The position numbers were made by a program, and so were the translations under genes. A stretch of DNA of 64,000 nt, taken from positions 186,001 through 250,000 of the forward strand of contig JAGNLV010000002.1 of assembly GCA_017999435.1 (NCBI GenBank), read 5' to 3'. Under the pieces are notes generated by a model. It was not told the DNA's origin and did no database searches. It saw only the letters and a list, made by a program, of their open reading frames with translations. Below, one piece after another: positions 1 to 64,000 of the stretch. Source of the stretch: Candidatus Zixiibacteriota bacterium (GTDB lineage: Bacteria > Zixibacteria > MSB-5A5 > GN15 > FEB-12). Numbering within the stretch: position 1 is the stretch's first letter; each line of letters begins with the position of its first letter.

Positions 1-1
1 C

Positions 2-259
2 GACGACGTCTTCCGGACAATCGCGCACCTGTCCGACGACTCCCGCCGCTGGCCCGTAATCATGCTCGCGCCCCCGCAGTACCGGGGGATGATCGACCGC
101 ACGCTGGCCGCGCTCCGCGAACACCCGCTCTCCGCCCCCGGCGGCCTCCTCATCTGCCAGCACGACAGTTCCGAGACCGGCCGCATCGACTTTCTTGATT
201 TTTCGATTCAGCAGCGCCGCGCCTACGGCAACACCACGTTCACTGTCGTGGAGGCGTGA
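2..259 (+). CDS. rsmD: RsmD-like 16S rRNA methyltransferase, C-terminal end
   Basis: The gene is cut by the left edge; only the last 85 residues are present. They resemble the end of RsmD, which methylates N2 of G966 in 16S rRNA using S-adenosylmethionine. Visible are a catalytic-loop-like LAPPQY, a GGLLICQH strand and a closing RRAYGNTTF segment. Classical RsmD has DPPY at the loop; here the acidic residue is Ala with an extra Gln. From memory some lineages carry a PPQY variant, so I do not read this as inactivation. Another small Rossmann methyltransferase is possible because the cofactor-binding half is outside the window. Confidence 0.6.
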   Translation, partial: DDVFRTIAHLSDDSRRWPVIMLAPPQYRGMIDRTLAALREHPLSAPGGLLICQHDSSETGRIDFLDFSIQQRRAYGNTTFTVVEA

Positions 260-313
260 TCGGGAGATTGCCGCGGCGGCAATGACCCCGCGGCACAGCT
301 CGGCGAGGGCCGT

Positions 314-694
314 CTAAATTCGCGGTGTGGACGCGCGGTCGGCCCGCCGCACGTCTTTCAGATACTGCAGCAGCCGCCGGTAGGGTGCGTAGGCGCATTC
401 CCGGTCGCACGGACCGGTGTCGGCCAGATCCAAACAGTGCCGGCCGCACCGGGCTGTCCCGCTCAGCCGCTCCGACGGAATCTCCCCGACGATCTGCGCC
501 CGCAGGAGTTCGACGGGGATGGTGAAAGTGGTTCCGCAGGATGGCGCGAGGTGGTTGAAATAGTAGAAGTTGTGCCGGAGATCGTCGTCCTCCAGCAACA
601 TCCCGATCGGCAGGATGTCGCGGCGGAAGACGATGTCCTGGAGGGTGAAGGGCTCACCGCAGCAGGGGCAGACTTTGATGACCTCGCTGGCCAT
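314..694 (-). CDS. Cysteine-rich hypothetical protein, possible zinc-binding
   Basis: This 126-residue protein is not a family I recognise. An N-terminal CPCC pair is followed by an isolated APSCG and then a C-terminal cluster CGRHC...CDREC, so at least nine cysteines could hold one or two zinc ions. There is no signal peptide or membrane segment, so it is probably cytoplasmic. I chose the ATG at 694; an in-frame TTG at 709 would add five residues and neither has a strong ribosome site. It lies downstream of rplS on the same strand and may be the last gene of that operon. Confidence 0.5.
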   Translation of the reverse strand: MASEVIKVCPCCGEPFTLQDIVFRRDILPIGMLLEDDDLRHNFYYFNHLAPSCGTTFTIPVELLRAQIVGEIPSERLSGTARCGRHCLDLADTGPCDRECAYAPYRRLLQYLKDVRRADRASTPRI

Positions 695-766
695 GGCCGG
701 GAACGGCAAAGGTCGGCGGGAAGCGCCCAGAGGCCGGGCGCCTGCCGCGTCACACGGGCTGCGGCC

Positions 767-1225
767 TTACGCCGTCGGCTCGTCCGTGCTCTCGGCCGCC
801 GAACCGGAGGGCGTCTTGGGCCCGGTCGGTTCGCCGGCGGCGTCCCGCTCGGCTGCGTCCGCCGTCAGGTCGTCGGACGACTCCGTGAGTTGCTCGCGGA
901 TACGGGCCGACTTCCCGGTGAGCTCGCGCAGGTAGTAGAGCTTGGCGCGGCGGACCTTGCCGCTGCGCACTTTCTCGATTCTGGCCACGTTGGGCGAGTG
1001 GAGGGGAAAGACGCGTTCGACGCCGACGCCGCCGGAGATTTTGCGGACGGTGAACGTTTCGCCGACGCCGCCGCCGCGGCGGCCGATCACCGTTCCCTGG
1101 AACACCTGTATACGCTCCTTGTCCCCTTCTTTGATTTTCACGTGGACCCGCAGCGTATCGCCCGAGCCGAACGCGGGGACATCCTCCCGCTTCATGCTTT
1201 TTTCGAGTTGGGCAATGCGTTTCAT
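767..1225 (-). CDS. rplS: 50S ribosomal protein L19
   Basis: L19 sits at the interface of the 30S and 50S subunits. The first 115 residues match the family throughout, including [20 protein letters not shown], the [13 protein letters not shown] strand and the basic [12 protein letters not shown] segment. Normal L19 ends near residue 115; this one continues for about 37 residues in an acidic, Ser/Thr/Pro-rich tail of no known domain. It is the last core gene of the ffh-rpsP-khpA-rimM-trmD-rplS operon, 33 bases after trmD, in the order common across bacteria. An AAAGGG stretch precedes the ATG. Confidence 0.95.
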
Positions 1226-1258
1226 CGTAGTATCCCTTTCAGGTTCAATATGTAATCG

Positions 1259-2062
1259 CTACATCTCGTTTTCATCGGCGGCGCCGGCGCTGTCGGCCGG
1301 CGGCGCGCCCTGTTCTCTCCGCCGCCGGGCGATCCAGGCGCGCTCCTCATCGGTCAGTTCGGCCGCCGCCAGCAGGTCGGGCCGGCGTTCGAGCGCCCGC
1401 TCAAGCGCGCGGCGGCGGCGGTAGTCCCGGATCTCGGCGTGGTTGCCCGACAACAGCGGCTCCGGCACGGCCAGGCCTTCGTACACGGCGGGCCGGGTGT
1501 AGCTCGGGGTGCCGAGCAACTGGTTCATGTAGGAGTCTTCGAGCGCCGACTCGAAGTTCCCCAGCACTTTCGGGATCAGCCGGGCGACCGCATCGACCAG
1601 CACCGCCGCGGCCGGTTCGCCGCCGGTCAGCACATAGTCGCCGATCGACACCTCGTCCACTTCGTACAACTGCAGGATCCGCTCGTCCACGCCGAGGTAG
1701 TGCCCGCAGATGATCGTGACCCGCTCGCACAGCGAGTAGCGCACGGCCGCGTCCTGGCGAAAGGTCGCACCCGCCGCCGAGGTCAGGATGATCCGCTCCC
1801 GCTCATGGGGCGGACCGTCCTGCCCGCGCCGGCGGTAACCGAGCGAGGCCAGGCACCGGTCGAGCGGCTCGACTTTCAGGAGCATGCCGCCGCCCCCGCC
1901 GAAGGGGGTGTCGTCGACAGTGCGGTGCCGGTCGGTGGCGAAGTCGCGCAGGTTGATCACCTCGATGTCAAAGAGCCGCCGCTCGCGCGCTTTTCCCAGA
2001 AGCGACTGCCCGAGGGCCAGGCGGAAGTAGTCCGGGAAGAGCGTGATCAGTTCAAATTTCAT
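1259..2062 (-). CDS. trmD: tRNA (guanine37-N1)-methyltransferase TrmD
   Basis: TrmD methylates N1 of G37 next to the anticodon and prevents frameshifting. The 267-residue protein has the N-terminal SPOUT signature (ITLFPDYF, FGGGGGMLLKVEPL), the knot region CGHYLGVDER, EVSIGDYVLTGGEPAA and a C-terminal YTRPAVYEG segment. The usual IPGVLG of the knot reads IPKVLG here, a mild departure. The ATG lies inside the last codons of rimM, an 11-base overlap consistent with translational coupling. The C-terminal 25 residues are a variable Ala/Asp/Glu-rich tail. Confidence 0.95.
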   Translation of the reverse strand: MKFELITLFPDYFRLALGQSLLGKARERRLFDIEVINLRDFATDRHRTVDDTPFGGGGGMLLKVEPLDRCLASLGYRRRGQDGPPHERERIILTSAAGATFRQDAAVRYSLCERVTIICGHYLGVDERILQLYEVDEVSIGDYVLTGGEPAAAVLVDAVARLIPKVLGNFESALEDSYMNQLLGTPSYTRPAVYEGLAVPEPLLSGNHAEIRDYRRRRALERALERRPDLLAAAELTDEERAWIARRRREQGAPPADSAGAADENEM

Positions 2063-2594
2063 TGCCGGTGTCGCGCGGCGCCGCGCCGGCCGCGTCGAAC
2101 AGGCCGGCGGGGTCGATCACGATCCGCTTGCCGGCCGTGTCAATATCCTTTACGAACGGCCGCGCCGCCGGCAGGCATTTGCGGCCGCCCTCCGGAGTCC
2201 GGATCACGTACACGTCGTTGGCCGGGTACGACTCCACGTCCACCAGCTCGCCGATGAGCACCGCGGCCTCGTCGTACACCGCGCAGCCGACCAACTCGAA
2301 GATGTAGTGGCTGCCCGCCGGCAGCTCGCACACCCGGTCGCGGGCGACCGCCAGTTCCCGGTTGGTCAGCCGGCGCGCCTCCTCGGGCGAGGAGATCCCC
2401 GCGAAGCGGAGGACGGGCCGGCCGCCGATGAGGAGGGCGTGGGCGATGGCGAGGCGTTCCCACTGGTCGCGGTTCCGGACGAAAATCTCTTTCAGGCCGA
2501 GAAACCGCTCGGGAAAATCGGTGTCGGGGGTCACCCAGACATCGCCGCCGACGCCGCGGGTGCGGCCCAGCCAGCCAACGCGCACGTACTCCAC
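2052..2594 (-). CDS. rimM: Ribosome maturation factor RimM
   Basis: RimM assists 30S assembly and binds S19. The protein is 180 residues, typical of the family. It opens with the RimM barrel signature VRVGWLGRTRGVGGDVWV, contains the acceptor motif SPEEARRLTNREL, and has a second PRC-barrel half with IGELVDVESYPANDVYVI and PFVKDIDTAGKRIVID. The gene overlaps trmD by 11 bases and lies 12 bases after khpA, so the three are certainly one transcription unit. Confidence 0.9.
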   Translation of the reverse strand: MEYVRVGWLGRTRGVGGDVWVTPDTDFPERFLGLKEIFVRNRDQWERLAIAHALLIGGRPVLRFAGISSPEEARRLTNRELAVARDRVCELPAGSHYIFELVGCAVYDEAAVLIGELVDVESYPANDVYVIRTPEGGRKCLPAARPFVKDIDTAGKRIVIDPAGLFDAAGAAPRDTGNEI

Positions 2595-2606
2595 TGCGGA
2601 CTCCGG

Positions 2607-2837
2607 CTACTCGAGGATTTCCAGCACCGCCCGTTTGCCCCGCCGCGCGGCGGCGGCCGCCAGGAGCGTGCGAATCGCCTTGGCCGTCTGCCCGGCCTTG
2701 CCGATCACTTTCCCCAGATCCGCCTGGGCCACCCGAAGTTCGTAGACCGTGGTGCGGCTTCCCTGGACCTCGCTGACTTCCACGTCATCCGGATTGTCCA
2801 CCACCGACTTGACGATGTACTCGACGAATTCCTTCAT
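2607..2837 (-). CDS. khpA: KH-domain RNA-binding protein KhpA
   Basis: This 76-residue protein is a single KH domain with the [18 protein letters not shown] helix-turn-helix that contacts RNA. It matches the YlqC/KhpA family, which sits between rpsP and rimM in many bacteria and works with KhpB in RNA metabolism and cell-size control. The start ATG follows a GGAAGG ribosome site. Length and context both agree with the family. Confidence 0.9.
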
Positions 2838-2930
2838 GGCTGGGTCCTTCCTTTTTCCGTCTCCGAAATCGCAGTTCGCGTAAGCGGTTCAGGCTAAGTT
2901 CCGTTGGCTGGTCCGCGCCGGACGGTCGCG

Positions 2931-3341
2931 CTATTCGGTTTTCTCTCCCGCGGGCGGAGCGGCCTCGGCTTTGGGCGCGTCGGCCGCCGCCGCGACGGTC
3001 GCCTTCTTCATCCGCCGAGTGCGCTTGCGGCGCTCGGTGATGGTCGGGCGGATCTGGATCGCGCTGACGTCCTGGCCGGCTTTCGCCCTGGCGTACTTCT
3101 CCATCATCCCCGTCTGGGTCAACAACGAGCGCACCGTATCCGAGGGAACGGCGCCGTCGTCCAGCCACTTGGTGACCCGGTCCTCGAGCAGACTCACCGC
3201 GGCCGGCTTCTTGATCGGGTTGTAGGTGCCGAGCACTTCCAGAAAGCGCCCGCCGCGCGCCCGGCGGGAATCCGCCGCGACGATCCGATAGAAGGGCTGT
3301 TTCTTCTTGCCCATCCGAAGCAGTCTAATGTGAACGGCCAA
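2931..3341 (-). CDS. rpsP: 30S ribosomal protein S16
   Basis: S16 is an early-binding protein of the 30S body. Residues 1-85 follow the family closely: [38 protein letters not shown], and a [19 protein letters not shown] helix. The protein is 136 residues against a usual 80-90; the extra C-terminal part is first basic ([10 protein letters not shown]) and then Ala/Pro/Glu-rich. rplS in the same operon also has an added tail. It follows ffh by 24 bases. Confidence 0.95.
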
Positions 3342-3365
3342 AAATCCTTCCTCCTTCTCACGGCC

Positions 3366-4691
3366 TTATCCGAAAGGAAGCATCCCCTTCGGGATCCCTT
3401 TCAGATTTCCTTTATTCATATTGTGAAACATCTTCTGCATCGCCGTAAACTGCTTGAGCAGCTGGTTGATCGTCTGCACCGAATTCCCCGAGCCGGCGGC
3501 GATCCGCTTCTTGCGCGACCCGTCGATCATCCCCGGGTTGCGCCGCTCCTCGATCGTCATCGACTTGATGATCGCCGCCATCCGCTCCATCTCCTTCGGC
3601 TCAACCGACACCCCCTTGAGCGCTTTTCCCACCCCGGGGATCATCTGCAGGAGCGAGTCGAGCGGCCCCATCTTCTTGATCTGCTCCATCTGCTCGAGGA
3701 AATCCTCGAAATCGAATTTGGCCCGGAGCAGCTTCTGCTGCATCTTCTCGGCCTGCGCCTGGTCGATGTGCTCCTGCGCCCGTTCGACGAGGGTGACGAT
3801 GTCGCCCATGCCGAGGATGCGGGAGGCGAGCCGGTCGGGATGGAAGGGCTCGAGGTCGCCGAGTTTTTCGCCGACCGAGGCGAGCTTGATGGGCGTGCCG
3901 GTCACCTCGCGGATCGACAGGGCCGCCCCGCCCCGCGCATCGCCGTCGAGCTTCGACAGCACCACCCCGGTGATCGCCAGCCGGTCGTGGAACTCGCGGG
4001 CGACATTGACCGCGTCCTGCCCCGTCATCGCGTCGGCCACAAGGAGAATCTCGTGCGGGCGCACCTGCTCCTTGATCTGCTGCAGCTCGACCATCATCTC
4101 CTCGTCGACGTGCAGACGGCCGGCGGTGTCGAGGATGACGAGGTCGATAAAACTGCGCTCGGCATGGCGGAGCGCCTCGCGGCAGATTTCCGGCGGCGCC
4201 GCGCCATCGAGCGAAAAGTGCGGCACCTGAATCGACTCGGCCAGCACGCGCAGCTGCTTGACCGCGGCCGGGCGGTAGATGTCGGCCGCCACCACGAGCG
4301 GCTTCTTGTTCTTCCGCTTCGCCCAGAGAGCGATCTTCCCGCAGAGCGTCGTCTTTCCCGAGCCCTGGAGCCCGCACACCATGAAGATCGTGGGCGCGCG
4401 GTCGAGCGGCGCGAGCGGTTCCGCCTTGCCGCCGAGCAGGAGGACCAGCTCGTCGTGGACGATCTTGATCACCTGCTGGCCCGGTTCGATCGACCGGAGA
4501 ACTTCCTCGCCGACCGCCTTGGCCTCGACGGCGGCGACAAAGCGCTTGGCGACCTTGTAGTTGACGTCCGCCTCGAGCAGCGCCTGGCGCACCTCGCGCA
4601 TGGCGTCGCGAATGTTCTTCTCCGACAACCGGCCGGCGCCGCGAAGTTTCTTGAAGACGTCTTCGAGCTTGTCGCTTAACGCGCTAAACAT
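3366..4691 (-). CDS. ffh: Signal recognition particle protein Ffh (SRP54)
   Basis: Ffh binds signal sequences and 4.5S RNA and delivers nascent chains to FtsY. The 441-residue protein has the helical N domain (1-90), the GTPase G domain with GLQGSGKT at 107-114, DTAGRLHVDEEM and SKLDGDARGGAALS, and the methionine-rich M domain (about 300-435) with RIAAGSG for RNA contact. It heads the leftward operon with rpsP, khpA, rimM, trmD and rplS. No 4.5S RNA gene was found in the window. Confidence 0.97.
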   Translation of the reverse strand: MFSALSDKLEDVFKKLRGAGRLSEKNIRDAMREVRQALLEADVNYKVAKRFVAAVEAKAVGEEVLRSIEPGQQVIKIVHDELVLLLGGKAEPLAPLDRAPTIFMVCGLQGSGKTTLCGKIALWAKRKNKKPLVVAADIYRPAAVKQLRVLAESIQVPHFSLDGAAPPEICREALRHAERSFIDLVILDTAGRLHVDEEMMVELQQIKEQVRPHEILLVADAMTGQDAVNVAREFHDRLAITGVVLSKLDGDARGGAALSIREVTGTPIKLASVGEKLGDLEPFHPDRLASRILGMGDIVTLVERAQEHIDQAQAEKMQQKLLRAKFDFEDFLEQMEQIKKMGPLDSLLQMIPGVGKALKGVSVEPKEMERMAAIIKSMTIEERRNPGMIDGSRKKRIAAGSGNSVQTINQLLKQFTAMQKMFHNMNKGNLKGIPKGMLPFG

Positions 4692-4858
4692 ACTACCGAA
4701 ACATCAAAACGCCCGCTCCGCACGCGAGCTGCACCAGAGTCTCCATGCCGTCTTCCTCCAACCGTCGACAACAACGCCGCGGCCGGGCGGAAAAAGACAC
4801 ACCACTTCGGTCCGACCGACTGGTCCACATTCAACCGCCGGTCGGCGCAAAGCTCAAC

Positions 4859-4886
4859 AATATAACCAAAACCGTTTGTACCGCAA
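4859..4886 (-). promoter_or_regulatory. Weak candidate promoter for the ffh operon
   Basis: On the minus strand TTGCGG (4886-4881) and TATATT (4864-4859) are 16 bp apart, about 170 bases before ffh. The -10 matches five of six consensus bases, the -35 only three. The rest of the gene-free stretch 4692-5008 holds nothing I can name apart from a short palindrome at 4966-4979 that lacks a loop and a U-tract. Confidence 0.3.
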
Positions 4887-5008
4887 GAAGTTTATACGAA
4901 TGGCGGCTTCGGGGAGGCTCTCCTGCTGCACCCGTAACTATCGCTGCACCAAGAGGATTTAGGTTCCGTAAGTTTACGGCGGCGGGCCGGGGCCCCGTCG
5001 CCCGATCC

Positions 5009-5869
5009 CTACCCGACCAGGTGCTGCGCCAACCACGCTTTCCGATGGCGATCCACCTCCCGATAGGAGCCGTCCTTGAGCGCCACATGCCCTCCGCCGG
5101 GGATCACCACCAGCCGGTGCGGCTTGCCGAACCGCGCCAGTTCGGCGGCCAGCGCCTCCGACTGCGACAGCGGCACGCGCGTGTCCGCGCTGCCGTGAAG
5201 CATGAGCAGCGGCACGTGGTCGGGAAACCGGTCCGCAAAATACACCGCCGACCGCCGCCCCAGTTCGCGCTCTTTCTCGGCCGGGGAGAGGTCACCGAAC
5301 AGCTCGTCCAGCCACGAGCGCATCTGCCCCCGGAGTTCGGCCAGCGCAAAGAGATCCGCCAGTCCGGCGTGCACGATCGCGCAGCGAAAGCGGGATTCGC
5401 GCGCGAGCGCCCGATAGGTCGTCATCCCGCCGCGGCTCGCACCTTCGATAGCGATCCGGCGCGGGTCGCAGAAGGGGAGCGTCTCGGCCAGCGGAATCAG
5501 ATTGAGCGCGTCGTCGACATCCTTATCCCCCCAGCTCTCGGTCCCCTCCGAACCGGCGTTCCCCCGGTACTGCGTCGCCAGCACGACATACCCCCACTGG
5601 GCGGTCGAGCCGAGGATGAGCATGGCGCGAAAATCATCGAGCGCCCCGTGCTCCCGGTAGCCGCCGCGGTTCCAGATCACGACCGGGTACCGCCCCTCCG
5701 CCGCCGGCCGCGCGAGGTAGCCGCTGACTTTCAGACTGTCGGAGAGATAGGTGATTCGTTCGAGCGCGACCGCGGGGAGCAACGCGGGGGAATACAGTTT
5801 CGCGACCATCGCCTGCATCGGGCGAGTCAGCGACACCGGGGCGGAGGAGATGAGAAGCCTATCGGGCAT
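5009..5869 (-). CDS. Alpha/beta hydrolase, S9 prolyl-oligopeptidase type
   Basis: The 286-residue protein has the alpha/beta-hydrolase layout of S9 peptidases. An oxyanion-region WNRGGYREHG is followed by YRGNAGSEG, the nucleophile elbow GASRGG (Ser), the acid loop LHGSADTRVP (Asp) and the catalytic His in PGGGHVALK. It lacks the beta-propeller of true oligopeptidases and has no signal peptide, so it is probably a cytoplasmic esterase or aminopeptidase-like hydrolase of unknown substrate. It lies 58 bases after the PASTA gene on the same strand. Confidence 0.8.
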   Translation of the reverse strand: MPDRLLISSAPVSLTRPMQAMVAKLYSPALLPAVALERITYLSDSLKVSGYLARPAAEGRYPVVIWNRGGYREHGALDDFRAMLILGSTAQWGYVVLATQYRGNAGSEGTESWGDKDVDDALNLIPLAETLPFCDPRRIAIEGASRGGMTTYRALARESRFRCAIVHAGLADLFALAELRGQMRSWLDELFGDLSPAEKERELGRRSAVYFADRFPDHVPLLMLHGSADTRVPLSQSEALAAELARFGKPHRLVVIPGGGHVALKDGSYREVDRHRKAWLAQHLVG

Positions 5870-5927
5870 CGCGGGTGCCGTGAGAATCGTGAGATCTGCG
5901 GTCGAGATGGCGGCGGGTCCCCGCCCC

Positions 5928-6737
5928 TCAGTCCGTCTTGCTCACCACCAAATCGATCTCGGTGTGAATGTCCAGTTCCGCCCCCGGCGGGTCCGATTGC
6001 TCCAGCACGGTCTCCGGAAGATAGGCGTCGTCCTTCTTGTACGTGACCACCCCGACCCGGAGGTTCTTGTCCTCGATCCGCTTCTGTGCCTCGGCGAGCG
6101 TCAGCCCGACCACGTGCGGCACATAGGTGAAACTGGAGGCCCGCCCCCGGTTGACCATCAGGTTCACGGGCGCGCCGAGCGGGATTTCGGTCCCGGCCGC
6201 CGGGTACGAAAACACGACGACGCGCTCCGGCAGGGTGTCGGAGAAGGCCCAGGCGATTTCGCCCAGCTTCAGCCCCGCCGTCTCCAGATCCAGCATCGCC
6301 TGCCGCACCGACTCGCCCGCGAGCGACGGGATGGTGATCATCTTCTGGCCGGCCGAGACGACAAACTTGATCCGCCGGCCGTCCTTGACCTTGGTCGCGG
6401 CCCGCGGGAACTGGTTGATGATCACCCCCTTGGGGGTCCCCGGCGCAAACTCGTAGGAGGCCACCTCGCCGCTGAGACCGAGGTTGTCCAGCGTGACCGA
6501 GGCCTCGATCATGGTCTGCCCCTCGAAATTGGGCAGCGTGAATTCCTCGCCGTGGCGGGTCACCTGCATCATCACGATATTGTCCATGATGAAATAGAGC
6601 ACCAGGAGGATGGCCAGCGGGAGACCCGCCCAGAGAGCGATCTTCCGCCGGCGGGTGCCGTACGGGAGATACCGGCTCAGCCAGGTCTCGGCCCGGCCTT
6701 CTCCCTTCTCCAGTCGGGTGGCGCGAATCTGCGGCAT
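5928..6737 (-). CDS. Membrane-anchored protein with three PASTA domains
   Basis: The 269-residue protein has a basic cytoplasmic N-terminus, one membrane helix (about residues 33-51) and three PASTA repeats outside, each with a VPxLxGxxxxxAxxxL-like core (for example IPSLAGESVRQAMLDLE and VPHVVGLTLAEAQKRIE). PASTA domains bind peptidoglycan fragments in kinases and penicillin-binding proteins. No kinase or transpeptidase domain is attached, so a stand-alone cell-wall sensor or scaffold is the best guess. The ettA gene lies upstream. Confidence 0.85.
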   Translation of the reverse strand: MPQIRATRLEKGEGRAETWLSRYLPYGTRRRKIALWAGLPLAILLVLYFIMDNIVMMQVTRHGEEFTLPNFEGQTMIEASVTLDNLGLSGEVASYEFAPGTPKGVIINQFPRAATKVKDGRRIKFVVSAGQKMITIPSLAGESVRQAMLDLETAGLKLGEIAWAFSDTLPERVVVFSYPAAGTEIPLGAPVNLMVNRGRASSFTYVPHVVGLTLAEAQKRIEDKNLRVGVVTYKKDDAYLPETVLEQSDPPGAELDIHTEIDLVVSKTD

Positions 6738-6827
6738 ACTCTTTTTCCGATTCCTTATACTCCGGCAGGGTGGGGAATTCTCATGCCGGGCGCAAGGTTA
6801 AAACGCCGCCCGCACCGCGGCCCGCAC

Positions 6828-8507
<1,680 letters not shown>

Positions 8508-8547
8508 ACGATTCTTCTCCGTTCCCATCGACAGTGTGGCAAGTGCC

Positions 8548-8576
8548 ATGGTAACACACCGTTGCAGGCGGCGCAA
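8548..8576 (-). promoter_or_regulatory. Candidate ettA promoter
   Basis: On the minus strand TTGCGC (8576-8571) and TACCAT (8553-8548) are 17 bp apart, about 40 bases before the ettA ATG. The match is moderate (three and four of six). Confidence 0.3.
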
Positions 8577-8680
8577 GAGCCTAAACGGGCGGGCGAGAGG
8601 GTTGTTGACTCCCCGCAGCAAATCCGGCACATGGCGGCGGAGATCCCAACAGACAGCCCTCTTTCGGCAGGAGCAGCAAG

Positions 8681-9795
8681 ATGTCATTCGTCAGCAGAAC
8701 CGTTGCGCTCGGAGCCTTCGCCCTCCTCTGGCGCGCTCTGACCCAGCCTCTCTACGATGCCGGCATCGGGGTGTTCCCGTGCCGGGGAAACCACGACGGG
8801 CCAGCCTTGCTCCCTCGCACACTGTGTTCCCCGGTCCCTATGCGCTGCCCGCCAACGGACCGGAGAACGAGGTGAATCTCACCTTCGCCTTCACCCAACG
8901 CAATGCCCTGGTCATCGGCCTGGACCAGGTGCTCATTCGGAACCGGATCAACCTGCCCTGGCTGCAGGCGCAGTTGGACACAACCGCGGCGGAGCACATC
9001 TTCGTGTTCGGTCACATGCCTGCCTTCAAGGTTGATCACGACGATTGCCTGGATGACTACCCAGGCGAGCGCGATACGTTCTGGAACAGCCTGGCGGCCG
9101 CCGGGGCGCGCGTCTATTTCTGCGGCCACGACCACTTCTACGATCACGCCCGTCTGGCCGACAGCGACTCCGATTCCGCCGACGACCTTCACCAGTATGT
9201 AGTCGGCACCGCCGGAGCGCCGCTCTACGCCGGCGGGGCGTACGACGGCGCCAACGGGATCTGGACTCCGATGCTCGTGCACCACGAGAAGGAGTATGGC
9301 TACGTGCTGGTGGAGCTCGACGGTCCGACGGCGATGCTGACGTGGAAACACCGGACCGCCCCCGGCGTCTACGAGGACGGCGGCGACCGGTGGCCGTACT
9401 CGGTGCCGACGGCCGGATGCTGCGGGGGCGACGAGCGGCGCGGCGATATCGACGGTCGGTGTTTGCCGGAGTGCATCACCGTCAACGACCTCGCCCAATT
9501 CATCGCGTACATGTTCGCCGGCGGCCGGCCGCCGGCGTGCGCGGCCGAGGCCGACATCGATGCTTCCGGCGGCCTCGACGTGGCCGATCTCACCGCCCTC
9601 CTTGGTTTCGTATACCGCGGCGGCGCGCCGCGGCAGCCCTGCCGCCAGGCGCGCCCCGGCTGCCGCGCCCGGCGTCGACCAAGGCAAAGCCGCGCCCGGA
9701 TCACCGGACGCGGCTTTTTGCCCCAAGGCGTCAATTCTATCCCACCGGGGGATCAGAAACCGCAGGTCGGCGGCGGACCGCCGCGGAAGAGGTAG
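8681..9795 (+). pseudogene. Broken exported metallophosphoesterase with dockerin-like end
   Basis: A good ribosome site (AGGAG) precedes the ATG at 8681, which opens a signal-peptide-like start (VALGAFALLW). The sequence then passes straight into PLYDAGIGVFPCRGNHD, the middle of a calcineurin-like phosphoesterase, so the first metal motifs (DxH and GD) are missing, apparently by an in-frame deletion. After GNHD (ends 8797) homology moves to another frame from about 8818 (HTVFPGPYALP), which one missing base would explain. The rest keeps GHMPAF, CGHDHFYDH and a dockerin-like pair (ITVNDLAQFIAYMFAGG, LDVADLTALLGFVYRGG). Recognisable sequence ends near 9642; the frame then runs through the terminator to 9795, so the original stop is also lost. 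Confidence 0.7.
9686..9719 (+). terminator. Rho-independent terminator
   Basis: AAAGCCGCG (9686-9694) pairs with CGCGGCTTT (9709-9717), and an inner CCGG/CCGG can extend the stem. Five Ts follow on the plus strand. It would end the phosphoesterase transcript and may also serve the converging gene at 9753 weakly. Confidence 0.75.
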
Positions 9796-12344
9796 GACAC
9801 GAACAGGGTCAGGTCAGATACCTTCACCTGCCCGTCACCGTTCACGTCGGCCACCGCGAGCGGAACCGGCGCGGATCCGCCGCGGAACAGATACGACACG
9901 AACAGGGTCAGGTCGGACACCTTCACCTGCCCGTCGCCGTTCACGTCGCCGCACACCGGGCAGCGGCAGTACGCCTCCGTGCACACGGCCTCGCACTCGT
10001 CGGGAACGCCGTTGCCGTTGGCGTCGGTGGAGACACCGCTCAGAATATCCTGAGCGTCATCCGCGCCGTTGCCGTTGCAGTCGGCGAACGAGATCACTTC
10101 CACCCCGACGTCGGCTGTCCGATCCAGTACTCCGTCGCCGTCCTCATCAATGCTCAGCACGAGGTTTTCGGGACCCGGGCCCGGCCAAAGGAGGGCCGTG
10201 AGCTGGACCTCGAATTCCTGCGTCGTCCCGAGCGGAATCATCCGGTTGCCCAGGACCGGTTCGCCCGGCTGCAGACCGTTGAGGCTGACGGCCTGCGACG
10301 GCGCGCCGTCGTGATCGAGCACCTGGAGACCGTAGGAGAGCGATCCGGTCGGGTCATCGTCGTTGGTCACCATGACGCGGGCAGTGCCGCTTCCCCCGCC
10401 GAGGCCGATGCCGATCGGGTCGATCGGGAGGCCGATGATGGTGGCGCACCATTTGCCGAACCCGGCCTTGATCTGCCCTTCGCAGGTCGAGGACGAGCCG
10501 TTCATCGGGTTGAGCACGCTCAGGCTGTAGCAGGCCACGGCGCCGGGGTTGAATCCGGCCGGCCGGGTCACCGTCACCGTGATCGTCGTGCAGGCGCCCG
10601 GGGCAAGCGGCGCGGTGAGCCCGCTCGCGGGCGTGAACACCAGGCCGGCGCCGTTGAAATTGCAGCCCGACCCCGACGCCATCCCGGCCAGCGACCAGTT
10701 CAGAGCCGCGCTCGCGGCGCCGTCGTTGCACACCGTGAACGCCAGCGGCCGGGTGGTCTGGTTCTTGCAGAAGACCACGGTGGGCACGCGGCAGCGCACT
10801 TTGCATTTGCCCGTGGCTCCCGCCTCATATAGACCCTGGACCTCGGCCGGAGTGAGCGCCCGGTTGAAAATCTCGATTTCATCGAGGAAACCGTCGAAGT
10901 ACCGGTTCGTGAAATAGCAGCCGCCGGTGTTCAGGAACGTGCCGTGCCCGATATCCAGGATCGGCCCGCTGTTGGTGCTGTAGAGCGGCCCGGTGAGCGG
11001 CGTGAAGGTCGCCACCGGCGCGCCGTTGAGGTAGAGCGTCCCGCCGCCGGTTGTCCGCGACACCGTCACCGCCACGTGCTGCCACTGGTTGAGCTGCACG
11101 GTTCCGGGCGGGCTGTAGAACACCGTCTGCGGCGCCGGAAAACTGCTCATGATGAGGCCGAGGAAAGCCGTCCCCGTCCCTTGGCCATCGTCCTCGACAA
11201 AGAAGCAGACGCCGTCGAGACCCGAGCCGCCGAAGAACCACTGGCGGTTGTCAAAGATGGGGTCGACGCAGGGTTGGTTGCCGACATTCTGATTGAACAC
11301 CGCGCAGTTGGCGCCGAAGCTCCGCGGGTGGATCCAGGCATCGGCGCTGAAATCACCCGGCCCGATCGTTACGAACGGATCATTGTAGACCCGCACGATG
11401 TCGAGATTGGGGACATTCGGCCCGAACTCATACGCCCCGCCGACCATGCCCGGCGCGAAACCGAAACTCCCGAGCTGCGTGCCGTTGTTGTCGTGGCCGG
11501 CCAGGTCGAGCGCGGTCGCCGGCGCCGCCTCATCGAGCGGGTACCAGGCCAGCATCTTCGCCGGCGGCTTCACGCAGCACGTGTCGGGAACGCCGCTGTT
11601 GCCGCCCCCGCACATCCAGTTGCCGAAACTGATATTCACCGCCGGCAGGCCCGGCGCCGTCGTCACCGTGTAGGCGGTCGGCAGTGTCGTCTGCACCCAT
11701 CCCGGCTGGTTCACCTCGCTGACCGTGTAGGTCGAGCAGGGGATGTTGGCGAAGGTGTAGTTGCCGTTGGCGTCGGTGACGGCGGACGCGTAGAGCGGCC
11801 CGCCCTGGTAGAACAGGTTGATCGTCCAGCCCGGCAGCCCCGGTTCGCCCGGATCCTGCTTGCCGTCGTGATCGAGATCGTTGAACTTGGCGCCGCTGAT
11901 GCTGCAGTACTGCTGCGACGGGCAGCACCGCTGCACAATCAGCTCCAGGTAGTCGATCTGCGTGTCGTCGATCATCATGAAGTCGAGCGTGCCGTCCTGG
12001 AGCGCCGCGATCATGCTCGAGACGTTGTAAGGCCCGGCGTAGGGCAGGTTGCCGAGATCGAGGCAGACCGTCATGGTGTCGCCGAAATTCCAGACCGTGT
12101 CGGCCCCGGCCGTGTGAATCGCCAGCAGTTGGCTCAGGCTGATCTGGTAGAGGAAGTTGGAATTGGCTCCCTCGCCGAGCCGGATGAAGTCATCGGTCGC
12201 CCCCGGGTCGGTGGCGCGCACCTTGAAACACAACTGCGCCCCGACCACACAGCAGGCCGTGTCGAAACAGTTGCTGAAGGTGTGGCCGAAACAGCGGTCG
12301 CGCGCAAACTCGTCGAAATTCAGCACCGGCGACCCCGCGCACAT
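9753..12344 (-). CDS. Exported SdrD-B/LamG/dockerin protein, C-terminal piece
   Basis: This 863-residue frame is the main body of a surface protein whose N-terminal parts lie at 12320-13711. In order: a Cys-rich module with CFGHTFSNCFD, an SdrD B-like domain (SISGAKFNDLDHDGKQDPGEPG, about 148-235), a LamG-type jelly roll (about 257-480, AWYPLDE to FDGFLDEIEIFNRALTPAEV), a beta-sandwich stretch, a calcium-type DCNGNGADD/DANGNGVPDEC segment and two dockerin-like repeats. Likely a cell-surface adhesin or structural protein. The frame is open upstream of the ATG at 12344 into the poly-G tract at 12395-12401; adding one G there would join it to the next piece. Confidence 0.75.
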   Translation of the reverse strand: MCAGSPVLNFDEFARDRCFGHTFSNCFDTACCVVGAQLCFKVRATDPGATDDFIRLGEGANSNFLYQISLSQLLAIHTAGADTVWNFGDTMTVCLDLGNLPYAGPYNVSSMIAALQDGTLDFMMIDDTQIDYLELIVQRCCPSQQYCSISGAKFNDLDHDGKQDPGEPGLPGWTINLFYQGGPLYASAVTDANGNYTFANIPCSTYTVSEVNQPGWVQTTLPTAYTVTTAPGLPAVNISFGNWMCGGGNSGVPDTCCVKPPAKMLAWYPLDEAAPATALDLAGHDNNGTQLGSFGFAPGMVGGAYEFGPNVPNLDIVRVYNDPFVTIGPGDFSADAWIHPRSFGANCAVFNQNVGNQPCVDPIFDNRQWFFGGSGLDGVCFFVEDDGQGTGTAFLGLIMSSFPAPQTVFYSPPGTVQLNQWQHVAVTVSRTTGGGTLYLNGAPVATFTPLTGPLYSTNSGPILDIGHGTFLNTGGCYFTNRYFDGFLDEIEIFNRALTPAEVQGLYEAGATGKCKVRCRVPTVVFCKNQTTRPLAFTVCNDGAASAALNWSLAGMASGSGCNFNGAGLVFTPASGLTAPLAPGACTTITVTVTRPAGFNPGAVACYSLSVLNPMNGSSSTCEGQIKAGFGKWCATIIGLPIDPIGIGLGGGSGTARVMVTNDDDPTGSLSYGLQVLDHDGAPSQAVSLNGLQPGEPVLGNRMIPLGTTQEFEVQLTALLWPGPGPENLVLSIDEDGDGVLDRTADVGVEVISFADCNGNGADDAQDILSGVSTDANGNGVPDECEAVCTEAYCRCPVCGDVNGDGQVKVSDLTLFVSYLFRGGSAPVPLAVADVNGDGQVKVSDLTLFVSYLFRGGPPPTCGF
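9778..9948 (-). repeat. Tandem dockerin-like coding repeat
   Basis: Two 72-base units, 9778-9849 and 9877-9948, are nearly identical at DNA level and 99 bases (33 codons) apart. Each encodes DVNGDGQVKVSDLTLFVSYL followed by FRGG. The near identity suggests recent duplication or gene conversion. Confidence 0.85.
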
Positions 12345-12769
12345 CTCCAGCAGGATCGACTGGAGGTAGGGCGCCGGCGTGGGAATCTCGGGGTCCCCCC
12401 CAGGAAATCATCCTTCGCCCCGGCCATGCAGGTATCGGCCATCGTCGTGTCGCACAACTGCGGGTCGAGGTTGCCGAAGTCCAGGTTGTTGATGACCGCG
12501 TTGAAACTCGGGATAAACAACTGGTAGTTGACGCTCGACGGCGCCGTCTGCACCCACCCCGGCTGCTGAATCTCGTTGAGCACGTGGTAGCCGGCGTTCA
12601 GATTGTAGAAAGCGTACTGCCCGAGCGCATCGGTGGTGTCGTACTGGTAACCCCACCAGATCGTGTTGAGCTCGATAATCCAATTGGGAAGGGGAACGTC
12701 CCCTGCGTCGAAAGTGCCGTTGCAGTTCTTGTCGTCATACTTCACACCGTGAAGTTCAGCTTCCGGCAA
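12320..12769 (-). pseudogene. Middle fragment of the split SdrD-B/LamG gene
   Basis: This piece continues the frame of the N-terminal ORF at 12773-13711 across a single TGA and carries a second SdrD B-like domain (HGVKYDDKNCNGTFDAGD to EIQQPGWVQTAP). Near 12401 it reaches DDFLGG and then goes out of frame into Arg-rich noise. On the minus strand the break is a run of seven Gs; eight would restore the reading to DPEIPTPAPYLQ and the C-terminal frame. It probably has no start of its own; the first codon of the open stretch is TTG without a ribosome site. Confidence 0.7.
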
Positions 12770-12772
12770 GGG

Positions 12773-13711
12773 TCAGCCGCCGTCCATCTTTCCCGTGAGG
12801 TAATCGATCTCCGTCTCGCTGCCGATGAAGACATCCAGGTCGCCATCCTGCACGGCGGCGAGCACGTTGGTCAGGCCGCGGTCGGCCAGCGGGAGCCGCC
12901 CGAGATCGAGCACGAGCGTCATCGTGTCGCCCGGATCCCAGCTCGGATCGGCCCCGCCCGTCTTGATCTCCAGCAGGTGGCTCAGCGAGGCGCCCCAGAT
13001 GCGTCCGGGCGAGGGCCAGTCCCCCAGGAGGAGTTCGTCATCCTGGCTGCCGGCCGCCGAGGCCCGCAGGCCCAGGCGCAGCTCGCCGCGTACGATGTCG
13101 CACGGATCCCAGCAGCCGCTGAAGGTGTGCCCGAAACACGCCCCCGAGGCCGGCTGATCGAAAAACGGGAGGGACGACCCGCACGTCGCCATCTGCGCGG
13201 CCAGGTCGGCGCTGGGCGAGGACGGTTCCGAGCCGTTGGCCGGATCGAAATTGTCCGCCACCCCGGCCGGGCAGTACGTCGGAACCGTGTCGCAGCCCGC
13301 CTCCGCCCGGAACGTGAAATCCATCCCGCCCATGGTCCCGCTTCCGCCATGGGCGAAACGGTAGTCGACCGACACCGGCCCCCGCTGCACATACCCGTCC
13401 GGGACCGCGCACGACAGGTCATAGTCGCCGCTGCTCAACCCCGCAAACGAGTATGCCCCGTCGGCATTCGTGGTCGTCGAGTCCAGCGTCGGCGGCTGCC
13501 CGCCCGCCTGGCCCCGCAGGTAAATCTTGATGCTCCCCAAGGCCGCCTCGTGGGCGTCACGGGATCCGTCGCAGTCGATGTCCTCGAAGGCTATCCCGGA
13601 AATCGACCCCGTTTGCGCCAGTGCCGGCGCGACCGGACAGCACAGGAAAACGGCGGCAAGCACTCCCGCCCCAAACCGCCGATACACGGCGGTCCGCAGG
13701 ATACTTCCCAT
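12773..13711 (-). CDS. Exported SdrD-B protein, N-terminal piece of split gene
   Basis: This 312-residue frame begins with a clear signal peptide (cleavage near ALAQTG, about residue 33), follows an AGGAG ribosome site and has a strong promoter upstream. It carries an SdrD B-like domain (SISGIAFEDIDCDGSRDAHE, residues 35-110) and a Cys-rich module with ACFGHTFSGCWD and DPGDTMTLVLDLG, the same module found in the C-terminal piece. It stops at TGA 12775-12773, yet the same frame resumes at once with the second SdrD B domain. The full protein would be about 1,300 residues. A true short secreted product is possible if the stop is real. Confidence 0.75.
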   Translation of the reverse strand: MGSILRTAVYRRFGAGVLAAVFLCCPVAPALAQTGSISGIAFEDIDCDGSRDAHEAALGSIKIYLRGQAGGQPPTLDSTTTNADGAYSFAGLSSGDYDLSCAVPDGYVQRGPVSVDYRFAHGGSGTMGGMDFTFRAEAGCDTVPTYCPAGVADNFDPANGSEPSSPSADLAAQMATCGSSLPFFDQPASGACFGHTFSGCWDPCDIVRGELRLGLRASAAGSQDDELLLGDWPSPGRIWGASLSHLLEIKTGGADPSWDPGDTMTLVLDLGRLPLADRGLTNVLAAVQDGDLDVFIGSETEIDYLTGKMDGG

Positions 13712-13800
13712 AAAGTCTCCTTGCCTCGCTATGGTATAGAACGTTGTAGGGTATGGTCGCCGGCGGCCGGAACCGCCGCCGGCAGCGTTACTGTAGGATC

Positions 13801-13830
13801 AACATAGAGTAAAACGATGTATATTGTCAA
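13801..13830 (-). promoter_or_regulatory. Sigma70 promoter of the SdrD-B/LamG gene
   Basis: On the minus strand a perfect TTGACA (13830-13825) is 18 bp from TATGTT (13806-13801). The predicted leader is about 85 bases, ending in an AGGAG ribosome site. The surrounding AT-rich patch stands out from the GC-rich background. Confidence 0.6.
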
Positions 13831-13994
13831 ATATTATTTTCGCCGTCCCGCAACTTTGTCACGGCTGCGCGGCCGCTCGCGACACAGTCTGTCCCCCGGC
13901 CCTACGCACTCCCTACGCAGGCGCCGATGGTGCGGGAATTGGCGGAATTTACCGGGGCATGCCCGCCCCGTGGCGATGGCGCAGAGGGGATTGC

Positions 13995-14723
13995 CTACTT
14001 GGTGCGCAGCGGCCGTATGTGGACCCGCGAGGTCCACACGCCCGCATCCTGCGCGGCGATTGCGACGATCATCGCCGCCACCTGCTCCGGCGTCAGGCGC
14101 GGCTTGGCGGCGGGCGAGGGATTGCGATCGGCGGCGACCCGCGCGAGGAAATTGGTCGCGATTGACCCCGGCATGACGAGCGACACCTTGATGTTGTCGT
14201 TGCGCAGCTCTTCCCCGGCCGATTCGGTGAGCAGGTTGAGCGCGGCTTTCGAAGCGGCGTAGGGGCCCAGGGTCGGCTGCCCGGCGGTGGAGGCCATGGA
14301 CGACACGTTGATGATGTGCCCGCCCCCTTGCCGCCGCATGACCGGGATCAGTTCGCGCAGGGAACGGAAGACCGCTTTGACGTTGACGGCGAACATGAGA
14401 TCCCATTCCCCCTCGGTCGTTTCTTCGATCGGCTTGCGGACTCCCGCCCCGGCATTGTTGATGAACAGGTCGATTCGCCCGAACCGGCCGAGCGCCGCGT
14501 CGACCAGTCCCTTCATACCGTCAAGCGTCCCGACGTCCGCCGGGGCGATGAGACAGCGCGAGCCGTCCGGATCGAGCGTGTGGGCGGCCTGCTCGAGCCC
14601 CTCCCGCCGCCTCGCGCAGAGCACGACCCGGGCCCCTTCGGCTGCCAGAAGCCGGGCGGTCGCCGCCCCGACCCCTCGGGAGGCCCCGGTGACGACCGCC
14701 ACTTTGTCCGTGAGTAATGCCAT
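13995..14723 (-). CDS. Short-chain dehydrogenase/reductase
   Basis: A 242-residue classical SDR. It has the NADP(H)-binding TGASRGVG (12-19), Arg-rich LCARRREG after beta-2, the structural NNAG, the catalytic Ser in INVSSMAS and the YAASK pair of catalytic Tyr and Lys. The family reduces carbonyls or oxidises alcohols; 3-oxoacyl-ACP reductase-like enzymes look the same, but no fatty-acid genes are adjacent and the substrate cannot be called. The gene is 127 bases downstream of a small membrane peptide gene on the same strand. Confidence 0.88.
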   Translation of the reverse strand: MALLTDKVAVVTGASRGVGAATARLLAAEGARVVLCARRREGLEQAAHTLDPDGSRCLIAPADVGTLDGMKGLVDAALGRFGRIDLFINNAGAGVRKPIEETTEGEWDLMFAVNVKAVFRSLRELIPVMRRQGGGHIINVSSMASTAGQPTLGPYAASKAALNLLTESAGEELRNDNIKVSLVMPGSIATNFLARVAADRNPSPAAKPRLTPEQVAAMIVAIAAQDAGVWTSRVHIRPLRTK

Positions 14724-14850
14724 GGCTACAGATCGACCCGACGAGCGCGGTTCACCCGGCGGAGAGTCTCCGTCGCCTCCGGCAGGCGCGCAAGCCGGCC
14801 GTTCAGCCCGGGAGATACCGCGGACCCGCGGATGCCCCCGGGAAGTGTTC

Positions 14851-15018
14851 TCACTCCGCCCCGCCGGCCAGATCCGTCTTATCTTCAGCCCGGAGCGCTG
14901 CGGTCCGGCGGCGCTCCAACCAGAACCAGACCAGCCCCGCGGTCACCACCACCAGCACCGCGAGCCCGGCCACGTGATACCACCGGATCCGCTGTCTGAC
15001 CATTTCAAATGTACTCAC
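14851..15018 (-). CDS. Small single-pass membrane protein, 55 residues
   Basis: A GTG start at 15018 is preceded six bases earlier by a full GGAGG. The peptide has a basic start (VRQRIRWYH), one hydrophobic helix (AGLAVLVVVTAGLVWFW, about residues 17-33), a stop-transfer ERRR and a short charged tail. Orientation is probably N-in or N-out with one pass; function unknown. It is the first gene upstream of the SDR gene and may share its transcript. The strong ribosome site and helix argue against chance. Confidence 0.6.
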   Translation of the reverse strand: MSTFEMVRQRIRWYHVAGLAVLVVVTAGLVWFWLERRRTAALRAEDKTDLAGGAE

Positions 15019-15186
15019 TGCATACCTCCGTTCCTGGCGGTCCCGTTGAAATCATCGGCCTTCCCTTCCCACATCCAAATAACGCCGCCCCCGAAAAAAC
15101 GCAATCCCATTACGCGCACAAGCGGCGATATCCGCCCAGAGCTGAAGCGCCCGCTCTCCGGCGGTTCGTTCTTAAAGTGATCGGCC

Positions 15187-15224
15187 AAAAAAATACCACC
15201 CGTGCTCCCCTCAAGCACGGGTGG
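15187..15224 (-). terminator. Rho-independent terminator (minus strand)
   Basis: CCACCCGTGCT (15196-15206) pairs perfectly with AGCACGGGTGG (15214-15224), an 11-bp stem with a 7-base loop. On the minus strand it is followed by TA and then seven Ts (15193-15187). No protein gene is close upstream on this strand, so it seems to end a non-coding transcript. Confidence 0.8.
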
Positions 15225-15411
15225 CGATCCGCCAAAGAGAAAAGATAAGCGTAACAATTACTGCAACGCTCAGGGAGTTAAGATGACAGTTATTGGAACA
15301 GCAAGCTTCGTGCCGCATGGTGTCGCATTGCCTGACGACGCCGTAGTCGTTTGCATCACAGCATATTAGCTCTGTGCTACGGTTCCCTGTTCCACATTCG
15401 TTCGTGGAATT
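15187..15411 (-). ncRNA. Candidate structured non-coding RNA
   Basis: The gene-free stretch 15019-15626 is unusually AT-rich and holds two intrinsic terminators. Between them the sequence folds: TGGAACAG (15294-15301) pairs with CTGTTCCA (15387-15394), enclosing GTCG/CGAC (15322-15325, 15336-15339) and an 11-base strand at 15372-15382 that pairs with 15357-15361 and 15341-15346 around a 10-base bulge. A competing hairpin TTCCAC/GTGGAA (15390-15395, 15404-15409) excludes the closing stem. A TATGAT -10 box lies at 15424-15419 but its -35 is poor. I cannot match it to 6S, SRP, tmRNA or RNase P RNA. A 70-codon frame on this strand runs into the terminator stem and looks non-coding. Confidence 0.35.
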
Positions 15412-15438
15412 TCGTACGATCATACGAGTCCGGTCCCG

Positions 15439-15478
15439 AAAAAAAGCGGTAAGCGCCTGTCAATCAAACGCTTACCGC
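15439..15478 (-). terminator. Terminator of the TPR-sigma54 activator operon
   Basis: GCGGTAAGCG (15446-15455) pairs perfectly with CGCTTACCGC (15469-15478) around a 13-base loop. On the minus strand seven Ts follow (15445-15439). It lies about 150 bases beyond the stop of the activator gene at 15627. Confidence 0.8.
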
Positions 15479-15626
15479 AACCAAGGAGTAACTGTGTCTG
15501 TTCGTAAGCCGCTACGATTCCACCCGCCCGGTTCCGGTACCGATGCCTCCAAGCGCCATCTCACACGCTCGGTCGCGACGATCACACGGAGCGGGGCGAG
15601 GAAATCCGGCTCGTGTCGGTTTCAGC

Positions 15627-17870
15627 CTAGTTGAGCGCACCTCCTTCCAGGCTGATGCCGTAGCGCTTGAGTTTCGTGCGGACGGTGGCCTCGTGGATTC
15701 CGAGGATGCGCGCCGCCTCCGACTTGTTGCCGCCGGTGGCCAGCAGGGCCTCGATCAGCATCTGCCGCTCGAACCGCTCAACCTGCTCGAAGAGCGAGGA
15801 GCGTTGATCCCGACCGGGGTCGCCGAACACGGCATGGGCCAATTCGGAGAGATCTCCCTCGGCGGCCAGTTCCGCCATCACCTCGAGCCGTTTGACTTTG
15901 TTGTTCAGCTCGCGCACGTTGCCCGGCCAGGCATACTCGACAAAGCGGTGGATAACGTCGGCCGGCAGCGGGCTCTCCGCCAGGCGGCGGCAGTTTTGGA
16001 GGAAGTGCCGCAGCAGGAGCGGGATATCCTCTTTCCGGTCGCGCAGCGGGGGGAGGTGGAACGTAATGCCGCTGATGCGGTAGTAGAGATCGCGGCGGAA
16101 CAATCCGCGCTCCACCATCGCCTGGAGATCGCGGTTGGTCGCCACGACGAGCCGGATGTCGAGCGGCACCTCTTTCGTCGATCCGACCGGCACCACCCGG
16201 CGGCTTTCCAGAACGCCGAGCAGTTTGGCCTGGAGAGTCGGCGGCATGTCCCCGATCTCGTCGAGGTAGAGCACGCCGCCGTTGGCGGTCACGAAAAGTC
16301 CTTCTTTGTCGCGGTCGGCTCCGGTGAAAGCCCCCTTGGCGTATCCGAACAGCTCCGACTCCAGAAGGGTCTCGGGAATCGAGGCGCAATTGACCGCCAC
16401 AAAAGGACCATCGGGCCGGCAGATCGCGTGGAAGTACCGGGCCATGTGGTCCTTGCCGACACCCGTCTCGCCGGTCAGCAGGACGGGGAGATCGGACTTG
16501 GCGACGTAGCTCAGTTGCTGTTTGAACCGCTTGATCTGCTCGTTGGCGGTCAGGAATTCCACCTCGGAGGTCCTCGCGGCCGCGCCGGGGGCGTCGCCCG
16601 GCCGCAGGCGGTCCGTGCCGGCCAGCAGGCGGTCAATCTCCTCCAGACGCCGCTGCATCCCCCCGCGGCGGAAATACTCTTCGGCGCGGAACAGGCAGGT
16701 CAGGCGTTTGCGCGGGTCGAAAGCGGCCGACTGGCCGGCCGCCACCAGCGCCTCGGCCTTCTCAAACCGAACGCCCGACTGGTGGAGCGTGTCGAGCGCT
16801 TTCACGAACAGCTCGCGGGCTTCGGCGATGCGACCGCCGCGTTCGGCGAGGATGGCCTGCACTTTCAGCACGGCTCCCTGCTCGACCATCTCGCCGGTTT
16901 TGGCCAGAATCGCCAGCGCCCGGGCCGCATAGCGCGCGGCAACCCGGTCGTGGCCGACACGCAGCGAGGCCTCGGCCAGGTGGCGCAGCACGCGGCCGGT
17001 CAGGGTCGTCTCCCGACCGATAGCCTCGGCGGCCGCCAGCGCGCTCTCGAGCATCTCGGCCGCTTCCGCCGCCCGCTCGCTCCGGTAGTACAGCTCGCCC
17101 AGGTAGGTGCGGAGGATTACCTGATCGCGCGGGCTTTCGACCCGGCGCAAACCGGCCGCCGCTTTCTGGAACGTCGTCTCGGCCCCGGCAAAGTCCCCTT
17201 CCTGCATCTGCACGTAGCCGAGGGACAGCGCCGCCCGCGCCGCCTCGAGAGTCTGTCCCAGTTCCTCGGACAGGGTGAGGTTGATTTCGAGATGTTTCTT
17301 GGCCTCTGCGAATTCGCCGAGGAATGTCTGGATACGGCCGATGTTGCCCATCATGTACGCAAGTTTCTTGCGGTCGTCCAGGCGCTTGGCGAGGCCGATG
17401 GCCTCCATCAGCACCGTCAGCGAATTGCGATAGTCGTTTTGGCGGAAGTAGAGGCCGGCCAGCAGGTTCAGCGCCCTGCTCTGCCCTTCCGCACAATCGT
17501 TGCGCCGAAAGATTGATTCGGCGTCTCGGAATGCTTTCTCCGCTTGCTTCAGTTCGCCGCTGTCCCGAAGAACTTCGGCCACCGTGAGGAAAGTCTCCGC
17601 CAACTCGAGCGTGTCGCCGTGCTCGGAGTGGATGGCCTGCGCCATGCGGGCCAGGCGGAGCGCCGTGGGGTACGAAGCGAGCGCAAGGTGAGCCCGGGCC
17701 ACCAACCGGAGAATTCGTCCCGCGAGCGCGCTTCCCGCCGTCTCAAGCTGGCGGCGATTCGCCTCGTAGTACTTGACCGCGCCCGAAAAATCCCGCGCGG
17801 CGAGCAATTCCTCCAGGTAGTGAGCCGCTGCCGCAAGCAGTCCGTCGGCAGTGTCGGTAATCACTCTCAT
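15627..17870 (-). CDS. Sigma54-interacting transcriptional activator with TPR sensor
   Basis: A 747-residue enhancer-binding protein. Residues 1 to about 420 are helical tetratricopeptide-like repeats (for example ALNLLAGLYFRQNDYRNSL, YMMGNIGRIQTFLGEFAEA), in place of the usual receiver or GAF domain. The AAA+ domain has Walker A GETGVGKD (467-474), the sigma54-contact loop GAFTGA (near 512), Walker B VLYLDEIGDM and the arginine-finger region RRDLYYRI. The C-terminus is a Fis-type helix-turn-helix (GGNKSEAARILGIHEATVR). It activates RNA polymerase-sigma54 at an unknown target; TPR domains bind peptides or proteins. It lies 12 bases after a small secreted-protein gene and its own promoter is sigma70-like. 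Confidence 0.9.
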   Translation of the reverse strand: MRVITDTADGLLAAAAHYLEELLAARDFSGAVKYYEANRRQLETAGSALAGRILRLVARAHLALASYPTALRLARMAQAIHSEHGDTLELAETFLTVAEVLRDSGELKQAEKAFRDAESIFRRNDCAEGQSRALNLLAGLYFRQNDYRNSLTVLMEAIGLAKRLDDRKKLAYMMGNIGRIQTFLGEFAEAKKHLEINLTLSEELGQTLEAARAALSLGYVQMQEGDFAGAETTFQKAAAGLRRVESPRDQVILRTYLGELYYRSERAAEAAEMLESALAAAEAIGRETTLTGRVLRHLAEASLRVGHDRVAARYAARALAILAKTGEMVEQGAVLKVQAILAERGGRIAEARELFVKALDTLHQSGVRFEKAEALVAAGQSAAFDPRKRLTCLFRAEEYFRRGGMQRRLEEIDRLLAGTDRLRPGDAPGAAARTSEVEFLTANEQIKRFKQQLSYVAKSDLPVLLTGETGVGKDHMARYFHAICRPDGPFVAVNCASIPETLLESELFGYAKGAFTGADRDKEGLFVTANGGVLYLDEIGDMPPTLQAKLLGVLESRRVVPVGSTKEVPLDIRLVVATNRDLQAMVERGLFRRDLYYRISGITFHLPPLRDRKEDIPLLLRHFLQNCRRLAESPLPADVIHRFVEYAWPGNVRELNNKVKRLEVMAELAAEGDLSELAHAVFGDPGRDQRSSLFEQVERFERQMLIEALLATGGNKSEAARILGIHEATVRTKLKRYGISLEGGALN

Positions 17871-17882
17871 ACCTTCGTTCCC

Positions 17883-18257
17883 TCAGTTTCCTCGACCGTT
17901 GTTTGCCGGGGCCGTCGCACCCGGGTTGTTCTCTCCCACAATTGCGTTGCCGTCAGTCGACGGCTGCGGCAGTGTCACGATGGTGTGGCCGGTCAGCCGT
18001 TCGAACCAGAGCGGCATCACCAGCCGCCACAACAGGCTGGTCTCAATGCCGACAATTCCGGGCGCCACTCCCGACGAAGTGCCGGGCTGGGACAGGCGAG
18101 AATCAGGGAAATAGTTCTGCTCCCCGCCCCACGGATGGTCCTCGCTGGACGGCCGCGGATACGGGACAGCAATCGGGTTCCGGCGAGCACTGACACTGCT
18201 GACGGCGGTGGCCAACAACAGCACCAGGACAACCGAAACAGTGAGAAGACGTTTCAT
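17883..18257 (-). CDS. Small secreted protein, unknown function
   Basis: The 124-residue product has a signal peptide (KRLLTVSVVLVLLLATAVSS, cleavage near residue 24, VSA/RR) and a mature chain rich in Pro, Gly, Asn and Ser with no cysteine. A moderately hydrophobic patch SLLWRLVMPLWFERL sits near the middle. I recognise no family. The ATG follows AAGGAG and overlaps the stop of an upstream mini-ORF (ATGA), suggesting coupling. It shares a promoter with the TPR-sigma54 activator 12 bases downstream, so it may be the activator's signal, target or regulator. Confidence 0.7.
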   Translation of the reverse strand: MKRLLTVSVVLVLLLATAVSSVSARRNPIAVPYPRPSSEDHPWGGEQNYFPDSRLSQPGTSSGVAPGIVGIETSLLWRLVMPLWFERLTGHTIVTLPQPSTDGNAIVGENNPGATAPANNGRGN

Positions 18258-18340
18258 GACACACTCCTTGGTTTATAGTGACACAAGTTTTGCCAAAGAC
18301 ACAGGGCCGGCGGGCGAGAGAGGGGATTGTGCAGAGACAT
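18254..18340 (-). CDS. 28-residue leader peptide, translationally coupled
   Basis: Between the promoter at 18374-18402 and the secreted-protein gene, an ATG at 18340 follows GGAGG by seven bases. The 28-codon frame (starting MSLHNPLSRPP, ending PRSVS) stops at TGA 18256-18254, sharing ATGA with the next start. No run of one amino acid suggests classical attenuation, though it holds two Leu-Cys pairs, a Trp and a His-Tyr. It may set the translation level of the operon. Not similar to anything I know. Confidence 0.45.
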   Translation of the reverse strand: MSLHNPLSRPPALCLWQNLCHYKPRSVS

Positions 18341-18373
18341 GAGCATACCTCCGGTCAAGTCCCTGCCCCTTCT

Positions 18374-18402
18374 ACTATAATGTGGAGCGCACCGGTTGTC
18401 AA
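18374..18402 (-). promoter_or_regulatory. Sigma70 promoter of the secreted-protein/TPR activator operon
   Basis: On the minus strand a perfect TTGACA (18402-18397) is exactly 17 bp from TATAGT (18379-18374). Transcription would start near 18367, giving a leader of about 110 bases that contains the mini-ORF. Apart from this promoter and leader peptide, the interval 18258-18579 shows nothing else I can support. Confidence 0.7.
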
Positions 18403-18579
18403 TGGGATTTTTGAACTCACCCGCCGCGGAGCAGATTCCGCGCTGCTTTCCTGTCGTCTCCGGTAGGATGACGTACCATGCGAAAGGCGCGCGCCGGCGT
18501 GGCCGCCCCGCCCGTCGTCTGTTCGCCGGCCGGGCCCCGCAACACAGTCTCTGCGACCGCCGCACCGGCCGCTCCCCCT

Positions 18580-18780
18580 TCACGAGTGCAGCCGATTGAA
18601 CTCGTCCACGAGTTCCGCAAGGCGGACCGTCGGCCAACCCTTCTGCCGGCACAACTCCTCCAGGCTTCCCCAGAACGGCTCCCCGCACACGACGCACGGC
18701 AGTCCCCGGCTCATGAGAAAGCGCACCGCGTCCGGATAGCGCTCCACCATTTCGTCGACTCTGGTTTCCGGCGTAATCAT
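18580..18780 (-). CDS. DUF1858-type small protein
   Basis: A 66-residue protein resembling DUF1858, the domain also found at the N-terminus of ScdA-like iron-sulfur repair proteins. It shows the typical opening ITPETRVDEMVERYPDAVRFL, a GLPCVVCGEPFWGSLEEL core with a CxxC pair, and a C-terminal LAELVDEFNRL helix. The pair of cysteines could bind metal or act in redox. AGGAAG precedes the ATG. Stand-alone copies are common but their role is not established. Confidence 0.75.
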   Translation of the reverse strand: MITPETRVDEMVERYPDAVRFLMSRGLPCVVCGEPFWGSLEELCRQKGWPTVRLAELVDEFNRLHS

Positions 18781-18914
18781 CTTCCTGCTCCGCTCGGGAC
18801 CGATCGCGGTCGCGCCGTGCGGCGCGCCGCCTCAAACTGTTAAACGCCCGGAGCCCGACAGAGTGCCGTGGAAGACGCGGGGGAGGGTTTGGCGCGCCGG
18901 GCCGCGCGCGGGAG

Positions 18915-18947
18915 AAAAAAAGGCGGGGCCGGTCTGGCGGCCCCGCC
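18915..18947 (-). terminator. Terminator after the sugar-phosphate isomerase gene
   Basis: GGCGGGGCC (18922-18930) pairs perfectly with GGCCCCGCC (18939-18947); on the minus strand seven Ts follow (18921-18915). It lies 24 bases beyond the isomerase stop. Confidence 0.85.
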
Positions 18948-18970
18948 CAATTGCCGTCGGTCCCCCGGCG

Positions 18971-20047
18971 CTATTTTTTGGCCTCCGCGAGCGCCTTCTT
19001 CAGGGCGTCGATGATCTTCACCGGCGTCGGGTCGACCTCGTTGAGAATCGCGAGGTAATAGGAGACGAAGTCGCCGAACTGGACCAGCGAGAGCATCCGC
19101 TCGAGCTCGGTCTCCCCGCGCGAGTGAACGTCGATCGCCTCCACCCCGCGCGAGCGGATCAGTTCGCCGACGATGTTCATGCGCTGGCGCACCTGCGGGT
19201 GGTCGCCAAGGTCGCGCAGGATCACGACGGCCAGGTGCGAGGCGAGTTCCTCGATCGACGGCGACCAGCCGACCAGCTCGTTGTGATTGAATTCCGGGAA
19301 CTGGTTGGCGAAGGCGAGGGTCTTGGCGTTCTCGCACAACTGAGCTTTCCAGCGCCGCCCGACCGCATCGGTCAGGGTCGGTCCGCTATAGACGATCACG
19401 ATCTTCTTGTGCAGTTTCTGGGCGAGGTTCTTGGCCGGGTTGATGGTCGTCGAATTGTCTTCGATATACTTCTCCCGGTGCTTCTGCAGCTGCGGGATGA
19501 CCTTCTCGAGCTCCTTGGAGAACCCCTTGGCGTGGCCGACCTGTTCGAGAAACATCATGGTCATCACGAAGAGGTAGCCGAGGGCGGCGCGGGGCTGGAG
19601 ACCGCCGGGCAGTTTGGCCAGCGGGATGTCGTTGAGCTGGGCCACTTCCTCAAGCAGACCGCCGGTGGCGATCGCGGCGAGCATGGCCTTGCGGTTGAGC
19701 GCGTCGTCCACCGCCGCGAGCGTCTCCTCGGTGTTGCCGCTGTAGGAGGCGGCGACCACCAGGGTCTCGTCGTCGACATACTCGGGCAGCGCGTAGGAGC
19801 GGCAGATGTCGACCGGCACGAGCAGTTTGGTGCGGAGGTAGCTGCGCATGAGGTCGCCGGCGATTCCGGACCCGCCCATGCCCACGGTAACGATATTCTT
19901 GATGCCCGGGAACGCGCTCGCATCGAACTTCCAGAGTTTGCCGAGTTTCACCGCATCCGCCAACTGCTCGGGAAAATCGAAGATTCGGTTGTACATGTTT
20001 TCCGGATCGTGGGCGCGGATCTTCTCAATGTCGTCGAGTATATTCAA
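18971..20047 (-). CDS. Bifunctional phosphoglucose/phosphomannose isomerase
   Basis: A 358-residue member of the compact PGI/PMI family, which interconverts glucose-6-P, fructose-6-P and mannose-6-P. The first SIS domain has VGMGGSGIAGDLMRSYL and AASYSGNTEETLA; the second has IVIVYSGPTLTDAVGRRWK, ENAKTLAF and the base-bearing FPEFNHNELVGW. Length fits the family, shorter than classical PGI. It is followed by a strong terminator and lies two bases after ptsI. The mannose-6-P branch would feed the nucleotidyltransferase-phosphomannomutase fusion at 37.8 kb. Confidence 0.92.
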   Translation of the reverse strand: MNILDDIEKIRAHDPENMYNRIFDFPEQLADAVKLGKLWKFDASAFPGIKNIVTVGMGGSGIAGDLMRSYLRTKLLVPVDICRSYALPEYVDDETLVVAASYSGNTEETLAAVDDALNRKAMLAAIATGGLLEEVAQLNDIPLAKLPGGLQPRAALGYLFVMTMMFLEQVGHAKGFSKELEKVIPQLQKHREKYIEDNSTTINPAKNLAQKLHKKIVIVYSGPTLTDAVGRRWKAQLCENAKTLAFANQFPEFNHNELVGWSPSIEELASHLAVVILRDLGDHPQVRQRMNIVGELIRSRGVEAIDVHSRGETELERMLSLVQFGDFVSYYLAILNEVDPTPVKIIDALKKALAEAKK

Positions 20048-20049
20048 AA

Positions 20050-21816
20050 TCAGCTGTCCTCTCTCATTCTGGGGTCCACGTGTTCCAGGGTCTCTCTATA
20101 GTCACGCAGGCGGTCCACCACCGCCTGCAGCGTGCCGCCGGCGAGCACCGGCCCGACCAGGTCCCGCGCCCGGGTGGAGTTGATTTTGCGGATTAAACGG
20201 CAGACCTCGACCAGGCGCGCCGGCGCCATCGACAGCACGTCCACGCCCATACCGATCAGCAGGGGCAGGGCCAGCCGCTGGCCGGCCAGCTCGCCGCACA
20301 CGGTCACCGGCACGCCGTTGGCCCGGCAGGTCTTGACCGTATGCCAGACCAGGTTCAGCACGGCCGGGTGCAGGGCGTTGTACAGGTGCGCCACGTGGCT
20401 GTTCATCCGGTCCGCGGCCAGCGTATACTGCGTCAGATCGTTCGTCCCGATCGACACGAAGTCCACACGCCGACTCAACGTGTCGGCCGTGAGGGCGGCC
20501 GATGGGACTTCGATCATGATCCCCAGGGGAACGTCTTCGCCAAAGGGGATAGCTTCCCGCCGAAGTTTCTGCTTCTCCTGCGAAATGATCTTCCGGGCCC
20601 GCTCAATTTCCTCCAGCTCGGTGACCATCGGCAGCAGGATCCGCAGATTGCCGTGGGCGGACGCGCGGAGGATCGCCCGGATCTGGGTGCGGAATTCTTC
20701 CCGCATCGCCAGCATAGTGCGGATTCCCCGCAGTCCCAAGGCGGGGTTGTCCTCGACCGGGAAGCCGCCGCCGTTGAACACCTTGTCGCCCCCGAGGTCG
20801 AAAGTCCGCAGCACCACCGGCGTCGGGCCGAAAGTCCGGGCGATCCGCCGGTAGTAATCGTACTGGGCCTCCTCCGAGGGAAACGCCCCGTTCGCGAGGT
20901 ACAAGAACTCGGTGCGGTAGAGACCGACCTGGACGCGCTGGTGGGCGAGGATTTCATCGGCCGGGCCGGGCAGCGTCAGGTTGGCCCCGATCGCCACCTC
21001 AACGCCATCGGCCGTGACCGGCGGGATGCGGCCGAGCTTCTTGATGCGGCTGAGCACGGTCGGCCCGAGCCGTCGCCGGCGCCGCTGGTAATCTTCCCAA
21101 GTCGCCTGGCTGGGGTTGACGATGACCCGGCCGGACACGGCATCGGCGATAATCCGGGTGTTGTTGGGGATTTTCTGCCATGCCTCCTCGGCCAGCACGA
21201 CCGGCAGCAAAAGAGCGCGGGCGATGAGCGCCATGTGAGAATCGGCGCCCCCTTCGCTGATGACGAAGCCGGTGGCTTTGCGCTCCCGGTACGAGACCAC
21301 GTCGTTGGGGGAAAACGATTTCCCCACCATGATGGTGTTGGGGGCGAACCGCTTCTGCTGGGGGATCCGCCCCGATAGCCGGGCCACCACCCGGGCCGCA
21401 ACCGCCTCGATATCGAGCGCTACCTGCCGCATGTAACGGTCGGGGGAGTTTTGCAGCGGGTCGACCGTCTCCTGCACCAGCTTCTGGTAGACATAGGCGG
21501 CGCCGAGCCGCTGCTCCTCGATGGCGGCCCGCACCCGCTTGAGGAACTCGGTGTCGCTGGCGATCATGACCTGAGCTTCGAATATCTTCGCCACCGGACC
21601 GCCAATCTTGCGGATGGCCGCCTGGTGGACCTCGCGAAGCTCGTCGAGGGTCTCGTCGACCGCCTTCTGCAGGGCGTCGATCTCCCGGGGCACCCGGGAC
21701 GCCGGGATCGGCATTTCCGATACCTGCGCCTCGCCCGGCAGCATCACCCGGGCGGTTCCGAGAACAATCCCGCTGGAGATCGGCACCCCGTCTATGGTGT
21801 ATTCCTTGCCATCCAT
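20050..21816 (-). CDS. ptsI: Phosphoenolpyruvate-protein phosphotransferase (Enzyme I)
   Basis: Enzyme I takes phosphate from PEP onto a histidine and passes it to HPr. The 588-residue protein has the HPr-binding N-terminal region, the phospho-His loop GGADSHMALIARAL, and the PEP-binding barrel with TFDLGGDKV, GTNDLTQYTLAADR and the active-site Cys in VTVCGELAGQ. I chose ATG 21816, ten bases after AAAGGGG; ATGs at 21825 and 21846 are in frame. No sugar-specific EII genes are near, so the system here may be regulatory. Confidence 0.95.
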   Translation of the reverse strand: MDGKEYTIDGVPISSGIVLGTARVMLPGEAQVSEMPIPASRVPREIDALQKAVDETLDELREVHQAAIRKIGGPVAKIFEAQVMIASDTEFLKRVRAAIEEQRLGAAYVYQKLVQETVDPLQNSPDRYMRQVALDIEAVAARVVARLSGRIPQQKRFAPNTIMVGKSFSPNDVVSYRERKATGFVISEGGADSHMALIARALLLPVVLAEEAWQKIPNNTRIIADAVSGRVIVNPSQATWEDYQRRRRRLGPTVLSRIKKLGRIPPVTADGVEVAIGANLTLPGPADEILAHQRVQVGLYRTEFLYLANGAFPSEEAQYDYYRRIARTFGPTPVVLRTFDLGGDKVFNGGGFPVEDNPALGLRGIRTMLAMREEFRTQIRAILRASAHGNLRILLPMVTELEEIERARKIISQEKQKLRREAIPFGEDVPLGIMIEVPSAALTADTLSRRVDFVSIGTNDLTQYTLAADRMNSHVAHLYNALHPAVLNLVWHTVKTCRANGVPVTVCGELAGQRLALPLLIGMGVDVLSMAPARLVEVCRLIRKINSTRARDLVGPVLAGGTLQAVVDRLRDYRETLEHVDPRMREDS

Positions 21817-21886
21817 GCCGATCATACCCCTTTCCGGGGTAACCATACATTATAGGAAGCCCCGCAGACTAAAGGCAAGCGGAATA

Positions 21887-22155
21887 TCAGTCGGGCCGTT
21901 CCCCGAACCCCCCCTCGATCACGCGGAGGACTGCCTGGAGGGCCTCCTGCTCGTCGGGTCCGTTCACCTCGATGAGCAGTTGTGAGCCGCGCTCGGCCGC
22001 CAGCATCATTACCCCCATGATCGATTTCCCGTTCACCCGCAAACCGTCTTTGGTGACCCAGACCTCGGACTCGAAGCGCGATGCGGTGGTGACCAGCATG
22101 GCCGAGGGACGGGCGTGGAGACCCAGTTTGTTGACGATCGTCGCGGTGGCCGTGA

Positions 22156-22159
<4 letters not shown>
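21887..22159 (-). CDS. ptsH: Phosphocarrier protein HPr
   Basis: The 90-residue protein carries the phospho-His of HPr in NKLGLHARPSA (His at 16) and the regulatory Ser region GKSIMGVMMLAAERG, which in Gram-positive and many other bacteria is phosphorylated by HPr kinase. The end (IEGGFGERPD) is a typical glycine-rich tail. Its ATG shares four bases (ATGA) with the dprA stop, and ptsI follows 70 bases on. Confidence 0.95.
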
Positions 22160-26743
<4,584 letters not shown>

Positions 26744-26780
26744 CCGGGCGTGGCGGTGGTCCGACGCGGGCCGCCCGGCA

Positions 26781-29399
26781 TTACATGATGATCGCCAGCT
26801 TGCCGAGCTGCACGTTGCCCTGCCCGTCTTCCACCGTCCAGTAGTACAGCCCGCTGACCACCGTCTGCGTGTTGCGGGTGATGAGATCCCACTGGTCGTG
26901 ATTGGCGCGCGCCGATCCCGGCGGCTGATCGTGGACGATTTCCCGGACAAGGTCGCCGTCGAGCGTCAAGATCCTGATCGTGCAGCGGGCGGGGAGATTG
27001 GCGAAATGCACGGCCCGCACCCGGTCCTCCGGCCGGTCCGGGGCCAGCCGGCCCTCGAACCCGTTCCCCCGGTACCCGCCGTCGGCCCGGTAGGGATTCG
27101 GATAGGCGATCACCCGCAGCCTCTCGCCCGCCTCCGTTCCGCCGAGCACCGTGTAGATCGACTGCGCGCCGACCGTGACCGAGGACTCCAGGGCGGGCAG
27201 CCCCGTGCTCGGCGAACCGAAATCGAACGCGGTCACGTTCACCCAGTAGGGCACGGAGGGGAGCAGGCCGGTGATGGTGAATTCGTATTCGAAGTATTTC
27301 AGTCGCCCCTCGGCCGTCAGTTCGTCCGGCCGGACCAGCGCGGGATCGGGGCTTGAGGGATACGGCTGGTCGGGATAGCTCTTGACGATGGCGCCGAGAT
27401 CGCCCGACCCGGCGGCATTGTAATCCTGCTTCTCGAAGCAGAAGAGGGAGTCCGGGTAGCGCGGGTGGACGAAGCGGTTGACCCGGGTGTAGCGCAACGG
27501 GTCAAACGTCGCATCGCCGCACGAATCGGCGTACAGACAGCGCAGCTCGGCCAGCGTGTAGGGGGGATCGAACAGCCGCCACTCGGACGCGTCGGCATCC
27601 CAGACGAGCTTGTTGAAGTCCTCACGGTCGTACGAGGCTGCGAGGCTGAAACTGGCCTCCCGGTCATCGCGCCCCAGGTACACCCGGTATCCCTCGAAAT
27701 CGTACAGCCCGGAGAATTGATCCTGGGCGGTCTCGGACAGCAGGCCGTTGAAGCGGACCAGGATCGTGCCGGCCGAGGGAGAGGCGAGGCGGAATTCGGG
27801 GGGCGGAGGGGGGGCGGCCCCCCGGAAATCCGGCACCCCGTCGCCCTGATACCACACCGTATCCAGCCTCGGCTCGCCCCCCTGCAGACTGTCGCCCGGC
27901 GGCCCGATGTAGATCCCGTCGGGCAGGCACTCCACGGTGCCGTCGGCCCGCGTTTTCATCAGGCGAAATCTCCCGCGGTACCCGTCGCCGTCGGTGTCCA
28001 CGCCGGGGTTGTCGTAGACGCGGGAGGCCCAGCCGGCGTTGAGGGCGAGATCGGAGAAATCAAGGTTGGCGTAGTAGAGGTCGGGCCGCGCGGGGAGATG
28101 GGCGGCGTTGTCGGGGGAGCGGTGGAGGTGTTCGCCGGCCATGTAGGCGAACGAGACCGGGAGCGAGCGGCCGGGCTGGATATCAAACGGCCCGAACGAG
28201 AGCAGGTAGCGGGTGTCATAGCCATCGGCGTAATCGGCCGCCAGGCTCGGGTCCGGGTAGAGCCAGCGGCTGTCGGAGCTTGAAATGGTCGCCGTGAAGA
28301 TCTGGTCGTAGTCGAACTCCTGGTTGCGCAGCACGTAGTACTTGTTCCGGTCCCCCTCGGGCGTCCCCAGTCCGCCCGTGCCGAAATCCCGCACCGGCTC
28401 CTTCCAGCGCCCCACGAACTCCCGCTCGCGCGGACCGAAATCAAGCTGCGCGTTGCTGTTCCCGATCCACCAGTTGAAACTCACATCGAGATCCTCCGCC
28501 GGCGTCCGAATGATGCGGGTCGCGATCACGTCCGGGCAGGGATGCCGCCGGCCATCCGAGAATATCGTCTCCAGGTCGCCGTCGTTGTCCGCCTGCCAGG
28601 CGAGGAAGACGGTGTCGAGATACTCGCAGCGGCCGTACCGCACCGGGTAGGTGTGGAGAAATCCGCTGTGGTCGTCGGTGTACCCCAGGTTGCTGCCGAA
28701 GCAGTCGTAGCAGATCATGTCGTCGACGTAGATGCCCATGTACACCTGGCGCAGCGTCTCGCGGCCGATGTTCTTGATGCGGTAGTCGAAGAGGACGAAA
28801 TCCTCGGTGTACTCGTACGACCAGGCGTACGACGCCTGCGTCACCTGCACGCAAAGTGGGGTGTGGACGGCGGCGAACGGATCGGGGTTGACCAGTTCCG
28901 GGAAGGTATCGGTGTAAACCGAGATGTAGTCTTCCTCGGAGACGGCCAGGGAGTCTTCGGGATCGCGGATGGAGCGGCGGACCATGTTGCCGAAGGGGGC
29001 GGGGTCGGGGAAGAACTCGTACACCTGCTGCCAGCCGTCGGCGCCCACCGACACGAGGGTATCGCGTCCGACCACGGCGCCGATCCAGAAGGCGCCGCCG
29101 AAGAGGTAGGCGACCAGCGAACCTTTGGGGTACTGGCAGGAGAGCGGGATGGCCTCGCCGGTGAAAGCGTCGGAGGCTTCGCCGGGATGGTACTCCTTGC
29201 CGAAGGTGCCGTTGTTGGCGACGGCCAGTTCGATGCGGCCGGCCCGGTGGGCGGCGAGCATGTGGGCTGGCGAGACGGCCGCAAGCGGACGGCGGTACCC
29301 GCGGAGGCCGTCCGCGGCTTCCGTCATGCGGGCCCGCGCCGGATCCGGGCCGATCCAGCAGGCGAGCACGCCCACGATCAGGACTCCCAGTCGTTTCAT
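26781..29399 (-). CDS. Large exported protein with FlgD-like C-terminal domain
   Basis: An 872-residue exported protein with a signal peptide (RLGVLIVGVLACWIG, ending near ARA at 23). The body contains beta-rich modules with VLFDYRIKNIGRETLRQVYM, VYLGRDD and a fibronectin-like WVNVTAFDFGSP. The last 90 residues look like the FlgD Ig-like/type IX-sorting-like ending: VIAYPNPYRADGG, RCTIRILTLDGDLVREI, and a final GLYYWTVEDGQGNVQLGKLAIIM. Such proteins are abundant in FCB and candidate-phylum genomes and are exported or surface-bound; the function is unknown. It converges on the beta-helix gene with 37 bases between stops. Confidence 0.8.
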   Translation of the reverse strand: MKRLGVLIVGVLACWIGPDPARARMTEAADGLRGYRRPLAAVSPAHMLAAHRAGRIELAVANNGTFGKEYHPGEASDAFTGEAIPLSCQYPKGSLVAYLFGGAFWIGAVVGRDTLVSVGADGWQQVYEFFPDPAPFGNMVRRSIRDPEDSLAVSEEDYISVYTDTFPELVNPDPFAAVHTPLCVQVTQASYAWSYEYTEDFVLFDYRIKNIGRETLRQVYMGIYVDDMICYDCFGSNLGYTDDHSGFLHTYPVRYGRCEYLDTVFLAWQADNDGDLETIFSDGRRHPCPDVIATRIIRTPAEDLDVSFNWWIGNSNAQLDFGPREREFVGRWKEPVRDFGTGGLGTPEGDRNKYYVLRNQEFDYDQIFTATISSSDSRWLYPDPSLAADYADGYDTRYLLSFGPFDIQPGRSLPVSFAYMAGEHLHRSPDNAAHLPARPDLYYANLDFSDLALNAGWASRVYDNPGVDTDGDGYRGRFRLMKTRADGTVECLPDGIYIGPPGDSLQGGEPRLDTVWYQGDGVPDFRGAAPPPPPEFRLASPSAGTILVRFNGLLSETAQDQFSGLYDFEGYRVYLGRDDREASFSLAASYDREDFNKLVWDADASEWRLFDPPYTLAELRCLYADSCGDATFDPLRYTRVNRFVHPRYPDSLFCFEKQDYNAAGSGDLGAIVKSYPDQPYPSSPDPALVRPDELTAEGRLKYFEYEFTITGLLPSVPYWVNVTAFDFGSPSTGLPALESSVTVGAQSIYTVLGGTEAGERLRVIAYPNPYRADGGYRGNGFEGRLAPDRPEDRVRAVHFANLPARCTIRILTLDGDLVREIVHDQPPGSARANHDQWDLITRNTQTVVSGLYYWTVEDGQGNVQLGKLAIIM

Positions 29400-29607
29400 G
29401 GAACTACGCCGCGCGGCGGCGGGCGGAATACGTATGCGACCGCCGCCGGCCGTCTACTCCAACGAAAACAGTTCAACGCCGCCTGGCCAAGCGGTTTTCC
29501 GCGGCCGCGCTAAGCCCTTGCCGGGCAAGATGGTTTTTGCGGGCGGGGAGCACCCCGCGGGGCGGACACGGGCCCAAAAAAACCGCCGCGCGCGCCGGGT
29601 TGACTCG

Positions 29608-29635
29608 TTGACCTCCCCCAAAAAGCGCATATATT
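29608..29635 (+). promoter_or_regulatory. Promoter of the CDP-alcohol transferase gene, predicted leaderless
   Basis: TTGACC (29608-29613) is 16 bp from TATATT (29630-29635). The predicted start near 29642 leaves about four bases before the ATG at 29646, and no ribosome site exists there. Confidence 0.5.
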
Positions 29636-29645
29636 ACTCGCCGGG

Positions 29646-30296
29646 ATGAAAAGCATCGAAGGGACGAAAGCGGCGCCGGGACTCAACCAGCGCAAACGGC
29701 AGTTTTACGAAGAGTGGTCGCTCTCGCTCGGGCGGGTGTGCGTCCGGCTCGGCTTCAAACCCAACTACATCACCGCCGTCAGCCTCCTCTGCGCGATCAT
29801 CTCCGGCGTCTTTTTCTGGCGGGGGCAGTGGTTGTGGGGGGTGGTGTGGATGGTCATCACGTCGTTCACCGACATGCTTGACGGCTCGACGGCCCGCGCC
29901 GGGAAAATGGGCACTGTCTTCGGCGGCATCCTCGACCACGTCTCCGACCGCTACGGCGAGTTCTTCATTCTCGCCGGCATCACACTCTCCGGCCGGGTGG
30001 CCCCGGGGTGGGGTCTGTTCGCCCTTTTCGGCATGATCATCGCCTCGTACACGCGGGCCGCGGCCGAGTCGATGGGCAAGATTGAGAATTGCGCCGTCGG
30101 CATCATGGGGCGGCTCGAGAAATTCATCCTCATCATCATCGGCTCGCTGCTGGAGTATTTTCTCCCCGTGGGCGCTTTCCCGCGCAGCGGCTGGCTGGAG
30201 CTGGCGCTGATCGTGGTCGGCGCGACCTCGTACATTACCTCCGTCCAACGGATGGTGTACACCTACAAGGTGCTGGGCGACAAGCGCGAGGTGTAG
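29646..30296 (+). CDS. CDP-alcohol phosphatidyltransferase, possibly phosphatidylinositol-phosphate synthase
   Basis: A 216-residue membrane enzyme with about six helices and the CDP-alcohol signature DG(x2)AR(x8)G(x3)D(x3)D, seen as DGSTAR...GGILDHVSD at about residues 79-101. The family transfers a phosphatidyl group from CDP-diacylglycerol (or an archaeal CDP-archaeol) to an alcohol. The genes for inositol-1-phosphate synthase and a PfkB kinase lie within 3 kb, so I infer an inositol-phosphate acceptor, as in actinobacterial and archaeal enzymes; glycerol-phosphate or another alcohol remains possible. Confidence 0.8.
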   Translation: MKSIEGTKAAPGLNQRKRQFYEEWSLSLGRVCVRLGFKPNYITAVSLLCAIISGVFFWRGQWLWGVVWMVITSFTDMLDGSTARAGKMGTVFGGILDHVSDRYGEFFILAGITLSGRVAPGWGLFALFGMIIASYTRAAAESMGKIENCAVGIMGRLEKFILIIIGSLLEYFLPVGAFPRSGWLELALIVVGATSYITSVQRMVYTYKVLGDKREV

Positions 30297-30332
30297 ACGC
30301 CGCCGCGGGAGCCCGGAAAGGATTTTTCCCCC

Positions 30333-31268
30333 ATGATCACCGCGCTCGGCAACCCGGTCTACGACCTCATCACGACCCGGAAGGTCCGGCCCACCGGCCG
30401 CGTGCTCTCCGGCTGCTCGACCAACGCCGCGCTCGCGTTGGCGAAGCTGGGCGAGCGCGTCCGCCTCGTCGGCGCCGTCGGCGAGGATTTCCGTCCGCAG
30501 CTGGCCGCCGACCTCGCACGCCACGGGATCGACCACGTCATCATCCCGTCAGCGGAGAGCGGCGGTTTCGCCCTGAATTACTACGACGACCACGGGAACC
30601 GGACGCTCGACCTGATCGGCCGGGCCGCGCCGATCGACCCGATCGACCCGGCCTGGTTTGCCGATGCCGAGGCGGTGCTGGTCGGTCCCATCCTCGGCGA
30701 GATTTCGCTCGATAATATCCGGCGCATCCGCCGCCTCTACGACGGGTTCTTCTTCTGTGACCCGCAGGGCCTGCTCCGCGGCGCCGATGCCGGCGGGCGC
30801 ATCTATCACGAGAAAGCCCCCGGCATCGACGACATCCTCGGCCTCTTCGACGTCGTCAAGCCCAATGAGCTCGAGGCGCGCGTTCTCACCGGCGTCGACT
30901 GCCGCGAGGATCCCTACCGGGCGGCCCGGCTCATCCAGAAGGCGGGGCCGCGGGTGGTGATCGTCACGCTCGCCGAACTCGGCTCGGTCATTTACGACGG
31001 CCGGGAGTTCATCGACATCCCCCCTTACACGGACATCGCCCTGCTCGATTCCACCGGCGCCGGCGACACCTACATGGCCGGCTTCACGTTCGAGTACCTG
31101 CGTACGCGGGACCTTCGGCGGGCCGGCTGTTTTGCCTCGTGCGTCTCCTCTTTTATGATCGAGCACACCGGCCCCGATTTCCCGCTCGCCGAGCGCGCCG
31201 TCCGCGCCCGCCAGGAGGAGCTGCTGGCCCTGGCCGACTACCGCGTGCGGGTGGCCGTCAACCGCTAG
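30333..31268 (+). CDS. PfkB-family carbohydrate kinase
   Basis: A 311-residue ribokinase-fold kinase. The N-terminal GCSTNAALALAKLG corresponds to the substrate-side GG-like signature, and the C-terminal signature DSTGAGDTYMAGF (239-251) supplies the catalytic Asp and the anion hole. PfkB enzymes phosphorylate sugars, nucleosides or inositol; the substrate cannot be read from sequence. Neighbouring inositol and CDP-alcohol genes make an inositol or related polyol kinase worth considering. GGAAAGGA precedes the ATG, and it lies 36 bases after the transferase. Confidence 0.85.
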   Translation: MITALGNPVYDLITTRKVRPTGRVLSGCSTNAALALAKLGERVRLVGAVGEDFRPQLAADLARHGIDHVIIPSAESGGFALNYYDDHGNRTLDLIGRAAPIDPIDPAWFADAEAVLVGPILGEISLDNIRRIRRLYDGFFFCDPQGLLRGADAGGRIYHEKAPGIDDILGLFDVVKPNELEARVLTGVDCREDPYRAARLIQKAGPRVVIVTLAELGSVIYDGREFIDIPPYTDIALLDSTGAGDTYMAGFTFEYLRTRDLRRAGCFASCVSSFMIEHTGPDFPLAERAVRARQEELLALADYRVRVAVNR

Positions 31269-31328
31269 CCCAGGGCGGGCGCGCCGTGTCGCGGCGCGCT
31301 CCCGCGCGCGCAGCAACGGAGAGACAGC

Positions 31329-31673
31329 ATGGAACCCACGATTACGTTCGAGGATTTTGCCCGGGTCGACATCCGCGTCGGCCGCATTATCGAGGTGGCC
31401 GACTTCTCGCGCGCCCGCAACCCCTCCTACAAACTCCGCATCGACTTCGGCCCGGAAATCGGGATCCGGCAGTCCTCCGCCCAATTCAAGCAGAATTATG
31501 CGCCCGAAGCGCTGCGCGGGACGCAGTGTCTCGCGGTGGTCAACTTCCCGCCGCGCAACATCGCCGGCTTCATGTCGGAGGTGCTCGTCCTGGGAGTGCC
31601 GCGGGCTGACGGCAACGGGCTCGCGATCGTCCGCCCGGCCGATGACGCGGCGCTCGGCGGGCGGCTCCACTAG
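31329..31673 (+). CDS. csaA: CsaA-like tRNA-binding-domain protein
   Basis: A 114-residue single OB-fold protein of the CsaA family, related to the tRNA-binding domain of MetRS and PheRS. It contains FARVDIRVGRIIEV, YKLRIDFGPEIGIRQSSAQ and the FPPRNIAGFMSEVLVLG dimer segment. CsaA was described in Bacillus as an export-related chaperone. GGAGAG precedes the ATG. The stop overlaps the converging tetR stop by four bases. A GC-rich 8-bp hairpin without U-tract lies upstream at 31279-31299. Confidence 0.9.
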   Translation: MEPTITFEDFARVDIRVGRIIEVADFSRARNPSYKLRIDFGPEIGIRQSSAQFKQNYAPEALRGTQCLAVVNFPPRNIAGFMSEVLVLGVPRADGNGLAIVRPADDAALGGRLH

Positions 31674-32347
31674 GCCTTGAGGCCGTCGAAGAGCAGCGAA
31701 ATGACGCAGCGCTCCGCCTCCCGCGGCGGCAGGGCCCGCCCCGCGAATGCCCGCTCGACCAGCGCCCCGAGAATGAGCGCCACCAGCCGCCCCGTCAGCG
31801 CGCTCTCGAAATCCCGCCGAATTTCCCCCGTCTGCTCTCCCCGCGCGATGATCTCAGCCACGTAGTCGCTGAAGTGCCGCTCGCAGTCGATTCCCTCCAG
31901 CGCCACGGCCGCGTGATTGAGCGCCCGCGTAACGAACAGGTAGAACCGTTCCTCGGTCGGGTGCAGCCGCGAGGTAACCGCCGCCGCCCGGTAGAGGTGC
32001 AGCAGCCGCTGCCGGGCCAGCCCGCCCCCGTCGGTTCGCCGGATGTCCGCGAGCCACTCCCCCAGCGAACGGTCGAAGAGCAGCACGCAGAACTCCAGGA
32101 GGTGGCTCTTGGAGGGGAAGTACTGGAAGAACGAGCCTTTGCTGATTCCCGCCTCGCGGCAGAACCGGTCCACCGCAAGACCGTCGTAACCGAACTCCCC
32201 GAACAGCCGGAGCGCGGTCCGGTAAATGAACGCCTTCTTCTCGGCCGGCAGGCGGCGGAAAGTATCGGTGGCGGCGCCGCGCCGCACCAGCCGGAGGACT
32301 TCATTTTCGTCGAGCCGGTCGGGCGCCGGCCGCTGTCGCTCGGTCAT
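31670..32347 (-). CDS. TetR/AcrR-family transcriptional regulator
   Basis: A 225-residue repressor-type protein. The helix-turn-helix is clear (IYRTALRLFGEFGYDGLAVDRFCREAGISKGSFFQYFPSK, about residues 40-80), and the remaining helices form the ligand and dimer domain. The ATG at 32347 follows GGAGGG and is preferred over an in-frame GTG at 32359. It is divergent from the inositol-phosphate synthase gene, and the two promoters abut, so it may control both. Confidence 0.88.
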   Translation of the reverse strand: MTERQRPAPDRLDENEVLRLVRRGAATDTFRRLPAEKKAFIYRTALRLFGEFGYDGLAVDRFCREAGISKGSFFQYFPSKSHLLEFCVLLFDRSLGEWLADIRRTDGGGLARQRLLHLYRAAAVTSRLHPTEERFYLFVTRALNHAAVALEGIDCERHFSDYVAEIIARGEQTGEIRRDFESALTGRLVALILGALVERAFAGRALPPREAERCVISLLFDGLKA

Positions 32348-32397
32348 ACGGCCCTCCACAGGATATGACTGTTTGGTCGCCTGTGATATACTATTGT

Positions 32398-32427
32398 TCT
32401 ATAATGACGGCAAGCGGTTTCTTTCAA
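32398..32427 (-). promoter_or_regulatory. Candidate tetR promoter
   Basis: On the minus strand TTGAAA (32427-32422) is 18 bp from TATAGA (32403-32398), or 17 bp from TTATAG. Its -35 box is one base from that of the divergent promoter. Confidence 0.45.
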
Positions 32428-32428
32428 T

Positions 32429-32458
32429 TTGACAGGGGCGGCGGCCGATCTCTATATT
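32429..32458 (+). promoter_or_regulatory. Promoter of the inositol-1-phosphate synthase gene
   Basis: A perfect TTGACA (32429-32434) is 18 bp from TATATT (32453-32458), giving a leader of about 52 bases. A protein bound at 32398-32458 would cover both divergent promoters; no clear palindrome is visible. Confidence 0.6.
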
Positions 32459-32516
32459 CGCGGCGAAAAAGGCAAACGGGCCGCACCGGCCCGCCAGAGC
32501 AGGAAGGAAGAATGGT

Positions 32517-33740
32517 ATGGGAAAAATCAGAGTTGCGGTCATCGGCGTCGGCAACTGCGCCTCATCGCTCATCCAGGGCGTTGAGTTCTACAAGAAGGCC
32601 CGCGAGGACGAGAAGGTCCCGGGGCTCATGCACGTCAACCTCGGCGGCTACCACATCAGCGATATCGAGTTCGTGGCCGCCATCGACATCGACAAGAACA
32701 AGGTCGGCAAGGATCTCGCCGAGGCGATCTATACCTGGCCGAACAACACCTACCAGTTTTGCAAGGTGCCGAAAACGGGCATCATCGTCCAGCGCGGCAT
32801 GACGCACGACGGACTGGGGTTCTACCTGTCGCAGATCATCGAGAAGGCCCCCGGCGACACCGTCGACATTGTCAAACTCCTGAAAGACACCAAGACCGAC
32901 GTCGTCGTGAACTACCTCCCGGTCGGCTCGGAGGAGGCCACCAAGTGGTACGTCGAGCAGATCCTCCTGGCCGGCTGCGGCTTCATCAACTGCATCCCGG
33001 TCTTCATCGCCAAGGAGCAGTACTGGCAGAAGCGGTTCAAGGAGAAGGGGCTGCCGGTGATCGGCGACGACATCAAGTCGCAGGTCGGCGCCACCATCAT
33101 CCACCGCATCATGACCCGGCTGTTCATGGACCGCGGCGTCAAGCTCGAGCGCACCAGCCAGCTCAACGTCGGCGGCAACACCGACTTCCTCAACATGCTC
33201 GAGCGGTCGCGCCTGCAGTCCAAGAAGATCTCCAAGACCAGCGCCGTCACCAGCATGCTCGACTACGACATCGGCGCGAAAAACGTCTACATCGGCCCCT
33301 CCGACTACGTGGAGTGGCTCGACGACCGGAAGTGGGCGCACATCCGGCTGGAGGGCACGACGTTCGGCAATGTCCCGCTCAACGTCGAAATGAAACTCGA
33401 GGTCTGGGACAGCCCGAACTCGGCGGGGGTCGTGATCGATGCGATCCGCTGCTGTAAGCTCGGCCTGGACAACGGCCTCTCGGGCGCCCTCATCGCCCCC
33501 TCGGCCTACTTCAAGAAATCCCCGCCGGTGCAGTACCCCGACGACGTGGCCCGGCAGATGGTCGAGCAGTTCATCGCCGAGTACGGCTGGAAGCAGAAGA
33601 CGACGGCGGTCCGGCCGGGCGTCCGCGCCGCCGCCAAGGATCGCAAGACGGCCCGCCCCGCGACCGGCGCCCGCCCGGCTGGGGGCGGAAAGAAACCGGC
33701 GGCGGCCGCGCCCAAGCGCATCATCCGCAAGAAAAAGTAG
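32517..33740 (+). CDS. ino1: myo-Inositol-1-phosphate synthase
   Basis: Converts glucose-6-phosphate to inositol-1-phosphate with internal NAD. The first 365 residues follow the actinobacterial/archaeal-type enzyme: [56 protein letters not shown] and [19 protein letters not shown]. The last 45 residues are an added Lys/Arg/Ala-rich tail (ending [10 protein letters not shown]) with no known role. GGAAGG precedes the ATG. Together with the CDP-alcohol transferase upstream, it suggests synthesis of inositol lipids or an inositol solute. Confidence 0.93.
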
Positions 33741-33769
33741 TTTCCCGCCCTCTTTGCGCAGGCTACTTT

Positions 33770-33802
33770 ACCGGCGGTGGGTTCCACCGCCGGTATGTTT
33801 TT
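33770..33802 (+). terminator. Terminator after ino1
   Basis: ACCGGCGGTGG (33770-33780) pairs perfectly with CCACCGCCGGT (33784-33794), then ATG and five Ts. It separates ino1 from tmk, whose start is about 20 bases further on. Confidence 0.85.
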
Positions 33803-33822
33803 GTGGCCGTCAGGGTAGCCGT

Positions 33823-34470
33823 GTGAGCAAGAACCGACGCGGATTGTTCATCTCTTTCGAGGGCATCGACGGGTGCGGCAAGACCACCCAGGTGATGCTC
33901 GTCTACAAATACCTGATCGCGCAGGGGCGCCAGGTCAAGCTGGTGCGCGAGCCCGGGTCGACCGAGGCGGCCGAGCGGATCCGCGCCCTCCTCCTTGACC
34001 GCCGCCTGGCCATCGACGAGCGCACCGAGCTGCTGCTCTACGAGGCGGCGCGGGCCGATCTGGCAGCCCGGGAGATCGCCCCGGCGCTCGCGCGCGGCCT
34101 GGTGGTCTTGTGCGACCGCTTCTACGACAGCACCACCGCCTACCAGGGTTTCGGCCGGCGGCTGGATGTCGCCATGGTGCGGGCCCTTCACCGGGTGGCG
34201 GTGGACGATCTCGAACCCGACCTGACGCTGGTGTTCGACTGCGACATTCGCACCGCCATGGGCCGCCGGGCGGGCGACCCCGACCGGCTCGAGGCCGAAT
34301 CGCGCGCCTTCTTCGAGCGGGTTCGCAAGGGGTTCCTCGAAATCGCGCGCAAGGAGCGCCGCCGCGTCAAAGTGATCGACGCCGCCCAGCCGGTGGAGAC
34401 CGTGTTCGCCGACGTCAAGAAACACCTCGTGCGCAAACTGAGAAATCATGATGCCGAGCGCCGCCCCTGA
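33823..34470 (+). CDS. tmk: Thymidylate kinase
   Basis: Phosphorylates dTMP to dTDP. The 215-residue protein has the P-loop FEGIDGCGKTTQ (about 10-21), the EPGSTEAAERIR dTMP loop, the CDRFYDSTTAYQG motif and an Arg-rich lid. I start at GTG 33823, which gives the family N-terminus; the frame is open far upstream through ino1 but that is not kinase-like. The ribosome site is weak. It overlaps the S41 protease gene by 23 bases. Confidence 0.93.
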   Translation: MSKNRRGLFISFEGIDGCGKTTQVMLVYKYLIAQGRQVKLVREPGSTEAAERIRALLLDRRLAIDERTELLLYEAARADLAAREIAPALARGLVVLCDRFYDSTTAYQGFGRRLDVAMVRALHRVAVDDLEPDLTLVFDCDIRTAMGRRAGDPDRLEAESRAFFERVRKGFLEIARKERRRVKVIDAAQPVETVFADVKKHLVRKLRNHDAERRP

Positions 34471-36022
34471 CCGGGTCGACCTGTTGATCTCGATGGTCGT
34501 CATCGTGCTGCTGGTCGCGCTCGCCGGCGGCATGGGCGTGTACGTCGTGTCCGACCCGGGCCTGCGCGCCGCCGCGCCCCTGGTGCGGGCCGCCGAGGTG
34601 ATCCGCTCACGCTGGGTGGAGCCGGTCGACGGCGCGCGCCTGACCGAGGCCGGCCGCCGCGCCATGTTCGACCTGCTCGACCGCTACTCGGGCTACGTCG
34701 ACCGCACCGACTTCGACCGCATGCGCGAGGAACTCTCCGGTGCCTACGGCGGCATCGGCGTGACCATCGTCCCCCACGACGGCGGACTGCTGATCATGTC
34801 GGTGCGCGAGGACGGACCGGCGGGCCGCGTCGGGCTGCTCACCGGCGACATCCTGGTCGGCACCGATTCCGTGCCCTTCGCCCGGCTCACCCCGGCCGAG
34901 GCCAGCGCCCTGCTCCGGGGTCGGCCCGGCACCGACGTGCGCGTCCGGGTCTACCGGCCGGTGGCCGGCGACACGATCACGGTCGCTCTCACCCGCCAAC
35001 GTATCCCGCTCGTCCACGTGCCCTTCGCCGGCCTCACCGACCGCAACATAATCTACATCCGCGTGCTCGATTTCGATGCCGGGGCCGCCGACGATATCCG
35101 CGCCGCCGTCGATTCCCTCCTGGAGCGCGCCGAGAACCGGCCGGCGGGGCTCATCCTCGACCTGCGCAACAACCCCGGCGGCCTGTTCAGCGAGGGCTAC
35201 CGGACGGCCAACATCTTCCTCAAACCTGGCGCCTTTATCGTCGGCACCGACGCCCGCTCCCGCTGGAACGAGGAGGTCCACCGGGCGATGTACCGCGACG
35301 TCACCGACGGTCTGCCGATGGCGGTGTTGGTCAACCGCGGCTCCGCCTCGTCGGCCGAGATTGTCGCCGGGGCGTTCCAGCAGGCGGGGCGGGCGGTGCT
35401 GGTCGGCGACACCACCTTCGGCAAAGGACTCGTCCAGGGGTTCATCAGTTTTCCGGATGGCGACGGGCTTCGGCTCACCATGTCACGATACTACTTCGAC
35501 AACGGGGTCTACCTGAACCGGCTGGACGGGAGCCTCGCCGATTCCGGCACCGGCCTGGTTCCGGACTACTACTACGCCTACCCCGAACTCGACCCCTTCG
35601 TGCAGAAACTGGAGAATTCGCTGCTCCTGCAGGAATTTGCCTATGCGCACCTGGAGGAGCTGGCGGCGGAGGATGACCTCGACCCGGCAGGACCGCTGCT
35701 GTCCGCGTTCGGCCGCTTCGCCGCCGCGCGCGGATTCGCGTTCACCAGCGCCACTACCGCGGCCGCCCGCGAACTGCTCCGGCGAACGGAGGAAGAAGCC
35801 GCGGCGCCCCCGGCGGGGAAAGCCGCCGCGGAGGCGCTCCGCCTGGCGGAGCAGCAGGATCGCGCCCTGGTGTTCTCCTACGCCGGCTACATCGCCCAGC
35901 GCCTCCGGCAGATCGCCTGGGAACGGGCGCACGGCGCGGCGCGAACCTACCGCGAAGTGATCCTCCGCTCCCGCGGCGACATCCGACTGGCCGAAGAGAT
36001 CCTCCTCGCCCGGCGGTCATGA
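34448..36022 (+). CDS. S41 C-terminal processing peptidase
   Basis: A 524-residue periplasmic protease anchored by one N-terminal helix (LLISMVVIVLLVALAGGMGVYVV). A PDZ domain (about 100-180, VREDGPAGRVGLLTGDILVG) binds C-termini; the S41 domain has LDLRNNPGG, the catalytic Ser in GSASSAEIVAGAF and the catalytic Lys in TFGKGLVQG. After residue 390 there is a helical tail rich in Ala and Glu, longer than usual for CtpA. It follows tmk with overlap. Confidence 0.93.
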   Translation: MMPSAAPDRVDLLISMVVIVLLVALAGGMGVYVVSDPGLRAAAPLVRAAEVIRSRWVEPVDGARLTEAGRRAMFDLLDRYSGYVDRTDFDRMREELSGAYGGIGVTIVPHDGGLLIMSVREDGPAGRVGLLTGDILVGTDSVPFARLTPAEASALLRGRPGTDVRVRVYRPVAGDTITVALTRQRIPLVHVPFAGLTDRNIIYIRVLDFDAGAADDIRAAVDSLLERAENRPAGLILDLRNNPGGLFSEGYRTANIFLKPGAFIVGTDARSRWNEEVHRAMYRDVTDGLPMAVLVNRGSASSAEIVAGAFQQAGRAVLVGDTTFGKGLVQGFISFPDGDGLRLTMSRYYFDNGVYLNRLDGSLADSGTGLVPDYYYAYPELDPFVQKLENSLLLQEFAYAHLEELAAEDDLDPAGPLLSAFGRFAAARGFAFTSATTAAARELLRRTEEEAAAPPAGKAAAEALRLAEQQDRALVFSYAGYIAQRLRQIAWERAHGAARTYREVILRSRGDIRLAEEILLARRS

Positions 36023-36023
36023 C

Positions 36024-36794
36024 ATGCCACCCGAACTCGTCTGGTACATCGTTTGCGGGATGACCGCCGGACTGCTCGGCGGCTACCTCGGCCTCGGCGG
36101 AGGGGAAATCGTTGTCCCCTTCCTCACCGTCGTCCTCGGGCTTGACGTCAAGACCGCGGCCCCGGTCTCGCTGGTCGCCGTCACAGTGAACGCGCTCTCG
36201 TCGTCGGCCGAGTACCTCAAGCGGGGCATGGTTGATCTGGAACTGGCCATCATCATCGCCACCTTCATGGTCATGGGCAACATCGCCGGCAGCACGGTGA
36301 GCGCCGCGGTGTCCGAGGAGCTGGTGCGGGTTCTCCTGACGGGGGTATTGGTCTATACGGCGGTGACCCTGCTTAGGGGCCGCCGCCCGGCCGAGCGGCT
36401 GGTGTTTGCCGACAACCGCCGCCGCTTCATGGGCCTGGTCGTCGTGCTCGCCTTTCTCATCGGCGTTCTCGCCGGGCTGATCGGCGTCGGCGGAGGCGTC
36501 CTGCTGATCCCCCTGATGTACCTCGTGATCGGCTGCCCGCTGGCGACAGCCCGGGGGACGACCACCCTCATCGTGGTCTTTTCCGCGGCCGCCGCGTCGG
36601 CGGTCTATTTCCTGCGCGGCGCGGTCGCGCTGCCGGTGGCGGCGCCGGTCGTCTTCGGCATTCTCCTCGGCGGCCGGGCCGGCGCCTATTTCGGCGCCAG
36701 CGCCCGCCCGGCGGTCGTCCGCGCGCTCTTCTTCGCGGTGATGATGTACCTCGCGTGGCGGCTCTCCGCCCGCGCGCTGGAGGGCCTCTGGTGA
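36024..36794 (+). CDS. TauE/SafE-family sulfite or anion exporter
   Basis: A 256-residue membrane protein with about eight helices in two similar halves. Each half opens with the family's glycine-rich segment: GGYLGLGGGEIVVPFLTVVLG near 17 and GLIGVGGGVLLIPLMYLV near 150. The family moves sulfite, sulfonates or related anions; the substrate is not evident. One base after the protease stop, and its own stop shares GTGA with the next start. Confidence 0.85.
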   Translation: MPPELVWYIVCGMTAGLLGGYLGLGGGEIVVPFLTVVLGLDVKTAAPVSLVAVTVNALSSSAEYLKRGMVDLELAIIIATFMVMGNIAGSTVSAAVSEELVRVLLTGVLVYTAVTLLRGRRPAERLVFADNRRRFMGLVVVLAFLIGVLAGLIGVGGGVLLIPLMYLVIGCPLATARGTTTLIVVFSAAAASAVYFLRGAVALPVAAPVVFGILLGGRAGAYFGASARPAVVRALFFAVMMYLAWRLSARALEGLW

Positions 36795-37084
36795 GAGAAC
36801 ACTACTTCCGCACCGACATCGTCGTCCGCCTCCAGCGCTGGTTCTGGTGGACAATCGTGCTGCTGTTCGGCGCCGCGACCGCGCTGTGGGCGGTCGATGC
36901 GGGCCGCGCCCGATGGGTCACGACCTGGGGGATCAACGTGGTCTTCCTCATCGTCGCCTTCATCATCGTCCTGATGGCGGAGCTGTTCCGGCGCGCCCGA
37001 CTCTACCGCTACGCGCTGCTGTCGTACCTGCTCCTGGTGATTCTCCTTTCGACCATTGCGCTCAAGTTGTATGTTACCGGATGA
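36791..37084 (+). CDS. Small membrane protein coupled to TauE-like gene
   Basis: A 97-residue protein with three predicted helices (WTIVLLFGAATALWAV, GINVVFLIVAFIIVLM, YALLSYLLLVILLSTIAL). It has the size and helix number of the DUF1634 proteins that often accompany TauE/SafE exporters, though I cannot confirm the family. The GTG start at 36791 overlaps the TauE stop by four bases and its stop overlaps the next ATG, so the three genes are tightly coupled. Confidence 0.6.
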   Translation: MREHYFRTDIVVRLQRWFWWTIVLLFGAATALWAVDAGRARWVTTWGINVVFLIVAFIIVLMAELFRRARLYRYALLSYLLLVILLSTIALKLYVTG

Positions 37085-37758
37085 CCATGACGCGACCGGC
37101 CGTTTTCTGCGACTTCGACGGCACCATCGCCGTTCGCGATGTCGGCTACAGCATTTTCCACCGCTTCTCCGGCGGCCGGAATCTGGCTCTCCTCCCCGAC
37201 TGGAAAGCGGGGCGCATGTCGAGCCGGGAGATCCTCCGCCGCGAGGCCGCGATGGCGCCGGTGACCGAGAGCGAACTGCTTGAGTTTCTCGAGGATTTCA
37301 CACTCGACCCCGGTTTCGCCGCCTTCGCCGACCGCTGCCATCGGCAGGAGATCGATCTGGTGGTCGTGTCCGACGGCCTCGATTTGTACATCAACCTGCT
37401 CTTGGCCCGCAACCGCCTGTCGCACCTTCCGCTGATCGCCAATCACGGCTATGTGCGCGACGGGCACATCGAAATCGAATTCCCCTTTGACAACCGGGAC
37501 TGCGCCAGGTGCGGCAGCTGCAAAGGGGAGCGGATTCGCGAGTACCGCTTAAGCCACCCGGGGGCCGGGCCGGCGGTCTTTGTCGGCGACGGATTTTCCG
37601 ACGCCTGTGCGGCGCACGAGGCCGACCTTCTCTTTGCGAAAAAAGACCTTGAACGCTACTGCCGCATGCACAATATTCCATTCGTGCCGTATCAGGATTT
37701 CTTCGACGTTGCTCGCGAACTGGAGCGACGCGAATTGTTAAGTCGTAACGACGTTTAG
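37081..37758 (+). CDS. MtnX-like HAD phosphatase
   Basis: A 225-residue HAD-superfamily enzyme of the phosphoserine-phosphatase-like class. The nucleophile motif is FCDFDGTIAVRD, motif II VVSDGLD, and the C-terminal Asp pair lies in VFVGDGFSDACAA. A CARCGSCKGE segment, as in MtnX relatives, may bind metal. Possible substrates include the methionine-salvage phosphate or another phosphomonoester such as inositol-1-phosphate; the latter is only contextual. The ATG overlaps the previous stop (ATGA). Confidence 0.8.
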   Translation: MTMTRPAVFCDFDGTIAVRDVGYSIFHRFSGGRNLALLPDWKAGRMSSREILRREAAMAPVTESELLEFLEDFTLDPGFAAFADRCHRQEIDLVVVSDGLDLYINLLLARNRLSHLPLIANHGYVRDGHIEIEFPFDNRDCARCGSCKGERIREYRLSHPGAGPAVFVGDGFSDACAAHEADLLFAKKDLERYCRMHNIPFVPYQDFFDVARELERRELLSRNDV

Positions 37759-37764
37759 ACTTAA
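37738..37764. promoter_or_regulatory. Inverted repeat before the nucleotidyltransferase-mutase gene
   Basis: TTAAGTC (37738-37744) and GACTTAA (37758-37764) form a perfect 7-bp inverted repeat, with an inner AACG/CGTT. It covers the end of the HAD phosphatase gene and touches the GGGAG ribosome site of the next gene. It could be an operator or an mRNA hairpin that limits ribosome access. Confidence 0.35.
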
Positions 37765-37777
37765 GGGAGAAGTCGAC

Positions 37778-40279
37778 ATGAAGGCGATCGTCATGGCGGG
37801 CGGTTTCGGAACCCGACTGCGCCCTTTGACCATTAACATACCCAAACCCATGGCCCCGATCGGCAACCTGCCCATGATGGAACACGTGGTGTCCCTCCTG
37901 GTCAGGCACGGCATCACCGACGTGACCGCGCTGCTGTACTTCCAGCCGGAGAAGATCCGCAATCATTTTAAGAACGGCGCGGCGTTCGGGGTGAACATGG
38001 AGTACGCGCAGCCGGATGACGATTACGGCACGGCGGGGGCGGTCCGCTACGCTCTCACCACGGCCACGGAACCGGTGCTCGTGATCTCGGGCGACCTGAT
38101 CACCGATTTCGATCTCACCGAGGCTATCGCCTGGCACGCCGCCCGGCGCTCGCAGGCGACGCTCCTGCTCACCCGCATGGAGAATCCACTCGCCTACGGA
38201 ATCGTGATCACCGACGACGACGGTCGGATCGTGCGCTTCCTGGAGAAACCCTCGTGGGGCGAGGCCTTCTCCGATACCATCAACACCGGCATCTACATTC
38301 TCGAGCCCGCGGCCATCGAGATGATCCCGCCCCGGGTCAATTTCGACTTCTCGCAGAATCTCTTCCCCCTCATGCTCTCGCGGCAGATGGGGCTGTTCGG
38401 TAAGATCATGGCCGGCTACTGGAAAGACGTCGGCAACGTGGGGGAGTACCGGAGAGTGCACGCCGACTTCTTCAACGGCACGCTCAACCTCGATCTCAAG
38501 CGGCCGGTGCAACCGCTCCCCTCGGGCGAGCTCTACGCCGGGGAGAATGTCCGTATCGCCGACAACGTCCAGCTCTCCGGGCGTGTCGTCCTCGGCCATG
38601 ATGCGAAGATCGAGGCGGGGGCCAGGCTCCACAATTGCGTCATCGGCGACCGCACGCGGATCGGCCCGGGCGCCAAGCTCAGCAACACGGTGGTGTGGCA
38701 CGACGCCAACATCGGCGCCGAGAGCCTGGTGGCCGAGAGCGTGATCTGCAACTCCGCACGGCTCGGCCGCAACGTGCAGTTCATGGACGACGTCATCGTC
38801 GCCGACGACACGGTGATCGGCGACCGCGCGACGGTCAAAGCCAACTGCAAAATCTGGCCGGGCAAGACGGTCGATTCCGGCGCCATCGTCTCCACCTCAA
38901 TCGTCTGGGGCGACCGCTGGAACCGGGAGTTGTTCACCAACTCGAAAATCACCGGCCTGGCGCTGACCGAAATCACGCCCGAGATGACGGTCAAAGTCGG
39001 CGCCGCCTTCGGCGCTTTCCTCGGCAAGGGCGCGGCCGTGTTGACCAGCCGCGACGCCTCGGACGGGTCGCGTCTGCTCAAACGCGGGCTCATGTCGGGC
39101 CTCCTGGCCGCGGGCGTCAACGTTGCCGACCTCGAAACCCAGCCCATTCCCGTGGTGCGCTACGGTCTGACGCGGGGGAGTTACGCCGCCGGGATCTACG
39201 TGCGCCACTCCCCGGCCGATTTCCGCTTGATTGACGCGATCTTCTTCGACGGCTCCGGGCTGGACATGCCGACGGCCAAGCTGAAGAAGGTGGAGCGCAT
39301 GTATTTCGGCGAGGATTTCGAACGCGCCTCGCTCGGCGACATCGGCCACCTCGACCAGCCCCAGCACGTGCTCGAGGACTACCGCGAGGATTTCCTCAAA
39401 TCGCTCGACATCGACCTGATCCGCAAGGCCGGATTCAAAGTCGTCATCGACCACTCCAACGGCTCCTCGAGCCAGATCTTCCCGACCCTGTCCTCCGAGC
39501 TCGGCGTCTCAGCCGTCGAACTGAACGCGAACCTCAACCCGCGCAAGTTCTCGACCTCGCCCGAGGAGATGGCCCAGGCCATGGTGCAGCTCTCCGCCAT
39601 CGTCTCCTCCCTCAAGGCCGACATCGGCTTCCTGCTCAACCCGGCGGCCGAGAAACTCACCGTGGTCGATGAACTCGGGCAGCCGGTCGACCCGCAGCTG
39701 CTCCTGCTCATCGTCCTCGATCTGTTCCTGCAGTTGAACAAAGTGCGGCGGGTGGCGGTCCCGGTGGCGGCCTCGATGGGCGTCGAGGAAATCGCCCGCG
39801 ACCGCGGCGCCGAGGTCATCCGCGTCGCCAACGACCACCTCTCGATGATGGAGGTGATGCGGCGCGGAGAGGCGGACTTTGTCGGCGGCACCCGCGGCGG
39901 CTTCATCTTCCCCGGCTTCCAGAGCGGGGCCGATGCGATGTTCGCCACCTGCAAGATCCTTGAGATGATGGCTGCGACCCGCAGCCGCTTCGGCGCCCTC
40001 CGCCGACAATTCGAGGACCTCCAGCGCGAAACCATCTCCGTCCCCTGCCCGTGGTCGAAGAAGGGCACGGTTATGCGCCACCTGATTGTAAACTCCCAGA
40101 CGCGCGAGCGGCAGTTGGTCGACGGCGTGCGAATCAGAGAAAACGGGGGCTGGGTCCTGCTCATCCCCGACCGCGAGACGGCGTCGTTCAACATCATGGC
40201 GGAAACGCGTTCGCGCGAGGCCACCCAGGCGCTCGTCAACCGCTACCGGAGCCTGGTGGAGGAGTGGCAGACCGAATAG
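37778..40279 (+). CDS. Fusion of sugar-1-phosphate nucleotidyltransferase and phosphomannomutase-like domain
   Basis: An 833-residue fusion. Residues 1-235 are a nucleotidyltransferase (GGFGTRLRPLT at 8-18, GDLITDFD, AGYWKDVGNVGEYRR) like mannose- or glucose-1-phosphate NTP transferases. Residues about 255-375 are hexapeptide left-handed beta-helix repeats. Residues 380-833 resemble phosphohexomutases, but the usual phosphoserine loop TASHNP reads TSRDASDGSRLLKRG, and the metal loop is atypical (HSNGSSSQ), so mutase activity is uncertain; this variant occurs in other ManC-like fusions. It would supply GDP-mannose or an analogue for glycolipids. GGGAGAAG precedes the ATG. Confidence 0.88.
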   Translation: MKAIVMAGGFGTRLRPLTINIPKPMAPIGNLPMMEHVVSLLVRHGITDVTALLYFQPEKIRNHFKNGAAFGVNMEYAQPDDDYGTAGAVRYALTTATEPVLVISGDLITDFDLTEAIAWHAARRSQATLLLTRMENPLAYGIVITDDDGRIVRFLEKPSWGEAFSDTINTGIYILEPAAIEMIPPRVNFDFSQNLFPLMLSRQMGLFGKIMAGYWKDVGNVGEYRRVHADFFNGTLNLDLKRPVQPLPSGELYAGENVRIADNVQLSGRVVLGHDAKIEAGARLHNCVIGDRTRIGPGAKLSNTVVWHDANIGAESLVAESVICNSARLGRNVQFMDDVIVADDTVIGDRATVKANCKIWPGKTVDSGAIVSTSIVWGDRWNRELFTNSKITGLALTEITPEMTVKVGAAFGAFLGKGAAVLTSRDASDGSRLLKRGLMSGLLAAGVNVADLETQPIPVVRYGLTRGSYAAGIYVRHSPADFRLIDAIFFDGSGLDMPTAKLKKVERMYFGEDFERASLGDIGHLDQPQHVLEDYREDFLKSLDIDLIRKAGFKVVIDHSNGSSSQIFPTLSSELGVSAVELNANLNPRKFSTSPEEMAQAMVQLSAIVSSLKADIGFLLNPAAEKLTVVDELGQPVDPQLLLLIVLDLFLQLNKVRRVAVPVAASMGVEEIARDRGAEVIRVANDHLSMMEVMRRGEADFVGGTRGGFIFPGFQSGADAMFATCKILEMMAATRSRFGALRRQFEDLQRETISVPCPWSKKGTVMRHLIVNSQTRERQLVDGVRIRENGGWVLLIPDRETASFNIMAETRSREATQALVNRYRSLVEEWQTE

Positions 40280-40375
40280 GGGGAAACACGCCATCAGGCA
40301 TGTGCGGCGCCGACCCGGGCAGGAGCGCCGCCTCTCGGCGCGGCCCGGCCCGCCGACCGCGGAGACCGCCGCTGC

Positions 40376-40639
40376 TCAGGGCGCCGGCGGAGTGTCGTCG
40401 CTGCCGGCCGCGCGGGTCCGCGACGGATCCTTAATGATCAGCGCGACCGGGATCAGGACGCAGTAGCCGACAACGAGTAGCAGGGGCGCCAGCGTGATCG
40501 AGCCCATGCCGAGAGCGATGTAGCCGATGATGATCACGGCCAGGGCCACCGCCAGCATGATGTAGTTGCGCTTGCCGAACGGCCAACGGGTCTCGGTCGT
40601 CGCCGGCTGCGATGCCGTTGTTTTTGCTTGTTTTGCCAT
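40376..40639 (-). CDS. Small two-helix membrane protein, DUF3098-like
   Basis: An 87-residue protein with a polar N-terminus, the segment WPFGKRNYIMLAVALAVIIIG and a second helix TLAPLLLVVGYCVLIPVALI, then a Pro/Asp-rich tail. The FGKRNYI opening resembles DUF3098 proteins of Bacteroidetes relatives. I start at ATG 40639; the frame is open 25 codons further but the added part is Arg-rich and overlaps the neighbouring gene. Function unknown. Confidence 0.6.
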   Translation of the reverse strand: MAKQAKTTASQPATTETRWPFGKRNYIMLAVALAVIIIGYIALGMGSITLAPLLLVVGYCVLIPVALIIKDPSRTRAAGSDDTPPAP

Positions 40640-40710
40640 AACCTGTCGACTTCCAATAAGATCGCCGGACCTGTTCCTGTCAAGCGGTTTTCCGGGGCGG
40701 CCCCGCCCGC

Positions 40711-41979
40711 TCACTCCGCCGAACCCGCCGCCGTCGGCGTCTCCTCGGACGGCCGGTTGACCCAGCCCAGTCCCATCCCCCAGACGCCCATCAGCAACTG
40801 GCGGGGCTCCTCATCGGCAAACGCCGCCTCCGACAGCGAGCAGAGGGCAAACATGACCGACGCCGCCATCGCCGCGCCGATCAGCGCGCGGTAAGCGGGA
40901 TCGCCCCGGAACCGCTGCCAGCCGCGCCGGAGATACCAAAACACGATGACCCACATGGCGACAAAAAGGAGGGCGCCGGGAATTCCGGCCACGGCCGCGA
41001 CGTTGAGGACGTCGTTGTGCGCATGCGGCCACACCCGATTCTCACCGCGCAAAGAATCGTTCTGCCGCGCATAGGCCTCGTAGAAGTTGCCCAGGCCGAC
41101 CCCGGTGATCGGGTTCTCCGCTACGATCGCGAGCGATTTCTCCCAGATGTACGTGCGCGACGCCTGGTTCTCGCCGGTCAGGTCCCGATCCAGCGCCGCC
41201 CGGAACCCCCCGGCCACCCCGGGCACCCAGAGGTACACGGCGACGGCGCCGATCGCCACTGCGCCCGCGGCCGCCGCCAGCCACCGCCGCCCTTTGAGGG
41301 CCGCGAGGAACAGCAGGGCGAGCGGCAGCCCGGCAAGCGCCATCCGCGCATAGGAGAGCACGGTCGCCGCCAGGCCCACGAAGGCCGCGAGGAAAAGAAA
41401 TCGCCGCCACACCCCGGTCTCCCGCCCGGCGGCCAGTATTCCGCAGGCCAGCACGAAGATTGAGGCCACCGCGAAATAGTTGCCGTAGGTGAGGCGGTGC
41501 GCAAATGACCCCTGCACGATGTACCCTCCCTCGAGCGCTTTGAGCGGCGGCGTCGCGTGCGGCCAGTTGAGCCCGGTGAAGTGCTGCACGACGCCGTACG
41601 CGCCCATCAGCAGCACGGCGATGGCGAGCGTCCGCACCAGCCGCCGGCGGAACGGCTCGATGCGCACGAGGTGGACGGCGATCGGAATGATGAGGAAGAG
41701 CCAGTCCTCCCGCTCCCGCAGCACCGACCGGCCGGGGGTCGGTCCCGCCAGCGCCGAGATCAGCACCCAGAGAACATACAGCCCGATCGCCAGGTAGACC
41801 GGCCGGAGCGCGCCGCCGAACGGATTTTCCCGGCGCACGGCGAGGATGCCGATATAGACGGCCAGCGCCAGGCCGAGGCTGCTCTGGGCCAGCGCGATCG
41901 AGAAACTTGAACTCAGAAGGAAGAGCGCGAACAAGCCGAAGAGCACGCGGTCGGCGAGTGTGGTCGCCGGCGCGCTCAT
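40711..41979 (-). CDS. O-antigen ligase family protein
   Basis: A 422-residue polytopic membrane protein with 11-12 helices. The large periplasmic loop region has ENPITGVGLGNFYEAY and VWPHAHNDVLNVAAVAGIPG, the conserved His segment of WaaL/Wzy_C proteins that transfer polysaccharide from an undecaprenyl carrier to lipid A core or polymerise it. The ATG overlaps the gmhA stop (ATGA), linking it to lipopolysaccharide assembly. Confidence 0.88.
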   Translation of the reverse strand: MSAPATTLADRVLFGLFALFLLSSSFSIALAQSSLGLALAVYIGILAVRRENPFGGALRPVYLAIGLYVLWVLISALAGPTPGRSVLREREDWLFLIIPIAVHLVRIEPFRRRLVRTLAIAVLLMGAYGVVQHFTGLNWPHATPPLKALEGGYIVQGSFAHRLTYGNYFAVASIFVLACGILAAGRETGVWRRFLFLAAFVGLAATVLSYARMALAGLPLALLFLAALKGRRWLAAAAGAVAIGAVAVYLWVPGVAGGFRAALDRDLTGENQASRTYIWEKSLAIVAENPITGVGLGNFYEAYARQNDSLRGENRVWPHAHNDVLNVAAVAGIPGALLFVAMWVIVFWYLRRGWQRFRGDPAYRALIGAAMAASVMFALCSLSEAAFADEEPRQLLMGVWGMGLGWVNRPSEETPTAAGSAE

Positions 41980-42566
41980 CCGAACAGGTCGCTTTCTATG
42001 TACTCGACGAGCAGGTGGATGAGGAAGATATGCTCCTCCTGGATCCGCTGGGTCGACGCGCTCGGCACGATCAGGGCAGGGTCCACCAGTCCGGCCAGCC
42101 GTCCCCCCTGGCCGCCGAGCAGCCCCGCGGTCAGCATTCTCCGTTGGCGCGCAGCGCCGACTGCCCGCACGAGATTCTCCGAATTGCCCGAGGTCGAGAT
42201 CACCAGGAGCATGTCTCCCTTGTGGCCTAGCCCTTCCACCTGGCGGGCGAACACGTTCTCGAAGCCGAAATCGTTCCCCGCGGCCGTCAGGACCGATGTG
42301 TCCGCGGTGAGCGCGAGCGCCGGCAGGGCCTGGCGGCTCCGGGCCGCCGTCAATCGGACCACCATCTCGGCCGCGAAGTGCGCGGCATCGGCCGCCGAGC
42401 CGCCGTTCCCGGCGATCAGCAGCTTGCCCCCCGCGCCGATCACGCCGGCGACGCGGGCGGCCAGGTCGAGCAGGAGGGGGCCGAGTTGTTCGACGACCTC
42501 AAGGCGGAGCCGCGCGGTCTGGGCGGCCAGGTCGCGCAGTTCGGCCAGACGATTTTCCCGTTTCAT
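41976..42566 (-). CDS. gmhA: Sedoheptulose-7-phosphate isomerase GmhA
   Basis: A 196-residue SIS-domain isomerase that makes D-glycero-D-manno-heptose-7-phosphate for lipopolysaccharide core. Typical motifs are IAGNGGSAADAAHFAAEMV, ALTADTSVLTAAGNDFGFENVF, VISTSGNSENLVRAV and the QRIQEEHIFLIHLLVEYIE end with active-site Gln, Glu and His. It overlaps both neighbours by four bases. Confidence 0.92.
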   Translation of the reverse strand: MKRENRLAELRDLAAQTARLRLEVVEQLGPLLLDLAARVAGVIGAGGKLLIAGNGGSAADAAHFAAEMVVRLTAARSRQALPALALTADTSVLTAAGNDFGFENVFARQVEGLGHKGDMLLVISTSGNSENLVRAVGAARQRRMLTAGLLGGQGGRLAGLVDPALIVPSASTQRIQEEHIFLIHLLVEYIESDLFG

Positions 42567-43330
42567 GATCGCACGGACTCCTTCGCATGCACCGCCGCCG
42601 CCATCTCCCGCAGGCGCCCGAACGACGGGTCGGTTTCAATCGAATTTCCCACCACCACCATTGCCGCGCCCGCCTCGATCCGCGCCGCGCAGTCCTCCGG
42701 CCGGCACAGCCCGCCCCCCGCGATCACCGGGATCTCGACATAGGCGCTCACCTCGCGGACCATCGCGCACGGCACCGCCTCGTGCGCCCCGCTCCCGGCG
42801 TCGAGATAGACCAGCCGCATGCCGAGGTACTGGGCCGCCAGCGCGTGCGCGCACGCGATATCGGCCTTGGCGGCCGGGATCGGCAGCGTCCCCGAGATGT
42901 ACTGCACCGAGGTCAGGTTGTTCGATTCGATGAGCAGGTAGCCGGTGGGGATGGCCTCGAGGCCGAAGCGCTTGACCAGCGGCGCCCCGCGCGCCTGCTC
43001 CCCGATCAGATACTCCGGGTTGCGGCCGGAGATGAGCGAGGTGAACAGCACCGCGTCCGCATCGGGCGTCAGTTGCGCAAACGACCCGGGGAAAATGATC
43101 ACCGGGAGCGCGGCCGCCTGTTTGACCTCGCGGACCGCCTCGGCGAAATGGGTGTCGAGCATGAACGAGGTCCCCACCAGCAGGGCGTCGACGCCGCACT
43201 CGGCGGCCGCCTCGCAGAGCCGGCGGTTGTGCCGCGCCGAGGTGCGGTCCGGGTCGATCAGCAGGAGAAACACCCCGCCGCGGTCGGCCCGGATCTCCAT
43301 AAGCCTGCGGTATACTTTGCCTTCAACCAT
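42563..43330 (-). CDS. Geranylgeranylglyceryl-phosphate synthase family protein
   Basis: A 255-residue TIM-barrel prenyltransferase of the GGGPS/PcrB family. It shows LLLIDPDRTS, DALLVGTSFMLD, VIIFPGSFAQLTPDADAVLF, the TGYLLIESN strand, YLDAGSGAHE and the phosphate-binding IPVIAGGGLCRPEDC. In archaea it joins geranylgeranyl diphosphate to glycerol-1-phosphate, the first step of ether lipids; FCB bacteria carry group II homologues. No glycerol-1-phosphate dehydrogenase or second prenyltransferase is in this window. It heads a three-gene set with gmhA and O-antigen ligase, 38 bases after alaS. Confidence 0.9.
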   Translation of the reverse strand: MVEGKVYRRLMEIRADRGGVFLLLIDPDRTSARHNRRLCEAAAECGVDALLVGTSFMLDTHFAEAVREVKQAAALPVIIFPGSFAQLTPDADAVLFTSLISGRNPEYLIGEQARGAPLVKRFGLEAIPTGYLLIESNNLTSVQYISGTLPIPAAKADIACAHALAAQYLGMRLVYLDAGSGAHEAVPCAMVREVSAYVEIPVIAGGGLCRPEDCAARIEAGAAMVVVGNSIETDPSFGRLREMAAAVHAKESVRS

Positions 43331-43368
43331 CTCGTGTCCCTAAGCCGGCGCGCCCGCGGTGAGGGCCG

Positions 43369-45999
43369 CTACCGGCGCTGCGCCGCGGTGAGGCTCGCCC
43401 GCACCGCCGCGAACACCCGGGCCGCCTCGGCTTCGTCGGCCACGCTCCCCTGGGCGAAAGTCGGTTTGCCGCCGCCCCGGCCTCCGAACTGCGGCAGGAT
43501 CTCTTTGGAGAGCGCCCCGATGTTCACCCGGTGCCGGCTGACCGCCTCGCTCGAGGCCGACGCCACGTACACCTGCTTGCCGTCGACTTTCCCCAGCGCC
43601 ACCGCGACCACCGGATCGGGCCGGTCTTTCTGACGGTCGATCCACCCGGCCATGATGTCGCGGTCGGTGTCGCCGAAATCGTGGGTGGCCAGCGTCACGG
43701 CGCCGATCTGCTCCTCCGCGCCCACCGCGCGCGGCGAGCCGGAGAACATCTCCGCCTTCACCCGCTTCAGTTCGCGCTGCAGTTCGGCGCAGTTTTCGCG
43801 AAGCTGCCGCACGCCCTCGAGGGCGTCTTTTTCGCTCCGCCCGACCGCCTGGGCCGCCTCGCTGCGGAACTGCTTGGCATCGAGCATGTAGCCGATCGCG
43901 GCCGTGCCGGTGATCGCTTCGAGGCGCCGCACGCCCGAGGCAATGCCCGTCTCCAGGGTGATGAAGAACGGTCCGATCTGGGCGACGTTCTGCACGTGGG
44001 TGCCGCCGCACAGCTCCTTGGAGAATCCCGGGACCGACACCACCCGGACCCGGTCGCCGTATTTCTCTCCGAACAGCGCCATCGCTCCCGTCCGCCGGGC
44101 CGCGTCGATATCCATGATCTCGGTCTGCACCGCCGTGCCGCGAAGGATCTGCTCGTTGACCAGCCGTTCGACCTCGCGGATCTCTTCCGGCGTCATCGGC
44201 CGGTGGTGGGAGAAGTCAAAGCGCATGCGGTCCGGTCCGACGTACGATCCCGACTGTTTGATGTGCGGGCCGAGCACCGTCCGCAGCGCGGCGTGGGTGA
44301 GGTGGGTGACGGTGTGGTTGCGCATGATGGCCCAGCGCCGCTCGGCGTCGATTTTCGCCGTAACCCCGTCTCCGGCCCGCAGGTCGGCCGGCGAGCCCTC
44401 GGTCACCACCCCTTCGTGCACCGACCAGTCCCGGTAGCCGTGCACGGCCTCGACCCGCACGGCCGCGCCCGGGCCGACGATCACGCCGGTATCGTCCACC
44501 TGGCCGCCGGCCTCGGTGTAGAACGGCGTGGTGTCGAGGATGATCCCGACCCGCCGGGGATCGCCGCCCGGCCAGGGGAAGACGTGCTGGATGGAGGCGG
44601 CCGCCTCGAACCGGTCGCGCGCGAACACAGTCGGCGCCGCGCGCAGACCGGCGGCGTCGAGAACCTCGTTGAGCGACGACACTTGCGCGGCGAAGCGCGC
44701 CCCCGCCTTCGACTGCGTGCGCTGCCGCTCCATCGCCCGGTCGAACCCTTCCCGGTCCAGCCGCAGGCCGCGCTCGGCGGCGATGATCTCGGTCAGGTCG
44801 TACGGGAACCCGTAGGTGTCGTACAGGCGGAACACTTCCTCGCCCGGCACCACCGCGCTCCCCTCCCCCGCGACTTTGCGCGCGACCCGCTCGAACAGCT
44901 CCAGCCCCGTCTCGAGCGTGCGGCCGAACGACTCCTCTTCGGTCCGGATGACGTTTTCGAGGTGCGGCTGCTTTTCGCGGATTTCCGGGTAAGCGTCCCC
45001 CATCTCGGCCGCCAGCACCGGGACGAGCCGGTGGATGAAGGGTCGGTGCATGCCGAGATTGCGTCCGTGCCGGGCCGCTCGCCGGAGGATGCGCCGCAGG
45101 ACGTACCCCTGGCCTTCGTTCGATATCCCCGCGCCGTCGGCGATGGCGAAACAGAGGGCGCGCAGGTGGTCGGCGATGACGTTGTGCGAGGCGGAGCGGG
45201 CCCGGGGGCCGGCCCCGGTCAGGTCGGCGATGGCCTCGATGATGCGCCGGAAGAGGTCGATCTCGAAAACCGAGTTCGCCCCCGCGATCACCGCGGCGAT
45301 CCGCTCGAGCCCGGCGCCGGTGTCGACCGAGGGTTTCGGCAGCGCCACGACCGCGCCGTCGGCCAGCGTCTCATACTGCATGAAGACGAGATTCCAGATT
45401 TCGACAAACCGGTCGGACTCGCCGTTGACCCGGTCCTCCGGCCCCGTGCCGTACTTCGCCCCGCGGTCGTAGTGGATTTCGCTGCACGGTCCGTTCGGCC
45501 CGACGTCGCCCATCGACCAGTAGTTGTCTTTCTTGCCGAAGCGGAGAATGCGCCCGTCCTTCAGCGCCGGCGCGATCTTCGCCCACAGCGCGAACGCCTC
45601 GTCGTCAGTCTCGTACACCGTCGCGGAGAGCCGCTGCGGGTCGAGCCCGAGATCCTTCGTTACCCACTCCCAGGCGAACGCGATGGCCTCCTCCTTGAAG
45701 TAGTCGCCGAAGGAGAAGTTGCCGAGCATCTCGAAAAAGGTGAGGTGCCGGGCGGTGAATCCGACGTTGTCGAGGTCGTTGTGTTTGCCGCCCGCCCGAA
45801 TGCACTTTTGCGAGCTGGTCGCCCGGGCATAGGGCAGGGTGCGCTGCCCGGTGAACACATCCTTGAACTGGTTCATCCCGGCGTTGGTGAACAGGAGCGT
45901 CGGATCGTCGAAGGGAATAACCGGAGATGACGGGACCACCCGATGGTCGTGGCGGGCGAAAAAGTCAAGGAAAGATCGGCGAATATCTGATGTCTTAAT
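43369..45999 (-). CDS. alaS: Alanyl-tRNA synthetase
   Basis: An 876-residue class II synthetase: catalytic core with FTNAGMNQFKDVF, ARHLTFFEMLGNFSFGDYFK and VDTGAGLERI; editing domain with NHTVTHLTHAAL (HxxxH) and KELCGGTHV; C-terminal DHHA1 domain ending in GGRGGGKPTFAQGS. The start is unusual. Family N-termini (MKTSDIRRSFLDFF-like) begin exactly at an ATT codon, 45999-45997, with GGAGG five bases upstream; it overlaps the recX stop. The only conventional alternative, GTG at 46023, has no ribosome site and would add eight odd residues. The frame is intact throughout. Confidence 0.9.
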   Translation of the reverse strand: MKTSDIRRSFLDFFARHDHRVVPSSPVIPFDDPTLLFTNAGMNQFKDVFTGQRTLPYARATSSQKCIRAGGKHNDLDNVGFTARHLTFFEMLGNFSFGDYFKEEAIAFAWEWVTKDLGLDPQRLSATVYETDDEAFALWAKIAPALKDGRILRFGKKDNYWSMGDVGPNGPCSEIHYDRGAKYGTGPEDRVNGESDRFVEIWNLVFMQYETLADGAVVALPKPSVDTGAGLERIAAVIAGANSVFEIDLFRRIIEAIADLTGAGPRARSASHNVIADHLRALCFAIADGAGISNEGQGYVLRRILRRAARHGRNLGMHRPFIHRLVPVLAAEMGDAYPEIREKQPHLENVIRTEEESFGRTLETGLELFERVARKVAGEGSAVVPGEEVFRLYDTYGFPYDLTEIIAAERGLRLDREGFDRAMERQRTQSKAGARFAAQVSSLNEVLDAAGLRAAPTVFARDRFEAAASIQHVFPWPGGDPRRVGIILDTTPFYTEAGGQVDDTGVIVGPGAAVRVEAVHGYRDWSVHEGVVTEGSPADLRAGDGVTAKIDAERRWAIMRNHTVTHLTHAALRTVLGPHIKQSGSYVGPDRMRFDFSHHRPMTPEEIREVERLVNEQILRGTAVQTEIMDIDAARRTGAMALFGEKYGDRVRVVSVPGFSKELCGGTHVQNVAQIGPFFITLETGIASGVRRLEAITGTAAIGYMLDAKQFRSEAAQAVGRSEKDALEGVRQLRENCAELQRELKRVKAEMFSGSPRAVGAEEQIGAVTLATHDFGDTDRDIMAGWIDRQKDRPDPVVAVALGKVDGKQVYVASASSEAVSRHRVNIGALSKEILPQFGGRGGGKPTFAQGSVADEAEAARVFAAVRASLTAAQRR

Positions 46000-46645
46000 C
46001 GTTGCCTCCGTCCGTTGATTCACGCGCGAGCGTCTGCACGGCGGCGCGGGCGATGTCGAAAGGGAAGCCGCGCCGGGCCAGGTAATTATATGCTCTGCGG
46101 CGGGCCGTTTCAAGGTCAAACTGCCCGAACTCCCGCCACTTCGCCCGCAGCGCGCGCTCGGCCAGCTCTTCCGGCGAGTGCTCCGAAAGCACGGCGTCCG
46201 CGGCCTCGGCCGCCAGCGCGCGCTCGATCCGCCGGCTCTCGAGGAACGCGATCACGTAACCGCGCCCGCAGGGTTTTCGGCGCACGAGGCTGTCGGCCAG
46301 CTGGTGCGCGTACTGCGCATCGTCGAGCACGCCGCGCGCGGTGAAATCGCGAATCGCCGCGCCGACCAGCTCCGCATCGAATTGCCTCAGCAGCTTCTGG
46401 CGAAGCTCTCCGGCCGAATGGGGGCGCCGCGCCAGAAGGCGGGTCGCCTCGCTGGCGACCGCGAACCGCGCCGCCTCGGTCTCCAACTGCGCGGCTTGCG
46501 ATCGGGTCAGAACGGTTCCTTTGACCAACCGGTAGCGGTGCACGGTCTCCGGCGACAGCACCAGCGGCCGCTCGTGCGTGGACAGATGAATTTCGGCCCG
46601 GCTCCCGACCAGGCGGATGTCTATCAGAGAGATTCTCTCGTCCAT
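45995..46645 (-). CDS. recX: Regulatory protein RecX
   Basis: A 216-residue helical protein of the RecX family, which caps RecA filaments. Three-helix repeats are visible: ATRLLARRPHSAGELRQKLL, FTARGVLDDAQYAHQLADSLV and RAYNYLARRGFPFDIARAAV. recA itself is not in the window. ATG 46645 is chosen over a TTG three codons earlier. Its stop (TAA 45997-45995) overlaps the proposed alaS start codon. Confidence 0.85.
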   Translation of the reverse strand: MDERISLIDIRLVGSRAEIHLSTHERPLVLSPETVHRYRLVKGTVLTRSQAAQLETEAARFAVASEATRLLARRPHSAGELRQKLLRQFDAELVGAAIRDFTARGVLDDAQYAHQLADSLVRRKPCGRGYVIAFLESRRIERALAAEAADAVLSEHSPEELAERALRAKWREFGQFDLETARRRAYNYLARRGFPFDIARAAVQTLARESTDGGND

Positions 46646-46700
46646 TGTTGCCAACCCCGGATCAAGCCTTCATTAATAGCGATTTCTTCGGCGGGTAAAG

Positions 46701-46746
46701 AAAAAAAGCGCTGGGCGGGCCGCAGGCTGCGGAAAAATCCGCCAGC
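46701..46746 (-). terminator. Terminator-like hairpin in the recX-alaS leader
   Basis: On the minus strand GCTGGCGG (46746-46739) pairs with CCGCCCAGC (46718-46710) with one bulge, an inner CCGCA/TGCGG hairpin sits at 46732-46720, and seven Ts follow (46707-46701). No minus-strand gene lies upstream, and a possible TATAAA -10 box is at 46761-46756, so this may be an attenuator for recX-alaS rather than an ordinary terminator. Confidence 0.5.
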
Positions 46747-46794
46747 ATCCGTGTTTTTATAGTGCATTTTCTCACAGACATTTGTACTTCATTG

Positions 46795-46823
46795 TTGACA
46801 GGTGTCGACAGAACGATTATTGT
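46795..46823 (+). promoter_or_regulatory. Candidate distal promoter of the DUF4388 cluster
   Basis: A perfect TTGACA (46795-46800) is 17 bp from TATTGT (46818-46823), about 165 bases before the ATG at 46992. The gene-free stretch 46646-46991 is AT-rich and holds this, a second promoter and the leftward hairpin at 46701-46746. Confidence 0.5.
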
Positions 46824-46888
46824 GAGTTGTTCTGAATGATCGCGTGTAACCTTTTATAAGCAAGCAGGTTTCCGCGAACAAAATTTGT

Positions 46889-46917
46889 TTGAACCTTAAA
46901 ATTTTGCTGTTCATAAA
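46889..46917 (+). promoter_or_regulatory. Candidate proximal promoter of the DUF4388 cluster
   Basis: TTGAAC (46889-46894) is 17 bp from CATAAA (46912-46917), giving a leader of about 68 bases. Confidence 0.4.
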
Positions 46918-46991
46918 GTAATGACTGAGGCTTCGTCCGCGCTCACCGAGGACGGAGCCGGTGGACAGCCCAAACATATCGGGGAGCATCA

Positions 46992-47858
46992 ATGGATCTT
47001 GACCTGCAGGGAAATATCGAGCGGTTCACTCTTCCGGAAATCCTTCAATTAATCGCCTCGGGCCGCAAGTCCGGGACTCTCGGGATCCAGAAGGCTGACT
47101 CGATCGTCATGGTCTATTTCCGGGAGGGCAACATCATTTACGGCTACGGCCCGCGCGAAACCTACCACCTGGGGCAGTTGCTCAAGGAACGGGGACTCAT
47201 CACGGCCGAGCAGCTCGAGGAAGCGGTGCGCATGCAGGCGGTCACCGATAACAGCCGCCGCCTCGGGGAAATCCTCATCACCCGCGGCTTCATCGACCGC
47301 GCCGATCTCCAGGATGTGGTCCGCCGCCAGGTCGAGAGTCTCCTCTATTCGCTCCTCTCGTGGACCAGCGGATCGTTCAAGTTCTACGAGGATCAGTTCC
47401 CGACCGAGGAGGAGATCACGGTGGACCTGTCGGTCGAGAATGTCATTCTCGAAGGACTGCGGCGGATCGACGAGATGAACCTGATCCGGGAGACGCTGCC
47501 GAACCTCGAGGCCGTCTACACGATCTCGGCCGCCCAGGGGGGGCGCGCCCGCAACGTCGCCCTGCACGCCGACGAGTGGAACATCATGGCGCTGGTCGAC
47601 GGGCACCGGACGCTCAACGAGGTCTGCCGGCTCTCGCCGCTGGGGCGCGACGAGACGCTGCGGAAACTCGCGCAACTGAAACTGGCCGGGCTGATCACGA
47701 AGACCGACCGGCCGATTGAGCCGCCCGCGCCCGCCGCCGATCTGGAGAAAATGGTCGGCCGTCTGGCCGGTCTGCTGGAGAGCTACATGACCGAGAAGGC
47801 CGCCCCCCGGCCGGCCGAGCGAAGAATCACCCAAAGCCTCCTGGAGCAGGTCGATTGA
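46992..47858 (+). CDS. DUF4388 (PatA-like N-terminal) domain protein
   Basis: A 288-residue cytoplasmic protein. Residues 1-110 match DUF4388: LQGNIERFTLPEILQLIASGRKSGTL, VYFREGNIIYG. A MshEN-like segment with two LGxxLxxRGxI repeats (LGQLLKERGLITAEQLEEAV, LGEILITRGFIDRADLQDVV) follows, then a winged-helix-like C-terminal half (DEWNIMALVDGHRTLNEVC). Such proteins occur with motility, polarity and signalling systems. GGGGAG precedes the ATG; the next gene overlaps its stop. Confidence 0.8.
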   Translation: MDLDLQGNIERFTLPEILQLIASGRKSGTLGIQKADSIVMVYFREGNIIYGYGPRETYHLGQLLKERGLITAEQLEEAVRMQAVTDNSRRLGEILITRGFIDRADLQDVVRRQVESLLYSLLSWTSGSFKFYEDQFPTEEEITVDLSVENVILEGLRRIDEMNLIRETLPNLEAVYTISAAQGGRARNVALHADEWNIMALVDGHRTLNEVCRLSPLGRDETLRKLAQLKLAGLITKTDRPIEPPAPAADLEKMVGRLAGLLESYMTEKAAPRPAERRITQSLLEQVD

Positions 47859-48556
47859 GCCAGATTCACACCCTCAAGTCGCTCGAGCAGGTGCTCGAGA
47901 CTTTCCTGGAACGGGTGGTCGCGTACAAACAGCCCCGCCTGCAGGTGCTCGAGGGGATCAACCGGCTCGATGATCTCGCCCGGACGCCGGATCCCGGGAC
48001 CGATTTCACCGAGCAGGTGGGGGAGTGGTTTGCGGCCCACAACCGCCTTCTGGACCAGAAGCAGCTTCGCACCGCCGACCTCAACCGGATCGGCGGCATT
48101 TTGGCGGAAATCCGCAGCCGCCTTGACCTTGGCGGGGATTCGCCGCCGGCGGCCCACAAGATCTCCTCGGAGATTGAGCGCTGGCGCTCCGGCGCCCCGA
48201 CCGCGGTCCCGCCCCGCATTACGCTCGCCCGGGGCCCGGAGAGGAGTTCCCCGCCCGCCCCGTCCCCCCACCCCCCGGTGACCGACCCGGGCGACTCGAT
48301 CGCCCGCTTCGGCGACTTCCTCACCCATGCCCAGGCGCTGTATGCCGATACCGCCGGCAACAAAAAACACCTCCTGTCGGTCCTCGACGACCTCCTGTCG
48401 GCCGCCACCTTGCGGCAGAACAAAGATGCTTTGATTTTGTCCGCGTTCATCATATATTACCTGAAGCTAGGCAACTATAAAGTCGAGCCGTTTGTTAAAC
48501 GGCTCAAACATGCCGAGGAGCTGGTGAAGGGAGGCCAAAGCCATGCTGAGGCCTGA
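47855..48556 (+). CDS. Conserved hypothetical protein in DUF4388 cluster
   Basis: A 233-residue protein I do not recognise. It is helical at both ends (LKSLEQVLETFLERVVAYKQ and a C-terminal KDALILSAFIIYYLKLG) with a Pro/Ser-rich linker around residues 105-150. No signal peptide. The start is TTG sharing TTGA with the previous stop, which implies coupled expression and a joint role with the DUF4388 protein. Confidence 0.65.
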   Translation: MSQIHTLKSLEQVLETFLERVVAYKQPRLQVLEGINRLDDLARTPDPGTDFTEQVGEWFAAHNRLLDQKQLRTADLNRIGGILAEIRSRLDLGGDSPPAAHKISSEIERWRSGAPTAVPPRITLARGPERSSPPAPSPHPPVTDPGDSIARFGDFLTHAQALYADTAGNKKHLLSVLDDLLSAATLRQNKDALILSAFIIYYLKLGNYKVEPFVKRLKHAEELVKGGQSHAEA

Positions 48557-48791
48557 CGAGAAAGCCTATTGCCAGGCGTTGCTGGCTCTCCGGCAGAAAG
48601 ACTATCGGGCGGCGCTGCGGTTTTTCGATGCCGCGGCTCCCGGGTTTTCCGACAACCGGGAGTTCAGCCTGTACCGCGAAGCCACCCGCCTGCTTCTGGC
48701 CGTCAAAGATAAATTGGCGGAACTGGAGAACAAGGACACTATCGATACGAAGGAGACCGTGACCCATGGCCAAGAGACAGAGCTTCGCTGA
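48543..48791 (+). CDS. Small TPR-like hypothetical protein
   Basis: An 82-residue protein with a single tetratricopeptide-like helix pair (YCQALLALRQKDYRAALRFF, then FSLYREATRLLLAVKDKLAEL) and a charged tail. GGGAGG precedes the ATG by eight bases. It overlaps both neighbours (14 and 26 bases), so it belongs to the DUF4388 cluster. Confidence 0.65.
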   Translation: MLRPDEKAYCQALLALRQKDYRAALRFFDAAAPGFSDNREFSLYREATRLLLAVKDKLAELENKDTIDTKETVTHGQETELR

Positions 48792-48951
48792 CAAGGCCAG
48801 CAAGAAGTCCCACCAGGTGATCTGCCCTGTCTGCGAATCCCCGGTGCAGTACGTCAAGCACGTGAAGGCCGAGAAGAACGGGGCGGGATGGAAGTTCCGC
48901 GCGGTGAGCGTGGGCGTCTGCAAGTGCAACGAGAAAGAAATCTACGCCTGA
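48766..48951 (+). CDS. Small zinc-ribbon protein
   Basis: A 61-residue basic protein with CPVC near residue 20 and VCKC near 53, spacing suited to one zinc ribbon. Its start lies in the end of the preceding gene with GGAG ten bases upstream, and a strong terminator follows, making it the last gene of the cluster. Size and charge recall ribosome- or nucleic-acid-binding ribbons, but I cannot assign it. Confidence 0.65.
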   Translation: MAKRQSFADKASKKSHQVICPVCESPVQYVKHVKAEKNGAGWKFRAVSVGVCKCNEKEIYA

Positions 48952-48973
48952 GCGGCGCCTGAACCGAATGCGC

Positions 48974-49002
48974 AAACCCTCCGCCGCCCGGCGGAGGGTT
49001 TT
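48974..49002 (+). terminator. Terminator of the DUF4388 cluster
   Basis: CCCTCCGCC (48977-48985) pairs perfectly with GGCGGAGGG (48990-48998) around GCCC, followed by TTTT; AAA precedes the stem. Confidence 0.85.
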
Positions 49003-49027
49003 CTGTTAGTCGTTCCGCCCAACCGCC

Positions 49028-51088
49028 ATGAACCGCCCAGGCGATACTCCCGGTCCCGGAATTTCGTTTCTGCTGGCGACCCTGCTCACGCTGGCCGTCT
49101 GGATGCTTGTGGCTCTGTTTCCCGGCGGGCGCACCTGGGGACTGGCCATCTGGGCCTGGCTGCCGCGCCTGCCGGCCCTGGTCGTCCTCGGCCTGGCCGT
49201 TCTCGCCGCAGTCGCCCTGCACGTGTTCTTGCGGCGCGCTCCGGCGGCCGCCGGCCCATCGGACGCCCCGCTGTCGGTCCGCCGCCGCCCCTGGCTGCTC
49301 CCGGTGGCGCTCACAGGCGCGGTCGCGCTGTTCTGGTGGGCGCGAACCCGGACCCATTTCCTCGGCGACGGCTACACGCTGCTCAGTCTGCTCGCCGCCG
49401 ATCGCCCGTTTCTCAAGACCCGCCAACTCGGGGAGGCGCTGCTGCACGTGTGGGTCAAGGACCTCTCCGGGCTTGAGGGGCAGCAGGGGGCCCTGTTCAG
49501 TTTCCGGTTCCTTTCGATTCTCTCGGGGACCGTGTGCGTCGGCGTCGTCGCCTGGGCGGCCGCCCGGCTCTTTCAGGACAGGCGGAGCCGGGTTCTCTTT
49601 TCCGCGGGCGTGCTCACCGGCGGTTACATGCTCCTGTATTTCGGTTATGTCGAGAACTACTCGCTCTTCGTAACCTCCGTGTGCGCCTTCGTGCTGGTCG
49701 GTTTGCTGGTCGCTCAGGGGCGGCTTTGGCGCGGGTGGCTCCTGGTCCCGCTGGGGGCGGCGATCTTCTTCCACATCATGGGGGTGACGCTCATCCCCGG
49801 CGCGGTCTACCTGCTCCTGGCCCCCACCCGGCTGGGCCAGCGGGCGCGCGGCTGGCCGCCCCGGACCTGGGCGGCGCTGGCGGTGCTCGTCGGCGCGGCG
49901 GGATTCTCCGCCGTGGCATACTTCCGCCATACGTCCGTGTTTTTCCGTCTGGCTGTGCTGCCGCTCTACGACGGTCGGCTGACCAACGGCTACACGGTCC
50001 TCTCGCCCGCCCACTTGGGCGACTTCCTCAACCTCATTCCTTTGCTCCTGCCGGCGGCAGGGCTGTTGGCGCTGGCGCTTGTCGGTTTCGTGAAATCCCG
50101 CCGGCCGGTGACCCGGCCGTTCGCTTTTCTGGTTGTGGCGGTGCTTTCGACGCTCGGCGCGGCCTTCATTTTCGAACCCGAACTCGGCATGCCGCGCGAC
50201 TGGGATCTGTTCGCTTTCGCCGGCGTCCCTCTCGTGGTCGGCTTCTACTACCTCGTGCTCAATGGGCGCAGGGAAAGGCGGCCGACAGTGGAAGTCGCCG
50301 CCCTGGGGATCCTGCTCGGCGCGGCGGCGCTGGGCGGCCGGGTGGCCACCCTGCGGGATGAGCAGGTGTCGCTGCGCCCGATCGCCCACTACATCGCCCT
50401 CGACCCCGCCCGCATGTCGCCGGTGTTTCACATCCTCCGCGAATACTACGCCGCCCGGGGCGATGCCCTGGCGGCCGATTCGGTCGAGGCCGAGTGGCGG
50501 AAGCACAACCCCGAGGCGGAGCTGACCTCCCGGGCGGTCGACCTGATCGAGATGGGCCAGTATGCGGAAGCAGCCGCCCTCGCCCGACGGGCGATCGAGA
50601 TCAACGCCGCGCACTGGTCGGGCTACGCCGAGTTGGGCGCCGCTTTGATCCGGATGCAGCGCTACGACAGCGCCCTGAGCTGCCTTCAGATGGCCGGCGG
50701 ACTGAATCCGTACAGCCCGAGGATCCTCCACAATCTCGCGCTCTGCTACGATCGCACCGGCGACTGGCGGAAAGCCGAACAGCTTTGGCAGAAGGCGTAC
50801 CGCCTCGATACCACGCAAACTCCCACGCTCGTGGAGCTCTGCCGCCTCTACCAGATCCGCCGGCTTCCCGACAAGCTCCTGGCCGCTCTCGAACGTCTCG
50901 CCGACCAGCCGGACGCGCCGCCGGAGGGGCTGGCGAAACTTGCCGATATGTATGCTGAGGCCGGCCGGCTTCCCGAGGCCGGGGAGGTATTCCGGCGGGC
51001 GGTGCAGGCCGGGCTGGATACCGCGCTGGCACGGCAGATAGTGGCCGCCCGCCCCCGACTGAAATCTTTCGTCCCGGGGTTTCCGTAG
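49028..51088 (+). CDS. Polytopic membrane protein with C-terminal TPR repeats
   Basis: A 686-residue protein. The first 450 residues hold about 11-12 membrane helices with a periplasmic-type THFLGDGYTLLSLL loop after the third, a layout like GT-C glycosyltransferases, though no certain catalytic DxD/DE motif is seen. Residues about 490-680 are TPR repeats (YAEAAALARRAIEINAAHWSGYAELG, SPRILHNLALCYDRTGDWRKAEQLW). I infer an envelope glycosyltransferase or assembly scaffold. It starts 26 bases beyond a terminator, and I see no clear promoter. Confidence 0.7.
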   Translation: MNRPGDTPGPGISFLLATLLTLAVWMLVALFPGGRTWGLAIWAWLPRLPALVVLGLAVLAAVALHVFLRRAPAAAGPSDAPLSVRRRPWLLPVALTGAVALFWWARTRTHFLGDGYTLLSLLAADRPFLKTRQLGEALLHVWVKDLSGLEGQQGALFSFRFLSILSGTVCVGVVAWAAARLFQDRRSRVLFSAGVLTGGYMLLYFGYVENYSLFVTSVCAFVLVGLLVAQGRLWRGWLLVPLGAAIFFHIMGVTLIPGAVYLLLAPTRLGQRARGWPPRTWAALAVLVGAAGFSAVAYFRHTSVFFRLAVLPLYDGRLTNGYTVLSPAHLGDFLNLIPLLLPAAGLLALALVGFVKSRRPVTRPFAFLVVAVLSTLGAAFIFEPELGMPRDWDLFAFAGVPLVVGFYYLVLNGRRERRPTVEVAALGILLGAAALGGRVATLRDEQVSLRPIAHYIALDPARMSPVFHILREYYAARGDALAADSVEAEWRKHNPEAELTSRAVDLIEMGQYAEAAALARRAIEINAAHWSGYAELGAALIRMQRYDSALSCLQMAGGLNPYSPRILHNLALCYDRTGDWRKAEQLWQKAYRLDTTQTPTLVELCRLYQIRRLPDKLLAALERLADQPDAPPEGLAKLADMYAEAGRLPEAGEVFRRAVQAGLDTALARQIVAARPRLKSFVPGFP

Positions 51089-51116
51089 CCCCGGTCTGCA
51101 GGATGAGGATGCGCCG

Positions 51117-51653
51117 ATGGAGTGGTTGCCCCGTCTCTGGCTGCTGAGTGTCGCCGCGCTGCTCTTTCAAGCGGCCTACTACTGGCCGCGCCTGCCCGAG
51201 CGCCTGGCCTCGCACTTCGATGCCTCCGGCGTACCGAACGGCTACTCCTCCCGCGCCTCTTTCATAGCCGTGTGGCTGGCCGTGGTGCTCCTGGTCAACA
51301 TCTGGCCGGCGATTATCGGCCCGCTCATCCGCAAACTCCCGCCGGGCCTGATCAACACCCCGAGGAAAGACTACTGGCTGGCGACGCAGGAGCGCCGCAC
51401 CCGCCTGATCGCGATCGTGGCCGCCATGCTCTCAGGCATCATGCTGGGGGCCAATGTGATGTTGCTCGTCACGTTCCACTACACGGCCGCCTACAACACC
51501 GGCGGCCGCGGTTCGAGCGGAAGTTGGATCGGGTATGCCGTCGTTGCCGAAACCCTGCTCACCCTCGGAGCCGTGGTGTGGGGGCTTGGTGACTCTCAGC
51601 CGCCCGCCCGCCGACTTCAGACCGCAGCCTCCTTCGTGAGAACCATCGAGTAG
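51117..51653 (+). CDS. DUF1648 membrane protein
   Basis: A 178-residue protein with four to five helices. The LPERLASHFDASGVPNGYSS segment is the DUF1648 signature found in SdpI-like immunity proteins. Its substrate or partner is unknown; the second SdpI half is absent. Its last 37 bases overlap the converging methyltransferase gene on the other strand. Confidence 0.75.
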   Translation: MEWLPRLWLLSVAALLFQAAYYWPRLPERLASHFDASGVPNGYSSRASFIAVWLAVVLLVNIWPAIIGPLIRKLPPGLINTPRKDYWLATQERRTRLIAIVAAMLSGIMLGANVMLLVTFHYTAAYNTGGRGSSGSWIGYAVVAETLLTLGAVVWGLGDSQPPARRLQTAASFVRTIE

Positions 51654-52357
51654 AAAGCCGATTCGTCCTCGAACAATCGAGAGACCTGCCAGCCCGTCCC
51701 GGCAACGATCTCCCGCAATTCCTCCGGCGACACCAAAAGGTAATCGAACCAGGGAGTCGCGAGCTTCTCGTACCGGACCCTCAGCCGGAGCTGGCCTCCC
51801 CTACGCCCCCGTCGGCGATTGCACTCGTGGTATTCCAGGTGCTGCACGTCCGAAACCTTGTACGGATGTCGCACCGAGGCGATGATGCGGCCGCGGTCCG
51901 ATGTCATCCCGTGAAGCCGCCTCAGCATTCTCCGCCCCTTTTGGAGCGTTTCGAGAAGTCCGAAATTCCCCCCGAACAGCACGACGGCGTCGAACACTCC
52001 CATGTCGGCGGAGACATCGGCGAACCGCATCAGCCGGACATCCCGCACTCCCCGCTCCCGGCACACGTGCACGAGCAGAGGCGAGTAGTCGATCGCCACT
52101 ACCGGGTGCCCCTTCTCCTGCAGATGCAGCGCGACCCGTCCGGCCCCGCATCCGACATCAAGCACCCGGCCGCGGGCATAGCGAATCGCTTGCCGCTCGA
52201 CTTTCCACCACCTGGCGTAACGCTCCAGGCACAACCGGTGTCCGACATGACTGGCATCGATGAACCCGTCGTCGCGCTCCACAATGAGGGAGGTGTACCG
52301 CCCGTGCAGATGATCGCACATCCCCCGTCCGAACGCGTCCTCTTCCGGCTTCAGCAT
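51617..52357 (-). CDS. Class I SAM-dependent methyltransferase
   Basis: A 246-residue methyltransferase with motif I RVLDVGCGAGRVALHL (about 64-79), motif II VVAIDYS and a motif IV-like VFDAVVLFGGNFGLL. The target is unknown. It is the last gene of the leftward run that starts at pepF and lies 28 bases after tsaD. The 3' ends of this and the DUF1648 gene overlap. Confidence 0.83.
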   Translation of the reverse strand: MLKPEEDAFGRGMCDHLHGRYTSLIVERDDGFIDASHVGHRLCLERYARWWKVERQAIRYARGRVLDVGCGAGRVALHLQEKGHPVVAIDYSPLLVHVCRERGVRDVRLMRFADVSADMGVFDAVVLFGGNFGLLETLQKGRRMLRRLHGMTSDRGRIIASVRHPYKVSDVQHLEYHECNRRRGRRGGQLRLRVRYEKLATPWFDYLLVSPEELREIVAGTGWQVSRLFEDESAFYSMVLTKEAAV

Positions 52358-52385
52358 GATCCCGCTCCCTGCTTCAGGTGGAGTT

Positions 52386-53387
52386 TTACGTAAGTCGCAG
52401 GTACGGCACGGCGTTCGCCGACATTTCCCCCGCGCCTTCTTTGCGGTAGCGAAAGTACCCCGCCGCCGCGATCATCGCCGCGTTGTCGGTGCACAGTTCC
52501 GGCGGCGGAGAGAACAGCCGCCGCCCCTCCGGCGTCAGCCGCTCGCCCAGGAGGGCGCGGAGCCGGCTGTTGGCGGCCACGCCGCCGGAGACGGTGACGT
52601 CGTGTATCTGGAGGTCGCGGGCCGCCCGGAGCGTCTTCTCCGCCAGCACCTCGGCCACCGCTTCCTGGAACGACGCGGCGATATCCGCCTTGTGCCGCGC
52701 GAGCTCCCCGGGCGATAGCTTCTTCAGGTGCAGCGCCACCGCGGTTTTCAGCCCAGAGAACGAGAAGTGGTAGTCCTCCCGGTCGAGCATCGCCCGCGGA
52801 AACCGCACGTAGCCGGGGTTTCCCTGCTGCGCGAGTTTGTCCAACCGCGCGCCCCCCGGGTAGCCGAGATCCATCAGCTTGGCCACCTTGTCGAACGCTT
52901 CCCCGGCGGCGTCATCCTGCGTCCGGCCGAGCACCCGGTAGACGCCGAACCCATTCACCTCGATGAGCATCGTGTGCCCTCCCGAAACCACCAGCGTGAG
53001 GTGGTGGGGGGAGAGGTCGGCGTAGGCCAGCAGGTTTGCCGCGAGGTGTCCCTCGAGGTGGTTCACCGGCACGAACGGCAGGCGCGCCGCGAAGGCCAGT
53101 CCTTTGGCGAAGGTCAGCCCCACCAGGAGCGGCCCGACCAGCCCCGGCCCCATGGTGGCGGCGATCAGTCCGAGGTCGCCGATCCCCACCCCCGCCGTCT
53201 CCATCGCCTGCCGGTAGATCGGCACGATCGTTTTCAGGTGTTCCCGGCTGGCGATTTCCGGCACCACGCCGCCGAAGCGGGCGTGGTCGGCCTGCGAGAG
53301 GATGACGTTGGCGAGCACCCGCGAGCCGTCGGCGATCACGGCCGCCGCGGTTTCGTCGCACGATGTCTCAATACCCAGCGCGAGCAT
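52386..53387 (-). CDS. tsaD: tRNA N6-adenosine threonylcarbamoyltransferase TsaD
   Basis: Transfers the threonylcarbamoyl group to A37 of ANN-reading tRNAs, with TsaB and TsaE. The 333-residue ASKHA-fold protein has GIETSCDETAAAV, the metal-binding HLEGH (His 110 and 114), VSGGHTML, GEAFDKVAKLMDLGYPGG and VSGGVAANSRLR. Six bases after the YbbR gene. The partner genes are not in the window. Confidence 0.96.
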   Translation of the reverse strand: MLALGIETSCDETAAAVIADGSRVLANVILSQADHARFGGVVPEIASREHLKTIVPIYRQAMETAGVGIGDLGLIAATMGPGLVGPLLVGLTFAKGLAFAARLPFVPVNHLEGHLAANLLAYADLSPHHLTLVVSGGHTMLIEVNGFGVYRVLGRTQDDAAGEAFDKVAKLMDLGYPGGARLDKLAQQGNPGYVRFPRAMLDREDYHFSFSGLKTAVALHLKKLSPGELARHKADIAASFQEAVAEVLAEKTLRAARDLQIHDVTVSGGVAANSRLRALLGERLTPEGRRLFSPPPELCTDNAAMIAAAGYFRYRKEGAGEMSANAVPYLRLT

Positions 53388-53393
53388 GGCCGG

Positions 53394-54320
53394 TCACTGC
53401 GGGCGGCGAGTCGTGAACTGGACCGACTCGGCCGAGGTTTTCTTGACCCGGAAATTCGAGGGCGCGTCGACCTTGATCGGCGCCGCGTTGAGCGAGTCGC
53501 GCCGGCGGTAGTCGACCGAGGCCACGAGCGCGTTCGGGTTGAGCAGGTCGATATCCTCCGGCGGACCGGTCAGCTCCACATTGATCACGCGGGGCTGAAT
53601 CGACACCTGGCGGTCGGCCGGCACGTTGTAGACGACCACCGGGATGTTCTCGAAGACCCGGGTCTTGATCGCGAGAACCTCGACCTCCACCAGCACCGAA
53701 TCGGGATCGAGCCCGATGCGGTATCCCTCCGGCCGCCGGAGCGGCAAGAGGAGGGAGAGATTGTTGCGCACGCCGGTGATCTGGCGGGGGATGGTCGACA
53801 CCGCGCTCAGGCGGTCGACCACCAGCTCGGCCCCCCGCACCACCACCTGGGGCGGCAGCGGGTCCGAAATCCGGCTCACCGCAAAACCCTCGTCGGTCTT
53901 GATGTCGAGATCGAGCACCACGTCCACCGTGGCCCGCACGATCTCGTCGACGTGCAGGTTGATCGAAGTCGGCGACACCACGCCGTCAATCGCCACCCGG
54001 TTGCCGCCTGCGATCAGCGTCGTGTTCGCCGCCGACAGCGGCACAACGTGCCGCCCCGGGCCGTAAGCGGTCGCCAGGATGCGCACGCCGTAGTCCCGCC
54101 AGGTCTGCCGGAGGAGCTGTTTCCCCTTCGCCGCCACCACGACCGTGATCGAATCGGGCGGCCGGTTGGCCAGCGTCAGGGAGTCATCCAGCGCGATCTC
54201 CGATATCGGCACCCGCACCTCGTAGTTGTAGATTTTCTCGGTCGCGACATGGAACCACAGGAGGAGCCCCATGATCAGGGCCACGATCTTCAGCCAGAAG
54301 TTCTCGAGCAGGGATTTCAT
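53394..54320 (-). CDS. YbbR/CdaR-like membrane-anchored protein
   Basis: A 308-residue protein with one N-terminal helix (WLKIVALIMGLLLWFHV) and three to four YbbR repeats outside (for example VVRGAELVVDRLSAVSTIP). In Bacillus, CdaR regulates the c-di-AMP cyclase CdaA; no cdaA gene is in the window, although it often lies next to ybbR elsewhere. Confidence 0.85.
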   Translation of the reverse strand: MKSLLENFWLKIVALIMGLLLWFHVATEKIYNYEVRVPISEIALDDSLTLANRPPDSITVVVAAKGKQLLRQTWRDYGVRILATAYGPGRHVVPLSAANTTLIAGGNRVAIDGVVSPTSINLHVDEIVRATVDVVLDLDIKTDEGFAVSRISDPLPPQVVVRGAELVVDRLSAVSTIPRQITGVRNNLSLLLPLRRPEGYRIGLDPDSVLVEVEVLAIKTRVFENIPVVVYNVPADRQVSIQPRVINVELTGPPEDIDLLNPNALVASVDYRRRDSLNAAPIKVDAPSNFRVKKTSAESVQFTTRRPQ

Positions 54321-54421
54321 ATGTCACGGTTCCCACGGCCGGGCGGCGGGCGACCGGCCGCCGATATGGTAACACACGTCCCGGCCGCAAACAACCAACA
54401 ATTGCGGAAATCCGGCCGGAA

Positions 54422-55891
54422 CTAGTCCACGCGGTCGGGATTGTTCCAGAGAAACCGGGTCAGCCCCCGGTCGGTCCCCACCCACAGGTAGTCCCCATCC
54501 ACCGCCAGTGCGTAGACGTTGTTCGAGGCCAGCCCGTCGTCGACCGTGAAATCCCGCTTGAACGGTTTGTCCGCGGTGTGAAAGAGGATCGTCAGCCCCT
54601 TGTCCGAGGCCACCGCCGCGATCGTCTCGTTGACCGCCAGCGCCCGCGGGAGCAGCTGCTGGGTCATGTCGTGGAACGACCGCGACTCCGCCGTCTGCAG
54701 ATCCAGCTCCGCCAGCCCGCCGTCGGACACAAACCAGAGCTTGTCCGCCCACCGCTCGATGTCGTAGACGTGGCTGAACAGCACGTTCTCCGGATCGCGA
54801 TACCGCTGGAGTCGCTCCGCGCCCTTCGTCAGCCGGTAGGCGCCGCTCTCCGCGGCGACCCAAACGTAGTCGCCGACTTCCTCGATGTCCCAGATGTACT
54901 GGCCCTCAAACGTCGTGGGGAGGATCAGGGCGGCCGAATCGGAGGCCCCGATCACCAGGTTCAGCCCCTCGTCGGTCCCGATAAACACCGAATCGCCGGT
55001 CACCGCGATGCTCAGGACATTCTCGCCGGCCAGTCCCTGCCGCTCCCCGACCGTCCGTATGATCATTTCGCTCTCCAGGTCCATCACGAGCAGCCCGCGC
55101 GCGGTCCCGATGTACAAGTGGGCGGAATCGGAGCGGAGACAATTGATGTCGTCGGCGGGAAACTCCGGCCGCACCCCGGACTCGAGGTGGCGGAAAGTCA
55201 TCATCGCCGGCTCGAATCCTGTAATCCCGGTGCGCAGGTCGTCGTACACCGCCCCGGACACCCACAGCCGGCCGCCCTCCTGATCGAGGGCGTTGACGCG
55301 CCGCTGGACCAGTCCGAACGGGAGCAGGTCGATGATGAGGTTGGTGGTCCGCGCTTTCGCCGGGCCGTATCCCCAGATGGCCATCCAGTACATCCCGCTC
55401 CCGTCGTCGACCATCTCGTTGATCTGCCAGGTCCGCCCGTAGGGGTCGATGAGCTGTCCGCCGGCGAAATAGTTGAAACCGGGCGGAGCGTGCATGATGG
55501 CCGGCGGGGGCACCTCGCGCGCCGCCCCGTCCCCCTCGGGCGTCTCGCTGGTGAGGAACCACATCGCCAGCGTCTGGTCGTAAACGTACCTCCCGTCCGG
55601 CGTCGCCGCATAGAGCGTGCGCCCGAACTGGTCGGCCCAGATCCGGCTGATATCTTCCGGATCGACTCCCGGGATCGCCGGCAGGGGCTCCTCCCAGCGG
55701 TCCTCCCCCTGGTTGTAGCAGATGATCCCCTGGGCGGTGGCGAAATATACGCGGACGACGGTCACGGCGATGCTCCTGGTTCGGGAGAAATCCGAGAAGG
55801 TCACGGCCTGCCCCTCGGGATAGCCGGCGTGGGCCGCAACGGCCAGCAGGAGTCCCGCGAGGATCCCCGCGATCGTCGTGCGCGCCTTCAT
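54422..55891 (-). CDS. Exported beta-propeller protein
   Basis: A 489-residue exported protein with signal peptide (TTIAGILAGLLLAVAAHA) and repeated WD-like/two-component-regulator propeller blades: LYIGTARGLLVMDLES, VFIGTDEGLNLVIGAS, VWVAAESGAYRLTKG, LWVGTDRGLTRFLWN. Probably a seven-bladed propeller for protein or ligand binding. No enzymatic motif. Its ATG overlaps the M20 gene by four bases. Confidence 0.82.
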   Translation of the reverse strand: MKARTTIAGILAGLLLAVAAHAGYPEGQAVTFSDFSRTRSIAVTVVRVYFATAQGIICYNQGEDRWEEPLPAIPGVDPEDISRIWADQFGRTLYAATPDGRYVYDQTLAMWFLTSETPEGDGAAREVPPPAIMHAPPGFNYFAGGQLIDPYGRTWQINEMVDDGSGMYWMAIWGYGPAKARTTNLIIDLLPFGLVQRRVNALDQEGGRLWVSGAVYDDLRTGITGFEPAMMTFRHLESGVRPEFPADDINCLRSDSAHLYIGTARGLLVMDLESEMIIRTVGERQGLAGENVLSIAVTGDSVFIGTDEGLNLVIGASDSAALILPTTFEGQYIWDIEEVGDYVWVAAESGAYRLTKGAERLQRYRDPENVLFSHVYDIERWADKLWFVSDGGLAELDLQTAESRSFHDMTQQLLPRALAVNETIAAVASDKGLTILFHTADKPFKRDFTVDDGLASNNVYALAVDGDYLWVGTDRGLTRFLWNNPDRVD

Positions 55892-57090
55892 GCGAGCCCG
55901 CCTGAGAGGACGTCCAGGACCGCCGCCGCCAGCAGCGCGGTGCCGACCGGCAGGGCCGCTTCGTCGGCTATGAACGCCGGCGAGTGCCAGGGTTGGTCGG
56001 CCTTGATTTTCCTGTTCCCCACACCCAACCGCACCATCGCCCCCGGCGCCTGCTTGAGGTAGCAGGCGAAATCCTCGCCGCCGAGCATCACCTCGGTCGT
56101 TTCGATTTTACCGCGTCCGTAGAGCCGTTCCATGTTGCGGGCCAGCACACGGTTGGCGCGCGGGTCGTTGCTGAGCACCGGATAGTCGGCGATCAGGCGC
56201 AGCTCGACCCGGGCGCCGCGGGCCCGGCCGATGTTTTCGGCCACCCGGCGGATCAGGCGCGGCACCGCCTTCTCGGCCCGCGGCGACAGCGTCCGCGCCG
56301 TCCCGGCCACCCGCACCTCGTCGGCGACCACGTTGCGCGCCACCCCGCCCTCGATCTGCCCGAACGTGATCACGGCCGGCTCGACCGGGTCGATCTCGCG
56401 CGCGACCACTTTCTGCACCGCCTCGATCACCTCGGCGGCGGTTGTGATCGCATCCACTCCCAGGTGGGGCCGGGCGGCATGGGCGCTCCGGCCGCGCACA
56501 ATGAGATCGAAATCGGTCACCGCCGCCATCGTCGGACCGTCCCGCAGGCCGATTTTCCCCGTCCGCACGTGCGGGTCGACATGGAGACCGAACACCGCGG
56601 AGGCGTCTGTCAGGGCGCCCGACTCGATCATCGGCCGCGCCCCGCCGGGGGGCATTTCTTCGGAGGGTTGGAAGATGAACCGGACGGTTCCGGCGATTTG
56701 GCCGCGCAGACCGCTCAGCACGGCTGCCACTCCCCAGACTACCGCCATGTGCATATCGTGGCCGCAGGCGTGCATGCAGCCCGGGTTTTTCGATGCGAAC
56801 GGCAGGCCGGTGCGCTCCGTAATCGGCAGCGCGTCGATGTCGCTGCGCACGACCACCGTCCGCCCCCCCGCAACCCCCTGCAACTCCGCCAGCACACCGG
56901 TGTCGGTCGTGGTCGCAAGCAACCGCAGGCCCAGCCGCCGCAGCGCGGCGGCCAAGTACTCGCTCGTCCGAAACTCCCTCGCGGAAAGTTCGGGATACTG
57001 ATGGAGGTGGCGGCGCAGCGCCGCCTGGCGGGCAGCGATCCGCTTCGCCGCGGCGAGAATCCGGTCTGGTCGGTCAGGGGAGTGGGGCAC
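55888..57090 (-). CDS. M20-family amidohydrolase
   Basis: A 400-residue dizinc hydrolase of the M20D class (IAA-amino-acid hydrolase, hippurate hydrolase, N-acyl-amino-acid deacetylase relatives). Metal and catalytic segments are MHACGHDMHMA, QPSEEMPPGGARPMI and GLHVDP; the lid domain has VRGRSAHAARPHLGVDAI. The substrate is uncertain. The start is GTG 57090, two bases after the endonuclease V stop. Confidence 0.88.
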   Translation of the reverse strand: MPHSPDRPDRILAAAKRIAARQAALRRHLHQYPELSAREFRTSEYLAAALRRLGLRLLATTTDTGVLAELQGVAGGRTVVVRSDIDALPITERTGLPFASKNPGCMHACGHDMHMAVVWGVAAVLSGLRGQIAGTVRFIFQPSEEMPPGGARPMIESGALTDASAVFGLHVDPHVRTGKIGLRDGPTMAAVTDFDLIVRGRSAHAARPHLGVDAITTAAEVIEAVQKVVAREIDPVEPAVITFGQIEGGVARNVVADEVRVAGTARTLSPRAEKAVPRLIRRVAENIGRARGARVELRLIADYPVLSNDPRANRVLARNMERLYGRGKIETTEVMLGGEDFACYLKQAPGAMVRLGVGNRKIKADQPWHSPAFIADEAALPVGTALLAAAVLDVLSGGLA

Positions 57091-57092
57091 GT

Positions 57093-57818
57093 TCAGGTTC
57101 GCTCCGGTGGGGGTGATCCGGCCTTACGGCCGGCTGTTCCGTTTTCCTGATAGCGCTTGTACTTATTGGCAAACACATGCGCCAGCCGCAAAGGTTCCGG
57201 CAACCGGTAGTCCCGCAGACAGCGGACCACCAGTTCCCGGGCGCCGGCCAGATCGCAACCGTGTCCGGGGGAGACAAAGATCGGTTTCACCCGGTCTTTC
57301 GAACGGTAGGCGCACCCGACTTCGGCTCCCTCAATGCGGATCGGCTCCCAACTCCCTTTCGCATCGGCTACCGGCCGATGAGTTCCCGCGAGGAGCTTGC
57401 GGCTGCACCCGGTCGAGGGCCGGTTGAACAGGACGCCGAGCAGGCCGGCCATGCCGCAGCGGGCCGGGTGGGCCAAGCCGTGGCCATGGATCATGAGCAT
57501 GTCCGGCTCGGTCGCCAGGCGGTGGAGCGCTGCGATGACCGCCGGTCCCTCGCGGAAAAACAGCAGCCCCGGCACATAGGGAAAAATCGCGGGGGCACAC
57601 CCCTCGGCCCGATCCACCGGCTCCAGGCCGGGATACCGGACGACGACGGCGGCGGCGTAAATCCGCTTGCCGTCGCGGCCATAGGCGGTGTCGACCGCCG
57701 CGATCAGGCGGGGCTCGGAGGCCGCGGGGGCAATCCGGATCTCGCGGGCAAGGGCCGTCTGGAGCGCCGCCGCCTCGGCCCGCGTCACCGGCCACTTCTC
57801 AATCTGCCGATACTGCAC
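57093..57818 (-). CDS. nfi: Endonuclease V homologue with altered active site
   Basis: Endonuclease V cuts DNA or RNA beside inosine. The 241-residue protein aligns well: VDTAY (Asp43), PYVPGLLFFREGP (Glu90), HGHGLAHP, VSPGHGCDL (His186) and YRLPEPLRLAH. By comparison with E. coli, the metal-binding Asp110 is replaced by His111, and the first Lys of the AKK pair is Arg140. The gene is otherwise intact, so either the enzyme tolerates the change or it is inactive. Confidence 0.8.
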   Translation of the reverse strand: MQYRQIEKWPVTRAEAAALQTALAREIRIAPAASEPRLIAAVDTAYGRDGKRIYAAAVVVRYPGLEPVDRAEGCAPAIFPYVPGLLFFREGPAVIAALHRLATEPDMLMIHGHGLAHPARCGMAGLLGVLFNRPSTGCSRKLLAGTHRPVADAKGSWEPIRIEGAEVGCAYRSKDRVKPIFVSPGHGCDLAGARELVVRCLRDYRLPEPLRLAHVFANKYKRYQENGTAGRKAGSPPPERT

Positions 57819-57903
57819 GCCTGCCTGTGAACACCGCGGGCTGCGGTTCTGAATTCTGCGAAACGATACGAAGAACCTCCCGTCCCGTCAAGGCGCGGGA
57901 CCG

Positions 57904-58806
57904 TCACTGCGAACCCCGCAGGCGGAAGAACCCCCACTGCGGGAGATCGTCGACAAGTGCCGCGAGGTGCCCCGGCGTGATCCAGGGGGAGTGGCGGTCC
58001 GGCGTCAGCAGCGGAATGTGCAGGTCGCAGGCGTTCGGTTTGGGGCAGCCGGTCGCCACCGTATACATCCGCTCCCCCTCGTCGTTGACCAGCATGTTGA
58101 CCACAATGTAGACCTTTCCGACCAACAGGCGGTCGTCGTGCCCGATGACGAGGTCTCCGGGTCGCACCTCCTCAGGGGGGAGGGAATCGCAGTTGGCCGC
58201 CAGCGTCTGGTACGTCTGCTGCTCCATCGCCACCGTCAGGAACCGGTAGAATTCCATCTCGCTGGCCTCGCGCGGCGTGGCCGGCACCAGCCGCGGCCCG
58301 CCGAGCGGCGTGTAGCTCACTTTGCTCTGGAGCCAGGCGGCGTAGGCGAGCGTGTCGCCGTCCGCCCGCGTCACGATGTGCATGGCCGACTCGCGGCCGG
58401 CGTACCGGCAGTACTCCGCGAACACGCGCAGCGGAAACCCGATATCGGTGTACATCGTCCCCCGCCAGGGCATGTGCACGACGCGCGAGACCTCGCCGTA
58501 CTCGTACGCTTTCCCGCCCTTCCACACCCCGACCGGCTTCCACTGGTTCCACAGCGGCAGGTGGGAGACCCAGTACTGGTATCCGGTCAGGGCGGCCGAA
58601 TCCGGCCGGTGGAACCCCTCGGGGAGACGGAACTCCGTCTCGAACGTGTAGATCGTGTCGTCCATGCTGATGAAGGAGTAGGTCTGGCGGTACCAGGCCA
58701 GCAGGGAATCAAAGGGGGCCGGCGGGGCCGGATCCGCCCCGCGGCTGTCCCGGAGCGGGACGGCCGCCGCCAGAATCGCAAGCAGCGCAGCGACGCAGCG
58801 CGTCAT
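57904..58806 (-). CDS. Exported DUF4846-like protein
   Basis: A 300-residue exported protein with signal peptide (CVAALLAILAAAVPL). The LPEGFHRP...GYQYWVSHLPLW opening and the RADGDTLAYAAWL segment resemble DUF4846 proteins, which carry a conserved cysteine-less core of unknown activity. The ATG at 58806 overlaps the upstream stop (ATGA); an in-frame alternative lies seven codons earlier but cuts into that gene. Confidence 0.65.
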   Translation of the reverse strand: MTRCVAALLAILAAAVPLRDSRGADPAPPAPFDSLLAWYRQTYSFISMDDTIYTFETEFRLPEGFHRPDSAALTGYQYWVSHLPLWNQWKPVGVWKGGKAYEYGEVSRVVHMPWRGTMYTDIGFPLRVFAEYCRYAGRESAMHIVTRADGDTLAYAAWLQSKVSYTPLGGPRLVPATPREASEMEFYRFLTVAMEQQTYQTLAANCDSLPPEEVRPGDLVIGHDDRLLVGKVYIVVNMLVNDEGERMYTVATGCPKPNACDLHIPLLTPDRHSPWITPGHLAALVDDLPQWGFFRLRGSQ

Positions 58807-59147
58807 TCCTCTTTCATCTCCTTCCACAGCCGGGCCGCCCGGCGCAGGTGGGGAATGGTGATGGAGCCGCCGACCACCAGCGCGATCGCCATCACCTCGT
58901 CGAACTCCGCGTCGGTCACGCGGTTCTCCCGGGCGCGGATGACGTGGTAGGCGATGCAGTCGTCGCAGCGGAGCACCAGCGAGGCCGCCAGTCCGAGCAG
59001 CTCCTTGGTTTTGGCGTCCAGCGCACCGTCCCGGTACACGGCGCCGTCCAGAGCGAAGAAGCGCTTGATATCGAGGTTGTCCCGCTCGAGGACAATCTCG
59101 TTCAGCTTCTCCCGCTCCTGCCTGAACTGTTGTACCCGATCCGACAT
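58803..59147 (-). CDS. AhpD-like carboxymuconolactone decarboxylase family protein
   Basis: A 114-residue helical protein with the AhpD signature LGLAASLVLRCDDCIAYHVI, holding the redox CxxC and the adjacent His. The family includes peroxide-reducing AhpD and gamma-carboxymuconolactone decarboxylase; the CxxC favours a redox role. It is 67 bases after pepF and coupled to the DUF4846 gene. Confidence 0.88.
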   Translation of the reverse strand: MSDRVQQFRQEREKLNEIVLERDNLDIKRFFALDGAVYRDGALDAKTKELLGLAASLVLRCDDCIAYHVIRARENRVTDAEFDEVMAIALVVGGSITIPHLRRAARLWKEMKEE

Positions 59148-59214
59148 CGATTTCTCCGATATTTTTCCGCGCCGCCGGGGCGGCCGTTGCCGCCGCCCCG
59201 GGGACCGCCGCCCC

Positions 59215-61104
59215 TTATTTGCCGCTCTCGGCCAGCAGCGCCTCCATCTGGTCCACCAGGTCGGCGAACAGCTTCATCGTCCGCTGGACCGGTTCGGGCG
59301 AGGTCAGGTCGACCCCCGCCTTCTTCAGGATCTCCACCGGGTAGTCGGAATTGCCGACCGCCAGGAACTGCATGTAGGTATCGAGATATTTCGGATCCTC
59401 GAGCACCTTCTGGGACATCGCCTGCGCCGCCGCGTAGGAGGTGGCGTACTGGTAGACGTAGTACTGGCTGTAGAAATGCCCGATGCGCAGGCACCCCAGG
59501 TCGTTGACCGCCCCGATCGTCAGGTCCGGCCCCCAGTACTTCTGGTAGATGTCGCGGTAGGTCTTGCGCATGAATTCGGCCGACAGCGCCTGCCCGCTCT
59601 CGATCCGCTCGTGGATCGTCAGCTCGAATTCGCTGAACATGACCTGGGTGAAGAACGACCCGATGATCTGCTCGATGTAGTAGTTGAGCAGCTCCATCTT
59701 GTCGCCCCGGTCGGTCGTGTTGTCCAGGAGGTACTTCATGAGAACCGCTTCGTTCCCCGTGGAGGCCACCTCGGCCGCGAAGAGCGAATGGTTGTGGCTG
59801 ATGTACGGTTCGTGCCGGTTGGTGTAGTAGCTGTGCATGGCGTGGCCCATTTCGTGGGCGAGCGTGAACACCGAGGCCAGCGTCCCGTTGTAATTCAGCA
59901 GCACGTAGGGGTGCGAGCTGTAAGTTCCCCACGAGTACGCCCCCGACCCCTTCCCCTCCGTCTCGTAGACGTCGATCCAGCCCGACGTGAACCCTTTCTC
60001 GAGGTCAGTAAGGAACTGCGGCCCCAGCGGCTGCAAGCCGCGGCGGAGGATCTCCTGGGCCTGCTCGTAGGTATACTCCTTCCGCCCCTCCGGCATGAGC
60101 GGCACGGAGAGGTCAAACGTGAAGAGCGTGTCGACCCCGAGGATGCGTTTGCGCAGCGAGGCCCACTTGTGCAGCGGGGCGAGGTTCTCGTTGACCGCCG
60201 CGATGAGGCTGTGGAAGACCGCGACCGGGATGTTGTAGCGGTCGAGCGAGGACTCCAGGCAGGTCGCGTAGCCGCGCGCCTGGGCCTGGAAGTAGTCGCT
60301 CTTGACCGAGGCCGCCAACGTCGCCGCCAGCGTGTTCTCATAGTCGAGGTAGGCGGCGTTGTACCGGTCGCTCACCCGTCGGCGGAGTTCGCGGTCGGTG
60401 GACTCGAGCATCTTGTATACGCGCTCTTTCGTGAGCGCCACCTCCGCGCCGTTCTCATCGGCCACCGTGCCGTAGTCGATATCGGCGTTGTCGACCATGT
60501 TGAAGATTTCTCCGGATGCGCTCACCGCAGGCCCGGCCAGCGCCAGGAGAGCCTCCTCCTTGTCCGACAGCACGTGCGCCTGCTTGCGGAAGAGATCGTC
60601 CAGGTAGTGGCGGTACACCGCCAGCTTCGGGTCCTGCCCGGCGAATCCGACGATCTTGTCCTTGCCGGCGGCGATGATCTCCGGTTCGATGAAGGAGGTC
60701 CCCTCGGAAATCCGGGACCACAACTGCCGGATGCGCCCTCCCATCTCCTGGTAGGTGCTCACCCGGTTGTCCTCATCGAGTATCAGGTAGGCGTAGACAT
60801 ACAGGTTGTCGGCGATCAGCTCGATGCTGTCGCGGGTGGCCAGACAGGCCAGGAGGGTCGCCGGTCCCTCGCCCAGACGGCCGCGGTATTGGTCGAACAG
60901 CCCGATGCTTCCCTGGAGACCGGCGAAGGCGGCCTCCCAGGCGCTGTCGGTCGGGAAGATGTCGGCGACCCGCCACTTGTATTGGTCGGCGATATCCGCC
61001 CGCTGGGGAATGGCGCTGTCGGCGGAAATGACGGCGGACGCGGCTGCGAGAAACAGCCCGACCGCGAGGAGGACGGGGGAAAGGACACGCGATGTGAGCC
61101 ACAT
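59215..61104 (-). CDS. pepF: Exported oligoendopeptidase F
   Basis: A 629-residue M3B zinc peptidase. The zinc motif AHEMGHAMHS lies at about 416-425, with the third ligand Glu in FAAEVASTGNEAV. Most PepF enzymes are cytoplasmic; this one has an N-terminal signal peptide (SRVLSPVLLAVGLFLAAASAV), so it acts outside the cytoplasm. ATG 61104 follows GGAG by seven bases and begins the signal peptide; the frame is open 42 codons further upstream without a site. Confidence 0.92.
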   Translation of the reverse strand: MWLTSRVLSPVLLAVGLFLAAASAVISADSAIPQRADIADQYKWRVADIFPTDSAWEAAFAGLQGSIGLFDQYRGRLGEGPATLLACLATRDSIELIADNLYVYAYLILDEDNRVSTYQEMGGRIRQLWSRISEGTSFIEPEIIAAGKDKIVGFAGQDPKLAVYRHYLDDLFRKQAHVLSDKEEALLALAGPAVSASGEIFNMVDNADIDYGTVADENGAEVALTKERVYKMLESTDRELRRRVSDRYNAAYLDYENTLAATLAASVKSDYFQAQARGYATCLESSLDRYNIPVAVFHSLIAAVNENLAPLHKWASLRKRILGVDTLFTFDLSVPLMPEGRKEYTYEQAQEILRRGLQPLGPQFLTDLEKGFTSGWIDVYETEGKGSGAYSWGTYSSHPYVLLNYNGTLASVFTLAHEMGHAMHSYYTNRHEPYISHNHSLFAAEVASTGNEAVLMKYLLDNTTDRGDKMELLNYYIEQIIGSFFTQVMFSEFELTIHERIESGQALSAEFMRKTYRDIYQKYWGPDLTIGAVNDLGCLRIGHFYSQYYVYQYATSYAAAQAMSQKVLEDPKYLDTYMQFLAVGNSDYPVEILKKAGVDLTSPEPVQRTMKLFADLVDQMEALLAESGK

Positions 61105-61222
61105 AGGAGGTCTCCGGGATGAGTATTTCACTTGTTCCACGCTTGCTTTCGGCGTTACCATAGGCTGCAAATATACGCGCCGCCCGCGCGTCGCGCACGA
61201 ACTTTTCTTGAAGGTCACCGCC

Positions 61223-61624
61223 ATGTACACCTATCGGACTGCGGTCAAGCTCCACGATACCGACGCCGCCGGAGTGCTCTTTTTCGCCAATTATTTCCGG
61301 CTCGCCCACGAGGCCTATGAGGCCTGGATGTCCGCCGTCGGGTTCGACTTCTTCCACCTGATCCACGAGGCCGACTATCTCGTGCTCATCGTCCGCGCCG
61401 AGTGCGATTTCAGGCGCCCGCTCCGCGTGGGCGACGGTGTGACCGTGCGGATGACCGCTTCCGGCATCGGCCGCTCCTCCTTCACGCTCGCCTACACTGT
61501 TGTGGACGACGACGACCGCGTCGTCGCCCAGGGCGCCACCGTGCATGCCTGCGTGGGCAAGCCGGATCTCAACTCCGTCCCTCTCCCGGCCGGACTGAAA
61601 ACGGAACTGGAGAAGCTGCAGTAA
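61223..61624 (+). CDS. 4-Hydroxybenzoyl-CoA-type (hotdog) thioesterase
   Basis: A 133-residue hotdog thioesterase. The catalytic segment is HDTDAAGVLFFANYFRLAHEAYEAW (Asp at 13), as in 4-hydroxybenzoyl-CoA and DHNA-CoA thioesterases. Because menE and menC converge on it 100 bases away, it is a good candidate for the menaquinone-pathway hydrolase of 1,4-dihydroxy-2-naphthoyl-CoA. It is divergent from pepF with 118 bases between starts. Confidence 0.85.
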   Translation: MYTYRTAVKLHDTDAAGVLFFANYFRLAHEAYEAWMSAVGFDFFHLIHEADYLVLIVRAECDFRRPLRVGDGVTVRMTASGIGRSSFTLAYTVVDDDDRVVAQGATVHACVGKPDLNSVPLPAGLKTELEKLQ

Positions 61625-61674
61625 GGGGGGCGGGGCGCCGGCAACCCTTCGGGGAGATCCTGAAGCTTCCGGAG

Positions 61675-61718
61675 GAGCGTTCTTTTCGCGGCCCTCTCTC
61701 CCGTAAAAGGGAACGCTC
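61675..61718. other. Inverted repeat between converging genes
   Basis: GAGCGTTC (61675-61682) and GAACGCTC (61711-61718) pair perfectly, and an inner TTTT.GCGG / CCG.AAAA can extend the stem. No U-tract follows on either strand, so it is at best a 3'-end structure shared by the thioesterase and menE transcripts. Confidence 0.35.
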
Positions 61719-61723
61719 GCCGT

Positions 61724-63268
61724 CTACCCCGCGGTCTTCTCTCCTGCCTGCCCGTAGAGTGCTTGCGCCACCCGCTCGAGATACTTTCGGTCCGGTTTCA
61801 ATCCCGCCCGCGCCTCCTCGGGGATCAACGCCACCCGCACCGGCACCGCGTAGGCCGGGAGCCTCTCCCTGAACATCTCCCGCACCTGCGCGGGAGTATC
61901 CGCCCGCCCGCCGGCGAGAAGGACATAATCCCGCAGGAGCCGCGTCGTGCCGTCGTACGTGCGCGGATCTTTCCGCACGAAAGAGACGAAAGCGAACGGC
62001 CGCTGCCCGTACTGCGCGTCCTCGACCGCGACCACCACCGCCTCGGCGACATCCGGCAACTCCAGAAGCATCTTTTCCACCAGCTCCGGCTGCACGTTCT
62101 CGCCGCCGGAGATGAGCATGTGGTCCTTTCGGCCGGTCACGCGAAGATACCCGTCGGGCTCCAGCTCCCCCCGGTCGCCCGTGTGGAACCATCCCTCGGC
62201 GTCGGCGATCGTCCGCAGGCCATTCGATTCCAGGTACCCCGGCGAGAGCACAGGCCCCCGCACGAGGATCTCGCCCGACTCATCGATTCGAAGTTCCCGG
62301 AAGGGCAGGAGTCTGCCCGACCCGAACAGCCGCCGGAGGGGATCGTCCGGGGCCGTCGTGGTCACCTGAGAGCACATTTCCGTCAGACCGTAGGAGGTGA
62401 ACAGCGGCAGACCCCGCGCGGCGGCCGCTTCGATCAGGCCGCGCGGCGCCGCCGCTCCCCCGATCAGGACAGCCTTCAACCCGGCCCGGTGGCCTCCCTC
62501 GGCGAGGTACCGCCGCAGTTGCGTCGGCACCATCGAGCAGTGGGTGACGCCGAGCGTCTCGATCGACTCCGCCGGATTCGCCGGTCGGCGCCCCGGCACG
62601 ACCGCCGCGCCGGCGAGCATCGCCCGGTACAGGATCGCGATCCCGCCCACGTGGTGCAGCGGCAGCGACAACAGCCACCGGTCGCCCTCCGCCAGCGGGA
62701 GGTTCTCGTTTGATCCGAGCGCGCTGTAGTAGTGGTTCCCGACCGTGTGCAGACACAACTTCGGCGTCCCGGTGGACCCCGAGGTGAGCACGCCGGTCGC
62801 CTCCAAACGGAGGTTGCGGCGGAAATCCGTCCGGTCCGCTTCCGCCGGCGAGAGGAGAATCTGCGCCTCAATTTCGGCAACCTCCTCCCAGGTGGCGGCG
62901 GCGAAGGGGATATGCTCCCGGCGGTCCTGAGCGACGACCGCGACAATTCCCTGCTCCGCCGGCAGCGCCGCCCGCACCAGCGGCGCCGGCAGAGCGCCGT
63001 CGACCACCAGCGCGGTCGCCCCGGCTCTTCCCGCGGCCAGGAACGTGATGATGACGTCAAGGGAGGGCTCGTCCCCGGCTTTCGGGACAAGCAGAGCGAG
63101 CCGCCGCAGCGGTCCGAGCCGCGTTTCCAAGCGGGCCAGCGCCGCCGCGCGGCGATTCACGGCGCGGTTGGCCTCGGCGTAGCTGTACTCCCGCGCCGGC
63201 GTCACGAGAAAGGGCGCCGCGGGCCGCCGGCGCGCCGCCTCCCCCAGCGGACAGGGGATATCAGTCAT
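61724..63268 (-). CDS. menE: o-Succinylbenzoate-CoA ligase
   Basis: A 514-residue acyl-adenylating enzyme that activates o-succinylbenzoate in menaquinone synthesis. It has the phosphate loop LTSGSTGTPKLC, SYGLTEMCSQV, GWFHTGDRGELEPDGYLRVTGRKDH and the hinge. The C-terminal lysine lies in LKPDRKYLER. Specific assignment to MenE rests on overlap (8 bases) with menC; a general acyl-CoA synthetase would look similar. Confidence 0.88.
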   Translation of the reverse strand: MTDIPCPLGEAARRRPAAPFLVTPAREYSYAEANRAVNRRAAALARLETRLGPLRRLALLVPKAGDEPSLDVIITFLAAGRAGATALVVDGALPAPLVRAALPAEQGIVAVVAQDRREHIPFAAATWEEVAEIEAQILLSPAEADRTDFRRNLRLEATGVLTSGSTGTPKLCLHTVGNHYYSALGSNENLPLAEGDRWLLSLPLHHVGGIAILYRAMLAGAAVVPGRRPANPAESIETLGVTHCSMVPTQLRRYLAEGGHRAGLKAVLIGGAAAPRGLIEAAAARGLPLFTSYGLTEMCSQVTTTAPDDPLRRLFGSGRLLPFRELRIDESGEILVRGPVLSPGYLESNGLRTIADAEGWFHTGDRGELEPDGYLRVTGRKDHMLISGGENVQPELVEKMLLELPDVAEAVVVAVEDAQYGQRPFAFVSFVRKDPRTYDGTTRLLRDYVLLAGGRADTPAQVREMFRERLPAYAVPVRVALIPEEARAGLKPDRKYLERVAQALYGQAGEKTAG

Positions 63269-64000
63269 GCGCCGGTTCTCCGAGGCGGTCCGGACGCACT
63301 TCGAAAGTCCCCGCGGGAAGGGCGGACAGGTCGATTTGCCCCTGCGCGATGCGGAGCGGTTCCACGGTCAGATCCTCGGCGAGCGCGTCCTGCGTGTCCA
63401 GTCCCATGGCGACATTCTCGCCGGCCTCGCCGTCGTTGAGGCAGGCGCCGATTTCGGCCAGCATCGCCAGTGTGAGGCTCGATTCGTAGGCCGAGCTGAT
63501 CACCGCCAGCATCCCCGCCCGGCGCGCCCGCCGGGCAAACCACATCGCCCACTCGAATCCCAGCAGGGTCGGCTTGAGCACGATCGCCCGCACCCCGCGG
63601 ACTTGCGACAGCGCTTTCGGCGAGATCGTGCGCAGGCTCTCGTCGAGCGCGACAGGAAGGCGGAATCCGCCGCGGTGAGTCAGTTCGAGCAGCTCGAGAA
63701 AACTGCGCACCGGCTCCTCGATGTACTCGATGTCGTACGGCGCGGCCGCCTGCCCGAACCGGATCGCGGTGGGGATATCGAACGCCCGGTTGGCATCGAG
63801 CCGGAGCTTGGCGCGCGGGCCGATCGTCTCGCGCACCCGGCGCACCGCCTCTATGTCCTCGTCGAACGGCCGCCGCCCCACTTTGAGCTTGAACGCCCCG
63901 AAACCTTCGCCCTTGCGGCGCTCTGCCTGCCCGAACGCCTCATCCGCCGATCCGCTCAGAAGGGCGTTGACGGTGATCCTCTCCCGGGGATTGGGACAGA
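63261..64000 (-). CDS. menC: o-Succinylbenzoate synthase, partial
   Basis: An enolase-superfamily protein cut by the right edge; about 246 C-terminal residues are present, read from 63998. The catalytic set is complete in what is visible: the KxK pair in FKLKVG, metal ligands Asp (RLDANRAF), Glu (YIEEPV) and Asp (ALDESL), and the second Lys in IVLKPTLLG. MenC dehydrates SHCHC to o-succinylbenzoate. Adjacent menE supports this over N-acyl-amino-acid racemase or muconate lactonising enzyme. Confidence 0.88.
   Translation of the reverse strand, partial: CPNPRERITVNALLSGSADEAFGQAERRKGEGFGAFKLKVGRRPFDEDIEAVRRVRETIGPRAKLRLDANRAFDIPTAIRFGQAAAPYDIEYIEEPVRSFLELLELTHRGGFRLPVALDESLRTISPKALSQVRGVRAIVLKPTLLGFEWAMWFARRARRAGMLAVISSAYESSLTLAMLAEIGACLNDGEAGENVAMGLDTQDALAEDLTVEPLRIAQGQIDLSALPAGTFEVRPDRLGEPAHD

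Follow-up and report, generated by a model that had tools for sequence, protein, structure and literature searches.

A conserved candidate sigma54-dependent small RNA with a predicted anti-sigma target in Candidatus Zixiibacteriota

RESULTS AND DISCUSSION

Organization of the locus

On the minus strand of the window, by which we mean the whole 64,000-nucleotide stretch of DNA that was analysed, a gene at 15627–17870 encodes a protein of 747 aa in which Pfam recognizes TPR repeats, a sigma54-interaction AAA+ domain and a Fis-type HTH, and which has orthologues in relatives. Upstream of this activator gene is gene X (17883–18257, minus strand), whose 124-aa product begins like a signal peptide, has a DDHPWGGE-type motif and matched nothing above cut-off in Pfam or NCBIfam; it occupies the same position in nearly every relative, family f4 included. 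Just upstream of these two genes, the region 18971–22159 (minus strand) carries bact-PGI_C isomerase-like, PTS enzyme I-like and HPr-like genes. Downstream of the activator gene, terminator 1 (15446–15478, minus strand; 14 bp stem) marks the predicted end of the activator mRNA and is conserved with the activator in relatives, and further left lies a second intrinsic terminator (15195–15225, minus strand), with a 13 bp stem followed by a T run.

Both terminators are near-perfect and have T runs, as a first-pass annotation of this interval had noted, and the sequence is indeed AT-rich (GC about 0.48–0.55 vs. 0.6–0.75 around it). The same annotation had proposed that a new minus-strand non-coding RNA ends near 15187, which agrees with the predicted sRNA that we find conserved in relatives. 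It was also right that the left terminator has no protein gene ahead of it. A 70-aa minus-strand open reading frame (ORF) at 15211–15423 has no Pfam match and was rejected as a gene: it starts upstream of the promoter described below, in non-conserved sequence.

Extent and structure of the predicted sRNA

The predicted sRNA covers 15187–15290 on the minus strand, about 103 nt. Its start is placed near 15290, 12 nt past the −12 box of a predicted sigma54 promoter, by the usual geometry of such promoters, and its end is the T run at 15187 that follows the left terminator. This stretch folds with a z of −6.06, and 0 of 200 shuffles were as good. The length of about 200 nt expected earlier has to be given up, the nested domain that it included being upstream of the predicted start. 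Rfam 15 gave 0 matches in the window at the gathering threshold, and with E up to 10 nothing credible appeared in 15000–15700 (best sub-threshold score, 18.7 bits vs. 35 needed), in keeping with the earlier remark that no RNA class could be recognized; searches for tRNA and tmRNA returned none.

From its 5′ end, the sRNA would consist of a single-stranded pairing region or seed (UGUCAUCUUAACUCCC, 15273–15288), a hairpin P1 (15246–15272), a pyrimidine linker (CUUUUCUCUUUGG, 15232–15244) that is conserved in the alignment and could pair with the terminator loop, and the left terminator, all on the minus strand. P1 is highly variable in sequence; it forms a hairpin in most members of family f1 and a weak one in family f2, and RNAalifold on a MAFFT alignment returned no consensus pairs for it and recovered the terminator. 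In the latter, the loop GAGGGG (15212–15207) is invariant and the stem changes on both sides in 9 of its 13 pairs among 47 aligned members, with 64 compensatory cells vs. 20 (SD 4.4) when shuffled and 1–14 when slid. In one relative (L025, G005), the stretch ACTCCCAAAA that follows the seed is tandemly duplicated (ACTCCCAAAATTACTCCCAAAA). A 28-aa plus-strand ORF inside the sRNA, with a Shine–Dalgarno-like start, owes its gene-like look only to the seed, which is complementary to a start site; judged by eye, its frame is not kept in relatives, and it was discarded.

The nested fold that the first-pass annotation drew to the right of this stretch fared less well. Taken without the left terminator, it reaches a z of −0.74, with 52 of 200 shuffles as good (the −3.1 obtained with the left terminator included is due to the terminator itself), and it sits in an unconserved promoter spacer. 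Its closing stem, TGGAACAG/CTGTTCCA (15294–15301/15387–15394), exists as an 8-base repeat, but in 1 of 25 loci, that of the window's own genome alone, and one of its arms overlaps the −12 promoter element; the suggested check by covariance model finds the terminator stem covarying and the closing stem absent in relatives. The GTCG/CGAC hairpin is present, as ACGAC/GTCGT. So is the hairpin at 15390–15409 (TTCCAC/GTGGAA), but not the two-state switch that was built on it, since the fold is at chance level and lies upstream of the predicted start. The annotation had overlooked three features that together explain the predicted RNA: its 5′ pairing region, its sigma54 promoter and the activator sites.

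Distribution and conservation

When 60 related genomes were searched with 15187–15478, the matches fell into two blocks, query 1–68 and about 163–292, and not in the middle, and both blocks directly follow the gene that is orthologous to the sigma54 activator gene in the window. Along the minus strand, the activator gene is followed by a palindrome, the conserved ACTCCTTGGT, terminator 1, another palindrome and a variable spacer of ~100 bp, and then by GGCAY-N5-TTGC, TGTCATTTTTACTCC, a variable hairpin, CTTTTCTCTTTGG and a terminator with a GAGGGG loop. The conserved parts are thus the right terminator with its two flanking palindromes and ~130 bp holding the promoter and the sRNA. Mean identity is 62% over the promoter and sRNA, 30% over the spacer and 21% in a shuffled control.

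A covariance model (R1) found the sRNA in 55 of 132 Zixiibacteriota genomes, single-copy in all and mostly beside the orthologous activator. The matches comprise most of family f1, six in f2, four in f3 and a weak one in f4. The six in f2 and three of the four in f3 adjoin the activator; the f4 match and the f1 matches of two genomes (G027 and G035) are away from it. Some activator-bearing genomes, namely most of f4 and some incomplete f1 assemblies, had no detectable sRNA. A possible divergent f4 member, with GGCAT-N5-TTGC and GGTCATTTTTG, was seen away from the activator orthologue (L250, G042:C18:10269–10392). In a pattern scan, the named records were Candidatus Zixiibacteriota or GN15. A record titled Calditrichaeota (QQUK01000101.1, L066) also carries the sRNA, and the position of the match fits genome G084; the title is probably mistaken. 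Searches for phage and plasmid sequences yielded weak, chance-like matches only. Hfq (PF17209), which the host of an Hfq-dependent trans-acting sRNA should encode, was detected in 0 of 41 Zixiibacteriota genomes and in 5 of 14 controls.

Promoter and activator sites

The predicted −24/−12 promoter, GGCAC-GAAGC-TTGC, is located at 15301–15314 (minus strand). Across 26 aligned sequences, GGCA and the TG of the −12 box are invariant and the spacing is fixed, the element being conserved as GGCAY-N5-TTGC at a constant distance before the sRNA. RpoN is encoded in the genome, a simple scan for sigma70 promoters gave none, and the sRNA is predicted to depend on sigma54.

Two palindromes lie upstream of the promoter as predicted activator sites (UAS), both on the minus strand: the near UAS, CTCGTATGATCGTACGAA (15411–15428), of the form TTCGTA-N6-TACGAA, and the far UAS, ATCGTAGCGGCTTACGAA (15501–15518), 90 bp from it. 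Allowing at most one mismatch, this palindrome occurs at four sites in the 3.5 Mb genome, two of them at the sRNA locus; the remaining two (L156 and L159) are unpaired and within ORFs, and were set aside. The near UAS is present in 45 of 47 loci, where it precedes the −24 box by 104–129 bp (median, 116), and the sites are 86–93 bp apart in the 42 loci that have both. Paired palindromes in this geometry are what an enhancer-binding protein would be expected to use, and the TPR-AAA+-Fis protein encoded next to them is the obvious candidate; from their proximity and uniqueness, we infer that the palindromes are its binding sites. In the spacer (15315–15410), several relatives have TTGTYA/TAACA-like half palindromes between the near UAS and the promoter, possibly for DNA bending or as the site of a second regulator.

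Pairing with an anti-sigma start site

Reverse-complemented, the conserved 5′ end of the sRNA, UGUCAUUUUUACUCC, reads GGAGUAAAAAUGACA: a Shine–Dalgarno and, after a spacer, a start codon followed by ACA. When 61 genomes were pattern-searched for GGAGUAAAAAUGACA, the sites had one gene in common, in twelve genomes, and this gene, which encodes a zf-HC2 anti-sigma (PF13490), begins within the end of an ECF sigma gene or immediately next to it. The other seed-complementary sites in relatives (e.g., L168, L181, and L183) do not recur from one genome to the next and were put down to chance, target specificity being assessed by pattern searches. In most of the twelve genomes the anti-sigma gene is followed by a lipoprotein-like gene and another gene, which we take to be phosphopentomutase-like. 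A profile built from ten of the anti-sigma proteins revealed widespread orthologues, including one in the window's own genome (C4:2337–2891) that the seed search had missed. This orthologue matches PF13490 with 42.4 bits (cut-off, 22.2), and the gene before it matches Sigma70_r2 and r4_2 above cut-off; the target thus falls within the zf-HC2 family, and its role as an anti-sigma is predicted from there.

The own-genome target was found after the pairing had been predicted. Its start site, GGGAGUUGAGAUGAC (G000:C4:2327–2341), pairs with the divergent seed of the window's own sRNA, GUCAUCUUAACUCCC, at 15 of 15 positions, one of them a wobble, and it is the best complement of that seed genome-wide after the sRNA gene itself; in many genomes the own target is not ranked first.

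Over 42 genomes, sRNAs combined with their own targets give a mean duplex energy of −23.0 kcal/mol vs. −19.0 (SD 0.43) when the combinations are permuted at random across genomes, with no correction for shared ancestry, and 0 of 20,000 permutations did as well; for family f1 alone (36 genomes), the values are −23.7 vs. −20.1 (SD 0.44; 0 of 20,000). In a set of 19 distinct pairs without gaps, two-sided changes occur at six positions, with 15 compensatory cells vs. 3.6 (SD 1.6) when shuffled and 1–3 when slid. Compensation is clear in G012 (UUG/CAA), G015 (UUC/GAA), G013 (UAU/AUA), and G019, G036 and G079 (UGC/GCA), and is likewise found in the window's own genome (G000); in G035 and G016 the spacer length is altered in both sRNA and target, and in G053 the duplex runs uninterrupted for 21 bp. 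Pair 8 changes from UA to CG, AU and GC, which argues for several independent events. Pairing is weak in G001 (−7.8), G043 (−10.3), G037 (−12.2) and G009 (−13.9), which are exceptions, through divergence or a wrongly chosen orthologue. A conserved seed with compensatory change is the signature of an sRNA that base-pairs at start sites, and the RNA described here bears it in the alignments.

Proposed mechanism and alternatives

The conservation of the sRNA, the promoter, the geometry of the sites, the neighbourhood and the co-evolution of seed and target all come out of the comparison between genomes, and they suggest the following course of events. The TPR-AAA+-Fis activator would bind the two palindromes 86–93 bp apart and switch on RNA polymerase-sigma54 at the GGCAY-N5-TTGC promoter, giving the sRNA of ~103 nt, whose first ~16–20 bases would form a duplex over the Shine–Dalgarno and start codon of the zf-HC2 anti-sigma gene. 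The duplex would stop translation of the anti-sigma and so free the ECF sigma. The transcription and the consequence of pairing are predicted from sequence, and a repressive sign is favoured because of the position of the duplex and the precedents of FlmE and OmrA/B on flgM. We hold it likely that the RNA is a sigma54-dependent sRNA with its own adjacent enhancer-binding protein that silences an anti-sigma to release an ECF sigma; by blocking production of this brake, it would probably turn on a stress programme.

Pairing at the sigma/anti-sigma junction might also have an opposite or a joint outcome, in which decay of the operon mRNA lowers sigma too or translation of the anti-sigma is stimulated, as the site overlaps or abuts both the sigma stop codon and the anti-sigma start and both could be affected. 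We consider this unlikely: a duplex of 15–21 bp over the Shine–Dalgarno and start codon normally blocks initiation, and the studied sRNAs that pair with anti-sigma mRNAs are repressors (PMC11187230 and PMC12692685).

Several relatives (L020, L015, L008, and L021), and not the window's own genome, have a gene for a BMC-domain protein (PF00936) next to the element in the same direction, which could make the element a regulatory leader (a riboswitch or attenuator) at the 5′ side of a downstream gene that often encodes a BMC shell protein. However, the downstream gene varies while the sRNA stays with the activator, being a short-chain dehydrogenase region in the window's own genome, symporter-like in G034 and G011 and short membrane-protein-like ORFs in G029, G024 and G002; moreover, the element closes with a strong covarying terminator and co-evolves with a distant anti-sigma start site, all of which leaves a leader very improbable. 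Slightly less probable again is an RNA that serves mainly as a protein decoy, as a CsrA sponge or in the manner of 6S, with incidental pairing. The invariant GAGGGG loop and the conserved pyrimidine linker would suit such a decoy, but GGA is not kept (GAGGGGT in G010, G011, and G023) and stands in a single loop, which does not make a CsrA sponge, no Rfam match appeared in the interval even at permissive thresholds, and incidental pairing would not account for the covariation of seed and target. Least credible of all is a structured two-state RNA of ~200 nt at 15187–15409, for although its inverted repeats exist in the sequence, it folds like its shuffles, has no such stem in relatives and straddles the sigma54 promoter.

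A second predicted pairing at the same locus

Beside the sRNA that we take to silence the anti-sigma, the activator mRNA has a conserved 3′UTR element, ACUCCUUGGUU (15479–15489, minus strand), before terminator 1, which is complementary to the ribosome-binding site of gene X, AACCAAGGAGU (18263–18273, minus strand). In 25 genomes, with element positions hand-picked by their place before the hairpin, own combinations average −21.9 vs. −18.8 (SD 0.52) for permuted ones, and 0 of 20,000 permutations did as well; covariation is seen, for example, in G009 (GAU/AUC), G030 (UUUGU/ACAAA), G017 and G028. A 3′UTR that covaries in the alignments with a start site of its own operon looks like autoregulation of the OppZ/CarZ type. 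For the wider proposal that the locus combines two riboregulators in a lineage with no Hfq detected, a cascade from sigma54 through the sRNA to the ECF sigma and a 3′UTR feedback on the gene X start site, we see the case for and against as evenly balanced.

Comparison with known systems

Both sigma54-dependent sRNAs beside or under named activators and sRNAs that silence anti-sigma genes are already known. A primary sRNA with an adjacent activator, directed against a zf-HC2 anti-sigma in a lineage with no Hfq detected, was not found in the literature searched, and the predicted sRNA is therefore a new RNA family, previously undescribed. For this sRNA of an uncultured phylum, genome sequences alone sufficed to propose a regulator, a promoter and a target, and the compensatory changes that seed and target show in nature take the place of a mutational test. 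In the proposed circuit, an RNA would connect two alternative sigma systems in genomes with no Hfq detected, and the data suggest that long duplexes of 15–21 bp may replace the help of a chaperone.

In the adjacency of its gene to that of its sigma54 enhancer-binding protein and in its sigma54 promoter, the sRNA is like CrcZ with CbrB in Pseudomonadaceae (PMC6292655), but CrcZ relieves Hfq-Crc repression with no mRNA pairing, whereas here base pairing is predicted and no Hfq was found. Qrr1 of Vibrio, with LuxO/SypG (PMC10162802), is likewise sigma54-dependent, has enhancer-binding proteins at upstream sites and acts post-transcriptionally, but its targets are those of quorum sensing, and the sRNA described here has no Rfam family. 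The second pairing resembles OppZ/CarZ (PMC7398697) in that an mRNA 3′ end is complementary to a start site within its own upstream part; OppZ and CarZ are sRNAs established by experiment, whereas the pairing here is predicted from alignments.

As for the target, in Escherichia coli OmrA/OmrB repress flgM through a 5′ seed that blocks translation of an anti-sigma mRNA (PMC12692685, citing Romilly 2020), as predicted here, but they are Hfq-dependent, have many targets and no adjacent sigma54 activator, and FlgM is unrelated to zf-HC2. The closest parallel is CJnc230 (FlmE) of Campylobacter jejuni, an RpoN-dependent RNA of about 98 nt that represses flgM (PMC11187230). Like FlmE, the sRNA would act on the ribosome-binding site of an anti-sigma mRNA and free a sigma; unlike FlmE, which is processed from the flgE mRNA, it would be made as a primary sRNA from a predicted promoter of its own, with an activator gene next to it, and its target is not FlgM, the anti-sigma28, but a zf-HC2 protein (PF13490) encoded behind an ECF sigma. 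The wiring is thus like that of RpoN-dependent FlmE and anti-sigma28 in Campylobacter, built from unrelated parts, which hints that the silencing of anti-sigma genes by sRNAs arose more than once.
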